A stretch of DNA of 64,000 nucleotides from Hyphomonas jannaschiana VP2 (GTDB lineage: Bacteria; Pseudomonadota; Alphaproteobacteria; Caulobacterales; Hyphomonadaceae), in the NCBI RefSeq assembly GCF_000685215.1, contig NZ_ARYJ01000007.1:62001-126000 (forward strand), in the 5' to 3' direction. Under the pieces are notes generated by a model, which did not search any database, was not told the origin of the DNA, and saw only the letters and a program-made list of their open reading frames with translations. Positions 1-64,000 of this stretch are shown here, piece by piece (the stretch's first letter is position 1; each line of letters opens with the position of its first letter). The position numbers and the translations under genes are program-made.

Positions 1-671
1 ACGTTTTCAAGCTGCCAGAAACCGTCCTGCAGGGTCGCCCGGTCGGCATCGATACGGCGGGCGAAGGCGAAATCGCTGGTCGGCTGGCTGCCGGAATAGA
101 GGCGTTCTTCCTCGATCATCTTCACGTTCCGCAGCACGACGCCGCCCTGATCGACATGCTGGGCATGGATCACGATCTGGCTGGTATCGTCGCCCTGGCG
201 CAGCCAGACGCCGGAATCGGACACGGCCATCGCCATGCGGCCCTTGTTCAGGATCTGGGCGCGGGTGACTTCGAAGGTTTCGGTCAGGCGGGCTGAAATC
301 GGATTGAGAAGCGTCGTCGTGGCGATGCCCACAATCAGGCCCAGCACGATGACCGGCGTCAGGAACCGCCAGGCGGAAATTCCGCTTGCCCGGATGATGG
401 AGAGTTCTGACCGCCGGTTGAGCCGGGTGAACGCCATCATCGAGGCGACAAGCAGGGCGAAAGGCAGGGTCTGCTCCATGATCTGCGGCAGCTTCAGGAG
501 CGACAGCTGCAGTGCGCCAAACAGGCTGAGGCTGACATCGCTGCCCACCGTCCGCAGCTGCTCCACCACGTCGATCATCAGGATCGCGATCAGCAGGATG
601 CCGAGCACCAGCGCGAGGCCCGACAGGCATTCACGCAGGATGTAGAACTGGATGCGGGAACCGAAAGGCAT
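1..671 (-). CDS. lptG: LPS export permease LptG, C-terminus outside window
   Basis: Inner-membrane permease subunit of the LptBFG ABC transporter, which extracts lipopolysaccharide from the inner membrane and feeds it to the periplasmic Lpt bridge. About 223 codons are present and the gene runs off the left edge. Reading starts at ATG 671 (MPFGSRIQFYILREC); hydrophobic segments lie near residues 14-34 and 60-80, followed by a third around 105-120 and then the start of the periplasmic beta-jellyroll. The start shares one base with the lptF stop (TGATG), so translation is coupled and the order is lptF then lptG. Being next to an LptF of the same fold makes the assignment firm; only length and C-terminus are unknown. 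Confidence 0.9.
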   Translation of the reverse strand, partial: MPFGSRIQFYILRECLSGLALVLGILLIAILMIDVVEQLRTVGSDVSLSLFGALQLSLLKLPQIMEQTLPFALLVASMMAFTRLNRRSELSIIRASGISAWRFLTPVIVLGLIVGIATTTLLNPISARLTETFEVTRAQILNKGRMAMAVSDSGVWLRQGDDTSQIVIHAQHVDQGGVVLRNVKMIEEERLYSGSQPTSDFAFARRIDADRATLQDGFWQLEN

Positions 672-1813
672 CAGGCGCTCGCACCTCCTGTGCCGCGGAA
701 GAGGTCAATATTCGGCCGCTCGATCCGGCCCAGATGGCGCCCGCGGGAGAAATAGGCATAGCTCAGGCCCGCGATTGTGCAGAGCGGCAGGATCCATTGC
801 AGGGCGTTCATGGCCGGGTCGTCCGCGGCAGCCGATTGTGCCGTCAGCTGGATAATCAGCACGGTAATCGCCGCGGCAGAAGATATGGCGATCCGTTTGC
901 CGTAGCCTTTCCGGCTGAAATCCCCACCCAGCACGGCGATGATCGCAATCAGCGCCATGACGATATTCAGCAGGGGCGAGGTCAGGCGCGTGTTGGCTTC
1001 TGCCAGCAGGGCGTCGGCATCCCTCAGTTCGAAATAATTGGTCCGGTCGACGAAGAAGAGCTCGTGCAGGAATTTGTCCGACGCCTTCAGGGCCAGATCG
1101 GAATCCTCCTTCATGTATTCGCTGAGATCGAAGGGATACTGGGCGAATTCCAGGATGGAGAGCTGTTTGTTTTCGTCCAGCTGCATGCTGAGCGCATCCC
1201 GCAGCAGTAGTGTCGGTTTGCCATCGACTTCGACGAGGGCCGCGCTGCGGGCGAGAATATCGGTTGGGTTGGCCTCGTCGGTCATGTCGGAAATGAGCAC
1301 GCCGCGAAGCTCGCCGCCGATCTGTTCTCGGGCATAGAAGGTGAGGCGTTCGTCATTCGTGGTGAACTGGCCTGGCCGGATCAGCGCGGCCGCAAGGTCT
1401 GCGCGGGCGATGGCGACGGTCTCCCGCATAGCGCGCTGGGCCAGCGGCTGGACCCAGAGGTTCACGCCCAGATGCGCGATGGCGCAGATCACTGCCAGCC
1501 GCATGATCGGCGACGCGATCTGCCAGCGCGTCATGCCGGCCGCCTGCGCCACGACGATCTCGCTGTCCTTGTGAATACGGTTAAGGGACCAGACTCCGGC
1601 CACAAACAGGGCCAGCGGGGTCAGGAGCGCGATGATCTGGGGCGAGCCCAGCATCACGATGTAGAAATAGGTCAGCGCCGACTGGCGGTTTTCGAGGATC
1701 AGGTCGGTCCGCGACAGGCCCTGCGCCAGAAGTGCAAGCAAAGCGAGACCACCCACGATGATCACGACCGCCCGCAGGACTTCATAAAACAGGTACGACT
1801 GCACTTTCGTCAT
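671..1813 (-). CDS. lptF: LPS export permease LptF
   Basis: A 380-residue YjgP/YjgQ-family permease, the partner of LptG in the LptB2FG lipopolysaccharide exporter. Hydrophobic segments sit near residues 12-32, 50-75 and 98-118, a soluble periplasmic domain fills roughly 125-265, and three more segments follow near 275-295, 305-325 and 335-355. This 3+3 membrane plan with a central beta-jellyroll is the family pattern. It is the first gene of an lptFG pair and is divergent from pepA with about 120 bases between them, which must hold both promoters. The C-terminal tail after the last helix is short and basic, as expected for a cytoplasmic end. Confidence 0.92.
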   Translation of the reverse strand: MTKVQSYLFYEVLRAVVIIVGGLALLALLAQGLSRTDLILENRQSALTYFYIVMLGSPQIIALLTPLALFVAGVWSLNRIHKDSEIVVAQAAGMTRWQIASPIMRLAVICAIAHLGVNLWVQPLAQRAMRETVAIARADLAAALIRPGQFTTNDERLTFYAREQIGGELRGVLISDMTDEANPTDILARSAALVEVDGKPTLLLRDALSMQLDENKQLSILEFAQYPFDLSEYMKEDSDLALKASDKFLHELFFVDRTNYFELRDADALLAEANTRLTSPLLNIVMALIAIIAVLGGDFSRKGYGKRIAISSAAAITVLIIQLTAQSAAADDPAMNALQWILPLCTIAGLSYAYFSRGRHLGRIERPNIDLFRGTGGASA

Positions 1814-1934
1814 CGAGTGTCACGTGCCGGGAAATAAAGCAGAAACTGGCAGCTGGCGGGCATATTTTCCCTGCCTAACGAGTTGCGCTGCGCGCGTCGA
1901 TGCTTAGTTTCCGTCTCAAACGGAGATTCCTCAC

Positions 1935-3398
1935 ATGAAAATCACCTTCACCGATGCCGCCAAGGCTGACGTTTTTGCTTTTATTGTCGACGAAGCGGGA
2001 GGCCTGCCGGAATCGGCTGCTGCCCTCGACAAGGCGACAGGCGGTCTTCTGACCGCCGCGATTGATGGCCGGTTTACCGGCAAGAAAGACCAGCAGGCTG
2101 TTGTCGTCCTGCCGAAAGATGCCGACGCACGCCGCGCCATCCTGATCGGCGGCGGCAAGCCGGGCAAACGCGATGCCCGCGTGCTCGAAGGCCTTGGTGC
2201 CAATCTGGTGAAAGCGTTCAATATGAGCGGCTTCAAATCCATGGCGATCCATGCAGGGTCCGCCGAGGACGCCGCGCGGATGGGTGTTGGCGTGAAGCTC
2301 GCCGCCTATCGTTTCGATAACTACTTCACCAAGCTGAAGCCGGACCAGAAGCCGAGCCTCACGTCCGTTTCCTTCATCGTGGACGATGTGAAGGCCGCCA
2401 AGGCCGCCTTTGCGCCGCTCGGCGCCGCTGCCGAAGGCACGATGCTGGCGCGCGACCTCGTCAACATGCCGCCGAACGACCTCAACCCCGAGACCTTTGC
2501 CGAAAAGATCAAGGAGCTGGGCGACATCGGCGTGGAAGTCGAAATCCTCGGCGAGAAGCAGCTCGCCAAGCTGGGCATGCATGCCATGCTGGGCGTCGGT
2601 CAGGGCTCCCGCAAGGAATCCAAGCTCGGCATCATGAAATGGAATGGCGGCAAGGAAGGCGAGGATCCGGTGATCCTGGTCGGCAAGGGCGTCTGCTTCG
2701 ATACGGGCGGCATCTCGCTGAAGCCGGGCCCGGGCATGGAAGACATGCGCGGCGATATGGGCGGCGCAGCGGCCGTGACCGGCACGATCAAGGCGCTGGC
2801 CGAGCGCAAGGCCAAGGTCAATGCCATCGGCCTGATCGGTCTCGTCGAGAACATGCCGGATGGTGATGCGCAGCGTCCGGGCGACATCGTGAAGTCGGCT
2901 TCCGGCCAGACGATCGAAATCCAGAACACAGACGCCGAAGGCCGCCTCGTCCTGTGTGACGTGCTCTGGTACGCGCAGGAGAAATTCAAGCCGAAGGCCA
3001 TTGTCGACCTCGCCACACTGACCGGTGCCATCGTGATCTCGCTCGGCCACCATCATGCCGGCCTGTTCACCAACAGCGACGATCTCTCTGATGAGCTGAC
3101 CAAAGCCGGCCTCACCGAAGGCGAGCGCGTGTGGCGTCTACCGATGGGTCCGGAATACGATGCGCTGTTGAAGTCCAAATTCGCCGACATGCGCAATATC
3201 GGCGGCCGGGCTGCCGGCTCGATCACCGCCGCACAATTCCTGAAGCGCTTTGTGAAAGACGGCGTGAAATGGGCCCACCTCGACATCGCAGGCGCTGCCT
3301 GGGTCGAGGGCGAGAAGGCTGCTCTGGACGTTAGCTGGGCTTCCGGCTTCGGCCCGCGCCTCCTCGATCGCTGGATCGCGGACAATTACGAGGGCTAG
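1935..3398 (+). CDS. pepA: Leucyl aminopeptidase, M17 family
   Basis: A 487-residue cytosolic dizinc aminopeptidase that removes N-terminal residues from peptides and forms hexamers in this family. The C-terminal catalytic half carries the M17 signature NTDAEGRL near residue 332, preceded by GKGVCFDTGGISLKPG near 250, which supplies metal-binding Asp and Lys residues. The N-terminal macro-like domain (about 1-165) is present, so the length is normal. The start at 1935 has a GGAG nine bases upstream. It diverges from lptF and is followed after three bases by holC, suggesting a pepA-holC operon. Confidence 0.95.
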   Translation: MKITFTDAAKADVFAFIVDEAGGLPESAAALDKATGGLLTAAIDGRFTGKKDQQAVVVLPKDADARRAILIGGGKPGKRDARVLEGLGANLVKAFNMSGFKSMAIHAGSAEDAARMGVGVKLAAYRFDNYFTKLKPDQKPSLTSVSFIVDDVKAAKAAFAPLGAAAEGTMLARDLVNMPPNDLNPETFAEKIKELGDIGVEVEILGEKQLAKLGMHAMLGVGQGSRKESKLGIMKWNGGKEGEDPVILVGKGVCFDTGGISLKPGPGMEDMRGDMGGAAAVTGTIKALAERKAKVNAIGLIGLVENMPDGDAQRPGDIVKSASGQTIEIQNTDAEGRLVLCDVLWYAQEKFKPKAIVDLATLTGAIVISLGHHHAGLFTNSDDLSDELTKAGLTEGERVWRLPMGPEYDALLKSKFADMRNIGGRAAGSITAAQFLKRFVKDGVKWAHLDIAGAAWVEGEKAALDVSWASGFGPRLLDRWIADNYEG

Positions 3399-3401
3399 GA
3401 T

Positions 3402-3875
3402 TTGAGCGAGGCGCCGAAGCCGGAATGGTGGTTTTACCACCTCTCCCGCACCACGCTGGAGCAGGCGGCGGCGCCCCTCATGTCCAAATGCCTTGAGGTC
3501 GGCTGGCGTGTGCTGGCCGTCAGTCCGAATGCCGACCGGCGGGCCGCCCTCGATGCGGCCCTCTGGACCTTCGATGACCAGTCATTTCTGCCGCACGGCC
3601 AGGCAGAGGCGCCGGGTCTCGATGCGTCGCGTCAGCCGGTGCTCATTTCAGGCAAGGCAGACAATGTGAACGGCGCGGCGGCCCTGTTCCTGATGGATGG
3701 CGTGAAGGCGCCCGTTGATGCGCCCTATACGCGCTGCATGATGATGTTCGACGATGGCGACATGGACGCCCGCGGCGCCGCCCGCGAAGCCTTCAAGGCC
3801 GCCAAGGATGCGGGGCTCGTTACCCGCTACTTCCAGCAAACCAGCAGCGGCGGCTGGAAAGAGGCTGGGGTCTAG
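3402..3875 (+). CDS. holC: DNA polymerase III subunit chi
   Basis: A 157-residue HolC-family protein, the clamp-loader accessory subunit that links the replicase to SSB. The start is TTG at 3402, three bases after the pepA stop; the protein begins [14 protein letters not shown] and has the chi-type Rossmann-like layout, including a conserved VLAVSP stretch and the [13 protein letters not shown] stretch near residues 49-62. pepA followed by holC is a recurrent order in proteobacteria and supports the call. The stop TAG overlaps the opposing stop of the PhnA-domain gene in a shared CTAG. Confidence 0.88.
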
Positions 3876-4207
3876 GCCTTCTTCACGAACTCGGACTTGA
3901 GGCCCATCTGGCCGATGCCGTCGATCTTGCAATCGATGTCGTGATCCCCGTCGACGAGACGGATATTCTTCACCTTGGTGCCGCGCTTCACGACCTGGGA
4001 ACTGCCCTTGATTTTGAGGTCCTTGATCACGGTGACCGTGTCGCCATCCGCCAGCGGATTTCCGTTTGAATCCTTCACCACTTTTTCGTCAGAGTCCGCC
4101 GCTGCATCGGCGGACCATTCGTGTCCGCATTCCGGACAAATCAGAAGGGCGCCATCCTCATAGGTGAATTCGGACTGGCATTTCGGACAGGGAGGCAGGG
4201 CGCTCAT
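3872..4207 (-). CDS. PhnA/YjdM-domain zinc-ribbon protein
   Basis: A 111-residue protein of the PhnA (YjdM) family. The N-terminal 35 residues form a zinc ribbon with CPKC and CPEC pairs, and the C-terminal half is the SH3-like PhnA domain ending KSEFVKKA. Despite the historical name, these proteins are not phosphonoacetate hydrolases and their biochemical role is unclear. The gene stands alone, convergent with holC with overlapping stop codons, and its promoter must lie in the region shared with ndk (4208-4353). Confidence 0.88.
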
Positions 4208-4353
4208 GGAGGGGACTTTCAGGTTGAGAGACTGGTCCGGCCCTACGCCCTGATGAAAGTGTGCGCAAGCGCGGCGCTCTGTCCTTGCCCCTGCGGGCGG
4301 GCGCCGCTATAGGCCCGCCAACATTCCAATTTCCGCACAACAGGAACCCTCCC

Positions 4354-4776
4354 ATGGCTGTCCAGCGCACTTTTTCCATCATCAAGCCCGACGCGACCGA
4401 GCGTAACCTGACCGGCGCCGTCAACGCCGTCATCGAGAAGGCCGGCCTGCGCATCATCGGCCAGCGCCGCATCAAGATGACCCAGGAACAGGCCGAGCGT
4501 TTCTACGCTGTCCACTCCGAGCGCCCGTTCTTCGGTGAGCTGGTCGAGTTCATGACGTCCGGCCCGGTCGTCGTCCAGGTGCTGGAAGGCGAGAACGCCG
4601 TTGCGAAATACCGCGAAGTGATGGGCGCCACCAACCCGGCCGATGCCGACGAAGGCACGATCCGGAAACTCTACGCAAAATCGATCGGTGAGAACTCGGT
4701 CCACGGCTCCGACTCCGAAGAGAACGCCGCGATCGAAATCGCGCAGTTCTTCTCCGAAGCCGACATCGCCGGCTAA
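4354..4776 (+). CDS. ndk: Nucleoside diphosphate kinase
   Basis: A 140-residue Ndk that transfers the gamma phosphate between nucleoside triphosphates and diphosphates through a phosphohistidine. The active-site histidine lies in the NSVHGSD motif near residue 117. The frame is open upstream to 4261, but ATG 4354 ([14 protein letters not shown]) matches the family N-terminus and follows an AGGAA element. The length is standard. It stands alone, followed by a strong terminator hairpin, with purN convergent beyond it. Confidence 0.96.
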
Positions 4777-4817
4777 GGCACGGCATAGTCCGTTATAATC
4801 CGATATAGTCTGAATTG

Positions 4818-4848
4818 GCCCGCCGGTGATCCGGCGGGCTCTTTCTTT
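4818..4848 (+). terminator. Rho-independent terminator of ndk
   Basis: GCCCGCCGG and CCGGCGGGC form a perfect 9-bp GC stem around a TGAT loop, followed by TCTTTCTTT. The T-rich tail lies on the plus-strand side, so it terminates ndk; read from purN it lacks a T tract. Confidence 0.8.
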
Positions 4849-4856
4849 GGTCCGGC

Positions 4857-5444
4857 TTAATCAGCCAGGATCTGCTCGCACGCCATCGCCAGCGCACGCG
4901 GATAGAGCTTGTGCTCCTCGACCAGCACCCGCGCCGCGAGGCTGTCTTCGGTATCGCCCGGCAGGATCGGCACGCGCGCCTGCGCGATGACCTTGCCCTC
5001 ATCCACGCCTGTCGACACCCAGTGAACCGAGCAGCCGCCCTCCGCATCGCCTGCCTCGATTGCGCGCTGATGGGTGTGTAAGCCCTTGTATTTCGGGAGA
5101 AGTGAGGGGTGGATGTTGATCATCCGGCCTTCCCACCGGGTCACGAACCAGGGCGTCAGAACCCGCATGAAACCGGCAAGCGCGATGATTTCGGTCCCGG
5201 CCTTTTCAAGCGCCGCATTCAGGGCACGCTCGAAGGATTCCCGGTCCTTGCCGTAGAGCTTGTGATCGACCGAAGCTGTTGCAATCCCTGCAGAAGCCGC
5301 GGTTTCCAGACCCTTCGCATCCGGCCGGTTTGACGCCACCAGAACGGGCTCAGCGGGATAAGAAGGATCGGTCGCCGCCTCCAGCAGCGCCTCCATATTG
5401 GAGCCGCGCCCGGAGATCAGGATGGCCAGCTTCAGGCGTTTCAT
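4857..5444 (-). CDS. purN: Phosphoribosylglycinamide formyltransferase
   Basis: A 195-residue PurN, which transfers the formyl group of 10-formyltetrahydrofolate to GAR in the third step of purine synthesis. The N-terminal ISGRGSNMEAL loop binds phosphoribosyl substrate, the NIHPSLLPKYKG motif carries the catalytic Asn-His pair, and the catalytic Asp lies in VSTGVDEG near residue 146. It is translationally coupled to purM by an ATGA overlap (5441-5444), so the operon order is purM-purN, the usual arrangement. Confidence 0.96.
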   Translation of the reverse strand: MKRLKLAILISGRGSNMEALLEAATDPSYPAEPVLVASNRPDAKGLETAASAGIATASVDHKLYGKDRESFERALNAALEKAGTEIIALAGFMRVLTPWFVTRWEGRMINIHPSLLPKYKGLHTHQRAIEAGDAEGGCSVHWVSTGVDEGKVIAQARVPILPGDTEDSLAARVLVEEHKLYPRALAMACEQILAD

Positions 5445-6466
5445 GCGGCGGCGAGGCGGCCCAGAATGACAGGCGCTTCACCCGCTGTCTGCAGAACGGC
5501 GCAAACCGTATCGGCGTCTTCCGGGGCCACCGCGAAGACCATGCCGATACCCATATTGAAGGTCCGGTGCATCTCGTCTTCTGTAACGTTACCTGCAGAT
5601 TGGAGCCATTCAAATACAGGCGGGGGTGTCCAGGCCTTCCGCTCGATCACCGGTGCCAGATGGTCCGGGCACATGCGCGGTGTGTTCTCGGTCAGTCCGC
5701 CGCCTGTAATATGCGCGAGGCCTTTGACCAGGCCTTTCCGGATCAGCGGCAACGCCGCCTCGGCATAAAGCCGCGTCGGTGTCAGCAGGGCTTCGCCGAG
5801 CGTCTTGTTGGAGAAGGGCGATGCGTCGTCATAGGACAGGCCCTCCCGCTCGACGATCCGGCGGATCAGGGAATAGCCATTCGAGTGGGGCCCCGAAGAG
5901 GCGATGCCGATCAGCAGGTCGCCTGCCACCATCGAATCCATCCGGGGCAAAACCTTGTCCCGGTCGACTGCGCCGACAACGAACCCGGCGAGGTCATAAT
6001 GCCCCGGCGGGTACATGCCGGGCATTTCGGCGGTTTCGCCACCGACCAGCGCGCAACCGGATTGGCGGCACCCTTCGGCAATACCGGAGATGACGGCTTC
6101 AGCGATCCCTTCCTCCAGTTTTCCTGTCGCGAAATAGTCCAGGAAAAACAGGGGCTCAGCGCCTTGTGCCAGAACATCATTGGCGCACATGGCGACCAGG
6201 TCGATGCCGACCGTGTTATGTATGCCGGTTTCGAAGGCGAGCATCAGCTTGGTGCCGACCCCGTCCGTGCCGGACACGAGAACCGGGTCGTTATAGCCCG
6301 CCGCCTTGAGGTCAAACAGCGCGCCGAAGCCGCCCAGCCCGCCCATGACGCCAGCGCGACGGGTCGCCTTGGCAAGGGGGCCAATGGCATCGACGAGCCG
6401 CTCGCCTGCCTCAATATCGACACCAGCGTCGCGGTAAGAAAGGGAAGTCTTGGAAGGGTCGCTCAT
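5441..6466 (-). CDS. purM: Phosphoribosylformylglycinamidine cyclo-ligase
   Basis: A 341-residue AIR synthetase, an ATP-dependent enzyme of purine synthesis. The start is taken at ATG 6466 (MSDPSKTSLSYRDAGV), which fits the family; the frame is open upstream to 6706, but that part is not PurM-like. The glycine-rich GGLGGFGALFDL stretch, the LVSGTDGVGTK motif and ITGGGLTENTPR are all present. It is the first gene of purMN and divergent from the DUF2066 gene, with 107 bases between them. Confidence 0.96.
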   Translation of the reverse strand: MSDPSKTSLSYRDAGVDIEAGERLVDAIGPLAKATRRAGVMGGLGGFGALFDLKAAGYNDPVLVSGTDGVGTKLMLAFETGIHNTVGIDLVAMCANDVLAQGAEPLFFLDYFATGKLEEGIAEAVISGIAEGCRQSGCALVGGETAEMPGMYPPGHYDLAGFVVGAVDRDKVLPRMDSMVAGDLLIGIASSGPHSNGYSLIRRIVEREGLSYDDASPFSNKTLGEALLTPTRLYAEAALPLIRKGLVKGLAHITGGGLTENTPRMCPDHLAPVIERKAWTPPPVFEWLQSAGNVTEDEMHRTFNMGIGMVFAVAPEDADTVCAVLQTAGEAPVILGRLAAA

Positions 6467-6573
6467 GATGACTCGCGCGTTAGCATGGGGAATTCGACTC
6501 TGCCAGTGCCGAGCGCGGTTCCAGCCCCGCGAATGACTTGCTACAAGGTCGCCAACCGAGGAGGTCTCTGACC

Positions 6574-7596
6574 ATGATTCGTATGCTTCTTGCTTCCGTG
6601 TTCGCAGCCTTGTTTGCGATTTCCATTGCTGCAGCGGATACGCAGGACGTTTACACGATCCCGGATCTGCAAGTGGATGAGGTCGCGCCGACCCTGATTC
6701 AGGCACGCGAGCAGGCCATGGCGTCTGCCCGCCTTCAGGGCGCGCGCCAGCTGATCGACAAGATCACGCTTTCCGAAGACCGTATCGCGGCTGGCGGCGT
6801 TCCTGTCGATGGTGCCTTGGCGAACCGGCTTTCTGCGGCCGTGGATGTGCAGGAGGAAACAGCCGGGGCCGGACGCTACAAGGGCACACTCCGGGTGGTC
6901 TACAATCCGCGCATGGTGCGTGCCCATCTGGACGGACTGGGTGTGCCTTATGTGGATACCCAGGCACCGCTCAGCCTGATGGTTCCGCTGGCGGCTTCGG
7001 CAGACCTCGAAGAAGCCTGGCGCGAAGCTCTGGGCCCGGCCAATCCCGGCGCACTGGCGCCTTATGTGACGGCGAATCTCGCTGGCTATTCCAGCTATAG
7101 CGACTGGAACGCCCTCTCGCCCGAAGCTGGCAGCCTGCGTGCGCGCCGGGCGGTGCTCGCCGAACTGATGGGACGAGAAGGCGCCTGGCGCGTCAGCGTC
7201 TCGATTGTAACCACGGCGGGGACTGAAACAATCGGAATCACACTTCCGGCCAGCACTGTCGATGGTGCAGCGGCTGCCATGGTCGGACTTCTGGAAGAGA
7301 ACTGGAAGCGGGCCTCCATCATTCGTGGCGGTGAACGGACGCAGGCCAAGGCAACCGTCCGCTACACCTCACTTGCTGAATGGAACACGCTTCGCGGTGC
7401 GCTGGCGCGGTCTCCGCTCGTGTCGGATTTCCGGACAACCGCCGTCGCCCGTGATGGCGCTGTCGTCACCTTTGCCTATCTGGGCGACCCGCAACGGCTG
7501 CAAAATGACCTCTTGCAGCGGGGCGTGGCACTTGGAGATGAGCCGCAGGCGGGATGGGTGCTCCGCTCGGCCGTATCAGCTGCAGGGATTCCGTGA
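6574..7596 (+). CDS. Secreted DUF2066-containing protein
   Basis: A 340-residue exported protein of unknown function. The start is ATG 6574, which has a strong GAGGAGG nine bases upstream; the earlier in-frame ATG at 6538 has no such site. Residues 1-20 form a Sec signal ending in IAAA/DTQ. The N-terminal part (about 25-125) matches the DUF2066 style with YTIPDLQVDE and LRVVYNPRMV, and the rest is probably a repeat-like periplasmic fold. Its stop overlaps the GTG start of the HdaA-like gene (GTGA), so the two are co-translated. I recall this neighbourhood as conserved in alphaproteobacteria, but the link to replication control is unexplained. Confidence 0.8.
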   Translation: MIRMLLASVFAALFAISIAAADTQDVYTIPDLQVDEVAPTLIQAREQAMASARLQGARQLIDKITLSEDRIAAGGVPVDGALANRLSAAVDVQEETAGAGRYKGTLRVVYNPRMVRAHLDGLGVPYVDTQAPLSLMVPLAASADLEEAWREALGPANPGALAPYVTANLAGYSSYSDWNALSPEAGSLRARRAVLAELMGREGAWRVSVSIVTTAGTETIGITLPASTVDGAAAAMVGLLEENWKRASIIRGGERTQAKATVRYTSLAEWNTLRGALARSPLVSDFRTTAVARDGAVVTFAYLGDPQRLQNDLLQRGVALGDEPQAGWVLRSAVSAAGIP

Positions 7597-8318
7597 GCAA
7601 GCGGCCATCCGTACCGACCGGACAACCAGACCAGTTGAGTTTTGCCTTCCCGGCAGGACCGCTCCGGTTTGAGCAACTGGTCGTTACGCCGTCCAATCAG
7701 GCGGCGGTCAGCATCATTCGCCAGCCGGACAAGTGGCCAACGGCTGTGTTCTGTATCACGGGACCGCGCCGGTGCGGTCTGACCACCTTGCTGCAGGCCT
7801 GGAGTGGTGAAACCGGCGGCACTTACTTCACTGCAGCTGAATTTGCGAAGCTGAAGCAGAACCGTCTGTCAGCTCTGGCCAGCGAATTCGTTGCTGTCGA
7901 CGATGCTGAAAAGGTGGCGGGCAGGGAAGCCTTGCTGACGTTTATCAACCAGACATCCGAGGCCGGTGGGCGGCTTTTGCTTGCGTCTGCGGAGAGCCCT
8001 TCGCAATGGCGCGTTACATCGGCAGACCTGAAATCGCGTCTGAATTCGATGCCGATTGTTGAAGTCATGCCGCCCGACGAGGACATGCTGATCGGCCGCC
8101 TGAGAGCAGCCGCTGCGCGTCATTACCTCAAGCTGGAGCCGGAAGTTGTCGCATATCTTTCGCCGCGCCTTGACCTCACCTACGAAGCCATTGAGGCGTT
8201 CGCGGAAAAGCTAAGTCATGGTGTCACAACGACAGGCCGCGCGCCTTCTGTTCCACTTGCAAAAGAGGTATTGGAGGCCATGGGTCTGGCGGAGCCTGAC
8301 GAACCGCCGGCAAGCTGA
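7593..8318 (+). CDS. hdaA: HdaA-like DnaA regulatory protein with degenerate P-loop
   Basis: A 241-residue AAA+ relative of Hda/HdaA, which with the beta clamp stimulates ATP hydrolysis by DnaA after initiation. The start is GTG 7593, overlapping the upstream stop. Near the N-terminus lies the hexapeptide QLSFAF, a good clamp-binding motif. The AAA+ core follows, with Walker A at GPRRCGLTT, where the usual lysine is leucine; Walker B is FVAVDDAE. The DLKSRL stretch that carries the arginine finger in this family is intact, while the C-terminal sensor II stretch reads PRLDLTYEA, where I would expect an Arg-Ser pair. Clamp binding and DnaA stimulation may survive, but nucleotide binding looks lost. 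ppk starts 30 bases downstream. Confidence 0.82.
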   Translation: MSKRPSVPTGQPDQLSFAFPAGPLRFEQLVVTPSNQAAVSIIRQPDKWPTAVFCITGPRRCGLTTLLQAWSGETGGTYFTAAEFAKLKQNRLSALASEFVAVDDAEKVAGREALLTFINQTSEAGGRLLLASAESPSQWRVTSADLKSRLNSMPIVEVMPPDEDMLIGRLRAAAARHYLKLEPEVVAYLSPRLDLTYEAIEAFAEKLSHGVTTTGRAPSVPLAKEVLEAMGLAEPDEPPAS

Positions 8319-8348
8319 CACGACCGGGGCCGACAAAAGAGGATTTCC

Positions 8349-10520
8349 ATGGCTGATGGGGGCGCCAAGACGGCGAGACAAATGATGGCTTCGCCCGACC
8401 GGTTTCTGAACCGGGAGCTTTCCTGGCTGGAGTTCAACCGGCGTGTGCTCGAAGAAGCGGCCAATCCGAACCACCCATTGCTGGAACGCCTGCGCTTCCT
8501 CTCGATCTCGGCGAGCAATCTCGATGAGTTCGAGATGGTCCGTTATGCGGGTCTCAGGGAACAGGTCCGCGCAGGTGTGACGAAGCCGAGCCAGGAGGGG
8601 CTGACCCCGGCAGTTCAGGTCGAGCAGATTGAGGAATTGTCGCTCAAACTGATTGCAGAGCAGCTGTCACGATGGCGGCAGTTGAAAGAGGAACTGGAGT
8701 CTGAAAACATCCATGTCCTGTCTGCAGGTGACCTCAGCAAGAAAGATCTTGCGGACCTGGATGCATTTTTCCGTAGTCATATTTTTCCCGTTCTGACGCC
8801 TCTGGCGGTAGACCCGGCGCATCCGTTTCCATTTATCCCCAATCTGGGCTTTTCGGTCGCCCTGGATCTGGTCTCCAGGCATGGCGATGAAGGGCATATC
8901 GGAATTGTGCCTTTGCCGGCGTTTGTCCGCCGTTTCATCCGCCTGCCGAGCAAGCAGAAAGGGCCGCTGCGATTTATCCCGCTGGAAGACGTCATCGGGT
9001 TGTTCATTGGCGACCTTTTCCCGGGATACAAGGAAAAGAGCCGCTGCCTGTTCCGCATCGTGCGCGACAGCGATATTGAAATCGAGGAAGAGGCCGAAGA
9101 CCTCATCCGGGAATTTGAAGTGTTGCTAAAGCAACGCCGGCGTGGACGAATTGTCCGTTTGCGTATGCAATCCAGCGCGCCGCAGCACCTTCGGGAATTC
9201 ATCACGCGGGAAATCGGTGCCGAGAATGCTGACGTCGTCCTCTATGACGGCATTCTGGGCATGGCACAGCTTTCAGAGCTGATTGTCGATGACCGGCCGG
9301 ACCTGAAGTTCCCGCCTTACGACCCGCGGTATCCGGAACGTATCCGTGAAATGGGCGGAGACTGTTTCGCGGCCATCCGGATGAAGGACATCCTGGTCCA
9401 TCATCCGTTTGAAAGTTTTGACGTCGTCGTTGAGTTCATCCGCCAGGCTGCTGCGGATCCGCAGGTCGTCGCCATCAAACAGACGCTTTACCGGACGACG
9501 AATAATTCCCCTATCGTTGCGGCGCTTGTCGAAGCGGCAGAAAACGGCAAGAACGTTACAGCACTGGTCGAAATCAAGGCGCGTTTTGACGAAGAGGCCA
9601 ATCTGAGACTGGCGCGGGATCTTGAGCGGGCCGGCGTGCAGGTCGTGTACGGATTTATTGAGTACAAGACCCACGCTAAAGTGTCTCTGGTCGTCCGGCG
9701 TGAAGGCAGTGAGCTGCGAACCTACACCCATTTCGGTACCGGTAATTATCACCCGGTGAATGCTAAGGTTTATACGGACTTGTCGCTGTTTACCGCAGAC
9801 CCGGCGCTGGGGCGGGACGCAAACCGGCTCTTCAATTTCGTGACCGCTTATCGGGAGCCGCCAGAAGTGGGGCCGGAGCTCGAAAAGATTTCGATGTCGC
9901 CGCTCAATCTCAAATCCGATCTGATCAAAATGATCGAGAAGGAAGCGAGCGCGGCACGGAAGGGAAACCCCAGCGGGATCTGGGCCAAGATGAATTCCCT
10001 TGTGGATGGAGACGTTATTGATGCTCTGTACAAGGCAAGTCAGGCCGGTGTCCCGATTGATCTGGTCGTTCGCGGCATTTGCTGCCTGAGGCCGGGGGTT
10101 GCCGGACTGTCGGACAATATCAGCGTTAAAAGCATTGTCGGACGCTTCCTGGAACATTCGCGTATTCTGTGCTGCGCGAATGGCGAGGCGTTGCCCTCTG
10201 CGAAAGCGAAGGTCTTCATTTCCTCAGCGGACTGGATGCCCCGGAACCTGGACCGCCGCGTTGAGGCACTGGTGCCGGTCGAAAATCCGACGGTACATCG
10301 TCAGGTGATGAACCAGATCATGGTCGCGAACCTGAATGATGAATTGCAGAGCTGGCTGATGCGGGAAGATGGCTCTTACATCCGGGCCAAATCGAGCGGA
10401 GACAGTTCGGGGTTCTCGGCCCACCGGTATTTCATGGACAATCCCAGCCTGTCAGGCCGTGGAAGCGCGCTTGAGGTCAGCCTGCCACCACGATTGCAAC
10501 CGAAAGGGAGCAAAGGCTGA
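8349..10520 (+). CDS. ppk1: Polyphosphate kinase 1
   Basis: A 723-residue PPK1 that polymerises ATP gamma phosphates into polyphosphate. The N-terminal domain starts [20 protein letters not shown] and includes the [10 protein letters not shown] motif; the first phospholipase-D-like domain contains KQTLYRTT and the autophosphorylated histidine region [10 protein letters not shown] near residue 460; the second PLD-like domain contains [10 protein letters not shown] and RFLEHSRI. The length is normal. Stop and start are shared with ppx (TGATG at 10518-10522), a direct coupling of polymer synthesis and degradation genes. Confidence 0.95.
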
Positions 10521-12001
10521 TGCCCTTTCCGAATTCGCACAGGGCGGCGATCATCGATATAGGGTCCAATTCAGTGCGCCTCGTGATTTTCGATGTTCTC
10601 GGTGGATCAATCCTGCCGACATTCAATGAAAAGGTCATGGCGGGACTGGGCGTTGGGTTAGCCAAAACAGGCCGGCTTTCCGCCCCCGGACAAGACTCCG
10701 CTCTGTCTGCACTGGCCCGCTACCGTGCCATTCTGAAGGCATTGAATCTCCGGAACTTCCAGGCAGTTGCAACGGCCGCAGTGCGCGCCGCAGAAGACGG
10801 GGCAGACTTCATCCGCAAAGCCAACCGGGTGCTCGGACGGCCGGTGTCTGTGCTCTCGGGCGAAGACGAGGCGCGCCTTTCGGCCCTCGGTGTCGAAGCG
10901 AGCTTTCACGAGCCGCAAGGCGTGATCGGAGACCTTGGCGGATCCAGCCTTGAGTTCATGCAGATTGGGAAAGGCAAGGGAAAAGGCGAAAGCCTGATGC
11001 TGGGTCCATTGTCATTGATGGAGGTTGGCAACGACCCAAAGGATTTGCGGAAGGCCGTCCGGGCTGAGCTGAAGACGTCTGATGTCCTTGCGAGTGCCAA
11101 AGGCCGCTTCTTCGCTGTCGGCGGCGCGTGGCGAACATTTGCCAAGATCAACATGGAGCTGGAGAACTACGCACTGCAGGTTCTTCACGGTTACCAGATG
11201 AACCAGGGCCAGATCGCCCGGACAGCGAAACTCTGCATCGACTCGCTCTCCAACTCGACGTCCCGGTCGATGCTGGAATCTGTCGACAAGCGCCGGGCCA
11301 GGCATATGCCGATTGCGGCAATTGTGCTGGAAGAGCTCTTGTCCATCAGCAAGCTGGATGGTGTGTCCATATCGTCAGCCGGCTTGCGCGAAGGGGTGCT
11401 GACAGACCTTACGGGCGCAGCTGTGTCCGATCCGCTCCTGGATGGCGTGATCGCGTTTATCCGTCTCGATCACAACCAGATTGCCTTCGGGCAGGCGCTT
11501 CATGAGTTCATCGCGCCGGCCTTTGCGCCGGAGGCGGATTTGTTTGGCTCCCCGGCGGCGGATGTCCGGATTGAACAGGCTGCCTGCATGATGTCGGACA
11601 GTGCAGGACGTTTCCATCCGGATCATCGTGCCCAGATGGCGTATGATCAGGCGCTTCGTGCGCCCTATGCCGGCGTCTCCCATGCAGAGCGTGCGATGAT
11701 CGCTTATGCGGTCGGTTGCCGGTATCAGAAGGATTTCAAGCGCCCGGGAGAGTATGTGGGTCTGACGTCTGAACCTCAGGCTGAGCGTGCGAAACAGTTG
11801 GGCAGCGCCATGAGGCTGGGGGCGGTGTTTTCCGGCCGGTCAGGCCCCATCCTGCGGCGGGCCAAGCTGTCACGGGATGGCGACAAGCTGTGCCTGAGCG
11901 TCGGGAAGACAGACAAGGCCATGATTTCCGAAACGGTTTCAAGGCGTCTCGCGCAAACCGCAAATGCGCTGCGCCTCCAGCCGGACATTCGCATCGGATA
12001 G
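10520..12001 (+). CDS. ppx: Exopolyphosphatase, Ppx/GppA family
   Basis: A 493-residue sugar-kinase/actin-fold phosphatase that removes terminal phosphates from polyphosphate and possibly also hydrolyses pppGpp. The N-terminal phosphate-binding loop AIIDIGSNSVRLVIFD and the second loop GDLGGSSLEFMQI are both clear; residues from about 310 on form the HD-like C-terminal domain of long Ppx proteins. Coupling to ppk1 favours Ppx over GppA. It converges on rnd with one base between the stops. Confidence 0.9.
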   Translation: MPFPNSHRAAIIDIGSNSVRLVIFDVLGGSILPTFNEKVMAGLGVGLAKTGRLSAPGQDSALSALARYRAILKALNLRNFQAVATAAVRAAEDGADFIRKANRVLGRPVSVLSGEDEARLSALGVEASFHEPQGVIGDLGGSSLEFMQIGKGKGKGESLMLGPLSLMEVGNDPKDLRKAVRAELKTSDVLASAKGRFFAVGGAWRTFAKINMELENYALQVLHGYQMNQGQIARTAKLCIDSLSNSTSRSMLESVDKRRARHMPIAAIVLEELLSISKLDGVSISSAGLREGVLTDLTGAAVSDPLLDGVIAFIRLDHNQIAFGQALHEFIAPAFAPEADLFGSPAADVRIEQAACMMSDSAGRFHPDHRAQMAYDQALRAPYAGVSHAERAMIAYAVGCRYQKDFKRPGEYVGLTSEPQAERAKQLGSAMRLGAVFSGRSGPILRRAKLSRDGDKLCLSVGKTDKAMISETVSRRLAQTANALRLQPDIRIG

Positions 12002-12002
12002 A

Positions 12003-13169
12003 TCAGACGTCGAACAGCCGAACCTGACCATTTTCAAAAGACACGGCGAGCTTGCCACTCAGCAGCGCCTGCGCCTTGCGTCCGAACATTTCGTAGCGCC
12101 AGCCATGCATGGCGGCGATGTCCTCTGAGGTCTCGCCGCGGGCGATGCGGTCGATGTCTGCGGCGTTCGCGATCAGGCGGGGCACGACGTCATTGTCTTC
12201 CGAAACATGCTTGAGCAGCACTTTCAGCAATTCCGGCGCACCGGCCGGGATCTGGGCATTCTGACGGCGCGGCTCCAGTTCGGGCGCAAACTGGTCCGGA
12301 CTGTCCATTGCGGCCTGTACGGCATCCATCAGGCCTTGCCCGTGTTTGGAACGAATAAACCCGTTCGGCACAGCGCGCAGCTGGTTGTAGTCGTTTTCGC
12401 TGCGGGGCTTCTGGCTGGCGATTTCCTGTATCGCGTCATCCTTGAGGATCCGGCGGCGGGGCTTGTCGAGATCCTGCGCCAATTGCTCGCGCCATGCCGC
12501 CACGGCCACGATCAGGGCGGCATAGTCTTTCTTCTGGGTCCGCAGTTTCAGGCGCTGCCAGGCCTTTGCGGGATCCGTGTCGTATTTCGCCGGATCTTCC
12601 AGATCGGCCATCTCTTCCTGCACCCATGGCAGGCGGCCGCTCGTTTCCAGCTTTTCGTGCATGATGAGGTAGGCGTCGCGCAAATGGGTGACATCGCCCA
12701 GCGCGTAGACCAGCTGTTTCTGGGACAGGGGACGGCGCATCCAGTCGGTAAACTGGCTGGATTTGTCGATCTGGCGTCTCAGGACGCGCTGGACCAGATT
12801 GTCGTAGGAAATTGAATCGCCATAGCCGAGCGCCATGGCCGCGATCTGGGTGTCGAAGATCGGGCCCGGCGGGTGGCCGATCAGGCGATTGAAGATCTCG
12901 ATGTCCTGGCGGGCGGCGTGAAAGACCTTCACGCGGTTGTCCGCGGCGATGAGATTCAGGAATGGACCAATGTCCAGATCTTCCGCCAGAGGGTCGATCA
13001 GGCCTTCAACACCGGGGGCGGATGCCTGGACGAGGCAGAGCTCGGGCCAATAAGTCGTTTCCCGATGAAACTCGGTGTCGACGCAGATAAAATCGCTTTC
13101 GGCCAGCTTTCCGCAGAAATCTTCGAGGGCCGACTGCTCAGTAATGGGAGTCAGGGTGTTGTCAGTCAT
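12003..13169 (-). CDS. rnd: Ribonuclease D
   Basis: A 388-residue 3'-5' exoribonuclease of the DEDD family that trims tRNA and other RNA 3' ends. Exo I is [16 protein letters not shown] (Asp/Glu pair near residue 32), Exo II is [13 protein letters not shown], and Exo III is [12 protein letters not shown]. Two HRDC-like helical regions follow, about 205-285 and 300-375. The gene is convergent with ppx and divergent from aspS across 94 bases. Confidence 0.93.
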
Positions 13170-13263
13170 CGCGGGCTTGCGTATCGCATCGCCAGAACAA
13201 ATGCGAGAGTCTATTACCTCCCGCAGACATTTACTGGACCGACCCTTTCCGGAGACTGATCCG

Positions 13264-15096
13264 ATGCACGCCTATCGCACCCATACCTGTGGGGAGCTTC
13301 GCAAATCCCACGTTGGCGAAACCGTCAAGCTGTCCGGCTGGCTGCACCGCCGCCGGGAGCATGCCGGGGCCCTGTTTATCGACTTGAGAGACCATTATGG
13401 CCTCACTCAGGTTGTGGTGTACCCGAATGCGTCCTTCTACGAGGACGCAAAGCGTGCAACGGCCGAGAGCGTGCTGACAGTGACCGGCAAGCTCATTGCC
13501 CGCGACGCCGAGGCCGTGAATCCGGAGCTGCCGACGGGTGAAGTGGAGCTTCCGGCAGAATCTCTGATCATCGAAAGCGCGGCAGAGAAGCTGCCGCTGC
13601 CCGTGTTTGCTGAGCCGGACTATCCGGAAGACATTCGCCTGAAGCACCGGTATCTCGACCTGCGCCGCGAGACGCTTCACAAGAACATGACGCTGCGCAG
13701 CAATGTGATCGCCAGCCTGCGCCGCCGGATGATGGAGCAGGGGTTCACCGAGTACCAGACCCCGATCCTGACGGCATCGAGCCCGGAAGGCGCGCGTGAC
13801 TTCCTCGTGCCGTCCCGTCTGCACCCGGGAGAGTTCTACGCCCTTCCGCAGGCACCGCAGCAGTTCAAGCAGCTCCTGATGGTTTCCGGCTTCGATAGAT
13901 ACTTCCAGATCGCGCCGTGTTTCCGGGACGAAGACGCTCGCGCGGATCGCTCACCCGGCGAATTCTACCAGCTCGATATCGAGATGAGCTTCGTCACCCA
14001 GGACGATGTCTTCAATGCGATCGAACCGGTCATGCGCGGCGTGTTCGAGGAATTCGCTGGCTGGGATGACAAGCAGCGGACGGTTCCGGCTGAGCCGTTC
14101 CCGCACATTCCTTATGCCGAAGCCATGGCAAAATATGGTTCCGACAAGCCGGATCTGCGTAACCCGCTCGAATTGTCCGACGTGACCGAGTTCTTCGTGG
14201 ACGAGGAAAAGACCGGCTTCGGCATTTTCGCCAAGATCATCAAAGGTGGCGGCAAAGTCGTCGCCATTCCGGCGCCGAAGGCGGCTGCGGAGAAGTCCCG
14301 CAAATTCTTCGATGACATGGACAAGTGGGCGAAGAAGGAAATGCAGGCGCCGGGTCTTGGCTATGCGCGCCTGAAAGAGGCCGACGGTGGCGGAGTCGAT
14401 AGCCAGGACCCCGCCCTGAAAAGCTTCGCACCGGATCACCTGGCCGCCCTGCTGAAGCATCTGGGGCTTGGGGCCGGAGACGGCGTGTTTTTCTCGGCCG
14501 GCAAGAAAGGCGATGCCTACAAGCTGGCCGGCGCGGCGCGCAACAAGATCGGCGCCGAGCTCGACCTGACTGAGCAGGGCGTGTTCCGCTTCTGCTGGAT
14601 CGTCGACTTCCCGATGTTCGAATATGACGAAGACGCCAAGAAGATCGACTTCAGCCACAACCCGTTCTCGATGCCACAGGGCGGTATGGAGGCGCTGGAA
14701 GCCGCCAGCACGGATGAAGAGATCCTCGACATCAAGGCGTTCCAGTATGACATCGTCTGCAACGGTATCGAGCTGTCGTCGGGCGCCATCCGGAACCACC
14801 GCCCCGAAGTGATGCTGAAAGCGTTCGCGATGGCTGGCTACGGGCCGGAAGTGGTCGAAGCGGAGTTCGGTGGCATGCTCAACGCATTCCGGCACGGCGC
14901 GCCGCCGCACGGCGGGATCGCACCGGGTGTGGACCGGATCGTCATGCTGCTGGCCGATGCCGAGAACATCCGCGATGTCACCTTGTTCCCGATGAACGGC
15001 CAGGCGCGCGACCTGATGATGGGGGCTCCCAGCCCGGTTGACGACAGCCAGCTGCGAGAGCTCAACATCCGGCTCGCGCCTCAGGTGAAGTCGTAG
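13264..15096 (+). CDS. aspS: Aspartyl-tRNA synthetase
   Basis: A 610-residue bacterial-type class II synthetase charging tRNA-Asp. The start at ATG 13264 ([13 protein letters not shown]) fits the family and has GGAG nine bases upstream; the frame stays open upstream only by chance antisense to rnd. An N-terminal OB fold (1-110) binds the anticodon; the catalytic core shows motif 2 as [19 protein letters not shown], the bacterial GAD insertion lies around 300-430, and motif 3 is [17 protein letters not shown]. It is followed by a strong terminator. Whether it also charges tRNA-Asn cannot be read from the sequence alone. Confidence 0.96.
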
Positions 15097-15103
15097 AAAA
15101 AAC

Positions 15104-15140
15104 AAAGCCCGCGTCGATCTGATCGGCGCGGGCTTTTGAT
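15104..15140 (+). terminator. Rho-independent terminator of aspS
   Basis: AAAGCCCGCG at 15104-15113 pairs with CGCGGGCTTT at 15127-15136, giving a 10-bp stem whose inner CGAT/ATCG can extend it. The T run lies at the end of the stem, eight bases after the aspS stop. Confidence 0.8.
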
Positions 15141-15163
15141 TTGTCAGGTGAGAAGCGCCGGGC

Positions 15164-15880
15164 CTATTCGCAGTCGGGCAGTGTCAGGCCTCGCGGCAAC
15201 AGTGTGCGCTGGGATGCGCATGCGCCATCGAAGTCCGCATCATGCCAGCCGGTCAGCCCCGTCAGGTTTGCGTCGACAAAGCGGACATCCTTGAACGACG
15301 CTCCCTGAGCATTGGCTGCGTCCAGCTTCGTTTGGGACAGGTTCGCACCATTGAAAATGGCGGACATCATGATGGTGCCGCTAAGGTCTGCACCGGTCAG
15401 GTTGGCGCCGGAAAAGTCTGCGCCTTCAAGGGAAGCTGTCGCAAGATTAGCCGCCGCAAAATTGGCCCCGACAAGCATGGCTCTCTGGAGGTTCGTGCCA
15501 ACGAGCACACTTTGCTTGAACTCTGCACCTGACGCCTGAACGGACTGCATGCGGGCATTCACGAGATTGGCGCCGGAAAGCTTCGCTGACGTAAGGACAG
15601 CCGCGCGCATGTCAGCGCCGGTCGCGATGATTCCCTCGAAATTGGTTTCCCGGGCCTGTGTGCCGCGCATGAAAGCATATTCGAGATTCGCTTCGCGATA
15701 GTTCGCGCCGCTGAGCGTCCAGCCGGTCAGGTTGCGTCCGGAAAGGTTGCAGCCGCTGCAGGACCCGACATAGCTGGGGGCCCAGGCGACAGGCTGGCTT
15801 TGTTGGTTGCGCTCCTGTGCCGAGGCCTCGAATGAGGTCACGGTTGCTAGGGCAGCAAGGCTGAACAGAACCCGGATCAT
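15164..15880 (-). CDS. Secreted pentapeptide-repeat protein
   Basis: A 238-residue protein with a signal peptide (MIRVLFSLAALATVTSFEASA, cleaved near residue 21) followed by roughly 30 pentapeptide repeats of the A(D/N)LxX type from about residue 45 to 210, such as LSGAN, LVNAR, LEGAD, FSGAN and LTGAD. These fold as a right-handed quadrilateral beta helix. A CSGC pair near residue 41 and a Cys pair near the C-terminus (CASQ, PDCE) could form disulfides in the periplasm. No function can be assigned; DNA-mimicking pentapeptide proteins such as Qnr are cytosolic, so the export signal argues against that role. Confidence 0.85.
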   Translation of the reverse strand: MIRVLFSLAALATVTSFEASAQERNQQSQPVAWAPSYVGSCSGCNLSGRNLTGWTLSGANYREANLEYAFMRGTQARETNFEGIIATGADMRAAVLTSAKLSGANLVNARMQSVQASGAEFKQSVLVGTNLQRAMLVGANFAAANLATASLEGADFSGANLTGADLSGTIMMSAIFNGANLSQTKLDAANAQGASFKDVRFVDANLTGLTGWHDADFDGACASQRTLLPRGLTLPDCE

Positions 15881-16022
15881 GCCTAATGGGATACAGCGTT
15901 GTTTTGCCGGTCAAAACTGAACAAGCTGTAACCACTGTTTCATTGTGAGATGTGTTGCAGATTTGCCATGACCGGTTGTGGGCCGGATTAACGGCCTTGT
16001 GGGTCACAGAAGAGCCTTGAAA

Positions 16023-18293
16023 CTATTTTTGTTTTCTGGATTCTTCGCCGCAAGTGTCGCACTCGATGTCCCCGTCTTCGCTGATCTCGAAGAGGGTGAA
16101 ACTGCCACAAACCGGGCAGGCGTCACCAAGATAGTCAGGCGCGTTCAATTCTTCGGTTTCCGCCTCTTCCATGGCGCTTTCAGCCGCTTCGGCTTCCTCA
16201 TCGGCGAGCTTCTGGGCGCGTTTCCGGTCAAGAATCACGATGTTGTCCGGCAGCTGGCCGCGTGAGAAACCGCGGGAGATGATCTGCGCCGCTTCTTCGG
16301 TGAATGGCGCAGCCTCTGTCCGGGTCCCGTCCCCCGCGCCCCGGCCAAGGCCGTCATGAGTGACATCGACCTCGGCCAGGTCGTCCCGGCCGAGATAGGA
16401 AACGGCCAGCTCGCGGAAAATATAGTCGAGGATGGAGGTTGCCCGGGTGATCCGGTCGTTCCCGGTGACCGCACCTGCCGGTTCGAACCGCGTGAAGACA
16501 AAGGCGTCGACGAATTCTTCCAGTGGCACGCCATATTGAAGGCCGATTGAGGTTGCGATGGCGAAATTGTTCATCAGGCTCCGGAACGCGGCGCCTTCCT
16601 TGTGCATGTCGATAAAGATCTCACCCAGAGACCCATCCTCGAACTCACCCGTGTGGAGGTATACTTTGTGCCCCCCGACGGAGGCTTTCTGAATGTACCC
16701 TTTCCGGCGGTCGGGCAGGCGGGTGCGGGCAGCGCCGTCGCCGGCCTGGACTGAATGAGAAATAGTTGCCGGAGCATCTGCTTCGGCGGCGAGCTCCTCT
16801 GCAAGCATGGTGATATGCTCCATGCGTTCCTGGACTTCGTCTGAAGGTGGTGCGCGGTAGCCCAGCAACTGGACAGAGAGGCCTGCTTCCAGCGCTGCTT
16901 CGGCCATGTCGAGGCCACCCCGGCCGTCGACTGTGAGCGTCACGTTTCCACCGAGTGCTTTGGCGCAGGCGGCCGCAAAGGCAATTTCCGCTTCTGGGGA
17001 GGCGCCGATCTGCAGGCCGCAATCCGCCATGATTTCCGTTGTGGCATCGCCGTTTTCGCCGGCGATGGTCGTTTCTGCGGCCTGTATGTCTTTTCGCGAG
17101 AAGCCGATCGCGGAGAGAAGGCCCCCGCCATCTGCATCGAACTCTTCCGGGGCCAGTTTGAGGTCGCTGGAAATGATTTCGTCTCCGAGCACCCAGCGTG
17201 AGAAGGCCGCGTTCAGGGGCAAGCCCTCACCGAGGGCTCTTGAAACCTTGTCGAGTGCGGCCTCCGAGAACCCGCGATCCCTTAGCCGGTCGAGCCCGAG
17301 GGCGCGGTCCAGATCCGATTCAGCGGAGGCTGAGATGCGCTCCAGTGCCATGGGCAGGCGTTCCGGCGCGTGGTGAGCGATTCCGAGCCGACCGGCCCGC
17401 GAAAGGGTCGGCGTCTCGTCGCCGTAAGCGAGCACAGTTGCGAGCGGTGCCGTCCCGTGGCTTTCACAGTCCGGCAGAAACGCCCCAAGGTCCGCTATGG
17501 GCAGGACAAGCACATTACAGGTCCGCTTACCGGAGGCTTTCTGAGCCGGGATCCCCAGAACTTTTGCCTGCGCGGCCGGAAACGCTGCCCCCGTCACTCC
17601 GGCGCGAACCAGTGAGCAAAGAGCCGCCGCTGCCGCGGCGCCGTCGGGTGAGGCATAGTCTATTCCGAGGGACATGACAGCGGCAGCCAGACCGGCAATC
17701 ACCACAGATCCGTCCGGCATCTCTTCGCCCGCCGCTTCCAGTGTCTCCCGAAGGTAATCGGCCTCAAGGCCATCCGGGCCTACGGCCATGGCGACATCCA
17801 GAATACGGGCAGCAGAGCCGGCCGCTGGCAGGCTTTCGTGCGTCAGGATGATTTCCGCGCCTTCAAGCAGAGATCCGATCAGCAATTGCTCCAGGACCGG
17901 GTCGAGCGTTTCCGGTTCGAAAACAGCTGGCGGTGGTGCGCCCGCGTTGATGGCGGAGGCGCGAAGCGCGTCTGCGGTTCGCTGAAACCCGCCCGGCTGG
18001 CGCAGGGCCTCTTCCAGCACATCCTGAGGCAATCCTGCCGCAAGGGCTTCTGCAAGGTCGGCATTGCGCGGGGCATCGCCGAATCGTTCGAGAATTTCCG
18101 CTGATGCGAGCTGAGACACGCTAACGAGCGCCGCAGCTGAGCACGCAGCCGTCAAAGTCTTCAGGGATTCGGGGGTGAGTCGTTTTCGGGGCCGTCCTGC
18201 GCCTCTGTAAAGTTCGGAAAGCGTGGTCTGTTCCGACAACAGGCCATCCGATTCGGCGGCCCGCAAGATTTCACTTGCCTGCATCTCGTTCAT
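16023..18293 (-). CDS. NrdJ C-terminal-like TSCPD protein lacking reductase core
   Basis: A 756-residue protein related to the C-terminal part of adenosylcobalamin-dependent (class II) ribonucleotide reductase. Residues from about 530 to 680 ([56 protein letters not shown]) match the NrdJ tail nearly word for word, and the extreme C-terminus has a Cys4 motif CPVC...CDTC like the NrdJ redox tail. The N-terminal 500 residues keep short echoes of the reductase barrel, such as [15 protein letters not shown] and [16 protein letters not shown], but I see no catalytic cysteine loop and no substrate-site motifs. The start is set at ATG 18293, preceded by GGGGAG. It is probably a regulatory or scaffolding paralogue, not an enzyme. 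Confidence 0.7.
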
Positions 18294-18363
18294 GCCAACT
18301 CTCCCCAGCGAATCACTTGCACCAGCGTGACTCCTGAGCACGCCCGGGGCAAGCGTCGTACAA

Positions 18364-18395
18364 CAACTCCCAAGTGCTGAGCACACGGGAAGTTG
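18364..18395. promoter_or_regulatory. Imperfect inverted repeat between divergent genes
   Basis: CAACTCCCAAGTGCT and AGCACACGGGAAGTTG form a roughly 15-base dyad with perfect GTGCT-G-AGCAC at its centre. It lies in the 190-base divergent region between the NrdJ-like gene and the NDUFA12 gene, so it could be an operator for either. It does not resemble an NrdR box. No partner site was found elsewhere in the window. Confidence 0.35.
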
Positions 18396-18483
18396 CACCG
18401 CATTGCCTGCGGTGGCGCTATGGATTAGTTGCCCCTGAGCCGCCATATTGCGGCCACCAACTCACGGCAGGACAGGCCACACG

Positions 18484-18876
18484 ATGCTGAAGCAACTCTT
18501 TACCTGGTGGAGCGGTCATACGCTCGGTGCAGCGTTCGATATCGGACGGCGTTCCACATTCGTCGGCACGGACGAATACGGCAACAAATACTATGAAGAG
18601 CGCAAGCCTTCGCTCGAAGGGCGCCGCCGTCGTTACGTCATGTACAAAGGCCTCGCTGAGCCGTCGAAAGTGCCTGCTGACTGGCATGGCTGGCTGCACC
18701 ACACTGTGGATGAGCCGCCGACCAAGTCGCCACTGACACGGCGCGAGTGGGAAACCGATCACAAGCCCAACATGACCGGAACGCCATGGGCGACGAAACC
18801 CAAAGGCAGCCTGTCCACGGGCGGCCACCGCCAGAAGGCGACGGGTGACTATGAGGCGTGGTCTCCCGATGCGTGA
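18484..18876 (+). CDS. Complex I subunit NDUFA12 family
   Basis: A 130-residue homologue of mitochondrial NDUFA12 (B17.2), an accessory subunit on the peripheral arm of alphaproteobacterial NADH:quinone oxidoreductase. The start at ATG 18484 gives MLKQLFTWWSGHTLG, the family N-terminus; the frame is open further upstream. Conserved GTDEYGNKYYE, YVMYKG and DWHGWLHHT stretches are present. It overlaps mlaD by eight bases and heads an apparent operon NDUFA12-mlaD-DUF2155. Confidence 0.92.
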   Translation: MLKQLFTWWSGHTLGAAFDIGRRSTFVGTDEYGNKYYEERKPSLEGRRRRYVMYKGLAEPSKVPADWHGWLHHTVDEPPTKSPLTRREWETDHKPNMTGTPWATKPKGSLSTGGHRQKATGDYEAWSPDA

Positions 18877-19411
18877 GTCGATGTTCGAAACCCTGGTCGG
18901 CGCGGCAGTGATCGCCGTCGCTGGCGTTTTCCTCTGGTTCGCGATTGATCGTGGTGGGGAAGCGTCCGCAGGGCCGGACCGGTATGAACTGACTGCGCGT
19001 TTTAACAATATCAGCGGCATCGAGCGGGGCGCAGATGTGCGTATCGCTGGCGTGAAGGCCGGTGTCGTCAAAGCCATTGAAGGCGACCCGCAACGATTCG
19101 AAGCCGTGATGACGATGAGCCTCGACAAGAAATGGGCGCTGCCGGAAGACACGGATGCGCGGATCTCGACAGATGGCCTGCTCGGTGGCGCGTATGTGGC
19201 CCTGGAACCGGGCGGCAGCTTCGACAATCTGCCACAGGACGGCACCGGTGAAGTCAAATACACGCGCGGCAGCGTCGATCTGCTGACGCTGTTTGCATCC
19301 TTCGCGTCAGGTGGCGGTGGTGGAGACGCCGGAGCGTCAGGTGCGTCGTCATCTGCTGCGGATGATGCCTATCCGGCTGACGACCCCTATCCAGCGGATG
19401 GAGATCAATAA
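18869..19411 (+). CDS. mlaD: MlaD-like phospholipid transport protein
   Basis: A 180-residue MCE-domain protein. One N-terminal membrane helix (about residues 6-26, TLVGAAVIAVAGVFLWFAI) anchors a single periplasmic MCE domain (35-115, with FNNISGIERGADVRIAGVKAG). MlaD hexamers carry phospholipids between the inner membrane MlaFEB transporter and the periplasmic carrier. The C-terminus is a low-complexity Gly/Ser/Asp tail with YPADDPYPADG. No mlaE, F or B is adjacent, so the rest of the system must be elsewhere. Confidence 0.9.
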   Translation: MRESMFETLVGAAVIAVAGVFLWFAIDRGGEASAGPDRYELTARFNNISGIERGADVRIAGVKAGVVKAIEGDPQRFEAVMTMSLDKKWALPEDTDARISTDGLLGGAYVALEPGGSFDNLPQDGTGEVKYTRGSVDLLTLFASFASGGGGGDAGASGASSSAADDAYPADDPYPADGDQ

Positions 19412-19875
19412 TGTTTCGAGCGCTCGTTTCAGCTGTTGTCGTGGCCGGACTGGTCGGGGCGGCACATGCCGCGACCTTCGTCCAGAAAGACAAGGCAACG
19501 CTGCGCGCGCTCGACAAGATCACCGGACGCTCGACGGATATTGAGGTCATCGTCGGAGAGCCGGTTGTCTTCGGTTCCCTGAAAGTGGAATTGGAGGTCT
19601 GCTACCAGACCCCGCCGGAAGAGGCGCCGGAGAGCGCGGCATTCCTGAAGATTTTCTCGACGCAGCCTGTCGCAGTCGAGACTATGGACGCCGCCGTCGA
19701 TGCCAATTCAGTGGAGACGGTGAGCGAAGAGAATCCGGAACTGTTCTCGGGCTGGATGTACGCCTCTTCACCCGGTCTGAGCGCGCTGGAACACCCGGTC
19801 TACGACGTCTGGGTGATCCGCTGCACCGCGCCGGATCCTGTGAAACTGCCGGACGACCCGGAGCGGCCGCAGTAA
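19411..19875 (+). CDS. Secreted DUF2155 protein
   Basis: A 154-residue exported protein beginning one base inside the mlaD stop (TAATG). The signal peptide ends AAHA/ATF near residue 20, followed by the DUF2155 domain with ATLRALDKITGRS, LEVCYQTPPEE and SGWMYASSPGLSALEHPVYDVWV. The role of this family is unknown; it recurs between mlaD or NDUFA12 and aat in alphaproteobacteria as I recall, which hints at an envelope function. The 3' end overlaps the antisense aat gene by 76 bases. Confidence 0.85.
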   Translation: MFRALVSAVVVAGLVGAAHAATFVQKDKATLRALDKITGRSTDIEVIVGEPVVFGSLKVELEVCYQTPPEEAPESAAFLKIFSTQPVAVETMDAAVDANSVETVSEENPELFSGWMYASSPGLSALEHPVYDVWVIRCTAPDPVKLPDDPERPQ

Positions 19876-20468
19876 AAGTCCGCGTCCACAGCAAGCGCCG
19901 CCTTGAGCCGGCGCTTGAACTCGGCCCGCGGGATTTCGATCAATCCGAACTGTTCCAGATGCGGATTGTGGAACTGCGCATCCAGAAGCGTGAACCCGCC
20001 TTCGATCAGACGGGCAGCCAGATGGACCAGAGCGATCTTTGACGCATCGGTCGCGCGGGAGAACATGCTTTCGCCAAAGAAGGCGCCACCTACAGCGACC
20101 CCATACAAACCACCGACCAGCTCCCCCGACTCATCCCAGCATTCGACAGAGTGGGCGTGGCCTTCGCGGTAAAGCGCGCTGTAGAGGTTCAGGATCGTCG
20201 AGTTGATCCATGTCGTCTCCCGGCCCTCGGCACTTTCGGCGCACATTTCCATAACGCGTGTGAACGCGGTGTCCGCCGTGACGCGGTACGGTTCCTGTCT
20301 GACCCGCCGCTTCAGGCGTTTCGGAATGTGGAAGTCGTCCAGCGGAAGAATTCCCCGCATGTCCGGATCCACGAGGAACAGGTTCGGGTCATCGCGCGCA
20401 TCCCCCATGGGGAACACGCCTCGCCGATAACAGGCAAGCAGGTCATTGGTGCCAAACCGAGCAGACAT
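19800..20468 (-). CDS. aat: Leucyl/phenylalanyl-tRNA-protein transferase
   Basis: A 222-residue Aat that adds Leu or Phe from aminoacyl-tRNA to N-terminal Lys or Arg, marking proteins for ClpS/ClpAP. The conserved YRRGVFPMG near residue 14, the WINSTILNLYSALYREGHAHSVECW stretch, the GGLYGVAVGGAFFGESMFSR core and LLDAQFHNPHLEQFG are all present. The C-terminal 25 residues beyond GRSGSSG are antisense to the end of the DUF2155 gene. Confidence 0.94.
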   Translation of the reverse strand: MSARFGTNDLLACYRRGVFPMGDARDDPNLFLVDPDMRGILPLDDFHIPKRLKRRVRQEPYRVTADTAFTRVMEMCAESAEGRETTWINSTILNLYSALYREGHAHSVECWDESGELVGGLYGVAVGGAFFGESMFSRATDASKIALVHLAARLIEGGFTLLDAQFHNPHLEQFGLIEIPRAEFKRRLKAALAVDADFYCGRSGSSGSFTGSGAVQRITQTS

Positions 20469-20521
20469 GAGGCCTATATGGTGATCGCACCCGGCGTCTG
20501 TCTATCGGACGCGGCGCCGCG

Positions 20522-21901
20522 CTACGCTTTTTCTTCGGGAGTGACTTTGTTCTCGGCGAGGAATTTTTCCAGCCAGTGAATATTGTAGTCACCGTTCTGG
20601 ACGTCTTCATTCTCGACGAGACGCCGATGCAGATCGAGCGTGGTATATACTCCGCCCACCACCATTTCCGACAGTGCGCGGCGAAGACGCATCAGACATT
20701 CCCTGCGCGTGCGGCCATGCACGATCAGCTTCCCGATCAGGGAGTCATAGTGCGGCGGAATCCGGTATCCGGCATAGGCCGCACTATCCAGGCGCACATC
20801 CGGGCCACCCGGCGCGTGGAAATCTGCGATCAGGCCCGGAGAAGGTACGAAGGTCTCCGGATGTTCGGCATTGATCCGGCACTCGATGGCATGGCCCACG
20901 AGCAGGACATCATCCTGCGAGAATGAGAGCTTTTTGCCTTCCGCGATGCGGATCTGTTCGCGAACAAGGTCGATGCCCGTGATCATTTCCGTCACCGGGT
21001 GTTCGACCTGCAGGCGGGTGTTCATTTCGATGAAATAGAACCGGCCGTCTTCGTAGAGGAATTCGATCGTGCCGGCGCCGCGATAGCCAAGCTTTTCCAT
21101 GGCCTTTGCGCAGATCGAACCAATCTCTTCGCGCTGGGCCTGTGTCAGGGCCGGGGACGGGGCTTCCTCGAAAACTTTCTGGTTGCGGCGCTGCAGGGAG
21201 CAATCGCGTTCCCAGAGATGTGCCACATTTCCGTGCGTATCCGCGATCACCTGGACTTCGATGTGCCGGGGACCCTGAAGGTATTTCTCGAGATAGACAG
21301 CATCATCGCCAAAAGCGGCTTTGGCTTCGGTCTTTGCGGTGCGGACAGCATTTTCGAGGTCGGCTTCGGTCTTCGCCAGCTTCATGCCGCGGCCACCGCC
21401 GCCGGCTGATGCTTTCACCAGAACCGGGAACCCGATTTTCTTGGCAGCCTTCTTGGCGTCCGAAATCGATGTGACCGCGCCGTCCGATCCGGGCACGCAA
21501 GGGACGCCAGCATCGATCATGGCCTGTTTGGCCGCGATCTTGTCGCCCATGATCCGGATATGTTCAGCCGTCGGGCCGATAAAGGCGAGGCCGTGGGCTT
21601 CGACCATTTCCGCGAACTGGGCGTTCTCGGAGAGGAAGCCATAGCCCGGGTGGATCGCATCCGCTCCGGTGATCTCAGCTGCAGCCAGGATCTGGGATTT
21701 CTTGAGGTAGCTCTGCGAGGAGGGTGCCGGGCCGATGCAGACGCTTTCGTCTGCAAGCCTGACGGCCATGGCATCCCGGTCGGCCTCTGAGTGCACGACG
21801 ACGGTCTGCAGGCCCATTTCCTTGCAAGCGCGGTGGATGCGTAGCGCGATCTCACCGCGGTTCGCGATGAGGACCTTCTGGATGGTGCGTTGTTCGGTCA
21901 T
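20522..21901 (-). CDS. accC: Biotin carboxylase subunit of acetyl-CoA carboxylase
   Basis: A 459-residue AccC, the ATP-dependent enzyme that carboxylates biotin on AccB for malonyl-CoA formation. ATP-grasp features are evident: the glycine loop [12 protein letters not shown] near residue 168, [14 protein letters not shown], and the [16 protein letters not shown] active-site segment near 295. The start lies one base after the accB stop. Malonyl-CoA from this enzyme is also the extender unit for the Pfa synthase in this window. Confidence 0.97.
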
Positions 21902-21902
21902 G

Positions 21903-22376
21903 CTATTCGATCAGAATGAGCGGCTCGCCAAATTCGACTGGCTGGGAATCGGTGACATAGATGGCCTTGACCGTGCCTGCACGGTCCGCTTCGACCGGGT
22001 TGAAGGTTTTCATGGCCTCGACAAGCATCAGCGTGTCGCCCTTCTTCACCTTGTCGCCAACCGACACGAATGCTTTGGCGCCAGGCTCCGGCGAGAGATA
22101 AGCGGTGCCGACCATCGGCGATTTGATGGCATTGTCTGGCGTCGTTGGCGCAGCTTCGGCGGCGGCCGGTGCGGCAGCTGCTGCTGCCGGGGCAGGCGCA
22201 GCTGCAACGGGGGCAGGTGCGGCCACTGCAGCCTGCACAACCGGCGGGGTCGGTTTGCTGACACGGACCCGAAGGCCTTCGTGTTCGACTTCAATTTCTC
22301 CGAGGTCCGCCTCACGAAGGATGGCGGCGAGTTCCCGGACGAGTCCGGTATCCAGCTTGTTCTTGCCAGTGCTCAT
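21903..22376 (-). CDS. accB: Biotin carboxyl carrier protein
   Basis: A 157-residue AccB. Residues 1-45 form the N-terminal helical region, an Ala/Pro-rich flexible linker runs from about 47 to 80, and the biotinyl domain follows with the biotinylated lysine in VEAMKTFNP near residue 123. It sits between aroQ and accC in one transcription unit. Confidence 0.96.
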
Positions 22377-22390
22377 GGATCTATCGTCCC

Positions 22391-22825
22391 TTATTTTCCT
22401 GACAGCTTTAGCGCGGCCATCAGGGCAAGCTCATAACCATAGGCGCCAAGGCCCGCAATCGATGCGTTCACCGCTGGCGCGACATAATTCACCTGCCGGA
22501 AGGCCTCCCGGGCGGCAGGGTTTGAAAGGTGCACTTCAACAACCGGCACAGCGCAGGCGCGCAGAGCGTCGTGAAGGGCGACGGATGTATGTGTGTAGGC
22601 ACCGGCATTGAGAATCACGGCGGATGCTTCCTTCGAAGCTTCCTGGACCCACGTCACCAGTTCACCCTCGGAATTGGTCTGGCGGGCCTCGATTGGCGTG
22701 TCTCCTGCCTGTGCCTTCAGACGCGCATGAATATCATCAAGCGTGTCCCGGCCATAAATGTCCGGCTCCCGCGTTCCCAGCAGGTTGAGGTTCGGGCCTC
22801 CGAGGACATATATCGGCTTCACCAT
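22391..22825 (-). CDS. aroQ: 3-Dehydroquinate dehydratase, type II
   Basis: A 144-residue type II dehydroquinase of the shikimate pathway. The start is placed at ATG 22825 ([17 protein letters not shown]), because the family begins here; the open frame upstream to 22897 is not conserved in style. Catalytic features are the [18 protein letters not shown] lid, [15 protein letters not shown]-like [10 protein letters not shown] and [14 protein letters not shown]. No good Shine-Dalgarno is visible. It heads aroQ-accB-accC. Confidence 0.93.
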
Positions 22826-22890
22826 AGGGTGTTGTCTTGCGCTGTAACGCCGGGCAAGGCAAGGCCTGCTGACGCATGGAGTTACAGCGG

Positions 22891-23103
22891 ATGACAATTA
22901 CGCTGAACGGGGAAACCCGCGAAATACAGCCCGGTACAACCGTCGCCATGCTTGTGGCGCTGATCTCAGGCGCGGAGGGGCGCGATTCCCGCGGCGTGGC
23001 GATCGAACGGAACCTGGAAATCGTGCCGAAATCCGAACACGCGTCCACAATTCTTGAGGACGGCGACCGGATTGAAGTGGTGCAGTTCGTTGGTGGCGGT
23101 TGA
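22891..23103 (+). CDS. thiS: Thiamine biosynthesis sulfur carrier ThiS
   Basis: A 70-residue ubiquitin-like sulfur carrier whose C-terminal Gly-Gly is thiocarboxylated and donates sulfur to the thiazole ring. The start ATG 22891 ([12 protein letters not shown]) is preferred over ATG 22876 because GGAG lies nine bases before it. The protein ends VQFVGGG. thiG follows after 48 bases. Confidence 0.9.
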
Positions 23104-23151
23104 TCTGCCTCTCCTGTACCAAGTTGGCCTTAGAAGAATTGGAAGTCTCTC

Positions 23152-23922
23152 GTGAACGACCCCCTGATTATTGCCGGTAAGTCCTATGCCTCGCGTCTGA
23201 TCGTGGGGACCGGGAAATATGCATCCTATCAGCAGAATGCAGATGCCGCCCGCGCGGCCGGGGCCGAGATCGTCACCGTCGCGCTCCGGCGCGTGAACCT
23301 GTCCAATCCGGATGAGGAGCGGCTGACAGACTTCGTGAAGCCGGATGAGTTCACCTACCTGCCGAATACGGCCGGGTGCTTCACAGCGGATGAGGCTGTG
23401 CGCACCTTGCGGCTCGCCCGGGAAGCGGGTGGCTGGAACCTCGTCAAACTGGAAGTCCTGGCGGACCAGAAGACGCTTTACCCGAACATGCCGGAGACGC
23501 TCAAAGCTGCTGAGGCGCTCATCGCTGATGGCTTTGAAGTCATGGTCTACTGCTCTGATGATCCGGTATACGCAAAGATGCTCGAAGAGGCTGGCTGCTG
23601 CGCAATCATGCCGCTCGGCTCCCTGATTGGCTCAGGCCTGGGCATCATGAACCCGGTCAACATCCGCCTCATCGTGGAGCAAAGCCGTGTGCCGGTGATC
23701 GTCGATGCGGGAGTGGGAACGGCATCAGACGCTGCGATCGCAATGGAACTCGGCTGCGACGGCGTGCTGATGAACACGGCCATCGCCGCGGCCAAGGACC
23801 CGATCCTCATGGCATCGGCGATGAAGCACGCCGTTATCGCCGGTCGCGAAGCCTACCTCGCCGGCCGGATGCCCAAGAAGATGTATGCTGACCCGAGCTC
23901 TCCGTTGGCGGGCCTGATCTGA
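23152..23922 (+). CDS. thiG: Thiazole synthase ThiG
   Basis: A 256-residue TIM-barrel enzyme that condenses deoxyxylulose 5-phosphate, dehydroglycine and ThiS thiocarboxylate into the thiazole phosphate. It starts with GTG at 23152 behind GGAAG. Family stretches [19 protein letters not shown], the [12 protein letters not shown] segment, the Lys-containing [15 protein letters not shown] and [21 protein letters not shown] are all present. Other thi genes are absent from the window. Confidence 0.95.
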
Positions 23923-23929
23923 GTTCAGA

Positions 23930-24871
23930 TCAGGCTTTCACCAGACCAATCTCGCGCAGGCGTTCCATCAGATAGTCCTGCGCCGTGATGGGCGGTTCGG
24001 CCTTGCCACCTTCCGCGATACAGCTCGGCAGCGCCTCGATCATCACATCCTGATTAAAGTGCAGGAAGAAAGGCGTGGAATAGCGCGGGAATCTGGCGCG
24101 TTCCGGCGAAGGGTTCACGACCCGGTGCGTGGTCGATGGCAGCACGCCGCCGGTCAGCCTCTGGAGCATATCCCCGCAATTGATCACAAGGGCGTTGGGT
24201 GGCGGGCTCACCGCGAGCCATTTCCCGGAGCGGTGCTTCACTTCCAGACCAGCCTCTTCGGCGCCCAGCAGCAGCGTGATGACATTGATGTCCTCGTGCG
24301 CGCCGGCCCGCACGGAGCCCTCCGGCGGCGGGTTCGTCTGCGGTGGGTAGTGAAGCAGGCGCAGGATGGAGTTGCCGACGTCCACCTTGTTGTCGAACCA
24401 TGTCTCTTCCAGCTTCAAGTGAAGGGCAACGGCACGGAGAAGCTGGCGCCCAAACCCGTCCAGAGCGTCATACAGTCCCCGTGTCGCGGCATCAAAATCC
24501 GGGACTTCCGGAACAGACGGCGTATCTGCCATGCTCGCGCGGTATGGCGAATCTGCAGGCAGGGCCCGTCCGGTATGCCAGAATTCCTTCTGGTCCGCTT
24601 CCGCCTTTCCCTTGGCGTTCTCCACGCCGAAAGCTGTGTAACCCCGCTGGCCGCCGCCTTCGCGCCCATCATATCTGAGCTTCACCTCGTCAGGCAGAGC
24701 GAAGAAATCCTTCGTTGCCTTCAGGTTCGCATCGATCACGGACTGGGATATCGGGTGTTCGGAAATGACAGCAAATCCGGTTTCACGAAACGACCTGCCG
24801 AGCGCATCAGCGAAGGCAAGCTTGTCTTCCTTCCACAGCGGGAACGGGACGGGTTTGAAATATTCGGTCAT
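23930..24871 (-). CDS. 2-Oxoglutarate/Fe(II) oxygenase, isopenicillin-N-synthase family
   Basis: A 313-residue cytosolic non-haem iron oxygenase. The DIOX_N-type N-terminus (FADALGRSFRETGFAVISEHPI) precedes the double-stranded beta helix with the iron triad: His and Asp in GAHEDINVITLL near residue 195 and the distal His in STTHRVVNP near 250, and the RYSTPFF Arg-x-Ser pair that binds the 2-oxoglutarate carboxylate. The substrate is unknown; related bacterial proteins are often named only by superfamily. It stands alone between thiG (convergent) and tRNA-Ser. Confidence 0.88.
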   Translation of the reverse strand: MTEYFKPVPFPLWKEDKLAFADALGRSFRETGFAVISEHPISQSVIDANLKATKDFFALPDEVKLRYDGREGGGQRGYTAFGVENAKGKAEADQKEFWHTGRALPADSPYRASMADTPSVPEVPDFDAATRGLYDALDGFGRQLLRAVALHLKLEETWFDNKVDVGNSILRLLHYPPQTNPPPEGSVRAGAHEDINVITLLLGAEEAGLEVKHRSGKWLAVSPPPNALVINCGDMLQRLTGGVLPSTTHRVVNPSPERARFPRYSTPFFLHFNQDVMIEALPSCIAEGGKAEPPITAQDYLMERLREIGLVKA

Positions 24872-25053
24872 CGGTTTTCCCTAGCGGGCTTTGGACTATC
24901 AGAAATACGTAACTATCACAGGCAGGGGGGCTGGATACAGGCAATGGCATTTCCAGAGCCACGCCAAAGGCGCAAAACCCCAACAACCGCAGCCGCACTA
25001 GCGAAGAGGGCTTGCGATTGGAGCCGCCATTCAATAGACCGGCAGTCCGCGCT

Positions 25054-25143
25054 GGAGAGGTGGCCGAGTGGCTGAAGGCGCGCCCCTGCTAAGGGCGTAT
25101 ACGTTAACGCGTATCGAGGGTTCGAATCCCTTCCTCTCCGCCA
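25054..25143 (+). tRNA. tRNA-Ser (GCT anticodon)
   Basis: The acceptor arms GGAGAGG and CCTCTCC close the molecule, with discriminator G and encoded CCA at 25141-25143. The anticodon stem CGCCC/GGGCG holds the loop CTGCTAA with anticodon GCT at 25088-25090, which reads AGC and AGU. A long variable arm follows (about 25097-25115), as required for tRNA-Ser, and the T arm contains GGTTCGAATCC. It is the last core-type gene before the accessory block. Confidence 0.95.
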
Positions 25144-25405
25144 GCCCATTTAATTTTGGAAAAATACACAAAAACAAAGCAAAGCGTGTCTCAAGGAAGT
25201 CGTGTAGGACGCGGCAAGCCCAAAAGGTAGGACGGCACTTGCGAGCCCGTCCTGCCGCCTTGCTTCAGGACACAGGGCGTTTGCTTTTGCAGCGGTAGCC
25301 TTGGCCGAAGGTTCCGGATGATGATGTTACAGTTGTTTCAAATGCCTTTCATGAATCCGTCGCGCTTCTTCTTCAAGAGCGCAGGCAGAGACCTGAAGGC
25401 GCAAC

Positions 25406-26011
25406 ATGCAGGCGAAGCCATCCTGTCCGGACGACGTTATTCCGCTTGGCACATTTGCCGATGCGGCGGATGTGCCTGTGCCGGATGGCAATCAGGCCGA
25501 TGAGGCGGATCGTGCGCGATTTCTGAGTCATCTTTTCCGCCAGCACTATGGCGAACTGGTTGGTCGGCTGAGGAAAATACATGGGGCAGGCCCGCCCGAA
25601 CCGGAAGATGTGGCGCAGGCAGCGTTTTCGAAACTCGCCGGTCTGCCGGATCTTGCCCGGATCCGCTCCCCACGAGCCTTTCTGTTCCGGACCGCTATCA
25701 ATCTGGGCCTCAATTCGAACGACAAGCTCCGGCGTGGGCGAAACTTCGTCAAAAGCCAGATGGACGGAAATTTTTCCCCTGATGTGGAAGAAATCTCGCC
25801 CGAAACTGTCTTAATGGGAAAGCAGGATCTTGAGCGGGTCGCGCGCGCAATGCAGCAGCTGTCGCCAAAGCAGAAAGAGATCCTTTTGCGAAGCAGGTTC
25901 AGGGGACAGACCTATGCCGAGATCAAAAGGGATACTGGCTGGAGTGAAGCGGATATTTCCCGCCAGCTCAGCAGTGTCATGGCTCTGCTTCAGGCCGGGC
26001 TGGACGGATAG
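25406..26011 (+). CDS. FecI-type ECF sigma factor
   Basis: A 201-residue ECF sigma factor of the iron-starvation class. Region 2 runs about 38-105 (FLSHLFRQHYGELVGRL, PEDVAQAAFSKLAG, FLFRTAINLGLN) and region 4 about 135-195 (ARAMQQLSPKQKEILLRSRFRGQTYAEIKRDTG read in segments). The first 35 residues are a non-conserved extension. It is followed after nine bases by a FecR-type anti-sigma and then by TonB receptors, the usual cell-surface signalling order. The 260 bases between tRNA-Ser and this gene contain nothing I can identify. Confidence 0.92.
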   Translation: MQAKPSCPDDVIPLGTFADAADVPVPDGNQADEADRARFLSHLFRQHYGELVGRLRKIHGAGPPEPEDVAQAAFSKLAGLPDLARIRSPRAFLFRTAINLGLNSNDKLRRGRNFVKSQMDGNFSPDVEEISPETVLMGKQDLERVARAMQQLSPKQKEILLRSRFRGQTYAEIKRDTGWSEADISRQLSSVMALLQAGLDG

Positions 26012-26020
26012 GGCTGCGAA

Positions 26021-27019
26021 ATGAAGAGGCCCGCGACGCCGGTTCCGCCCGTGAAATCCGAATCTGCAAAGGCATTGGACGCAGAAGCGCGTGCCTGGGT
26101 GCTGTATTTTGCATCCGGGGAAAACACGCCGGAAAAAGAGCGGGCCTTTGCCGTGTGGCTCGCCGCATCTCCTGACCATGGCGCCGCGTTCGAGCGCGCC
26201 GGGCAGCTGTGGGATGCGATTGCCGATGTCGATGACGTCGAGAACATTCTGACAGATCATAACAATATCAAAACTTTGCAGCCGCGCCGGACAATGTCAC
26301 GCCGCCTGCTCCTGGGCGGTGGGCTTGCGGCAGGTCTGGCCTGCGCAGTGGGGATCGGCCTGATGTCCTTTCAACCCGCTCCGCCCGAAGACATCCTGCT
26401 AGCCACCGCGCGCGGGGAGATCAGAACCTTCACTCTGTCTGACGGAAGCAAACTCACACTTGGCGGCGCTAGCCATGTCCGCGGCAAATTCACAGCCCGG
26501 ACGCGGGCCCTACAACTGGTCGACGGCAATGCCTATTTCGATATTGCGCGCGACGAAAGCCGGCCTTTGACCGTCGATACCGGCAGTGTGCAGGTCCGGG
26601 TGCTCGGCACCCGGTTCGACATCAAGAAGCGGACGGGGCAGGTGTCGGTATCTGTCGACAGCGGGCATGTCCGCGTGATGGCGGACGCCGCTGCGCGGGA
26701 CCTGCATGCCGGAGACCGGATCGTGTCAACGGCGGCGCTGCGTCTCGGCCCGGTCGAACCTTTCGATACCGAGAAGGAATTGTCCTGGCGGTCTGGACGC
26801 TTGTCCTTCGTCGACGCGCCGCTCCGAGACATCGTTGCGGACATGAACCAGTACAGCGACCGGCCGGTCAGGCTCGCACCCGGAGCGCCGGCGGACCTGC
26901 GCCTCACCCTGTCTTTCTCCATCCAGCAGATAGGCCAGGTGCTGGCGGGTCTGGACACGGCCTATCCGATCGATGTGCGCGAAGACGATACGGAAATCGT
27001 GATTTCGGAAGGACTCTGA
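26021..27019 (+). CDS. FecR-type transmembrane sigma regulator
   Basis: A 332-residue inner-membrane regulator. The N-terminal cytosolic DUF4880 region (residues 15-70, ALDAEARAWVLYFASGE and WLAASPDHGAAFERA) contacts the sigma factor; a membrane helix lies near 96-118 (LLLGGGLAAGLACAVGIGL); the periplasmic FecR domain (125-225, with GEIRTFTLSDGSKLTLGGAS) and a C-terminal STN-like domain (about 255-330) follow. It would relay the state of an STN-bearing receptor to the sigma factor. Confidence 0.9.
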   Translation: MKRPATPVPPVKSESAKALDAEARAWVLYFASGENTPEKERAFAVWLAASPDHGAAFERAGQLWDAIADVDDVENILTDHNNIKTLQPRRTMSRRLLLGGGLAAGLACAVGIGLMSFQPAPPEDILLATARGEIRTFTLSDGSKLTLGGASHVRGKFTARTRALQLVDGNAYFDIARDESRPLTVDTGSVQVRVLGTRFDIKKRTGQVSVSVDSGHVRVMADAAARDLHAGDRIVSTAALRLGPVEPFDTEKELSWRSGRLSFVDAPLRDIVADMNQYSDRPVRLAPGAPADLRLTLSFSIQQIGQVLAGLDTAYPIDVREDDTEIVISEGL

Positions 27020-27060
27020 CCGCGTTCGCGATGAACCTTTTATGAAGTTCGCAAAATCGC

Positions 27061-27089
27061 TGAAACGTCCCGCCAACTGATCTGTCTTC
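27061..27089 (+). promoter_or_regulatory. Candidate ECF promoter of the first receptor
   Basis: TGAAAC, a 17-base spacer and GTCTTC lie 73 bases before the receptor start. The pattern resembles ECF-type promoters (GAAAC-type -35, GTCT-type -10). It has not been matched to an experimentally known FecI-type site, and no equally clear copy was found before the second receptor. Confidence 0.3.
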
Positions 27090-27161
27090 CCCCTGACCAC
27101 GCAGGCGCGTGGCGGCGGGTGTGAGGTTTCACCCCGCACGGTTCACCATGAGGGGAAAGTC

Positions 27162-29585
27162 ATGAAAACTTCGATCAGCCTGCGCAAGGCGCTCGTCCTG
27201 ACAGCATCGGGCGCCGCCCTGTGCTTCAGTAATGCCGCGCTCGCCCAGACCGCAAATGAGCAGGACGATACCAGCGTCCAGGAAACCGTCATCATCACCG
27301 GCACACGCGGCGCGCCTCGCACGGCTTTCGACAGCCTTGCACCGGTTGACGTCATCTCCGAAAAAGCCATCGACCTGACGGCGTCCGATGAAGTCATGGA
27401 CACGCTGTCCCAGCTCGTTCCGTCCTTCAATGTGAAACGCCTTCCGATGGCGGACGGTCAGGTCTTCGTTCGCCCGGCCAGCCTGCGGTCGCTTTCAGCG
27501 GACCACACACTTGTCCTGATCAACGGCAAGCGTATGCATCGCTCCGCGCTGCTCGGTTCCAACGGCGCACAAGCGCCAGACCTTGCCCAGATCCCGTCCT
27601 ACGCCATCAAGCAGATCGAAGTGCTGCGCGATGGCGCATCGGCTCAATACGGGTCCGACGCAATCGCCGGTGTGATCAACATCATCCTCGACGACGAAGC
27701 CGGCACGAATGCCTTCGCACAGGCCGGCCAGTATTATGAAGGCGACGGCGAGCAATACCGTATCGGCGCCCAGCAAGGGTTTCAGTTCGACAATGGGTTT
27801 CTGAACCTGTCCGGCGAATATACCGACGCGCAGCCGACCTCCCGGTCGCGCCAGCGCGCCGACGCCATCGCTCTGCAGGAAGCCTTTCCGGACCTCAACG
27901 TGCCGAACCCTGTCCAGCATTGGGGTCAGCCGGAACGCCAGGCCTACCGCTTCGCCCTGAACGGCGCTTACGATTTTGCGAATTCGGAAGCCTATGTTTT
28001 CAGCACCTACGGTTTCGGCACCGGTGTGACGGACTTCAACTGGCGTAACCCTCTGTCGACCAGCGCGTTCGGCGACAGCACGATCGACCCAGACTACGAT
28101 CTTTCCGAAATCTATCCGGCCGGCTTCACGCCGCGCTTCGGCCAGGATGATAACGACTTCTCGCTGACCGGTGGTCTGCGCAGCGCTGACGATGGGAAGT
28201 TCTCCTATGATCTCAGTGCCAGCTACGGCCGGAACCAGATCGAATACTTCATGTATGACTCGATCAACGCATCGCTCGGTTCGGCCAGCCCGACCTCCTT
28301 CAATATCGGTACGCTGACCCAGACGGAGCTCAACCTCAACGCCGACTTCGTTTACCTGGCCAGCCTCGATTTCCTGGCAGACGATCTGACCTTCGCCTTC
28401 GGCGCGGAGCGCCGCAACGAAGAGTACGAAATCGGCCAGGGTGAATACGCCTCCTATGCCGTCGGTCCGCTGGCTGCAGAAGGTTTCCCGTCCGGGTCCA
28501 ACGGCTTCCCTGGCTTCTCGCCCGACCAGTCCGGTTCTTCGGATCAGACCAGCTACGCTGCGTATGTGGATCTCGAAGCTCCGGTCACGGATCGCTGGAC
28601 CGTTGGCGGCGCCGTCCGTTACGAGGACTATTCCGAATTCGGCAGCAGCACGACGGGTAAGGTTTCGACCCGTTTCGAGCTGACACCGGGCCTTGCCCTT
28701 CGTGCAACGGCCTCCACCGGCTTCCGCGCACCGACACCGGGCCAGCTCTTCTCGGAACGGACGTCCCAGGGCCTCGACACGACAACGCTGAACATCTTCA
28801 CCAGCGGACGTTTCAGCCCGCAGGGCGCAGTCGCCGAAGTGATCAGCCAGCGCGATGGCGTCAACATCCGTGCGCTTGAGCCGGAAGAGTCCGACAACAT
28901 CACGGCCGGCCTTGCCTGGAACACCCATTTCGGTCTGACAGCGACGCTGGATGTCTACCAGATCGATGTCACCAACCGGCTCAGCACCTCGGCCACTTTT
29001 GCGGTGACCGATGCCGAGAGGGCGCAGTTTGCGGCGCTGGGCGTTGCGGGTGCGGAAAGCATCACGCGGGTCAACTTCTTCCAGAATGACTTCGATACGC
29101 GCACCAAAGGCCTCGATCTTGTCATGGCCTACAATTTCGCCTTCGGTCCAGGTGAAGTGAACCTCACCGGCGCCTACAACTACAACAAAACTGATGTGAC
29201 TGGCGGCGATTTCGCGGCAAATACCACTTCGGCTGACCGGTTTGAGAAGGGAATCCCGGAACACACCGCAAACCTTCAGGCGAACTACACCCTCGGCAAG
29301 TGGGATATGTTCGGCCGGATGCGCTACTATGGCGAATGGCGTGACTATTCTGGCAACTCCACCGGCGACATCTTCCAGGATTTCGGCGCAATGGTGCTGT
29401 TCGATCTCGGCGCGACCTATCAGGTGAACGATAATCTGTCAGTTCGTGTCGGGGCTGAGAATGTTTTCGACCAATATCCGGACGAAGCGACCTATCAGGC
29501 AAGCCGGGGGCTGATCTATTCCCGGAATGCTCCTTATGATACCGACGGCGGCCAGTATTACGTCCGCCTCGATCTCAGCTTCTGA
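27162..29585 (+). CDS. TonB-dependent receptor without STN domain
   Basis: An 807-residue outer-membrane receptor. The signal peptide ends AALA/QT near residue 28; the TonB-box-like ETVIITG lies near 41-47; the plug domain (50-165) contains VFVRPASLRSLSADHTLVLINGKR in pieces and ends RDGASAQYGSDAIAGVIN; the beta barrel fills the rest and ends LDLSF. It is clearly paralogous to the receptor at 31046-33733, sharing GLIYSRNAPYDTDGGQY near the C-terminus, but lacks the N-terminal signalling domain and so should only transport. The ligand is unknown. The secreted PLP enzyme starts 14 bases downstream. Confidence 0.93.
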   Translation: MKTSISLRKALVLTASGAALCFSNAALAQTANEQDDTSVQETVIITGTRGAPRTAFDSLAPVDVISEKAIDLTASDEVMDTLSQLVPSFNVKRLPMADGQVFVRPASLRSLSADHTLVLINGKRMHRSALLGSNGAQAPDLAQIPSYAIKQIEVLRDGASAQYGSDAIAGVINIILDDEAGTNAFAQAGQYYEGDGEQYRIGAQQGFQFDNGFLNLSGEYTDAQPTSRSRQRADAIALQEAFPDLNVPNPVQHWGQPERQAYRFALNGAYDFANSEAYVFSTYGFGTGVTDFNWRNPLSTSAFGDSTIDPDYDLSEIYPAGFTPRFGQDDNDFSLTGGLRSADDGKFSYDLSASYGRNQIEYFMYDSINASLGSASPTSFNIGTLTQTELNLNADFVYLASLDFLADDLTFAFGAERRNEEYEIGQGEYASYAVGPLAAEGFPSGSNGFPGFSPDQSGSSDQTSYAAYVDLEAPVTDRWTVGGAVRYEDYSEFGSSTTGKVSTRFELTPGLALRATASTGFRAPTPGQLFSERTSQGLDTTTLNIFTSGRFSPQGAVAEVISQRDGVNIRALEPEESDNITAGLAWNTHFGLTATLDVYQIDVTNRLSTSATFAVTDAERAQFAALGVAGAESITRVNFFQNDFDTRTKGLDLVMAYNFAFGPGEVNLTGAYNYNKTDVTGGDFAANTTSADRFEKGIPEHTANLQANYTLGKWDMFGRMRYYGEWRDYSGNSTGDIFQDFGAMVLFDLGATYQVNDNLSVRVGAENVFDQYPDEATYQASRGLIYSRNAPYDTDGGQYYVRLDLSF

Positions 29586-29599
29586 TCTCGGGAAGGGAC

Positions 29600-30898
29600 A
29601 TGAACATAACCAGACGACTGGTCATGAAGGGCGCCGCTGTTGCAGCGGCGTCCTTTACGACAGAAACCGCCTGTACCGCTGCGCCGGTGCCGGCCTCTGC
29701 AGGGGAGCGGACAGTGCAGGACATCGCGAGCGACGAAGCCTTCTGGCGTCCAATTGTGGCGCAATACGATGTCACGCCGGATGTCGTGAATTTCGAGAAT
29801 GGCTATTGGGGCCTTATGGCGAAGCCCGTCCTGGAGGCCTTCGTCCGGAACACTGAAAAAGTAAACCGCAACAATTCCTGGTATGCACGCCGGGACTATT
29901 ATGCGGAGATCCAGCCGATCCATGCGCGCATCGCGGCCTTCCTCGGCGCCGGTGCTGACGAAATCGTCTTCACCCGAAACGCTACCGAATCTCTTCAGGC
30001 GCTGGTCGGCGGCTACAACCGCCTGAAGCCCGGCGATGCCGTGATGTATGCCGACCTCGATTACGACTCGATCCAGACAGCGATGGACACCAAGGCCGAA
30101 CGGGAAGGTGCCTCGGTTGTCCGCATCGACATCCCGGAACCGGTGACCTTTGATGGCCTGATAGACACATACCGGCGGGCATTGGAAGCGAACCCGAAAG
30201 TGCGCCTCCTGCTGCTGACCCATATCAGCCACCGCACCGGCCTGATGATCCCTGTGCGCGAAATCGTCGAAATGGCGCGCGGCTTTGATGTGGATTGCAT
30301 CGTTGATGCAGCCCATTCCTGGGGTCAGACCGATTTCCGCATGGAAGACCTCGGCGCGGACTTTGTCGGCTTCAATCTGCATAAATGGATCGGCGCACCA
30401 ATCGGGGCAGGCCTCATCTATATCCGGCAGGATCGGCTGGCCGACATTTCGCCGGACATGTCCGAACGGCCGGAGGGCGTCGGCACGATCTACCATCGCA
30501 TCCATACGGGCACGACGAATTTCGCGACCTTCCTGACGTTGAAGGATGCGCTCGATTTCCATGAACTCGTCGGACCGGCGCGCAAGGCTGCCCGCGTGGC
30601 TTACCTGCGCGACCTCTGGGCAGAGGAAATGCGCGGCGACGATGGGATCGAGATCCTGACACCGTCAGACCCGCGCCTGCATGCCGCGATCACATCCTTC
30701 CGCTTCAAGGGCAGGACGAGCGTCGACGACAACAAGGCCATCGTGAACGCGCTTGTGGAGAAACACGGCATCTTCGCCGTGCACCGCGACGGCGTCGCCA
30801 AAGGCGCCTGCGTTCGCGTGACGCCGACGCTCTACAACACGCCAGACCAGTGTTTGCAGCTTGTGCGGGCACTCCGTTCGCTTTTGGCGGAAACCTGA
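29600..30898 (+). CDS. Secreted class V aminotransferase-fold PLP enzyme
   Basis: A 432-residue PLP enzyme of aminotransferase class V, nearest in style to isopenicillin N epimerase and the periplasmic pyoverdine enzyme PvdN. The N-terminus MNITRRLVMKGAAVAAASF carries a twin-arginine motif, so it should be folded in the cytosol and exported by Tat with its cofactor. The core shows NFENGYWGLMA near residue 64, the ATESLQALVGGYN cofactor loop near 128, DAAHSWGQTDF with the PLP-stacking Asp and the Schiff-base lysine in LHKWIGAP near 261. Flanking TonB receptors suggest it modifies an imported amino-acid or peptide-like ligand in the periplasm. Confidence 0.85.
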   Translation: MNITRRLVMKGAAVAAASFTTETACTAAPVPASAGERTVQDIASDEAFWRPIVAQYDVTPDVVNFENGYWGLMAKPVLEAFVRNTEKVNRNNSWYARRDYYAEIQPIHARIAAFLGAGADEIVFTRNATESLQALVGGYNRLKPGDAVMYADLDYDSIQTAMDTKAEREGASVVRIDIPEPVTFDGLIDTYRRALEANPKVRLLLLTHISHRTGLMIPVREIVEMARGFDVDCIVDAAHSWGQTDFRMEDLGADFVGFNLHKWIGAPIGAGLIYIRQDRLADISPDMSERPEGVGTIYHRIHTGTTNFATFLTLKDALDFHELVGPARKAARVAYLRDLWAEEMRGDDGIEILTPSDPRLHAAITSFRFKGRTSVDDNKAIVNALVEKHGIFAVHRDGVAKGACVRVTPTLYNTPDQCLQLVRALRSLLAET

Positions 30899-31045
30899 TG
30901 TCCGGCACAGGGCCAGACTGCGGCATTTGAGTTTCACTGGCTGAGGAATGGCCGTTGCGGGCGGCTATTGTCATCTGCCTGTCATCGGGATCGGCTTCTT
31001 AGGGGTGACTCCAACGCGGAATGCGAGGGCCTCCCCGAGGGACCA

Positions 31046-33733
31046 ATGCGATCGGCCTGCCTGTTCCTGCTGACCTGTGTGGCCGCGGTGCTCCCGGCAG
31101 TTGCGCAGACTCATTCCCTGCGCCTGCCGGACATGCCGCTGGCAGACGCCATCAACCTGCTGGCAGAGCAAACCGATACCGTCATCATTGCGGAAGCGTC
31201 GGACCTGGCCGGGCTGAGCGCGAAACCTCTGTCCGGTCAAATGGAAGTCGACGAGGCGCTGGCGGCCTTGTTGTCCGGTACATCCCTGAGCGTCAGCCGG
31301 GACAGGAATGGGGTCTGGATCATCCGGCGCCAGCAGCCCGAAAGGGCCGCGCCTGAATCTTCGGCTCATCGCCCGCCGGCGATCCGTCCCGTCCCGTTGC
31401 CTCCACCAGCCATCGACCTGCCGCGAACCTATGACACGATCATTGTGACTGGTTCCCGGGCCGGCTTGCAGGCCTGGGAAAGCCTGTCGCCGGTCGACGT
31501 ACTGGACCAGACTGACCTCGCAGCGCCTGTGTCGGATGATTTTTCGGATGTGCTGGCAGACAATCTGCCCGGTTTTTTCGTCCAGCGCCGGCCGCTCAGC
31601 GATGGCGCCGTGTTCGTGCGGCCCTACAGCCTGCGGAACCTGTCTGCGGATCACACGCTGATCCTGGTCAATGGCAAGCGGCGCCACCGTTCCGCTATGC
31701 TGAACACAGGCGGGTCCCAGTCGCCGGACCTGTCGAAGATCCCCACCAATGCCATCCAGCGTGTTGAGATCCTGCGAGACGGGGCATCGGCGCAATATGG
31801 ATCCGATGCGATTGCCGGTGTGCTCAACATTATCACCCGCGATGACGCACTGGCAGAGGGCTTCGCGCAATACAGCCAGTACTATGAAGGGGACGGTATC
31901 CAGAAGCGCCTCGGCCTGGGCGGCGGCGCGCGGGGAGGCGCGGGCGGTTTCCGGCTCAGCCTCGATTACAGCGATGCCGCGCCGACATCGCGCGCCCGTC
32001 AGCGCCTCGACGCCCTGCAGTATCTGGAAGAACATCCGGAGGCGGACATCGCCGATCCGGTCCAGAAATGGGGGCAGCCGGAACGGGAGGATGTCCGCGC
32101 GCTCCTGATTGCAGACCGGGACGTCGGGATCGGCCAGCTCTACACCCTAATCAATGCGAGCCGGGGGCAGGGCGTGAGCGACTTCAACTGGCGAAGTCCG
32201 GCCACACCCAGTGTCTATGCAGCCAGCGCGGCCTTCGGCGACTGGTCGCTGATCGACATCTATCCCAATGGGTTCACCCCGCAATTCGGGCAGGAAGAGC
32301 GCGATGTCTCCGCAACACTCGGCCTGAAAGGCGTCTCGGCGGGCGGCCTGACTTATGATTTCAGTGCCGGGTTTGGCGAGAACCGGATCGACTATTTTCT
32401 CTATGACACGATCAACGCTTCCATGGGGCCGGACAGCCCGACACAGTTCGACGCCGGCGGCCTGCGCCAGCAGGAATTCAATCTGAATGCGGATTTCCGG
32501 ACCCGGCTCCCTGCGCCGCCGTCTTTTGCCCGGCCAATCGATCTTGCCTTCGGCCTGGAACACAGGCTGGAACGCTACGCCATCGCGGCGGGTGATCCGG
32601 CCTCCTATGAAATCGGCCCCGGCGCGGTGGATGGCCTGACGTCCGGTTCGAACGGGTTTCCGGGCTATACGCAGGATCAGGCGAAGACATACGACCAGAC
32701 CAACTGGGCCGCCTATGCGGATGTTGAGGCGCGTCCAGGTGACAATAGCCAGCTTGGTGTTGCCCTGCGGTTCGAGGAGTTCGACACGTTCGGCAGCCGC
32801 CTGAATGGCAAGCTGTCCTATCGCCGGGATTTGCTCGCAGGCCTTGCCGTCCGCGCCACGGTCTCGACCGGCTTCAAGGCTCCGACACCAGCGCAACTTT
32901 TCTCGGAGCGGACATCGCAAGGCGTCGCGCCTGATACACTGGATGTTTACACCAATGGTCGCTTCAGCCCGACAGGTCCGGTGGCGGACATTTTGAGCGA
33001 ACGGCCGGATGTCGACATCGCGCCATTGAAGCCCGAAACCTCCATCAATCTCTCCACCGGGCTGGTCTTCCGGCCCATGAACGGCCTGGTGGCGAGCGCT
33101 GATGTCTATAGAACGGAGGTCCGTGACCGGATCTTTACATCGGAAAACTACACGCTGGACCCGGTTGAACGTATGCGCCTGGCGGCATTGGGCGTGCCGG
33201 GCGGAGAAAGCATCACGGAGGTCGGCTTCTACCAGAACAGCTTCGTGACACGAACGTCCGGGATTGATCTTGTGCTGGACTATGACCGGCGGCTTGTGGG
33301 CGGGGATCTCGCCCTCGGCCTGTCGTTCAATTACAACAATACCGACGTGCTGAATTCCGACTTCGTAGACAATCCGTCCCGGGTCGACCGGTTCGAACGG
33401 CTCTATCCCCGTTTCTCGACCCATGCGTCCGCGGGCTTCAGACGAGGGCCCTGGTCGTTCCATACGAAACTCAGGTGGATTGGTCCCTGGGTAGATTACA
33501 CCAATCAGGATGCTGATTTTATTCAGGAGTTTGGTGCAGAAGTTTTCATTGATGCGAGTGTATCAATCGAACTGGACGACAAGACGACGCTGAGCTTCGG
33601 TGCGGAAAACCTTTTCAACCAATATCCGGATGAAGCTGTCCTGGAGGTCAGCAAGGGGCTGATCTATTCCCGCAATGCCCCTTATGACACGGATGGCGGG
33701 CAGTATTTCCTGCGGCTGAGTGCACGCTTTTAA
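31046..33733 (+). CDS. TonB-dependent receptor with STN signalling domain
   Basis: An 895-residue outer-membrane transducer. The start is ATG 31046 (MRSACLFLLTCVAAVLPAVA signal), after a GAGGGA element. Residues 25-90 form the STN domain (LRLPDMPLADAINLLAEQTD), a proline-rich linker follows, then the TonB box TIIVTGS near 135, the plug and the barrel. The STN domain is what a FecR periplasmic region binds, so this protein, not the first receptor, should trigger the sigma factor at 25406. It shares long near-identical blocks with the first receptor, such as ILRDGASAQYGSDAIAGV, indicating duplication with gain or loss of the STN module. Confidence 0.93.
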   Translation: MRSACLFLLTCVAAVLPAVAQTHSLRLPDMPLADAINLLAEQTDTVIIAEASDLAGLSAKPLSGQMEVDEALAALLSGTSLSVSRDRNGVWIIRRQQPERAAPESSAHRPPAIRPVPLPPPAIDLPRTYDTIIVTGSRAGLQAWESLSPVDVLDQTDLAAPVSDDFSDVLADNLPGFFVQRRPLSDGAVFVRPYSLRNLSADHTLILVNGKRRHRSAMLNTGGSQSPDLSKIPTNAIQRVEILRDGASAQYGSDAIAGVLNIITRDDALAEGFAQYSQYYEGDGIQKRLGLGGGARGGAGGFRLSLDYSDAAPTSRARQRLDALQYLEEHPEADIADPVQKWGQPEREDVRALLIADRDVGIGQLYTLINASRGQGVSDFNWRSPATPSVYAASAAFGDWSLIDIYPNGFTPQFGQEERDVSATLGLKGVSAGGLTYDFSAGFGENRIDYFLYDTINASMGPDSPTQFDAGGLRQQEFNLNADFRTRLPAPPSFARPIDLAFGLEHRLERYAIAAGDPASYEIGPGAVDGLTSGSNGFPGYTQDQAKTYDQTNWAAYADVEARPGDNSQLGVALRFEEFDTFGSRLNGKLSYRRDLLAGLAVRATVSTGFKAPTPAQLFSERTSQGVAPDTLDVYTNGRFSPTGPVADILSERPDVDIAPLKPETSINLSTGLVFRPMNGLVASADVYRTEVRDRIFTSENYTLDPVERMRLAALGVPGGESITEVGFYQNSFVTRTSGIDLVLDYDRRLVGGDLALGLSFNYNNTDVLNSDFVDNPSRVDRFERLYPRFSTHASAGFRRGPWSFHTKLRWIGPWVDYTNQDADFIQEFGAEVFIDASVSIELDDKTTLSFGAENLFNQYPDEAVLEVSKGLIYSRNAPYDTDGGQYFLRLSARF

Positions 33734-33883
33734 TCACACCACGTGTCTCGCTTTGAATTGAAAATTCACCTTGAGAAAGTGCCGTGTGAAACACTCCAAA
33801 TATCTGCTGTCGGCAATTTTCAGTCCTTCCTCTCCGCCACTTTTCTGGCCGGTCTGTTTTGATGTCTGAGCTGGCGTCCGGAA

Positions 33884-34585
33884 ATGCGCGGGTCTAAAAG
33901 GCTGCGGACGATGTTGCAGGATTTCAAACCCTTCCCTGAATGTGGTCCCCCGGAGCGCGGCGCGGAGGGGGCGTGGTTCTGGCATTCCGCATCGGGGCCT
34001 GTGAACGAGGCCGTGCTCTCGGCTAATGAGAAAGCCCGCATTACACGCCTGATGTCGCCCGAAAAGCGGGCGCGGCTTGGCCATAGCCTGAGCCGCCGCC
34101 GCGAGCTCCTGTCCAGCCTTTTGGGGGCGCCTGCCACTGACATTGTCATCGCCCACAATCAGGCCGGAAGGCCCTTCCTGCCAGACTTTCCGGATGTCTC
34201 GGTCAGCTTTTCAGACAGCGGGGCGGCTAATGCCCTGGCCCTCGTGCGGTCGCGGCATGTCGGGGTGGATGTTGAAACAATCCGTCCAATTGGCTGGCAT
34301 GCCATGCTTCCCATGCTTTCGTCTGAGGATGAAGCCAGAGAGGTGCGCAACGCTGTCGAGGGCGCAGGGGGACTCGCCGCTTTCTTCTGCTGCTGGGCCG
34401 CCAAGGAGGCGATCCTGAAGGCGGCCGGAACGGGGCTGAAGGGCGGTGCACCAAGACTTCGCCTGCCTCAGGCGTTTATCTCAGGTCAGCAGGACCGGTT
34501 CAGTCTTGAGCACGATGGCCTGAGCCTGCGGGTGGAGCGTTTCCAGATCGGCGATCTGGTTCTCAGCCGTGCCACATCCGTCTAG
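33884..34585 (+). CDS. pfaE: Sfp-type phosphopantetheinyl transferase
   Basis: A 233-residue 4'-phosphopantetheinyl transferase. The magnesium and CoA-binding motifs are GVDVETI near residue 127 and the WAAKEAILKAAGTGLKGG helix near 167-184; a third conserved stretch is GRPFLPDFPDVSVSFS near 97. It would charge the two ACP domains of the facing PfaA, which is the function called PfaE in marine gene clusters. The start could also be ATG 33911, since neither has a clear Shine-Dalgarno. It is convergent with the PfaC-like gene and the two TAG stops share the palindrome CTAG (34582-34585). Confidence 0.88.
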   Translation: MRGSKRLRTMLQDFKPFPECGPPERGAEGAWFWHSASGPVNEAVLSANEKARITRLMSPEKRARLGHSLSRRRELLSSLLGAPATDIVIAHNQAGRPFLPDFPDVSVSFSDSGAANALALVRSRHVGVDVETIRPIGWHAMLPMLSSEDEAREVRNAVEGAGGLAAFFCCWAAKEAILKAAGTGLKGGAPRLRLPQAFISGQQDRFSLEHDGLSLRVERFQIGDLVLSRATSV

Positions 34586-37500
34586 CCAAGATCCTTCAGA
34601 GAAACACACATCGGTCCGACCTCGTAGACGCGTAGCCCATCCCGCCAGAGGCTGCCCCGGGCGGTGATCAGAATATCGTCTTCCCGGTCATCGATGCTCA
34701 GGATTTCCATCACGCTGGTGACTGTTTTGCGCTCCGGCGTGACCTGGCCACGATAGCTCCACTTCATGGGGGCATTCGGTGCCAACGTGGTGAGGTGCGG
34801 ATGGGTCATGCCTTTCTGCAGGCCCTTCTTCCAGACGAGCTGCGTCAGCGCCTGGACCAGCGCATCGAGCCCCAGGGATCCGGGCTGGACAGGATCCTGA
34901 TAGAAGTGCGCCTTGAAGTACCACGCATACGGATCGACATGTTGTTGCGCGCGGATCAGGCCAAGGCCCGCTTCGCCGCCATTCGGGTCGCAGAAATCAA
35001 CCTCGTCGATCATTTTCATCCGGCCGGAAGCGCGCGGCTCCTCCATGTCGATCTGGACCGGTGCCGGTCGCAGATCGAATGCCGATGTGAAGTGAGGTTT
35101 GGCCGGAAGGCCCGCCTGCCGCACAAGCGAGGCAGGCGGGAAGAAGCCAAATTGCGTCTTCAGGTCCAGAACCTTGCGGCCATCACCCGTGACCACGTCC
35201 ACATCAAACGACACAAGGGTCATCGGACCGACCTTGGCGATATTCGTCAGGGTGCTGCGGACCTTCAGCATACCGTCATGACGGCCCACTTCCATATGCA
35301 GGAAACCATCGCCCTCGAGGTTGCGGAACCGCAGGGTGCCAACAAGCGCAAAGCCGGAATGGCTGGCGAGCCAGCCGCATGGCTGAAGCGCAATCTCGCA
35401 CAGAACAGCAAACGGCATTGTGCCATTGACGTTGTCGTCGAAATACCAGGCATCTGCCGGTATGTCGTATTCCGCGGTCATCGTCGCGCCGAGCGTTTCT
35501 TCGGCCGGGCGTGTGGTGACGGACGTCACCCGCGAGATGAAATGGTAAGGCGGCTGGGGCAGGCGCGGTACGTTGCCCTGATCGTCGTAGCGGCGGTACA
35601 TGTCACCGAAGGCTGCGGAGGGGGCGCCGTTTGCACAGTCCAGCAAGGCGGCCTGGTCGCCACGGCTTTCCCGCTCTGGGCCGATCAGGAGCGGCTTGGC
35701 GTCGACCCGCGGAGCCGGCCAGTTGCGGCGCATGCGGATGCCGAACCGCGGGCAGTGGAAGACCTTGTGCCCATCGCAGCGCGCCAGAAGGGAGGCGTAT
35801 ATTTCCGGTGTCTCACCATCGATGATTTCATCGATGAAGACTTCATACGTTACATCATGATCCTTGTCCGGAATAACCTGTCCCCGGCAAACGAACTTCG
35901 CCGTGTGTCCCGGAATGGGTTCAAACACATATCCATCCCGTTCAACCGTAAGGCCCACAGCCGCCGCATAGAACTCCAGAGTCTGAACTGCTGCTTCCGC
36001 CATCAGTGTGCCGGGCATGCAGGGATCTTTGTGGAAGTGGCCGTCATAGAACCAGCTGTTTGCAGGCGTTGCTGCCCGCGCGCGGAGGTAACCCCGTTTC
36101 CAGGGCCCGCCCTGTGGATCGAAGGCGATCACCTCGTCGAATAGGGCAAGTTTTCCGTCAGGAATATGAGGGGGATTGGAATGGGCCGCGCAAAGCTCGA
36201 AGCCTTTGCCGAAACAGGCAAAGGCGTCGCCCTCGCGGAACGCGCTGACATCTGCAGCCGAGAATTTACGTTTCTGGCTGACGCGCTGTGGGGTAAATTC
36301 GACCGGCGTGGCGGTCGGGGGCGCGTCCCTGGTTGCGTCCCAGATCACGCCTTTGCTGTTGGCGAGTTCTTCATCCGTGAAAAAGCCTGCTTGCCCATTG
36401 CGCACCGAGAAGGCGAGCCGGCTGGCTGCGTAACAGTCATACTGGAAGAAAAACATCCGGACCCCGGCAAGCTCGGCGTGGCCGGTGATTTCGATCTGGA
36501 ATTTCAGCGTGTCTTCCTCGGAAGGGAGGCCGCCCTCGTGGAAGGTGATTTCGCACCCGAGCAGGCGGTAGACACGCTCATCCCTGTTTTGCAGGTCAGC
36601 GCCCATCCAGCCAATCAGGGTCAGGTCTGCCTGGCCGCATTCGATCAGCGGCCCGGGGCGCACGCGTCCATCATGGACAAAGTCTTTGTGCCCGGAGAGG
36701 TCGGTTTCGGTCCAGATGGTCCCGGCGGCGTCTTCCCGGGGTGCCGCATCGATTCCGGTGATCCGGTCGACGAGCAGCAGCGGGGGAGCGGGCAGCCGGA
36801 CCTGCCGCTCGAAACCGTCCTGGGCGGAAAAATCCGGCCCGAAGAATTCCGACATCTTGCCACGGGTCGACGCCTCAATCGCCTTTCGGTCGCGCACCGG
36901 GCCGCTGGGCGAACGTGGCTTGAGCGGCGTCGTACCGCTCGTCACTTTGCGCGGCGGTTCGAGACATTTGTGCGGTTCGGAGGCTTTCCCCGGTGCGGCC
37001 GGGATCATGACCTGGTCCGCTATAGTCATGGCATAGTCCGGTATGCGCAGCCTGGGCGCATGAGGAAGAACGTTCTGGACAGGCTCTGGCGGGGCTTCGG
37101 CGATCTTGGGCATGGGGTAAGGTACCGGTCTGGTGACGTTCCATTTGCGGCGCGGAACGGTCTCGTTTTTCCTGGCTGCAGCGAGGGTTTCAAGCAGTGG
37201 CTTCAGGTCAATTTCGCGGCCATCGGCGTAGAGAAAGGCCGCGGCGTGGGCGATCTGGCCGAGATCGGATGCTTCGATCCGGTCTGTCGCAATAGCCTTA
37301 AAAGGCTTATCTTTCAGTGTCTTGGAGAGACTCGAGGTTAAGGTGTCCCGCGGGCCGAGCTCCAGGAAGGTCCGCACGCCATCCTTCCAGGCCTGACGGA
37401 CTGTCTTTGGGAAGTCGACCGTATCCACTGCCTGCCGCGTCAGCATATCCGCGACCCGATCCGTCTCAGGCTCGTAAGCAGCGTGTATGGCATTGGCATA

Positions 37501-40500
37501 GAGCCGCACACCAGAGCCCCGGTGCACCTCCCGCGTGTGCAGCCGCCGCCACGTATCGGCAAATGGCCGCATGGCTCTGGCATGCACGATCAGGTGCTGG
37601 TTCATCTTTACGCCGGCCTGTTTGCCGAATTCATCACAAAGCTGCTTGCAGGCGTCTGCGGGGCCACCGATCATGCAGTCGTCATCTGTGTAGATGATGG
37701 TGATCTCAACGCCGGGGTGCCGTACGAGCGCTTGTTTGATCTGATCGACTGGCGCCTGCAGTCGCCAGTTGGTCCAGTCTGACGGGACATTCGGGCCCCA
37801 GGCCTGTTTCGCGGTTTCGAACTCGCCGCCGATATGCCGCTCATACATCGCGGCTTTGGAGATTTCATCCAGCAGCGCGCCGGGGTCTTTCCAGTATCCA
37901 AATGAAAACAGTGCGTTGGACTCTCCCAATGAGAGGCCGATCGCGGCGTCAGGCTTCACCTTCAGCAGCTCAAGCCACAGGGTCGAGTGTGCCTGACTTA
38001 CCAGCGTACCGGCGCACAATTGCTCGAATTCGGTGAGGTTCGACCGAGACAGCAGGGCGGCAATCTCCTCCGCCCGGGACAATTTGGAGAGCGCTTTCCG
38101 GATCTCTGGAAATGCCATCAACAAGCGTCTTGCCATGCGCGGATACACGGCCGCAGAGCCGGTAAACATGAATGCCAGCTCACCCGCAGCTTCTCCTTCA
38201 CCGAAGTAGATGCCTTCTCCAGAAGGGGGCTGGCCTTCCGCGAGCGATTGCGCGGCGGAGGCGCGCAGCTTGTCGAGGTCGTCCGCATCGTGCGCGATTA
38301 GGGCAATCCGGCAGGCGCCCCGACCACCGTCCCGGCCGGCTTTCAATGCAGCGGCAAGTTTCCTCCGGCTGGCAGCGGCGGCGTGAAACATGAATGGCGT
38401 CGGCCGGAGTGGATCGGGCATGACCTGAGGTGGCTCAAGCGTAAATGAAACCGATGCACCGGCATTCGCCAGATCAGCCGCGACGGACATCTGTCGCTTT
38501 CTGCGTTTCAGGGAGAGTGCCGGAACGGCGCCAGACTCCATTAGCTTGTGGCTGTGAGCGTTCAGCAGACACTCCAGCGCGATCTGCACAAGAGGTGCGG
38601 CATCAGGGGCCTGGCCGTAGGTCTTGCGGAATAGATCCGTTTCCGGGCGGCCTTTTCTGCTCTTCCAGTCGACCGGGCTGATACTGGCAAGGATCGGATC
38701 TCCAGCCGCTTCAGCATCCTCGCGCCGCTTAAGAACAAGGGCGGCTGACGCGTCAGCGGGATGATCCACGCAAAACAGCTCAGCCAGCGCACGAGCACGA
38801 ACCGGTTCAGTCGCGAAATCCGCAACGGTCACAATGGCGGTAGACAGACGTCTGGTGGTCAGTGCATCCATCGCAAGGTCGAGCGCTGCCAATGCGCTGG
38901 CGGGACCAGCTGAAACGGAGAAGCCCATCCCGTGGATGTCCCGCGCGAACGTAATTCTGTTTGCCGTCATATTGGCCATAGCGCCCAGGACGGCGGCGGC
39001 ATCAAGCTGGGGCGCAACCTCGTCTGGCGACTGCGCCGGATTGGCTTTGGAGCGTTCTCTCAATGCCCAGCGCGCAGAGTCTGCCGCACAGGTCATACCG
39101 GCAAAAACGCCTGTTTCTTCAGCCTCATGGGAACTGATGCGACCAAGGGCTTCGCAGACAGAGGATAGAATGGCGAGTTGCTGCGGTTCTGCCTTAGCAA
39201 GGTCTTTGGGCGGTGAGCGGGCATAAACCGCATTGGCACCAATTTCCTCCAGCTTTTCCGGCGCTTTGATGGGATGGTTCATCAGGCGTCTGAGAACATT
39301 GTCTGTGGTGCAATCGCTGCCAGCCATCACGGATGCGGCGCAGATGACAATCTCCGGAGAAGGGGACGTCTTGATGACCCGGCTGCGGCTCTTCCGCGTG
39401 GCCGCTCGGTGCTCTTCCAGAATGAGGTGAGCATTGTTCCCACCAAACCCAAAATTACTGATGGCAGCTCGGCGCGGCTCTCCGGAATTTTTCCAGTTCT
39501 GCGCGGCGGTTGGAACGTCCATGGCGCTGTTTTGTACTGAATCCAGCAGCTCACCACTCAGAGGCGTAGGCGGTATGCGTTCCTCATTCATGGCTCCGGT
39601 AAGCTTCAGCACGCTGGCAAGGCCGGCAACAGTGATAAGATGGCCGGTATTGGCTTTAAGAGAGCCTAGAAGCAGATGATCAAGGTCTTTGTAGACGGAT
39701 GTGACCGACGAGATCTCAACGCCATCGCCGACTGCTGTACCTGTCGCGTGGCACTCTATATATTGGACAGAATGCGGATCTATTGCGCTGTCTTGCAGGG
39801 CCTTTTGCATCGCACTAGCCTGACCTTCCGCCGCAGGGGCAAGCAGGCCTTTGCGCCGCCCGTCATTGGACAAGCCACTGCCGCGGATTACGCCGTAGAC
39901 TTTTTCCCCGGCCTCCACATCTTTCAGGCGCTTCAGCACAAGGGCTGCGGCTCCTTCTGAGGGTACAAGTCCGTCCGCGCCTCTAACGAACGGGCGGGAT
40001 TGCCCCGTAGGGCTGAGCGCGTTCAGCGCCTCAAAGCCGATATGGAGGATCAGGTTGTCTGCCGCGTTAACGCCGGCGACGACGGCACAGTCGATCTGCC
40101 GGGCACCAAGTTTTCTGCAGGCAATATCGATGGCGTACAGAGACGATGCGCAGGCGGCGTCCAGCGAAAGACATGGGCCCGTGGCACGAAGTGATTCCGC
40201 GATCAGCTTGGCGGGCAGCGCAGAATTGAGAACAGAATGGGCTGGCGGCGTTTCTTCGTGTTTCCAGAACTGAGAAGCGAACGCGACATGACCTGCAGAG
40301 GGGTATGAGAGGTTCGCGACAAAAACACCGAGTGCGGACGGCCGTACTTTTGGACGACTAGCGTTATCCCATGCGTCGAGCGTGGCTTTTAGCGGCCAGC
40401 TGCAGACAGGGTCCAGCTCATTTGGATTGACGGATTTCAGCTTTGCCTGTCCAGGGTCGAAAATCTGATCGAACCTGCAAATGCGCCCGGATACATATGA

Positions 40501-40662
40501 GCGACCCTTGGCTGCATTTCCGCGCAGGCCTAACTCCTCAGGGCTGACCGGGCCATAGACGACCCTATTTTCCATAATCAGACGGGTGAGTTCTTCAGGT
40601 GTATTGGCGCCAGGCAGAACGCACCCCTGTCCGACGATGGCGACAGGCTCGAATGAATTCAT
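34582..40662 (-). CDS. pfaC: PfaC-like synthase: KS-CLF-AT-DH-DH
   Basis: A 2026-residue multidomain synthase. Domains: ketosynthase 1-430 (active Cys171 in DAACASS, His305 in HATGT, His341 in NTGH); chain-length-factor-like KS 435-745, where the cysteine is missing (FSVSAGPASA); acyltransferase about 825-1150 with nucleophile Ser911 in GLSLGES; then four hot-dog halves making two FabA-like dehydratases, with GHFHKDPCMPGTLMAEA and AHFYQDPVQPGSLGLDA as the best active-site copies and two degenerate ones. An AT between CLF and DH is absent from Shewanella PfaC but resembles a PfaB-like AT fused in, as I recall for myxobacterial Pfa3. ATG 40662 overlaps the ketoreductase stop (TAATG). Confidence 0.92.
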   Translation of the reverse strand: MNSFEPVAIVGQGCVLPGANTPEELTRLIMENRVVYGPVSPEELGLRGNAAKGRSYVSGRICRFDQIFDPGQAKLKSVNPNELDPVCSWPLKATLDAWDNASRPKVRPSALGVFVANLSYPSAGHVAFASQFWKHEETPPAHSVLNSALPAKLIAESLRATGPCLSLDAACASSLYAIDIACRKLGARQIDCAVVAGVNAADNLILHIGFEALNALSPTGQSRPFVRGADGLVPSEGAAALVLKRLKDVEAGEKVYGVIRGSGLSNDGRRKGLLAPAAEGQASAMQKALQDSAIDPHSVQYIECHATGTAVGDGVEISSVTSVYKDLDHLLLGSLKANTGHLITVAGLASVLKLTGAMNEERIPPTPLSGELLDSVQNSAMDVPTAAQNWKNSGEPRRAAISNFGFGGNNAHLILEEHRAATRKSRSRVIKTSPSPEIVICAASVMAGSDCTTDNVLRRLMNHPIKAPEKLEEIGANAVYARSPPKDLAKAEPQQLAILSSVCEALGRISSHEAEETGVFAGMTCAADSARWALRERSKANPAQSPDEVAPQLDAAAVLGAMANMTANRITFARDIHGMGFSVSAGPASALAALDLAMDALTTRRLSTAIVTVADFATEPVRARALAELFCVDHPADASAALVLKRREDAEAAGDPILASISPVDWKSRKGRPETDLFRKTYGQAPDAAPLVQIALECLLNAHSHKLMESGAVPALSLKRRKRQMSVAADLANAGASVSFTLEPPQVMPDPLRPTPFMFHAAAASRRKLAAALKAGRDGGRGACRIALIAHDADDLDKLRASAAQSLAEGQPPSGEGIYFGEGEAAGELAFMFTGSAAVYPRMARRLLMAFPEIRKALSKLSRAEEIAALLSRSNLTEFEQLCAGTLVSQAHSTLWLELLKVKPDAAIGLSLGESNALFSFGYWKDPGALLDEISKAAMYERHIGGEFETAKQAWGPNVPSDWTNWRLQAPVDQIKQALVRHPGVEITIIYTDDDCMIGGPADACKQLCDEFGKQAGVKMNQHLIVHARAMRPFADTWRRLHTREVHRGSGVRLYANAIHAAYEPETDRVADMLTRQAVDTVDFPKTVRQAWKDGVRTFLELGPRDTLTSSLSKTLKDKPFKAIATDRIEASDLGQIAHAAAFLYADGREIDLKPLLETLAAARKNETVPRRKWNVTRPVPYPMPKIAEAPPEPVQNVLPHAPRLRIPDYAMTIADQVMIPAAPGKASEPHKCLEPPRKVTSGTTPLKPRSPSGPVRDRKAIEASTRGKMSEFFGPDFSAQDGFERQVRLPAPPLLLVDRITGIDAAPREDAAGTIWTETDLSGHKDFVHDGRVRPGPLIECGQADLTLIGWMGADLQNRDERVYRLLGCEITFHEGGLPSEEDTLKFQIEITGHAELAGVRMFFFQYDCYAASRLAFSVRNGQAGFFTDEELANSKGVIWDATRDAPPTATPVEFTPQRVSQKRKFSAADVSAFREGDAFACFGKGFELCAAHSNPPHIPDGKLALFDEVIAFDPQGGPWKRGYLRARAATPANSWFYDGHFHKDPCMPGTLMAEAAVQTLEFYAAAVGLTVERDGYVFEPIPGHTAKFVCRGQVIPDKDHDVTYEVFIDEIIDGETPEIYASLLARCDGHKVFHCPRFGIRMRRNWPAPRVDAKPLLIGPERESRGDQAALLDCANGAPSAAFGDMYRRYDDQGNVPRLPQPPYHFISRVTSVTTRPAEETLGATMTAEYDIPADAWYFDDNVNGTMPFAVLCEIALQPCGWLASHSGFALVGTLRFRNLEGDGFLHMEVGRHDGMLKVRSTLTNIAKVGPMTLVSFDVDVVTGDGRKVLDLKTQFGFFPPASLVRQAGLPAKPHFTSAFDLRPAPVQIDMEEPRASGRMKMIDEVDFCDPNGGEAGLGLIRAQQHVDPYAWYFKAHFYQDPVQPGSLGLDALVQALTQLVWKKGLQKGMTHPHLTTLAPNAPMKWSYRGQVTPERKTVTSVMEILSIDDREDDILITARGSLWRDGLRVYEVGPMCVSLKDLG

Positions 40663-42038
40663 TACTCGCCCCAATCGTCGCCAACCACAAAACGGATCTG
40701 GTCATGTGGGGATTGGAGTAGCTGGTCAGCAAATATTCTTGCCCCGTCGGCTTTACCGATGAGGCCGATCCCGCGTTCGGCAAACATGCGGGCCAGTGCT
40801 TCGTCGACCATGCCGCCTTGCCATGGCCCCCAGCAGAAAGCTTTCACCTGAGTAGCCGGTAGCTCGCCCGCCAAGTGCAGGGCAACATTGTTGAGCCATT
40901 CATTGGCCGCCGCATAATTCGCCTGTCCCTCATTTCCAAATACGGCCGATGCGGATGAAAACAGGGCGATATGAGATAATGAGTTCACATCCAATGATGC
41001 CAATATGTTTTCCAGTCCTGAGACTTTTGGGCCAAACACCCTTTGGAAGTCTTCCGGACGTAGAGATTCAGCCGTTCCGTCTGCCAGAACACCCGCGCCG
41101 TGGACGAGCCCGGTTATCCGGCCCTGTTCATTCTGGATGTCTTGAAGGGCTGTGTGTAGTTGGTTGGCATCGCCAATATCCGCCTGAATGTACCGGGCTT
41201 TGGCGCCCGCTTGTTCAATGGACGCGATCGTGTTGGAGATTTCCAAACTCGCCAGAAGGCGACGGGCATATTTGTCTATCTCCATCGGTTTTCTGGGCAT
41301 TCCAGGCTGGCCGCTATTGCGCGCAAGCAATCCGCGAAGGGTTTTCAAGTCTCTTTCGAGCGGGAGCCATTCAGGCCAGGGGGTGACGTCGGATCGTCCA
41401 AGAAGAATAAATGTGCCACCCGTTCGTCTGGCGAGCTCTGCCGTGCAGTCTGCCGTTACCCCCCGGCCGCCGCCGGAGACGAGCCAGATGGGTTTGAAAT
41501 CAGACTGTTGCTCGGGGGGTGCAGGGGACAAGTGATCCTCACCCAGAACATCCTGATATATTCCGTTACGTTGGACCGAATAGTCTCCATTGGGAAGAGA
41601 CAGCGCCTGTATGACTTTGGACGCTACGGAGCCTGGGTTTGTATCTTGTGCGATGGATATGGAGTAGGCCTCAGCGTCCGGACGCTCTTGCCTGAGAGAT
41701 CGAACCATTCCGGCCGCACCTCCGATTTCCGCTAGAACGGGTGAAGAGGTGCGGCTCAACAGGATTGTTTTTACTCCTGTTTGAACGGCAAGAACCGCTT
41801 TCAGCGCGCGATAGTGCCGTTCAGCCGGCTCTATCTGTGAGAGCCCCTCAGTTAGAATAAGTGTCCCGCTTCCTTCTGGCTCATCAATTATGCGGCCAGC
41901 GCCACCTGAAGACTCAATTTCTGTCAGGAGTGCTTTGGCGTATTCAGGCGCCGCATTAGTAATCGAGACCGGACCGAAGCTCTCAAGAGAGGCTATCGCT
42001 TCGTATGATGCCACTAGAACGGAGCTCAGAACGCGCAC
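40662..42038 (-). CDS. Ketoreductase reading frame, PfaA C-terminal part
   Basis: A ketoreductase of the type that ends PfaA. Counting from GTG 42038 (458 residues), the truncated structural subdomain runs to about 170, the NADPH loop is SGGGRGVT near 188-195, and the catalytic Ser/Tyr lie in LFSSASAVFGNEGQANY (Tyr375), with Lys338 in GPKVSG. No convincing independent start exists: GTG 42038 has no Shine-Dalgarno within range, the nearest AGAGG being 22 bases upstream. The frame is open back through the linker to the T7 run at the end of PfaA, so it is probably the frameshifted C-terminal part of PfaA rather than a free-standing protein. Confidence 0.8.
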   Translation of the reverse strand: MRVLSSVLVASYEAIASLESFGPVSITNAAPEYAKALLTEIESSGGAGRIIDEPEGSGTLILTEGLSQIEPAERHYRALKAVLAVQTGVKTILLSRTSSPVLAEIGGAAGMVRSLRQERPDAEAYSISIAQDTNPGSVASKVIQALSLPNGDYSVQRNGIYQDVLGEDHLSPAPPEQQSDFKPIWLVSGGGRGVTADCTAELARRTGGTFILLGRSDVTPWPEWLPLERDLKTLRGLLARNSGQPGMPRKPMEIDKYARRLLASLEISNTIASIEQAGAKARYIQADIGDANQLHTALQDIQNEQGRITGLVHGAGVLADGTAESLRPEDFQRVFGPKVSGLENILASLDVNSLSHIALFSSASAVFGNEGQANYAAANEWLNNVALHLAGELPATQVKAFCWGPWQGGMVDEALARMFAERGIGLIGKADGARIFADQLLQSPHDQIRFVVGDDWGE

Positions 42039-42077
42039 GGAATTCGTGTACGGTGTGTTACCTCTATCTGTCCCAGA

Positions 42078-42122
42078 GGGACGGATCGCCGTTTCTTGCG
42101 TTCCGCCCCTTAGGCAAAAAAA
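42078..42122 (-). promoter_or_regulatory. Candidate -1 ribosomal frameshift site joining PfaA and KR
   Basis: On the coding strand the last PfaA codons are GAT TTT TTT GCC TAA, so T TTT TTT is a slippery heptamer in the correct phase (42122-42116). After a 6-base spacer, GGGGCGGA (42109-42102) can pair with TCCGTCCC (42085-42078) across a 16-base loop, eight pairs including one G-U. A -1 slip leads into the open ketoreductase frame with a 26-codon linker. No upstream Shine-Dalgarno-like stimulator is visible. An uncalled eighth T would produce the same fusion. Confidence 0.55.
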
Positions 42123-45100
42123 TCAGCGATCTTTCTGATTGTGCGCAGTTCCACGAGAACTTCCGGATCGACTTCCGGCAAGTCGGGGTGCTGTTCACGA
42201 AGAGCAGAAAGAATTTCCACTTGCTTGATGGAGTCAACGCCAAGTTCACCTTCCAGGTCCATGTCGTCTTCCAGCATATCGCTGGGGTATCCTGTTTTGT
42301 CAGCAATCAGATCTCTGACGACATCAGTGGTGATGCCAGTGCTTGCTAAGCCGGCAGTCGGAGTTGCCTGAGGCGTCGCAGACGCAAGTTGAGGGGCGGA
42401 TTTGCTCGCAGGTGCAGACGTAGACGCACCTTCTGCGCCCGCGATCATCTCGGCGATTGCAGAAATGGTTCGCAACTCGACGAGACGCTCCGGATCGATC
42501 TCAGGCAGGTCGGGAATTTCTTCACGGAGCGTCGACAGGATCTCCACCTGTTTGATCGAGTCGACACCCAGTTCACCTTCCAGGTCCATATCGGCATCGA
42601 GCATGTCTTCCGGATAACCGGTTTTGTCTGCAATGATGGTTCGCACGAGACTGACAGCGTCGAACTGTTCAGCTTTTACGGCTTCTGGCGATTGATGCGG
42701 TGTTGCTTCTGTCTTTGGTGTGGTGGGGACTGGCCGCGTCGTTACTGGAGGCGTAACGGGAGCAACCGCCCGTTCTGCAGGTGGTGTCGGAACGGGACGT
42801 CGGGCGGGCGCAACAGGCGCCGTAGCGGGTTCTACCTGACGAGGCTGCGGCGCATGGCTGGCAGAAGGCTCAGGCAGTGCTTTGACCGGTTCGCTCTGTA
42901 CGGCACCTGCGCCACCCATGACTTGCGCAACTGTGTTCAGATAAGCTGCGTGGGCGGATGAGGCGACTTTCAGGAAATCTGCATGGCGGCGCGAGACTTC
43001 CATCATGACGCGTTCGGCCGGAGTTTCGCCTGCAGAGCCTGAAGGCTCATAGGATGGAATGGACGGGAACGAGGAATAAGATGAATCCGGCATGGCTGGT
43101 TCCTGAGGGCTTGGGGCAGAGAAGGAATGAGAGGATCTGGGTTTGGTCGGAGCGGCTTGGGGATGCTTCGTTTCCGGCCTTGGTGTGATCGGCGAAAGTG
43201 GTGTTTCAGGATTGGGGGCGGCGCGACCCGAAGCGCCTTCCGGCGGCGGATAGGGCTTTCCGTAATTTGCGCCTGAGATCATCACCGCGTGTTTTGGCGG
43301 AGCCGGTCTTGGCGGCTCGGCAGGCAGCTCATCAAACAAGCTGGCAAAATCAATCGCCACGCCGCACACGGAAAGTGCACCAAGCGTTGACAAAAACTGG
43401 GTCACGCCATTTACGCGCTTGTTGTCGAGTGAATAAGCGGTATGCGGCCTTGAACCTAGAACGTCATCCACGAGACCTGTGACGATAGCCCCGGGACCGA
43501 CTTCAATAAATATCCTCGCACCGTCACTGTACATTTGCTCAACCAGTTCCCGGAAACGGACTGGGGATTCCAGCTGGCTCGCAATTTCCGCCGGTAACTG
43601 AGCGGCGGTACATGAGTACGGTTCAGCCGTGGCATTGGCGTAAACAGGCAAACTTGGCTTGCGTGGACGGAGTTTCGTGAGCGCGGCTTCGAATGGCTTC
43701 ACTGCCGAAGCGACGATCTTTGAATGAAATGCCGTCGCGACGGGCAGGGCGCGGGCCTTGAGAGCCTGCTGTCCGCAGACTTCGATTGCTTTACGAATGA
43801 TTTCTGATGGACCAGAAAGGACGATCTGGCTGGGCCCGTTGTCATTGGCGAGTACAAGATCCGGGTGAAAGTGTTCCAGCAGATGTCCGACGTCCTCGGC
43901 GGCAGCCTGGACAGCCATCATGGAGCCTGCAGTAGAGTTGGCTGCTTCCGCCATCAGCGCGCCGCGATCAACAGCTGCAGTCAGCGCGTTCGCCAGGTTG
44001 AACGTGCCTCCATAGTGCAAGGCCATGATCTCGCCGAAACTGTGCCCGGCCGTCATGTCGGCCCTGATACCAGCTAGCTCAAGCAGGGAAAGTTGGGCCA
44101 GGGCGACAGCGGCAATAGCGGGCTGCGCGTGTTCCATGGCTTTCAGGCGATCAGTCTGGTCGCCATGCTCAACCTGATCGAATGCAGCGGGCGGAAAAGC
44201 TAAACGGTGAAGCTTTAAATCCCCAGCACGTTTGTGCCCCGCGGCCTGGTCCCAGACAGAGCGGGCCGCCGGAAAGCCCATTGCAAGGTCGGATCCCATT
44301 CCGACATACTGGCTGCCTTGCCCGGAGAACATGAAGGCGACTTTTCCGTCAGTGGGCGGATCCAGAGAGACGTGGCAGCCCATCTTGAGGGGGCGTTTGC
44401 CGATCTCGCCACGCCTGAGTGCTTCCACAACAGAGGAGGCCTTTTCGGAAAAGTCTTGAGGGGAGCATCCGGTAATTGCGGCGCGAGCAGGGGCTGAGCG
44501 ATCAAAAGCATCTTGTGATTGTGAGGCCCTGAAGGCGAATTCGCTTTCTGTTGTGGGGGGTAAAGCGTCTTCGATTTGTACCGCAAGTGCTTCAGGTGAA
44601 TCTGCTGAGAAGAGGAACAGTTCCGATGGCAGAGAACGCCAGGGCTTTATCGCGTTCGGACCTGTATATTCCTCCAGCGTGACATGGAAATTACTTCCAC
44701 CGAACCCGAAAGAGCTGACGGACGCCCGGCGCGGGCGTTTCTTGGGAGAGATCCAGGGGCGGGCTTCTGTATTGAGGTAGAAGACGGGACTATTTTTGAT
44801 CGCGTCGGCGGGCTCTTCGACTTTTATTGTCGGAGGCAACACTTTGCGACTGAGTGCGTGAGTCACCTTGATCAGACTGGCGGACCCGGCGGCTGCCTTG
44901 GTATGGCCAATTTGCGCTTTGACAGAGCCGACGGCGCACCATGGCTCATCCGTTTGATATTCGCCGAATGCGAGATGCAGGCCTTCAATTTCGGCTTTAT
45001 CGCCGGCCTTGGTTCCGGTGCCATGTGCTTCGACCAGGTCGACTGTAGAAGGATTGTATCCGGCCTGTTCATATGCGCGTTGCAGGGCGCGTGCCTGGCC

Positions 45101-46051
45101 GTGGGGAACAGGGCTGTAAATAGCCGTTCCCTTTCCGTCGGATGCGCCGCCCAGCCCCTTGATGACAGCGTAAATATGGTTGCCGTCGCGCTCGGCATCA
45201 TCCAGCCGGCGCAGCGCGAGCATGCCTACGCCTTCACCAAGCATCGTGCCGTCCGCGCGCGTCGAAAACGGGCGGCAGTCTCCTGATGTTGATAGGGCAG
45301 GTGTTTTCGAGAAACACATATACATCAGGATGTCGTTTAGCGCGTCCACACCGCCGGTCAGGACGGTGTCACTGTCCCCGGACCGGAGTTCATGCAAGGC
45401 AATCTGAAGCGCCGAAAGACTTGAGGCACAGGCCGCGTCGGTGACATAGTTACTGCCTGTCAGATCAAACCTGTTTGCAATCCGTCCTGCAATCACGTTG
45501 CCGAGTAGGCCAGGAAAGGTTGCTTCCTGCCAGCCGACATAGTGATCTTCGATCCGGGCTGCGATGTCCTGAACCTGACTCTCGGCAAGACCGGCTTGCC
45601 GCATCGCGTTCACCCAAGCGGGCCGCTGCAACCGGCCAGCCATGTGAGCCGTCATTTCGGTCGCCGAAGCAACGCCCAGGATGATGCTTGTTCGCGACTT
45701 GTCGATCATGCCGCCGGAGTCGCGCTCGATGTCTTCCAGAGTCATCTGAGCCGCGATCAGTGCGAGAAGTTGAGCGGTGTCGGTTCCCTCCATGGCTTTG
45801 GGGGGAATCCCGAAATAGAGGGGATCGAATGCCAACGGATCAATAAACCCCCCTCGACGGCCATATGTACGATCCTTTGTCTTCGGATCTTCGTCGTAAT
45901 AGTCGTCGATCAGCCAATGCGTTGGCGGAACATCCCTGATGAGGTCGCTGCCTTCAAACAGGTCCCGCCAGAAGCCGGTTACATCGCCCCGGCCGGGGAA
46001 GACGGCTCCCAGGCCGACAATTGCAATCGGAGCCGCGTTTGGTTTAGCCAT
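42110..46051 (-). CDS. pfaA: PfaA-like synthase: KS-AT-ACP-ACP
   Basis: A 1313-residue synthase. Ketosynthase 1-465 has Cys208 in DAACASS, His343 in EAHGTGT and His383 in QIGHTKAAAG. The malonyl/acyltransferase runs about 565-870 with GQGSQ and nucleophile Ser671 in GHSFGE. A long Pro/Ser/Ala-rich linker (about 945-1115) leads to two ACPs with ELGVDSIKQVEIL, phosphopantetheine serines near 1165 and 1274. Known PfaA proteins continue into a ketoreductase; this one stops right after ACP2 at TAA 42112, next to a slippery T7. Only two ACPs is few for the family. Its ATG shares a base with the pfaD stop (TGATG). Confidence 0.93.
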   Translation of the reverse strand: MAKPNAAPIAIVGLGAVFPGRGDVTGFWRDLFEGSDLIRDVPPTHWLIDDYYDEDPKTKDRTYGRRGGFIDPLAFDPLYFGIPPKAMEGTDTAQLLALIAAQMTLEDIERDSGGMIDKSRTSIILGVASATEMTAHMAGRLQRPAWVNAMRQAGLAESQVQDIAARIEDHYVGWQEATFPGLLGNVIAGRIANRFDLTGSNYVTDAACASSLSALQIALHELRSGDSDTVLTGGVDALNDILMYMCFSKTPALSTSGDCRPFSTRADGTMLGEGVGMLALRRLDDAERDGNHIYAVIKGLGGASDGKGTAIYSPVPHGQARALQRAYEQAGYNPSTVDLVEAHGTGTKAGDKAEIEGLHLAFGEYQTDEPWCAVGSVKAQIGHTKAAAGSASLIKVTHALSRKVLPPTIKVEEPADAIKNSPVFYLNTEARPWISPKKRPRRASVSSFGFGGSNFHVTLEEYTGPNAIKPWRSLPSELFLFSADSPEALAVQIEDALPPTTESEFAFRASQSQDAFDRSAPARAAITGCSPQDFSEKASSVVEALRRGEIGKRPLKMGCHVSLDPPTDGKVAFMFSGQGSQYVGMGSDLAMGFPAARSVWDQAAGHKRAGDLKLHRLAFPPAAFDQVEHGDQTDRLKAMEHAQPAIAAVALAQLSLLELAGIRADMTAGHSFGEIMALHYGGTFNLANALTAAVDRGALMAEAANSTAGSMMAVQAAAEDVGHLLEHFHPDLVLANDNGPSQIVLSGPSEIIRKAIEVCGQQALKARALPVATAFHSKIVASAVKPFEAALTKLRPRKPSLPVYANATAEPYSCTAAQLPAEIASQLESPVRFRELVEQMYSDGARIFIEVGPGAIVTGLVDDVLGSRPHTAYSLDNKRVNGVTQFLSTLGALSVCGVAIDFASLFDELPAEPPRPAPPKHAVMISGANYGKPYPPPEGASGRAAPNPETPLSPITPRPETKHPQAAPTKPRSSHSFSAPSPQEPAMPDSSYSSFPSIPSYEPSGSAGETPAERVMMEVSRRHADFLKVASSAHAAYLNTVAQVMGGAGAVQSEPVKALPEPSASHAPQPRQVEPATAPVAPARRPVPTPPAERAVAPVTPPVTTRPVPTTPKTEATPHQSPEAVKAEQFDAVSLVRTIIADKTGYPEDMLDADMDLEGELGVDSIKQVEILSTLREEIPDLPEIDPERLVELRTISAIAEMIAGAEGASTSAPASKSAPQLASATPQATPTAGLASTGITTDVVRDLIADKTGYPSDMLEDDMDLEGELGVDSIKQVEILSALREQHPDLPEVDPEVLVELRTIRKIADFFA

Positions 46052-47592
46052 CAGGCAGGCTCCGTTTCAGCAAATTTTTGTGGGACATAGTTAAAGGCGG
46101 TGGGGGGGACGGCCACGCCAAGCGCTCTCAACTGGGAAGCGCGCGTGATCCGTGTGGCGCCTTCCATCAGGTTCCAGGCGATCTGCTGAACCGTGCGATT
46201 GGCAATGTCTTCCAGGAATGTGCCTGCGACCCATTCGTTGAAGGCGCCTTGGGCTGGGCCGCACCAGATCTGATAATCGGTAACGCGCTTCGGATCGCCT
46301 TCACGTGCCAACTGAGCGCCCGAGAACAAGTACCGTCGTGCGACCAGGGCAAGTCGCTTGTTGCCATCTTTGTCGGCTTTGTCCGCCTCTTTCGGATTGA
46401 CCCGCCGGATATACTCCCGCGTTTCGGTCCATGCCTTATCGAATGGTTCGCCCAGAACATCTTCGACCCAAGCCTGCTCTTTTGCATCAAGCGATTCGAA
46501 GGCAGCTCCCGATCTGTAGAGCTGATGGAACTTCTTTCCGCGCATCGCGAAAAGTGTGCCCCGCTTCAGAACCTGTACTTCAATGCCCTGCTCGAACATG
46601 TCGGCAGCCGGCGCCATTGCGACATCCGCAGGTCCGGCCTTCGCTAGCATTTGGCGGCCCGCAAGAGACAGACCTGACTCAACTGCGGCCTGATTGATCG
46701 AACCGGTGAGCACATAGGCCGCTCCCATTGCGAAGGCCGCCGCAACGGCTTGCGGGGTCGCAATGCCTCCGGCCAGTCCGATCCGAACTGTTTCGGGATC
46801 AATGCCAGTCTTAGCGGCAACACGGTCGCGTGCGGCGCATATGGAAGAGAAGAGCGGCGCTGCTGAACGCCGGTCGGTGTGTCCACCGCTATCGGCTTCT
46901 GCGGTGATCTCGGCAGCGACAGGAACCATCGCTGCCAACTCGGCCTGCGCTTTGGTGATGGCTCCGGAAGAGACAAGATCACTCAGGATCTTTTCTGGCG
47001 CCGGTGACAGAAACTGTTCGGCGACTTCGGCACGCGAAACCTTTGCGAAGACGTGATTGACGCGGCGGATTTTCCCTTGTGCATCGCGCTCGAGCCCCAG
47101 CGCAGTGTATCTCACAATTTCCGGCGAGAGGCGCATGTAAGCGGAGGCAGATACCCGGCGGACGCCTTCGCGAAGGAAGAGGTCCACAACACTCGCCTCA
47201 TATCCTGGTTGCTGGGGAGTATGGATGAGGTTGGCGCCCCAACTGATCTGGTGTTCCGAAAGTCCGGCTTTGATTTCCCGGATACCGCGTTCAATTTCTT
47301 CTACAGGCAGCCCCGCACTTCCATAGAAGCCGACGCATCCCGCCCGAACCGCTTCGACAACCATACGTGGTGTCGTAATGCCGCGAGCCATCTCTCCAAC
47401 GACATAGTTGAAACGTATGCCATGCGTTGTTGAAAAGGCCCTGTCGCCCAACCATTCAGGGTAAATCGGGGGCAAAACCGTCGATTCCGGAGCAGCGCTT
47501 TGTTTCGCGACGCCGATTTTCACCTCATTCTCGGAGAGCACCAGGCTGACCGGGAGGCGTGGGTTTTCAATGATCGTGGTGCACACGTTCAT
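46051..47592 (-). CDS. pfaD: PfaD-type enoyl reductase
   Basis: A 513-residue flavin-dependent trans-acting enoyl reductase of the 2-nitropropane-dioxygenase fold, which saturates selected double bonds during Pfa cycles. FMN-barrel features include GEMARGITTPRMVVEAV, GGIATPQAVAAAF and the glycine-rich GLAGG loop near residue 270; the C-terminal PfaD-specific part has YQIWCGPAQGAFNEWV. The start is set at ATG 47592; a GTG one codon earlier is possible. It is the first gene of the pfaD-pfaA-KR-pfaC unit, so the promoter is in the 525-base region upstream. Confidence 0.93.
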   Translation of the reverse strand: MNVCTTIIENPRLPVSLVLSENEVKIGVAKQSAAPESTVLPPIYPEWLGDRAFSTTHGIRFNYVVGEMARGITTPRMVVEAVRAGCVGFYGSAGLPVEEIERGIREIKAGLSEHQISWGANLIHTPQQPGYEASVVDLFLREGVRRVSASAYMRLSPEIVRYTALGLERDAQGKIRRVNHVFAKVSRAEVAEQFLSPAPEKILSDLVSSGAITKAQAELAAMVPVAAEITAEADSGGHTDRRSAAPLFSSICAARDRVAAKTGIDPETVRIGLAGGIATPQAVAAAFAMGAAYVLTGSINQAAVESGLSLAGRQMLAKAGPADVAMAPAADMFEQGIEVQVLKRGTLFAMRGKKFHQLYRSGAAFESLDAKEQAWVEDVLGEPFDKAWTETREYIRRVNPKEADKADKDGNKRLALVARRYLFSGAQLAREGDPKRVTDYQIWCGPAQGAFNEWVAGTFLEDIANRTVQQIAWNLMEGATRITRASQLRALGVAVPPTAFNYVPQKFAETEPA

Positions 47593-48117
47593 CACTCAAG
47601 ACACTTCTTGCCATCTCACTGCACAATTCTAGGCAGTTGCTATTTAAAACTATACGAACGGGATACGCCCGCGACCGAAAACCGGTGTTTCACAGTTTAA
47701 AGGCCAGACCATTCTGAGTGCCCTTTGCCTGAATCTGTAATGTTTTCGATTATTCCGACATACCGGCAAGTTCGCGTCCCTGCAAAGTTTTTCATTTAGT
47801 GAGAGAACGATCAGCCTGATTTGCGAGCGATTGGAGAAGATTAAGCATGTCCTTTTGGCGGCATTGAGTGATTCCCGATCGGCACTTTCGGAGGCGCTTT
47901 GGAGAGCAGGGGCAATCCCTTTCAAAAACGGGATCACCCCTCGGGTCTCCGTTATCGAGCAGACGGCTCCGGGATGAGTGTTTTTTGCCGATCTCCGGTC
48001 TTGCCGCTGAACCGAACCCTGAGGTCGGCTTGACCCGCGACACGTCAATCGTGCGGCTTGTCTCACTCTTGCTGTCCCGCATCCTGACTGCTCGTTTAAG
48101 TAGCCAAAAGAAGCGGT
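47593..48117 (-). other. Noncoding region upstream of the pfa operon
   Basis: These 525 bases separate pfaD from the 3' end of the SDR gene, both on the minus strand, and I see no convincing gene. The first 100 bases before pfaD are AT-rich and include TAGAAT, about 50 bases from the ATG, a fair -10 hexamer without a good -35. Small open frames exist but lack codon bias and start signals. The length suggests room for regulation of the operon. Confidence 0.5.
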
Positions 48118-48927
48118 TCAGCTGCCTGCCGTCATGGCTCCATCAACAACCAGCTCCTGACCGTTGATGTAGCTGGATTTATCCGATGCGAGATAGACGA
48201 TCAGGTCCGCAACTTCATCCGGTCGTCCAGGGCGTCCCATAGGTGATGCCTGCGCGCCAAGCGTGTCAGCATCCAGCGCATTCGCACCGGCCGGAACGTC
48301 CGGAATTACCGGCATGCCTTCGCCAAGGCGGGTGATGGATTTCTGCCAGATGGGCGTATCGATGATACCCGGATGCACGGAGTTTACGCGGATCGGCCAG
48401 CCCGCGCGGGCGCACTCCACTGCAGCAGCTTTGGAAAACAGGCGTACGGCGCCTTTGGAAGTGCAATAAGCGCTTAGGCCGGCTGCACCCCGAAGGCCTG
48501 CGACCGATGAAATATTGATGATGGACCCGCCGCTTTCCTGCATTTTCCGGATAGCCGCGCGTGTGCCGAGGAAGACACTGTCGACGTTTACCGACATCTG
48601 GGTCTTCCAGTCATCAAGTGAAAACTCGGGGATGGCGCCGCCGATCGCAATGCCTGCATTGTTCACCAGAATGGAAGGGCGGCCGAGCTTTGCTTCAGCT
48701 TGCTCCATCACCTCATCCCACAGCGCCTCTTCAGTCACATCCTGTTTGAGCGTTTCGATCTTGCCGCCCGCGGCCTTGATTGTATCGGCGGTGAGCTTGA
48801 GGCCGTCCTCATCTATGTCGGTTGCGAAGACAGATGCGCCTTCTTTTGCCATCGCTTCTGCTGCAGCCCGGCCGATGCCGCTTCCCGCGCCGGTGATCAC
48901 AGCCACGCGGCCATCCAGTAAACCCAT
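48118..48927 (-). CDS. Short-chain dehydrogenase/reductase
   Basis: A 269-residue classical SDR. The start ATG 48927 has a textbook GGGAGGAA upstream; the longer open frame to 49083 is not SDR-like. The Rossmann loop is TGAGSGIGRA near residue 14, then DI-type cofactor acid ATDIDE near 39, NNAG near 90, the catalytic Ser in ISSVAG and YCTSK near 155. An acidic residue at the end of beta 2 favours NAD. The substrate cannot be told; its neighbourhood to the Pfa cluster may be accidental, since it has its own start and promoter. Confidence 0.9.
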   Translation of the reverse strand: MGLLDGRVAVITGAGSGIGRAAAEAMAKEGASVFATDIDEDGLKLTADTIKAAGGKIETLKQDVTEEALWDEVMEQAEAKLGRPSILVNNAGIAIGGAIPEFSLDDWKTQMSVNVDSVFLGTRAAIRKMQESGGSIINISSVAGLRGAAGLSAYCTSKGAVRLFSKAAAVECARAGWPIRVNSVHPGIIDTPIWQKSITRLGEGMPVIPDVPAGANALDADTLGAQASPMGRPGRPDEVADLIVYLASDKSSYINGQELVVDGAMTAGS

Positions 48928-49095
48928 GATTTCCTCCCATGTTATTTCGGGTAGCTGTAGCAGGTACGCCGCTTGACGGAAGAGCCAGTTTGGTGTTTTA
49001 CCCGCCGCTTCATAACGGGATGGTGCGGAGCCGCCGTTGAAATCGTGGGCAGGATGAGCTTGCCCACCGGTCCGCGTCGACATTGAGGTACTACC

Positions 49096-49713
49096 ATGTC
49101 ACGTCGCCACAGCGCGAAGTACAAGATCGACCGTCGCGTCGGTGAGAACATCTGGGGCCGTCCGAAGTCCCCCGTCAACAAGCGCAACTACAAGCCCGGG
49201 CAGCACGGTCAGAACCGTCGCAGCAAGACGTCCGACTTCGGTATGCAGCTGATGGCGAAGCAGAAGCTGAAGGGCTACTACGGTGACATTACCGAGAAGC
49301 AGTTCCTTCGCGTCTACGAAGAAGCGGCTCGCCTTAAAGGTAACACCGCTGAAAACCTGATCGGCCTGCTGGAATCGCGTCTCGACGCAGTTGTTTACCG
49401 CGCCAAGTTCGTTCCGACGATCTTCGCCGCGCGCCAGTTCGTCAATCATGGCCACGTCCTGGTCAACGGCCGTCGCTGCAACATCGGCTCGGTTCGCCTG
49501 AAGCCGGGCGACGTTGTGCAGATCCGCGAAAAGTCCCGCAACATGGCGCTCGTGCTTGAAGCACTCGGTAGCCCGGAGCGTGACCTGCCGGATTATGTTG
49601 AAGTTGATCCGAAGGCGATGACCGCGACCTTCACGCGCGTCCCGGAGCTGGCTGACGTGCCGTATCCGGTGAAGATGGAGCCGGCCCAGGTGGTCGAATT
49701 CTACTCGTCGTAA
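49096..49713 (+). CDS. rpsD: 30S ribosomal protein S4
   Basis: A 205-residue S4, a primary 16S rRNA binder that nucleates 30S assembly. It starts [18 protein letters not shown]; the S4 RNA-binding domain spans about 94-155 ([21 protein letters not shown]). There is no zinc-binding cysteine cluster, so it is the C- form typical of alphaproteobacteria. It stands alone rather than in the ribosomal alpha operon and is followed by a strong terminator. Confidence 0.97.
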
Positions 49714-49740
49714 GACAGCCGATTTCTTGAACTACGGATC

Positions 49741-49771
49741 AGGCCGCGCCAGACTGGTGCGGCCTTTTTCT
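49741..49771 (+). terminator. Rho-independent terminator of rpsD
   Basis: AGGCCGCGCCA pairs with TGGTGCGGCCT over 11 positions (one G-T) around a GAC loop, ending in TTTTTCTTT. It lies 27 bases after the rpsD stop and before the PPK2 start. Confidence 0.85.
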
Positions 49772-49787
49772 TTGGAGATTCAATCCC

Positions 49788-50615
49788 ATGCGCATTCCCG
49801 GTATTTCCGATGTCCGAAATCACCTGATCGCGGAGCCAGGAAAGGCGTTTGACCTCTCCAGTCGCGATAGCGCAGATCGCAACCTGTTCGAAGACAAGTC
49901 AGTCGCGAAAACCAGCCTCAAGAAAGATGCCGCCGTCATCAATGAGCTGAAGGACATCCTCTACGCAGAGAAGAAGCGGTCCATTCTGGTCGTGCTGCAA
50001 GGTATGGACACTGCGGGGAAGTCCGGCACCATCAAGTCCGTCTTCGCAGAAACCACGCCGCTGGGAATGGAAGTGAAAGCCTTCAAAGCGCCAAGCTCCA
50101 ATGAGCTGGCACGAGATTACCTTTGGCGGGTTCACAACGCGGTTCCCAAGAAAGGGCATGTCGGCATCTTCGACCGGTCTCACTATGAAGATGTTCTGGT
50201 TGTGAAGGTCCGGGGCTATGCCAGTCCGGAGGATGTCGAACGGCGCTACGACCAGATCAATGCGTTTGAAAAGCACCTTTCGGAAAACGGGGTGACGTTG
50301 ATCAAATGCATGCTGAATGTCGGCTATGAAGAGCAGGGCATCAGACTTCGCGAACGTCTGGAAGAGGAACACAAATACTGGAAATTCAATCCGGCAGACC
50401 TCGACGATCGGGCGCTCTGGAAAGACTTCATGGCAGCCTACGAGACAGCCGTTCAGCGCTGTTCCACAGAGCATGCGCCCTGGTACATCATTCCGGCGGA
50501 CAGCCGCACACGGCGCAATGCCATGATTGCGCGGCTGGTGCGCGGCGCGCTTGAGGATATGGACCTCAGCTGGCCAGGTTCCGACTATCGTCTCGAGGAT
50601 TTTGACTTCAGCTAG
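49788..50615 (+). CDS. ppk2: Polyphosphate:nucleotide phosphotransferase, PPK2 family
   Basis: A 275-residue single-domain PPK2 that uses polyphosphate to phosphorylate nucleotides. Walker A is LQGMDTAGKSGTIKSV near residue 70, the lid region has RDYLWRVHNAVPKKGHVGIFDRSHYEDV in pieces, including Walker-B-like FDRSHYED near 132. The subclass (AMP, ADP or both) cannot be settled here. A GGAG element precedes the start. Its TAG stop shares CTAG with the opposing GIN-domain gene. Confidence 0.92.
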   Translation: MRIPGISDVRNHLIAEPGKAFDLSSRDSADRNLFEDKSVAKTSLKKDAAVINELKDILYAEKKRSILVVLQGMDTAGKSGTIKSVFAETTPLGMEVKAFKAPSSNELARDYLWRVHNAVPKKGHVGIFDRSHYEDVLVVKVRGYASPEDVERRYDQINAFEKHLSENGVTLIKCMLNVGYEEQGIRLRERLEEEHKYWKFNPADLDDRALWKDFMAAYETAVQRCSTEHAPWYIIPADSRTRRNAMIARLVRGALEDMDLSWPGSDYRLEDFDFS

Positions 50616-51241
50616 TGAAAGTCTGTACTTCCGCCACTGAGAGAGCGATTTGCTGACCGGTCTGGCGGGTTACCCCAGATGTCCACGCTGCCACCGCTTG
50701 ATGTCTTGCTGGTAGCAGATTCCGAAGCAAATGCTTTCGCGGCGCCGCCGCTGTTCGCCGTAGCGGTCACTATCTCGCATTTCAGGTCTCTCGCATCAGC
50801 ATTGCCACCTGAACCGGCTTTCAGTTTCAGCCTGCCACACGTGCCGGACAAATCCGCCGACGCGCCGCTCGTCACACTGAGGTCAAAGTTCTCGGCGGAG
50901 ATTCCTTCAGCCAGGATGGATGATCCCGAACTGGCTTCGATCTCATTGAGATCCGGAGCGGTGATGGTCAGGGTGACGCGAAGGTGATCACCTCCGCCGG
51001 ACATCATCTTGCGGGAGATGTAAAGGCGATCACCATCCTGCCTGACTTTTATGTCGTCCGGACCGCCCCTGTGAAACTCCGCGATGACTTTGTAATCAGG
51101 GGCGGTCGCGAAATGAACTTCTACACCCGCGGCGATGTCGAGTTCGTCGAAGCCGGTAAAGTCATATGTTTCGGACGTATCAGCCAGGGCAGTGAGAGCG
51201 GCAGCCGTGAAGACAGCGGAAGCGAGCAGGGGTTTCAACAT
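50612..51241 (-). CDS. Secreted GIN-domain (DUF2807) protein
   Basis: A 209-residue exported protein with a signal peptide ending ALTALA near residue 20, followed by the head/auto-transporter-adhesin-like GIN domain: FTGFDELDIAAGVEVHF, ISRKMMSGGG, and a serine/glycine repeat region (SSGSS, SGASADLSG, SGGSVDIWG) that should coil as a beta helix. It is the second gene after the longer GIN protein, 18 bases downstream, and probably co-transcribed. Function unknown. Confidence 0.82.
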   Translation of the reverse strand: MLKPLLASAVFTAAALTALADTSETYDFTGFDELDIAAGVEVHFATAPDYKVIAEFHRGGPDDIKVRQDGDRLYISRKMMSGGGDHLRVTLTITAPDLNEIEASSGSSILAEGISAENFDLSVTSGASADLSGTCGRLKLKAGSGGNADARDLKCEIVTATANSGGAAKAFASESATSKTSSGGSVDIWGNPPDRSANRSLSGGSTDFH

Positions 51242-51259
51242 GGGAGCCGGTCCTTTCGA

Positions 51260-52192
51260 TCAGCTGCGGAAATCGATGTCTCCACCGCTCGACCGGGAAA
51301 TGTCACGCGTTGCAGGATTTCCGGACACGTAGATGTCGCCACCGCTTGAGGCCTGGGCGGTCACGGAATCAGAAGCGTGGACTCTGACATCTGCGCTGCT
51401 GGAGGCCGAGATGTTGGCTGTGCTGCAGAGCAGCTCATTCGCTTCGATGTCTGCGCTCGACGAGGCTTCGACCGCGATGCTGGTGCATGCGCCGGACAGT
51501 TCAATATCTGCGCTGGAAGACGCATCGATGATGAACTCCGCCGCGCCGCGGGATTCCAATTCAATATCGCCGCTCGATGAGGCTTCAATCCGGATTGGTC
51601 CGGTCCCATACGACACGGCCTCAATGTCCCCGCTGGAGGAAGCGTGCAGGTCCAACGTTTCAGCACGGAAATCCTTTGCAAAGATGTCGCCGCTGGAAGA
51701 CGCGTGGAGTTTGGTTGTGGGGGCTGCGCCGGCCAGAATCAGGTCACCGCTGGAAGAGGCACGGGCGTCGAAACTCTCGCTGTCTACACCCGTCGCGGTG
51801 AGTTTGGCTGAGTTCTTGGAGGTAACCCCGGTCAGATCCGGACCGGATACGCGAACAATGTAGTAGGGCACCCGCTTGCCGTTTACCTTCACGATTTTCC
51901 GGTCGTCCTTCACACGGACCGACACATTGTTGAACCAGCCGGAACGGTCGCGCACGCTGTTGCGGGATACGATCAGCGTATCGCCATCGAAGTCGAGATA
52001 AACATCACTGAAATCACCTTCCGCCTGTTCGACGACAATTCCTGGTGTCGCGGCAGGTTCGTAAATGACATCGATCGGGCCAGCCGCTTCAATGGACGAG
52101 AAGGATTGTGCGGAATAGGTCTTGGTGTCTGCAAATGCGGCTGGTGCGGTCAGCATCGAAAAAGCAGCGAGACAGATAGCGGTGCGGGTCAT
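51260..52192 (-). CDS. Secreted GIN-domain protein with ASSSGDI repeats
   Basis: A 310-residue exported protein. The signal peptide ends PAAFA near residue 21; the GIN start is QSFSSIEAAGPIDVIYE. From about residue 140 to the end, the motif ASSSGDI or ASSSADI returns every 15-20 residues, at least eight times, which would form a beta solenoid with a Ser-Gly-Asp face. The start has AAGGAG six bases upstream. A strong palindrome with a perfect TTGACA lies directly before it. Family function is unknown. Confidence 0.85.
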   Translation of the reverse strand: MTRTAICLAAFSMLTAPAAFADTKTYSAQSFSSIEAAGPIDVIYEPAATPGIVVEQAEGDFSDVYLDFDGDTLIVSRNSVRDRSGWFNNVSVRVKDDRKIVKVNGKRVPYYIVRVSGPDLTGVTSKNSAKLTATGVDSESFDARASSSGDLILAGAAPTTKLHASSSGDIFAKDFRAETLDLHASSSGDIEAVSYGTGPIRIEASSSGDIELESRGAAEFIIDASSSADIELSGACTSIAVEASSSADIEANELLCSTANISASSSADVRVHASDSVTAQASSGGDIYVSGNPATRDISRSSGGDIDFRS

Positions 52193-52215
52193 GAAGGGCT
52201 CCTTGAGTTGGAGTC

Positions 52216-52264
52216 ACTATGAATTATCGAAATACGATATGTCAATCGTCGAATTTCGATAATT
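52216..52264 (-). promoter_or_regulatory. Promoter with long palindromic operator before GIN genes
   Basis: AATTATCGAAAT (52222-52233) and ATTTCGATAATT (52253-52264) are perfect 12-base inverted arms. Inside, ACGAT (52234-52238) and ATCGT (52245-52249) form a second pair. On the minus strand TTGACA (52245-52240) is a perfect -35 and CATAGT (52221-52216) a fair -10 at 18 bases, so the dyad covers the -35 and spacer, as repressor sites do. It also lies five bases past the GlxA-type gene stop, but no T run follows the stem that would make it a classic terminator. Confidence 0.65.
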
Positions 52265-52269
52265 TTTCT

Positions 52270-53256
52270 TCAGTTTTCCCGCGCAAGGTCTCCACCCCGT
52301 ACTTGTCTGCGTAGAGCCATGGGGGGCTGGCCATATGCGCGGATGAAGGAGGTGCGCATCCGCTCCGTATCGCCGAAGCCAGTATCTTGTGCGACCTGAA
52401 GAAGTGAGCGCGAAGACGTTTCGACCTGCCGGCGAGCAGATTCCAGACGCAGTTTTTCGACAAACCGCGCCGGCGTGGTCCCTGTTTCCGAACGGAAAAC
52501 CCGCGCAAAATTCCGGGAACTCATGCCTGCTTTGTCAGCCAGTTCCTCGACATTCAGGTCATTGGCCAGATGGGCACGGATCCAGTCGATCAGGGAATCG
52601 AATCTGCCGGAGGCCCTTTCGATGTCCTGCATCACCGAGAACTGAGATTGGCCCCCATAGCGGCGATGGTGCACGACGAGCTCGCGAGCGGAGCGGCGTG
52701 CGACCTCCTCGCCCAGATCATCTTCAACGAGTGCCAGGGCGAGGTCGATGCCAGCCGTAATTCCCGCAGACGTCCAGAACTTCCCATCCTGTACAAAGAT
52801 CCGGTCCGGCTCGACGATAACGTCTGGAAAATGCCGCTGCATGTCAGCGCAACGGCGCCAGTGCGTGGTGGCACGGCGCCCGTTCAGAAGGCCGGCTGCG
52901 GCAAGCAGAAATGCACCGGAACAGACGGAAGTTGTCCGTCTGGTATTGTGCGATAACTTCCTGATTGAATTGAGGATTCTTTCATCAGTCATTGCTTGCC
53001 GTGTGCCTTCACCGCCAGACACGATCAGGGTGTCCAGCTGCAGGTCCGTAGACAATTGCTCGGAGTGCATGGAGACGCCGCAGGACGCCCGGACGGGGCC
53101 GCCCTCAAGCGAATAGACCGTCAGCCGGTAAGGCGACGGATCCAGGCCGCGAGTAGGCATTTCGAATACGGATATGGGCCCGGCCGCATCGAGCAACTGG
53201 AAGTTCTCGAAGACGAGGACACCGATTTCACGAGGAACTGGATTGGCGGAAATCAT
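52270..53256 (-). CDS. GlxA-family transcriptional regulator (DJ-1/PfpI plus AraC)
   Basis: A 328-residue regulator. The N-terminal DJ-1/PfpI-like domain (8-190) has the nucleophile-elbow VCSGAFLLAAAGLL near residue 115; the C-terminal AraC/XylS domain (225-315) has two helix-turn-helices (VEELADKAGMSSRNFARVFRSET and LLQVAQDTGFGDTERMRTSF in pieces). The target may be the divergent DJ-1 gene 67 bases away. A GGACAT element precedes the start. Confidence 0.92.
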   Translation of the reverse strand: MISANPVPREIGVLVFENFQLLDAAGPISVFEMPTRGLDPSPYRLTVYSLEGGPVRASCGVSMHSEQLSTDLQLDTLIVSGGEGTRQAMTDERILNSIRKLSHNTRRTTSVCSGAFLLAAAGLLNGRRATTHWRRCADMQRHFPDVIVEPDRIFVQDGKFWTSAGITAGIDLALALVEDDLGEEVARRSARELVVHHRRYGGQSQFSVMQDIERASGRFDSLIDWIRAHLANDLNVEELADKAGMSSRNFARVFRSETGTTPARFVEKLRLESARRQVETSSRSLLQVAQDTGFGDTERMRTSFIRAYGQPPMALRRQVRGGDLAREN

Positions 53257-53323
53257 GGAAACTATGTCCTTTCTGCCAGTCGGTACTTAGGCGAGAAAGA
53301 GCAGGCCAGCAAGGAGGCCGACC

Positions 53324-54028
53324 ATGAGCCAGCCATTCACCACCGTATTTGCCGTCTACGATAACATGACTCATCTGGACTTTACCGGACCACACCAGAT
53401 CTTGTGCCGACTACCGGATGCGCAGACCGTGATCGCCAGCCGCGACGGAGGAGACGTCGTGGCCGAAGGCAACCTCGTTATTGGCCGCACTCAGAAACTC
53501 TCCGACATCGACCGATGCGATCTGCTCTGTGTTCCCGGCGGTGTGACGGCGACCCAGATTGCTCTGGACGAGGCCTTCGTCGCCGAGGTCCGCCGTCTGG
53601 GGCGGGGCGCGAGATATGTTACCTCGGTCTGCACAGGATCGCTCATCCTCGGGGCCGCCGGGCTGCTGCAGGGCAAGCGCGCAGCGTGTCACTGGGCGTG
53701 GCGGGAGTTGCTGTCGGAATTCGGCGCGAGCGTCGACGAAGGCAGGGTCGTGCGCGACGGGAACATCTTTACGGGTGGCGGCGTGACAGCAGGGATCGAT
53801 TTTGCGCTCACCATGGTGGCGGAGATCGCCGGGGAGGCGTACGCCAAGGCGCTCACCCTGGGGTACGAATATGCACCCGCTCCACCTTATCCCGGCGGCC
53901 GGCCCGAACTGGCCGAGCCAGAGACACTCGAAGCCTATAACCGCATGATGGCGAAGCTGATGGATCAGCGCCGGGCCGAAGCGCGGAAGGCTGGTGAGCG
54001 GATGCGCGCTCAGGCAGGCGTCGCGTAA
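53324..54028 (+). CDS. DJ-1/PfpI family protein, isonitrile-hydratase-like
   Basis: A 234-residue DJ-1/PfpI protein similar in layout to isonitrile hydratase InhA. The nucleophile cysteine sits in [16 protein letters not shown] near residue 102, with the N-terminal [19 protein letters not shown] and CHWAWRELL helices typical of the group. It starts behind AAGGAGG and is divergent from the GlxA-type regulator, a frequent regulator-target pairing. The last 176 bases overlap the antisense rimO frame. Confidence 0.88.
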
Positions 54029-55358
54029 AGGTGTAATCGTCGGCGCCGGTGATCTTCGCCGGCACGATGTCGCCTGGCCTCAGATGGGTTGCGTTGTCGA
54101 GATAAACGACCGCGTCGACGTCTGGTGCATCGGCCTTCGTGCGCGCGATCATGATGCCGGGCTCTTCATCAGCTCCATCGACGATGACGTCCTGAACCGT
54201 GCCGACCTGCGCTTTCGCGCGAGCGGCTGAGACTTCGGCCTGGACCTGCATGAAGCGGTGCCAGCGGTCTTCTTTCACTTCGTCCGGCACGTGATCCGGC
54301 AGAGTGCGGCTGTCAGCGTGCGCGACGTTCTCGTACTGGAAGCAGCCAGCGCGATCGATCTTCGCCTCGCGAATGAAGTCGAGCAGGATTTCGAAGTCCT
54401 CCTCGGTCTCGCCCGGGAAGCCGACAATGAAGGTGGAACGGATTGCCAGCTCAGGCACATCGCGCCGCCATTGCTGGATGCGTTCCAGAACCTTGTCCTG
54501 TTTTGCCGGACGCTTCATCGCTTTCAACACATTCGCCGAGGCGTGCTGAAACGGAATGTCCAGATAGGGCGTGATCAGGCCTTCTGCCATCATGGGAATG
54601 ACGGCGTCGACGTGCGGGTAGGGATAGACGTAGTGCATCCGCGTCCACACGCCGAGACTTCCGAGGCCCTTCGCCAGATCAAGGAAGCGGGTCTCGTATT
54701 CCGTGCCGCGCCACGTTTCCGGCTTGTAGCGGACATCGAGACCGTAAGCGGATGTATCCTGGCTAATGACGAGGAGCTCTTTGACGCCCGCTTTCACAAG
54801 CTGTTCGGCTTCGGTCAGCACGTGGTGGATCGGCCGGGAAACGAGATCCCCGCGGAGCTTCGGAATGATGCAGAAACTGCAGCGATTATTGCAGCCTTCA
54901 GAGATTTTGAGATAGGCATAGTGGCGCGGCGTGAGGCGCAGCCCAGCTTCTGGCACCAGGTCCAGATGCGGGTTGTGCGGCGGCGTCAGGTGCGTATGCA
55001 CCGCGTCCATTACGGCTTCGTACTGGTGCGGTCCGGTGATTGCGAGCACCTTGGGATGGGCCTTTTCAATGACATCCGGTTCAGCCCCAAGGCAGCCGGT
55101 CACGATGACTTTGCCATTGGCCTCGATAGCTTCGCCGATGGCCTCAAGGCTTTCATCCCGGGCGCTGTCGAGGAAGCCGCAGGTGTTCACCAGCACAAGG
55201 TCAGCGCCAGAATAATCCGGCGCGATCTGGTAGCCTTCAGCCCGCAGGCGCGTGATGATCCGCTCAGAATCAACGAGCGCTTTGGGGCAGCCAAGCGAGA
55301 CGATGCCGACTTTCGGCTGCGTCGGGCGGATCGGGGCGGGGCGGGTGGTCGTGTCCAT
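53853..55358 (-). CDS. rimO: Ribosomal protein S12 methylthiotransferase RimO
   Basis: A 501-residue radical-SAM enzyme that methylthiolates an Asp of ribosomal protein S12. The N-terminal UPF0004 domain (15-125) holds cysteines in SLGCPKA, NTCGF and TGCLG; the radical-SAM cluster motif CNNRCSFC lies near residue 155; the TRAM domain covers about 375-445 and ends [11 protein letters not shown]. About 55 further residues, Pro/Arg/Ser-rich and unlike RimO, are antisense to the DJ-1 gene end, so the original stop seems lost and the frame reads through. Confidence 0.93.
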
Positions 55359-55411
55359 GTCCGCTCTGCTATATTGAAAGTGTGGGACAGGAAAGCGGGA
55401 GGACGCACCGC

Positions 55412-55816
55412 ATGACTGACAACTCAGACCAAGGGCCGGATTTCAGGCGTCTCAGGCTGATCCAGATCGCCGCCCTGATTGTGGGAGCAGGCGTCCTGAT
55501 CCTGTCGCTCTGGCTGATGGGGCAATTCCGGAAGCCGGAAGTCGCACCAATCGTCATGGCCTTTGCGTTTGCGAGTATCAGCTTCAGCGGTCTCTTCTAT
55601 TTCGGCGCGCTGCTGCTGGAAGGATCACTTCAGAAATACATCCTGTCGGACGATACAGTCATCAAGGGCGACAATGTCGAGATGGTCACGCGGACAGCGA
55701 AAAGCGGCGATCCGGAAATTGACAAATGGATCGGCACTTACGCCTTCACGCGTAATCTTTTCGGCATGTCACTGGTCCCGATCCTGATCCTGATCGGGCT
55801 GTACTTCTTAGCGTGA
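55412..55816 (+). CDS. Small membrane protein of unknown function
   Basis: A 134-residue protein with three predicted helices: about 17-39 ([20 protein letters not shown]), 47-70 ([23 protein letters not shown]) and 112-133 ([19 protein letters not shown]). A soluble loop between helices two and three has [12 protein letters not shown] and [14 protein letters not shown]. The start ATG 55412 has GGGAGG nine bases before it. I do not recognise the family. It sits between divergent rimO and convergent grxD. Confidence 0.7.
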
Positions 55817-55820
55817 CCTA

Positions 55821-56159
55821 TCAGGCGTCTTCCAGCTCGATACCTTTTTCCTTCAGGAAATCGCGCAGTTCGCCGCTTTCGAACATCTCCTTGACGATGT
55901 CGCAGCCGCCGACGAACTCGCCCTTCACATAAAGCTGAGGGATGGTCGGCCATTCGGAATAGACCTTGATGCCTTCGCGGACGGCCTGGTTTTCCAGAAC
56001 GTTCGTCGCGACATACTCAACGCCCAGATAGTCCAGCACCTGCACCACTACGGATGAGAAGCCGCACTGCGGGAAAGTCGGTGTGCCCTTCATGAAGAGG
56101 ACAACATCATTGCTTTCTACGGCCGTCTTGATGGCGTCGAGTGTGGCTTGGTCGGTCAT
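55821..56159 (-). CDS. grxD: Monothiol glutaredoxin, Grx4 family
   Basis: A 112-residue monothiol glutaredoxin with the active site CGFS in [12 protein letters not shown] near residue 30 and the [19 protein letters not shown] glutathione/cluster-binding stretch. It holds a [2Fe-2S] cluster with glutathione, often shared with a BolA partner; the bolA-like gene lies on the same strand beyond the M2 peptidase. GGAGAT precedes the start. Confidence 0.95.
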
Positions 56160-56241
56160 GGTCGTATCTCCGGATTTCCCGTGATGTGTGGTGGATAAGG
56201 GGCGGCGTCAAGCGCGCCGCCCCATCCCGTTCAGCTTAAAC

Positions 56242-58098
56242 CTAGTCCCAACCGCAGGACTGGCCTTTGTTCTGTTCGTCCAGATATTCGGTCAAGGGCT
56301 CGAAATACTCGACCATGGCGCTGGCATCCATCTCACGCGTGCCGGTGAATTTCTCCAGCGTTTCCGGCCATGGGCGGGACATGCCGGCTTCCAGCATTTC
56401 GTTGAAGCGTTCCCCGACTTCCTTGTTGCCGTAGATCGAACAGCGGTGGAGCGGGCCTTCCCACCCGGCCTGCTCGCAAGCGGCCTTGTGGAACTGGAAC
56501 TGCATCACGAAGGAAAGGAAATAGCGCAGGTAAGGTGTATTTCCGGGGATGTGATACTTGGCACCAGGGTCAAAGGCGTCAGCCGGGCGCGATGCGGGCG
56601 GAACGATGCCCTGGTTTTTCAGGCGCAGGTCCCACCAGGCTTTGTTATAGTCTTCAGGCGGTGTCGTGCCGTTCAGAACGTCCCATCGCCAGCTGTCGAC
56701 CGTCAGCGCGAAGGGCAGGAAGGCGATCTTGTCGAGCGCGGTCTGCATCAGCAGCGCCGTATCGGCGTCCGGGCCGGGCTTCTCTTCTTCGCTGATCAGG
56801 CCAATCTGCTCCAGATATTCCGGCGTGATCGACAGGGCGATGAAATCCCCGATCGCCTCGTGGAAGCCGTCATGAGCGCCATTCTTGTAGAGGTAAGGCT
56901 GGTCCTTGTAGGCGCGCTGGTAGAAATTGTGGCCGAGCTCGTGGTGGACCGTGAAGAAGTCTTCCGAATTCACCTCGGTGCACATCTTGATGCGCACGTC
57001 TTCTTCGTCGTCCAGGTCCCAGGCAGAGGCGTGGCAGACGACTTCCTTGCCTTCCGGACGCACGATCATGGAGCGCTCCCAGAAGGTTTCCGGCAGCGGC
57101 TCCAGACCGAGTGATGTAAAGAAGCCTTCGCCGGTCTCGACCATTTTGATCGGGGTGTAACCCTGTTCGTTCAGCCGGGTCGTCAGGTCATAGCTGACCG
57201 GTGCTGTGTCCGGCTTCACGATGTCATAGATCGAAGACCATTGCTGGGCCCACATATTGCCGAGCAGGTCTGCTCGGATGGGGCCGGTCGCCGGCTGAAC
57301 ATCATCGCCATATTGCGCGTTCAGCTTGGTGCGGGCGTAGCAGTGCAGGTCTTTGTAAAGCGGCTCGACCTGGCTCCATAGCCGCTGGACTTCGGCTTCC
57401 ATCTCTTCGGGCGGCATGTCGTAATTGGACAGCCACATCTTATCCAGCGTGGGGTAGCCGAGCTCCTGCGCGCCCTCATTGGCGAGCTCGACCATCTTGG
57501 CGTAATTATCCTTCATCGGCGGTGAGACGGTGCGCCAGCCTTCCCAGACCGCTTTCAGTTCTTCCGGATCGCGGGAGGTTTCGATGATCGTGGACGCCTG
57601 GTCCAGATTGATCATCTCGCCTTTGTATTCGAACTTGCCCTTGCCATAGGTGGAGCTGAGATCGGTTGTGATCGCAGACAGCTCTTCTGCGGCGCCTTCG
57701 CGGGACGGGGCAGGAATAGTGATACCGCTGCGCAGGATGCGGATCTTGCGGGCAACATCATAGGGCATGATGTCGACATCATATTTCTTCGACTCGTTGG
57801 CGAGCGAGACGGCGAGTTTGGTCATCTTCGCGCCGGCTTCAGCAGCAGCGGCGTCGGTCTCGTCCGTGATGTTGGTTTCGTTGGCCCAGTAGGCGAGGGC
57901 TGTGACCTTGCTGAGTGCGGCGAGTTCAGCTTCTGCACGGGCAACGAAGGCGGTTGCCTCGGCGATCTCGGCAGCCGTTTCATCTACCTCAGGTGCTGTA
58001 ACGACAGTTTCTTCCCCCTCGGGCGTCGTACCTGCTGCACAGGCTGTCATGGCAGCACAAAGCGCGACGATGCTGGCGGAAAGGGTGATTCTTCTCAT
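56242..58098 (-). CDS. M2 family peptidyl-dipeptidase lipoprotein
   Basis: A 618-residue zinc peptidase of the angiotensin-converting-enzyme family. The N-terminus MRRITLSASIVALCAAMTACAAG is a lipoprotein signal with lipobox MTAC, so it is anchored to a periplasmic face. The zinc motif HHELGHNFYQ lies near residue 390, followed by the third ligand glutamate in DGFHEAIGD about 25 residues later. The start has AGGAGAT upstream. It lies between bolA and grxD on the same strand. Confidence 0.92.
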   Translation of the reverse strand: MRRITLSASIVALCAAMTACAAGTTPEGEETVVTAPEVDETAAEIAEATAFVARAEAELAALSKVTALAYWANETNITDETDAAAAEAGAKMTKLAVSLANESKKYDVDIMPYDVARKIRILRSGITIPAPSREGAAEELSAITTDLSSTYGKGKFEYKGEMINLDQASTIIETSRDPEELKAVWEGWRTVSPPMKDNYAKMVELANEGAQELGYPTLDKMWLSNYDMPPEEMEAEVQRLWSQVEPLYKDLHCYARTKLNAQYGDDVQPATGPIRADLLGNMWAQQWSSIYDIVKPDTAPVSYDLTTRLNEQGYTPIKMVETGEGFFTSLGLEPLPETFWERSMIVRPEGKEVVCHASAWDLDDEEDVRIKMCTEVNSEDFFTVHHELGHNFYQRAYKDQPYLYKNGAHDGFHEAIGDFIALSITPEYLEQIGLISEEEKPGPDADTALLMQTALDKIAFLPFALTVDSWRWDVLNGTTPPEDYNKAWWDLRLKNQGIVPPASRPADAFDPGAKYHIPGNTPYLRYFLSFVMQFQFHKAACEQAGWEGPLHRCSIYGNKEVGERFNEMLEAGMSRPWPETLEKFTGTREMDASAMVEYFEPLTEYLDEQNKGQSCGWD

Positions 58099-58166
58099 GG
58101 ACGATCTCCTCAATTTGTGCGGAGAAGACCGTGAACCCTTCGTAAGGTCAATCTGCGGGCTGTGTG

Positions 58167-58397
58167 TCAGGGCGCGCGGGTCTTTAGGGCGAGCGCGTGG
58201 AGTTCGCCGCCCATCTTTCCCTTCAGCGCCGCATAGACCAGCTGGTGCTGTTTCACCCGCGGAATACCGGCGAATTGCGGGCTGACGATCTCGGCCTGCC
58301 AATGGTCATTGTCGCCCGCGAGATCGGTGAGAATGATTTCAGCCTCCGGGAAAGCTTCGGTCAGGTGCTCCATCAGAATTTCGCGCGACATGCCCAT
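58167..58397 (-). CDS. BolA family protein
   Basis: A 76-residue BolA/IbaG-type protein; the start ATG 58397 (MGMSREILMEHL) follows GAGGAG. It shows the BolA fold signature with DNDHWQAEIVSPQFAG and IPRVKQHQLVYAALKGKMG, the latter containing the conserved His that co-ligates a shared cluster with a monothiol glutaredoxin. The partner GrxD is 2 kb away with the M2 peptidase between. Confidence 0.92.
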   Translation of the reverse strand: MGMSREILMEHLTEAFPEAEIILTDLAGDNDHWQAEIVSPQFAGIPRVKQHQLVYAALKGKMGGELHALALKTRAP

Positions 58398-58523
58398 GGG
58401 GTTCTCCTCACAATCCGGGTTCACTTGGGCTGCTGAGGTCAGCCCGTCAAGCGCGACAGTGGATGCCTTGCACCTGATTGAGGGGGCTTCTAGCGTCCGG
58501 CTTCAGATTCAGCGGAGTTCTCA

Positions 58524-59546
58524 ATGAGAAAACAGGTTTGGACGATTGCCGCGGGGCTCTTTGCCTTCCTGGCCTTAGCATTGGTCTGGTATCTGAACAC
58601 GCCCAAGGATCCTCCACAGCAGACGATAGCACTCCCGCAATCTGACTATGTCGACGCGGGTGAGCTGCTGCATCTCACGGAACTCCTGTCGAATGATGCG
58701 TTGGAGGGGCGTCTGATCGGCACGCCTGGCAATGAGGCCGCGAGAGGATTTCTGCGGAAGCGGTTTGAAACGCTGCGCCTGACGAAAATCGGCAATTCCT
58801 ACGAACACCCTTTCACGATCCTGCCACCACCGGAGTCCGACAGCGACCAGCCGATCCAGGGCGTGAATCTTCTGGGGCTCGTCGAGGGGCAAAATCCCGG
58901 AGACGGCAGGATGCTCGTAATCTCCGCGCACTATGACCATCTCGGCATTGTAGATGGCGAAATCTACAATGGAGCAGACGACAATGCCTCCGGCGTAGCA
59001 TCGCTCATTGCGGTGGCGGACTGGTTCAGCCGGCACACGCCACAGCACGACATTCTCTTCGCCCTGGTCGATGGAGAGGAAGAGGGTCAATTAGGCGCGC
59101 GCGCTCTGATCCGGTCCGGAGAGGTCGATCTCTCCCGTATCGCGCTGAACCTCAACTTCGACATGGTAAGCCGCTCCGACAAGGACGAGCTGTATGCTTC
59201 CGGCACCTACCATTATCCGGGGCTGGCCCCGCTTGTTGAAAACGTCGCAGCCAATTCGCGTGTGACTTTGTTGATGGGCCATGACCGGCCGGAGCAGGGG
59301 CCGGACGACTGGACAAGCCTGTCGGACCAGGCGGCCTTTCATGATGCTGGTATTCCATTCATCTATTTCGGTGTGGAGGACCATTCGGACTATCATAAGC
59401 CAACGGATGATTATGATGCGATCCCTATGGGGTTCTTTGTCCATTCAGCAGAGACGCTGGTCATGGCCGCCATCGCGGCAGATCAGTCGCTGGATGAGCT
59501 CGACATGACTGCCCGGCCAGTCGAAGGGTCCCTTTCCTCCGAATAA
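58524..59546 (+). CDS. M28 family zinc aminopeptidase, membrane-anchored
   Basis: A 340-residue M28 peptidase with an N-terminal helix (7-24) that is either a signal anchor or uncleaved signal. Metal ligands: His and first Asp in SAHYDHLG near residue 132, bridging Asp in NGADDNASG near 151, Glu pair in DGEEEGQLGA near 185, Asp in NFDMVSR, and the last His in DHSDYHKPTDDYD. The domain is complete. It is divergent from bolA. After its stop, ACCGAA/TTCGGT makes only a weak hairpin (59562-59576). Confidence 0.9.
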   Translation: MRKQVWTIAAGLFAFLALALVWYLNTPKDPPQQTIALPQSDYVDAGELLHLTELLSNDALEGRLIGTPGNEAARGFLRKRFETLRLTKIGNSYEHPFTILPPPESDSDQPIQGVNLLGLVEGQNPGDGRMLVISAHYDHLGIVDGEIYNGADDNASGVASLIAVADWFSRHTPQHDILFALVDGEEEGQLGARALIRSGEVDLSRIALNLNFDMVSRSDKDELYASGTYHYPGLAPLVENVAANSRVTLLMGHDRPEQGPDDWTSLSDQAAFHDAGIPFIYFGVEDHSDYHKPTDDYDAIPMGFFVHSAETLVMAAIAADQSLDELDMTARPVEGSLSSE

Positions 59547-59825
59547 GCATTTCAGGACTTAACCGAAGGTTTCGGTATCTTAATCTGCTTACGTATTTTC
59601 GTTATTTTATTGATTTCGACGCAGTCGCGGAAAAATCACAGCAGCAAACCACGGTAAGTACTGAATTATTTCCAATCAATGGAATGTCGATGGAACCGTG
59701 TTTTCTCCACAACAGATGTGCTTTCCCTAAATCCGAAAGGAACGCTCTCGATCCACCGCCGTTGGACCATCATCCCTGTCGTACTGGCGGGATGAACAAA
59801 TCCAAATTTTCTGGAAGGAGAAATC

Positions 59826-60434
59826 ATGCTGAAGTACATTCTGGCAGCAACAGTCGCCACAGGTATCGCAGGTGCAGCCGCCGCACAGGAAAACGGCCTC
59901 TATCTCGAAGGCGGCTACCAATATCTTGAGATTGAGCCCGATGGGGCAGACAGCGGCGTCGACACCAACGCAATTGGGGCACGCCTCGGCTATCAGTTCA
60001 ATCCGGTTTTCAGCATCGAGGGTGAGCTGGCTTCCGGCATCGATGACGGGGAATTCGACTACAATGTTGACGAAGACTCATTCAATCTCGACGACAACAA
60101 TGATGGCGACTTTAACGATCTGATCGCAGCTTCTGGCGACATCGGCCTGAACTACCTGGTCGGCCTGTACGGCAAAGCGGAAGTTCCGTTGACGGACCGA
60201 CTTGATGTCTACGGTCGCGCCGGCTATGCCTATGTCGATCTTGATGCATCGATCCAGACGCCTGGTGGCACAACCCTGACGACGATTGAAGATGCCGAAG
60301 AAGGTCCGGCCTTCGGTGCTGGTCTCAGCTATGACCTGACGGAGAACGTCTACCTGAAAGGTGACTACACCTACTATTCGTTCGAAGATACCGATACGAA
60401 TGGCGTAATGCTGGGCGTCGGCTATAAGTTCTGA
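59826..60434 (+). CDS. Outer-membrane beta-barrel protein, OmpA-like porin type
   Basis: A 202-residue exported barrel. The signal peptide ends GAAAA/QENG near residue 20; alternating strands such as LYLEGGYQYLEI, GARLGYQFNPVFSIEGEL, YLVGLYGKAEVPL and AGLSYDLTENVYLKGDYTYYSF give about eight strands, and the last residue is Phe (GVGYKF), as in barrel proteins. The acidic loop DEDSFNLDDNNDGDFND near 70-90 resembles a calcium-binding loop. AAGGAG precedes the start, and the 279-base upstream region is AT-rich and probably holds a strong promoter. Confidence 0.88.
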   Translation: MLKYILAATVATGIAGAAAAQENGLYLEGGYQYLEIEPDGADSGVDTNAIGARLGYQFNPVFSIEGELASGIDDGEFDYNVDEDSFNLDDNNDGDFNDLIAASGDIGLNYLVGLYGKAEVPLTDRLDVYGRAGYAYVDLDASIQTPGGTTLTTIEDAEEGPAFGAGLSYDLTENVYLKGDYTYYSFEDTDTNGVMLGVGYKF

Positions 60435-60465
60435 TCAGCACCTGATCTGAAGAGCCAGACTGCGG

Positions 60466-60497
60466 AACCCTCTCCGATGTAAATCGGGGAGGGTTTC
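60466..60497 (+). terminator. Rho-independent terminator of the barrel gene
   Basis: AACCCTCTCCGAT pairs with ATCGGGGAGGGTT over 13 positions with one G-T pair around a GTAAA loop. The stem ends in TTTC on the plus strand, between the barrel gene and the convergent purL stop. Confidence 0.75.
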
Positions 60498-60503
60498 TGC
60501 ATT

Positions 60504-62765
60504 CTAGTCGACCGAATTCATATAGGCCGGAAGCCAACCTTCATACGCTTCGCGGAGCGAGGAGAGTGTAATGGAGAATTCCTTGCCATTTTCGTCCAAA
60601 CCAGTTTTGAGGACGATGCTGTCGCCGCCGAACTTGCCCAGCTCGGTAAGCAGGAAGCCTTCGGATTCCCATGCACGGACCTGGTCTTCATTCGCAGCAA
60701 TCAGGTAGCGGCCCTGATCTTCACCAAAAAATCCGAGGTCAGCGCGATTGTCTTCCGGCTGGCAGCCCGGCATGAGCTTGACGCCGCAGGCAGATGCCAT
60801 GGCCATCTCCGCTGCCGCGCACGCAATGCCGCCATCGCTGACATCGTGAACCGCATTGGCCAGACCGCTTTGAATCAGGCTGCGGACAAATCCGCCAAGA
60901 CGCACTTCTTCAGCCAGTTTCACAGGCGGAGGGGCCCCAGCTTCCTCACCTTTGAGGCCAAGGATAACGCGCGCGTACAGAGAGGCTCCAAGGGCGCCTT
61001 CGGTCGCGCCGATGACGTAGAGCGCGTCACCAGGTTGTGCGCCTTTTAGGGTGGCTGTTTTAGAGAGATCTTCGATCAGCCCGACGCCGCCGACAACAGG
61101 CGTTGGCGGAATCGCAACGCCATCGGTCTCATTGTAGAGGGAGACGTTTCCGGAGACGACCGGGAAGTCGAGTTTCCGGCAGGCCTCAGCCATGCCTTCA
61201 ATGGCTTTCACGATGTAGCCCATCGTGTTCGGCTTTTCCGGGTTTCCGAAATTGAGATTGTCCGTGATCGCAATCGGTATTGCGCCGACTGCGGAAAGAT
61301 TCCGGTAGGCCTCTGCCACAACAGCTTTGCCGCCTTCATACGGGTCGGCCGCGACATAGTGCGGATTACAGTCAGAGCAGATGGCGAGCGCTTTGTTCGT
61401 TTCGTGAATACGTACGATGGCTGCATCACCGCCGGATTGTGACGAGTCAATCGTATCGCCCATCACATGGCGGTCATACTGTTCCCAGACCCAGCGCTTG
61501 GAGGCCATGTCGGGGCAGGACATCAGTTGGACCAGGACAGCGCCATAATCCTCCGGCTCCGGATATTTTATTATGTCCAATGGGGCGCGTTTCGGCGGCT
61601 CGTTCCAGGGACGATCATAGTTTGGCGCATCATCTGCGAGGGGTGCGACCGGAATGTCGCAAACCACTTTGCCGAATTGCTTCAGCACGAGATGACCCGT
61701 GTCGGTGGTGACACCGATCACTTCCGCATCGAGGTCGTACTTGTCGAAAATCGCCTTGGCGACGTCCACTTTACCGGGCTTCAGCACCATGAGCATGCGC
61801 TCCTGGCTTTCCGACAGCATGATTTCGTAGGCGGTCATGCCTTCTTCGCGCTGGGGAACCTTGTCCAGGTCCATCTCCACGCCAATGCCACCCTTGTCGG
61901 CCATTTCGACGGAGGAGGAGGTAAGGCCGGCAGCCCCCATATCCTGAATGGCCTGAATGGCGTCCGTTGCCATCAGTTCGAGACAGGCCTCGATCAGTAG
62001 CTTTTCCGTAAACGGATCACCGACCTGAACAGTAGGGCGCTTTTCTTCATCGCCTTCCGAGAATTCAGCCGACGCCATCGTGGCGCCATGGATACCGTCC
62101 CGTCCGGTCTTGGAGCCAACATAAAATATCGGATTGCCAGGCGTTGCGCCGCGGGCATAGAAAATCTTGTCCTGATCTGCGAGGCCGACAGCCATCGCAT
62201 TGACGAGGATGTTGCCGTTATAGCCTTCATCGAATTGGGTTTCACCCGCGACCGTCGGCACGCCGACGCAGTTACCGTATCCGCCGATGCCTGCGACAAC
62301 ACCTGCGACGAGACTGCGGGTCTTGGGGTGGTCCGGAGAGCCGAAGCGCAGGGCGTTCACGAGTGCGATTGGCCGCGCGCCCATCGTGAAAACATCCCGC
62401 AGAATGCCGCCGACCCCGGTCGCCGCACCCTGATAGGGTTCAATATAGGACGGGTGGTTGTGGCTCTCCATCTTGAAGATGGCTGCCTGTCCGTCACCGA
62501 TGTCGATCACGCCCGCATTCTCGCCCGGCCCCTGGATCACCCGGTCGTTCTTGGTCGGGAATTTGGACAGGTGACGGCGGGACGATTTGTAGGAGCAGTG
62601 CTCCGACCACATCACCGAGTAGATGCCCAATTCAACCAGATTAGGCTTTCGGTTCAGGCGTGTGACGAGCCGGTCCCACTCGTCTGCCTTGATGCCATGT
62701 TCCAGGCCGGCAGCTTCGTCCTGCTCGGCGGTGAGATGGTCGAGGATTGCAGTCGTATCGGTCAT
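60504..62765 (-). CDS. purL: Phosphoribosylformylglycinamidine synthase II
   Basis: A 753-residue small-type PurL, which with PurQ and PurS converts FGAR to FGAM. The catalytic start [19 protein letters not shown] near residue 48 holds the conserved His; [23 protein letters not shown] binds ATP and magnesium; the second repeat has [13 protein letters not shown] and [12 protein letters not shown]. The absence of a glutaminase domain makes the purS and purQ genes necessary elsewhere. Confidence 0.97.
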
Positions 62766-62845
62766 GGCCGGGCTTTAGCGGCAAATGCCACGAGTCGCCA
62801 GCGTCTATTGCCATCAAACTGGTCGCTGACCTGAGATAAGGCCCG

Positions 62846-62881
62846 AATAAGAAATGGGCCCGCCCAAAAAGGCAGGCCCAT
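62846..62881 (-). terminator. Rho-independent terminator of the third TonB receptor
   Basis: On the minus strand ATGGGCCTGCC pairs with GGCGGGCCCAT over 11 positions (one T-G) around TTTTTG, followed by TTCTTATT. It lies 43 bases past the receptor stop. Confidence 0.75.
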
Positions 62882-62924
62882 CTCAAATTTAATCCGCTAT
62901 CCGGCAGAACACCGGAGGCGCTGC

Positions 62925-64000
62925 TTACCAGTTATAGCTGGCGCGGGCGTAAACAAAGCGGCCCGAGAAGCCGTAGGGGCTGCGGCTGGAATACGGGAAG
63001 ATGCCGTTGAAGTTCAGGCCATCCGGCGTCATCGTCGGATACTCGTCAAGCAGGTTGTCTGCACCGACCCCAACGCTGAACTTGTCAGTGACGTTGAAGT
63101 TCACAGACGCATCGATGATCCAGTCGGCATCCAACGTGAAGTCGTTAGACGGGGTGTTCGACGGAACCAGAACTTCACCGAAGCGCGTTGCGCGCAGGAC
63201 GAAATCAGCCTGCTGGTAGGTGTAGTTACCGGCAAGGATGAACTTCGTTTCCGGGGCACTCTCTTCCAGGGTCAGCGTGTTGGAGCGGCTGAACAGGGTC
63301 AGATCCGGAATAACCGTGTTGTCTGGAACGTGCGTGACTTCCGTTTTCGAGTAGTTGAACGCTGCAGAGGCGTCGAGCGAGCCCATGTCGCCAAAGTCGA
63401 ACGCATACTTCGTCACGATGTCGACACCCTTGGATTCGGTCTCGATACCGTTCTGGAAGAAACGGACGCGCTGAACGCCCGTCACACCGGCAGCAGCGAG
63501 AACGGCATCAACGTCATCACCACCCAGGTTTTCCGTCAGGAAGATCTGGTCGTCGATGTTGATCTGATAGGCATCAATCGTGACAAACCAGTCATTGGTC
63601 GGTGTCAGAACGAGACCGAGCGAGTAGCTGGTCGATTCTTCGGCGTCCAGTTGGCCGCCACCAAGTGCGACAGCGGCTGGCGACGTGGCCGGGAAGGTCC
63701 CGACTTCAAACGGCACACCATCAATGAAGTTGGTGGAGATAGCCGTGAAGTACTGCTGCTGCAGGCTTGGTGCGCGGAAGCCCGTCGAGATAGCGCCGCG
63801 AACTGCAACCTGGTCGGTGAAGTCGTAGCGGCCGGCAAGCTTGCCGGTCACGGCGTCACCAAAGTCAGAATAGTCTTCGTAACGGACAGCTGCAGATAGC
63901 AGGGTCTGTGCGTTCGGCACCCACTCGACTTCACCGTAGATGCTGGCAGCATCGCGGCTGACGTCAACTTCGGATTCCGGCGTGAAGCCCGGGAAAACCT
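62925..64000 (-). CDS. TonB-dependent receptor, N-terminus outside window
   Basis: The last 357 residues of an outer-membrane receptor; the gene enters from the right edge in an open frame (the in-frame GTG at 63920 is internal). Barrel strands and family stretches such as YEDYSDFGDAVTGKLAGRYDF in pieces, GAISTGFRAPSLQQQYF, NLLDEYPTM and SRSPYGFSGRFVYARASYNW at the C-terminus are clear. The closing residue is Trp rather than the usual Phe, still an aromatic. The style matches the siderophore/sugar class of large TonB receptors with the YSDFG segment; the ligand is unknown. Confidence 0.9.
   Translation of the reverse strand, partial: VFPGFTPESEVDVSRDAASIYGEVEWVPNAQTLLSAAVRYEDYSDFGDAVTGKLAGRYDFTDQVAVRGAISTGFRAPSLQQQYFTAISTNFIDGVPFEVGTFPATSPAAVALGGGQLDAEESTSYSLGLVLTPTNDWFVTIDAYQINIDDQIFLTENLGGDDVDAVLAAAGVTGVQRVRFFQNGIETESKGVDIVTKYAFDFGDMGSLDASAAFNYSKTEVTHVPDNTVIPDLTLFSRSNTLTLEESAPETKFILAGNYTYQQADFVLRATRFGEVLVPSNTPSNDFTLDADWIIDASVNFNVTDKFSVGVGADNLLDEYPTMTPDGLNFNGIFPYSSRSPYGFSGRFVYARASYNW

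Follow-up and report, generated by a model that had tools for sequence, protein, structure and literature searches.

A probable programmed -1 frameshift between the ACP and ketoreductase parts of pfaA in Hyphomonadaceae

The ACP part and the ketoreductase (KR) part of PfaA are encoded in two different frames in Hyphomonas jannaschiana VP2, and it is very probable that programmed -1 ribosomal frameshifting joins them, giving a short (1313 aa) and a long (1796 aa) PfaA, although no expression or proteomic data are available. Slippage in the cell is inferred. With Phe-tRNAs paired to T TTT TTY in both the P and the A site, ribosomes would pause at a hairpin six bases ahead, and some would slip back one base, with both tRNAs re-pairing to TTT, and read on through KR to yield the predicted long KS-MAT-ACP2-KR product (190.7 kDa). 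The ribosomes that do not slip would read one more codon and then the stop, yielding the predicted short KS-MAT-ACP2 product (139.3 kDa). The existence of the two PfaA sizes, their ratio and its purpose are likewise inferred; the purpose may be to restrict how many KR domains there are per ACP in a PUFA-synthase-like complex. Slippage probably sets how many PfaA copies carry KR.

Frameshift signal and gene layout at the pfaA/KR junction

The 3' end of pfaA reads GAT TTT TTT GCC TAA (Table 1). A sequence-only reading of the window, which is the whole 64,000-nucleotide stretch of DNA analysed here, had proposed an in-phase T TTT TTT, a 6-base spacer and a potential stem, and each of these elements was found in its place on the minus strand. 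In the predicted hairpin, GGGGCGGA pairs with TCCGTCCC and three inner pairs are added, with an energy of -19.2 kcal/mol (z -4.5); none of 200 shuffles was as stable. RNA structure located 5–8 nt downstream is the reported spacing rule for -1 frameshifting (PMC4066793), and the 6 nt between heptamer and hairpin meet it.

Table 1. Features of the pfa operon and of the pfaA/KR junction, in positions of the window
Feature	Position	Strand	Basis or remark
pfaA zero-frame ORF, 1313 aa, KS-MAT-ACP-ACP (short PfaA)	42110..46051	-	ketoacyl-synt, Acyl_transf_1, PP-binding x2; TIGR02813
Open KR frame entered by the -1 slip, adding 484 residues	40662..42122	-	N-terminal half and catalytic KR
pfaBC: two KS-type stretches, weak acyltransferase, FabA-like dehydratases	34582..40662	-	domain matches
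pfaD-like enoyl reductase, upstream of pfaA	46051..47595	-	TIGR02814
Phosphopantetheinyl transferase, probable pfaE	33884..34585	+	strand opposite to operon
Slippery heptamer T_TTT_TTT, in phase, tandem Phe codons	42116..42122	-	
Zero-frame stop TAA, one codon (GCC) past heptamer	42110..42112	-	
Predicted stimulatory hairpin, start 6 nt past heptamer	42078..42109	-	

The string T6Y-NNN-TRR-GGGVYG has a single occurrence in the Hyphomonas jannaschiana VP2 genome. Across 105 genomes of the family it occurs 60 times, of which 55 are at the pfaA/KR junction and five elsewhere. The junction signal is not attributable to chance, since this count is far from that of a reversed control string, which occurs seven times over the same 105 genomes. 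An Rfam search of positions 41900–42400 returned no known RNA family up to E 1. The stretch upstream of the heptamer often reads ATCCGGAAGATCGCC and is variable (judged by eye only), and an upstream SD-like stimulator is not clearly present.

The expectation that a -1 shift would lead into a complete KR was borne out, as the frame stays open from 42122 to 40662, over 486 codons, and carries a Pfam KR match (E 5.5e-33); its best NCBIfam match is the KR part of TIGR02813 (positions 2000–2267). When both frames are taken together, the KS, MAT, ACP and KR domains stand in order. The short PfaA and the KR frame alone score 982.5 and 234.6 against TIGR02813, for which the cut-off is 1010.1 (the joined protein was not scanned). 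The GG.RGVT, SS and YA.AN positions, which we take to be the cofactor and catalytic motifs of KR, are invariant across 18 aligned KR sequences; the solved relatives of KR that were listed added nothing on the frameshift question. The flanking junctions are indeed as tight as had been remarked, with a one-base stop/start overlap, TGATG, between pfaD and pfaA and a one-base overlap, TAATG, between KR and pfaBC, the ATG of pfaBC overlapping the KR stop.

A complete cycle by a PUFA-synthase-like complex seems to need the KR frame, because no KR was found by Pfam in the zero frame of pfaA, in pfaBC or in pfaD. A separate short-chain dehydrogenase gene lies near the operon (48118–49083, minus strand). 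It could supply ketoreductase activity in trans, as could a general FabG.

Conservation of the junction across the Hyphomonadaceae

In an initial set of 61 genomes, comprising the genome itself, 36 of the same genus and 24 from other families of the order, KR was found at E 1e-20 in 35, every one in the genus Hyphomonas. At E 1e-30, KR was found in 57 of 105 Hyphomonadaceae genomes, distributed over three of ten genera, and the junction could be read in 55 of these, G015 and G098 being cut by contig ends. The junctions were located through a motif search near the end of the ACP frame, and no genome with the region available failed to show the motif. All 55 display an in-phase heptamer, one variable codon, a stop and then GGG. 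The heptamer is T_TTT_TTT in 38 and T_TTT_TTC in 17, and the codon ahead of it is GAT in 53, the others being GGT in G112 and AAT in G065. The first Phe codon is TTT at every junction (55/55); in the flanking pfaA and KR sequence, TTT makes up 286 of 1082 Phe codons (26%). The -1 frame runs into KR in 54/55, including G011 and G075, in which it is cut later by a contig end. The sequence-only reading had called for a check of the T run in relatives, and none of the 55 readable junctions carries eight Ts or a fused gene.

The stop is TGA at 21 junctions, TAG at 19 and TAA at 15. On a KR tree of 52 rows (G003, G011 and G075 were dropped from the tree and from the slip-site distance measures), the stop type changed at least 10 times and always remained a stop, and the last base of the heptamer changed at least three times. 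Measured from the slip site, one conserved KR column lies at ten different distances, from 78 to 94 codons, with at least 15 changes, and a column near codon 23 lies at five, with at least five changes; KR is kept in -1 throughout. Changes in KR length (at least 16) were also considered as evidence of a kept phase and were dropped, because the C-terminal part contributes to them. That a stop is present at every junction, whatever its type, suggests a need for the short product as well; were fused PfaA alone required, an in-frame fusion would suffice, as at loci outside the Hyphomonadaceae.

In the minimum-energy folds, the hairpin begins at the base directly after the stop, 6 nt past the heptamer, in 55/55. 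The mean z is -3.5, and z lies below -2 in 53/55, the two exceptions being G033 (z -1.58) and G003, Hyphomonas sp. L-53-1-40 (z -0.43). Pairs were counted in 46 of the 55 sequences, after G003 and eight duplicate junctions had been removed. The seven pairs of the outer helix are formed in 95.0% of the cells of this pair table, compared with 55–65% when the helix is slid, and 12 of the 46 distinct sequences cannot form the outer pair at columns 20/42. With seven inner pairs added, 80.1% of cells are paired, compared with 51–61% when slid. The covariation score is 0.240 for the outer helix, against 0.183 (sd 0.013) in shuffles, none of 500 reaching it, and 0.281 against 0.173 with the inner pairs. 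Pairs changed on both sides do not stand out (66 and 43 of 500 shuffles as high), nor do further pair types (66 and 253 of 500). Cells changed on both sides number 5 in the outer helix, against 10 at slide -2, and 56 with the inner helix included, against 55 at slide +1. As several covariation measures do not stand out and the shuffles ignore the relatedness of the sequences, the pairing percentage and the per-genome folds are the stronger structural evidence. Signal, spacing, stop and hairpin, proposed for a single genome, are all kept over three genera; the signal, its conservation, the retention of the stop and the position of KR in -1 are matters of observation.

The exception is Hyphomonas sp. 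L-53-1-40 (loci L021/L040), in which heptamer and stop are kept, a 32-nt gap relative to G026 cuts the hairpin, and KR is still open, in frame zero behind the stop and not in -1. The gap may be real or an assembly fault. Notably, the sole genome without the -1 phase of KR also lacks a significant hairpin (z -0.43). Two loci whose records are titled Candidatus Sulfopaludibacter and Acidobacteria, L043 and L044, carry the Hyphomonadaceae junction; these titles look wrong for the bins.

Probable ribosomal slippage and its alternatives

The Phe tRNA is able to re-pair from ZZN to ZZZ on TTY. Re-pairing of this kind by the A-site tRNA is reported for the most efficient bacterial motifs (PMC4066793). 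A heptamer and a constant direction conserved among orthologues constitute a criterion for frameshifting (PMC3711429), and the junction meets this and some other criteria for the -1 type, with an in-phase X_XXY_YYZ heptamer in 55/55, a -1 frame that extends into conserved coding sequence in 54/55, and direction and heptamer conserved among orthologues.

Slippage might instead take place at transcription, with RNA polymerase dropping one U or adding two in the T run and thereby joining the frames in some mRNAs. Bacteria are known to show slippage of this class, 38 of the 55 junctions have a T7 homopolymer, and relatives in SAR324 carry A9–A11 at the same junction. Transcriptional slippage is nevertheless improbable as the explanation of the Hyphomonadaceae junction. 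In 17/55 only six Ts precede a C, an arrangement that keeps the heptamer shifty and shortens the homopolymer. Transcriptional realignment is reported for T runs above eight or A runs above seven (PMC3711429), and selection against runs becomes visible at nine in many genomes (PMC1088944); the T6 and T7 of Hyphomonadaceae fall below the length for realignment, which the 23 split SAR324 cases (A9–A11) meet. The direction is -1 in 54/55, and the fixed 6-nt spacer with a hairpin is a ribosomal layout. The run of only six or seven Ts, the constant direction, the spacer and the hairpin therefore favour ribosomal over transcriptional slippage. Genes of E. coli contain T7 less often than expected in each of the three frames, for which transcriptional slippage is one possible reason (PMC4066793), and a small transcriptional share in Hyphomonadaceae is for that reason not excluded.

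It is also conceivable that KR is a separate gene with a start of its own, used by coupled re-initiation after the pfaA stop, and split KR genes are described in other pfa clusters, such as type D (PMC3098273). The claim that the KR frame lacks a credible start held up on closer inspection. Its first ATG, GTG or TTG codons are GTG at codons 26 (42038) and 34, and the nearest AGAGG ahead of GTG 42038 lies 22 bases upstream. Among the first 75 KR codons of 54 of the 55 genomes (G003 left out), such codons are scattered, no start position is conserved, and three genomes have none at all. A GTG at codon 26 or 27 occurs in 22/54, within a Val-Arg motif common to most of the alignment, and five of these have a 3-base GAG or GGA upstream. 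A 4-base SD-like match precedes some start in 7/52 genomes, at scattered places (codons 5, 40, 44, 49, 59 or 63). Some separate initiation cannot be excluded on account of these two sets of genomes. The substitutions at codon positions 1/2/3 number 28/14/41 in KR codons 13–25, ahead of GTG 42038 (15 disjoint near pairs), and 7/12/14 in hairpin codons 2–12, the latter without a clear pattern. The third-position excess in codons 13–25 fits translation of this stretch, which is supporting and not decisive, because some genomes carry ATG at codon 16. A separate KR start would leave the TTT bias, the fixed stop, the hairpin and the kept phase unexplained, and we regard it as more doubtful still than transcriptional slippage.

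A one-base sequencing or assembly error in the error-prone T run, which had been put forward as the alternative, is refuted by the identical arrangement at 55 readable junctions of different genomes, and a decaying gene, against which the invariance of the KR motifs over the 18 aligned sequences speaks, can be set aside with it.

The junction in other lineages and in known systems

The phylum SAR324 was searched in 52 genomes, of which 30 have a KR match. In 23 of the 30, the ACP frame ends near an A9–A11 run and the -1 frame opens into KR (L160–L162, L170–L180, L183–L189, L191, L195). This -1 frame has 795–853 codons in 22/23; in G540 it has only 213, the remaining KR lying in another frame. 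The A run ends 2–4 bases ahead of the stop in 17/23 and 8–33 bases away in 6/23, and the downstream folds range from -6.5 to -24.2 kcal/mol (no shuffle comparison). In five further genomes the last ACP motif and KR share one frame, which extends over 2403 aa in G545 and 2465 aa in G565. In G547, G567 and G564 only 155, 67 and 7 codons separate the opening of the frame from the last ACP motif, so that a break may lie further upstream. Four of these five have A10–A12 in the linker, and the remaining two of the 30 have no ACP motif in the available sequence. Runs of at least nine A belong to a class known for transcriptional slippage (PMC1088944). These results suggest that recoding arose independently in SAR324 at the same junction, perhaps at transcription; this case is less tested than that of the Hyphomonadaceae, and its independence is inferred without a tree of the two arrangements.

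A survey of the class covered 385 genomes, with at most four candidates scored per genome, and found a KR match in at least eight, namely two Hyphomonas and six others. For all six matches outside the Hyphomonadaceae the open frame measures 1512 to 6714 aa (junctions not read). Among public loci, the best 80 KR loci of a longer list were considered. KR and an ACP motif share one frame in 48 of these best 80, after removal of eight Hyphomonadaceae loci whose match starts in the ACP frame, and in 10 of the 48 the linker contains at least seven consecutive A (or T6C) at some point. Ten of the best 80 belong to Hyphomonadaceae. The remaining 22 of the best 80 comprise 12 with an A run of at least seven within 15 codons of the ACP-frame stop, five split without such a run and five without an ACP motif in reach.

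Recoding as a conserved group trait in cyanobacteria and Chloroflexota was considered and is not supported by the survey tables (junctions not inspected). A KR match was found in 24 of 146 cyanobacterial genomes, and 11 of 12 near-full-length matches lie in frames of 2234–2397 aa, G510 being the only split one. In many further matches the catalytic KR half has a frame to itself, which is a different arrangement from the Hyphomonadaceae junction. In several cyanobacteria (G510, G572, G586, G591, G635, G692 and others) the N-terminal KR half lies in a frame of approximately 1676–1862 aa, apart from the frame of the catalytic half, and a stop sometimes interrupts the match. In Chloroflexota, 7 of 251 genomes have a match. 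The starting genome, G514, is split, G926 has a 2853-aa frame with one TGA inside the match, G945 has a 1477-aa frame, and in G958, G934, G773 and G736 the catalytic part lies in frames of 581–784 aa. Single loci have an A run of at least seven close to where the ACP frame ends and part of KR in a different frame, namely L058, L081 and L105 in cyanobacteria, L066, L084 and L094 in Chloroflexota and L078 in Phycisphaerae. The A runs of these loci could be linkers, errors or recoding.

A broader proposal is that recoding recurs at the ACP-KR junction of PfaA-type synthases, with ribosomal -1 slippage on T_TTT_TTY and a hairpin in Hyphomonadaceae and, in SAR324 and perhaps single cyanobacteria, Chloroflexota and planctomycetes, A7–A11 runs subject probably to transcriptional slippage. 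Each gene would then give PfaA with and without KR, the complex needing fewer KR than ACP-bearing subunits or the ratio tuning the product. We consider the chances of this proposal to be evenly balanced. If SAR324 did acquire recoding at this junction independently, that would speak for selection on KR dosage. If frameshifting at pfaA is real, ordinary gene finders would annotate the pfaA and KR frames as two genes, and KR may be missing when the annotated genes are expressed in another host. The stoichiometry of KR in iterative synthases would also become open to genetic test, since products should differ between mutants locked in the fused form and those locked in the short form.

Searches of open-licence literature, which leaves out most subscription papers, returned no report that links frameshifting to pfaA, to a PUFA synthase or to a KS/KR megasynthase. 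Within this scope, no described case was found of programmed frameshifting that determines which domains a PUFA or polyketide megasynthase contains. A term search of the main text of PMC3711429 gave no PfaA or KS/KR cluster, the GeneTack cluster list of its Figure 3 not being covered. The pfaA/KR junction is very probably recoding of a known kind, in a gene class where none was found described, with a testable role in KR dosage.

The fused PfaA of TIGR02813 (Shewanella, Psychromonas and others) has the same domain order, KS-MAT-ACPn-KR, and the same place of KR, but its KR is in frame with the ACPs, as in the 48 one-frame loci among the best 80. In split pfaA of type D, KR is likewise encoded apart from KS-AT-ACP5, and types D and H both have a fused pfaBC; in contrast to the pfaA studied here, type D is described as two genes and type H simply as split pfaA (PMC3098273). 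Two-part genes joined by frameshifting that GeneTack found, such as magnesium chelatase, also have fused homologues elsewhere, and a -1 shift restores the fusion, whereas A runs of 7, 9 and 11 are present in the magnesium chelatase cassettes that were tested (PMC3711429). With dnaX (A_AAA_AAG and a hairpin), pfaA shares the in-phase shifty heptamer, the short spacer, the hairpin and, by prediction, two products of one mRNA with a common N-terminus (PMC3711429). It differs from dnaX in its U-type heptamer and in the lack of a clear upstream SD-like stimulator, and also in that the shifted product of pfaA would be the longer one and would gain an enzyme domain.
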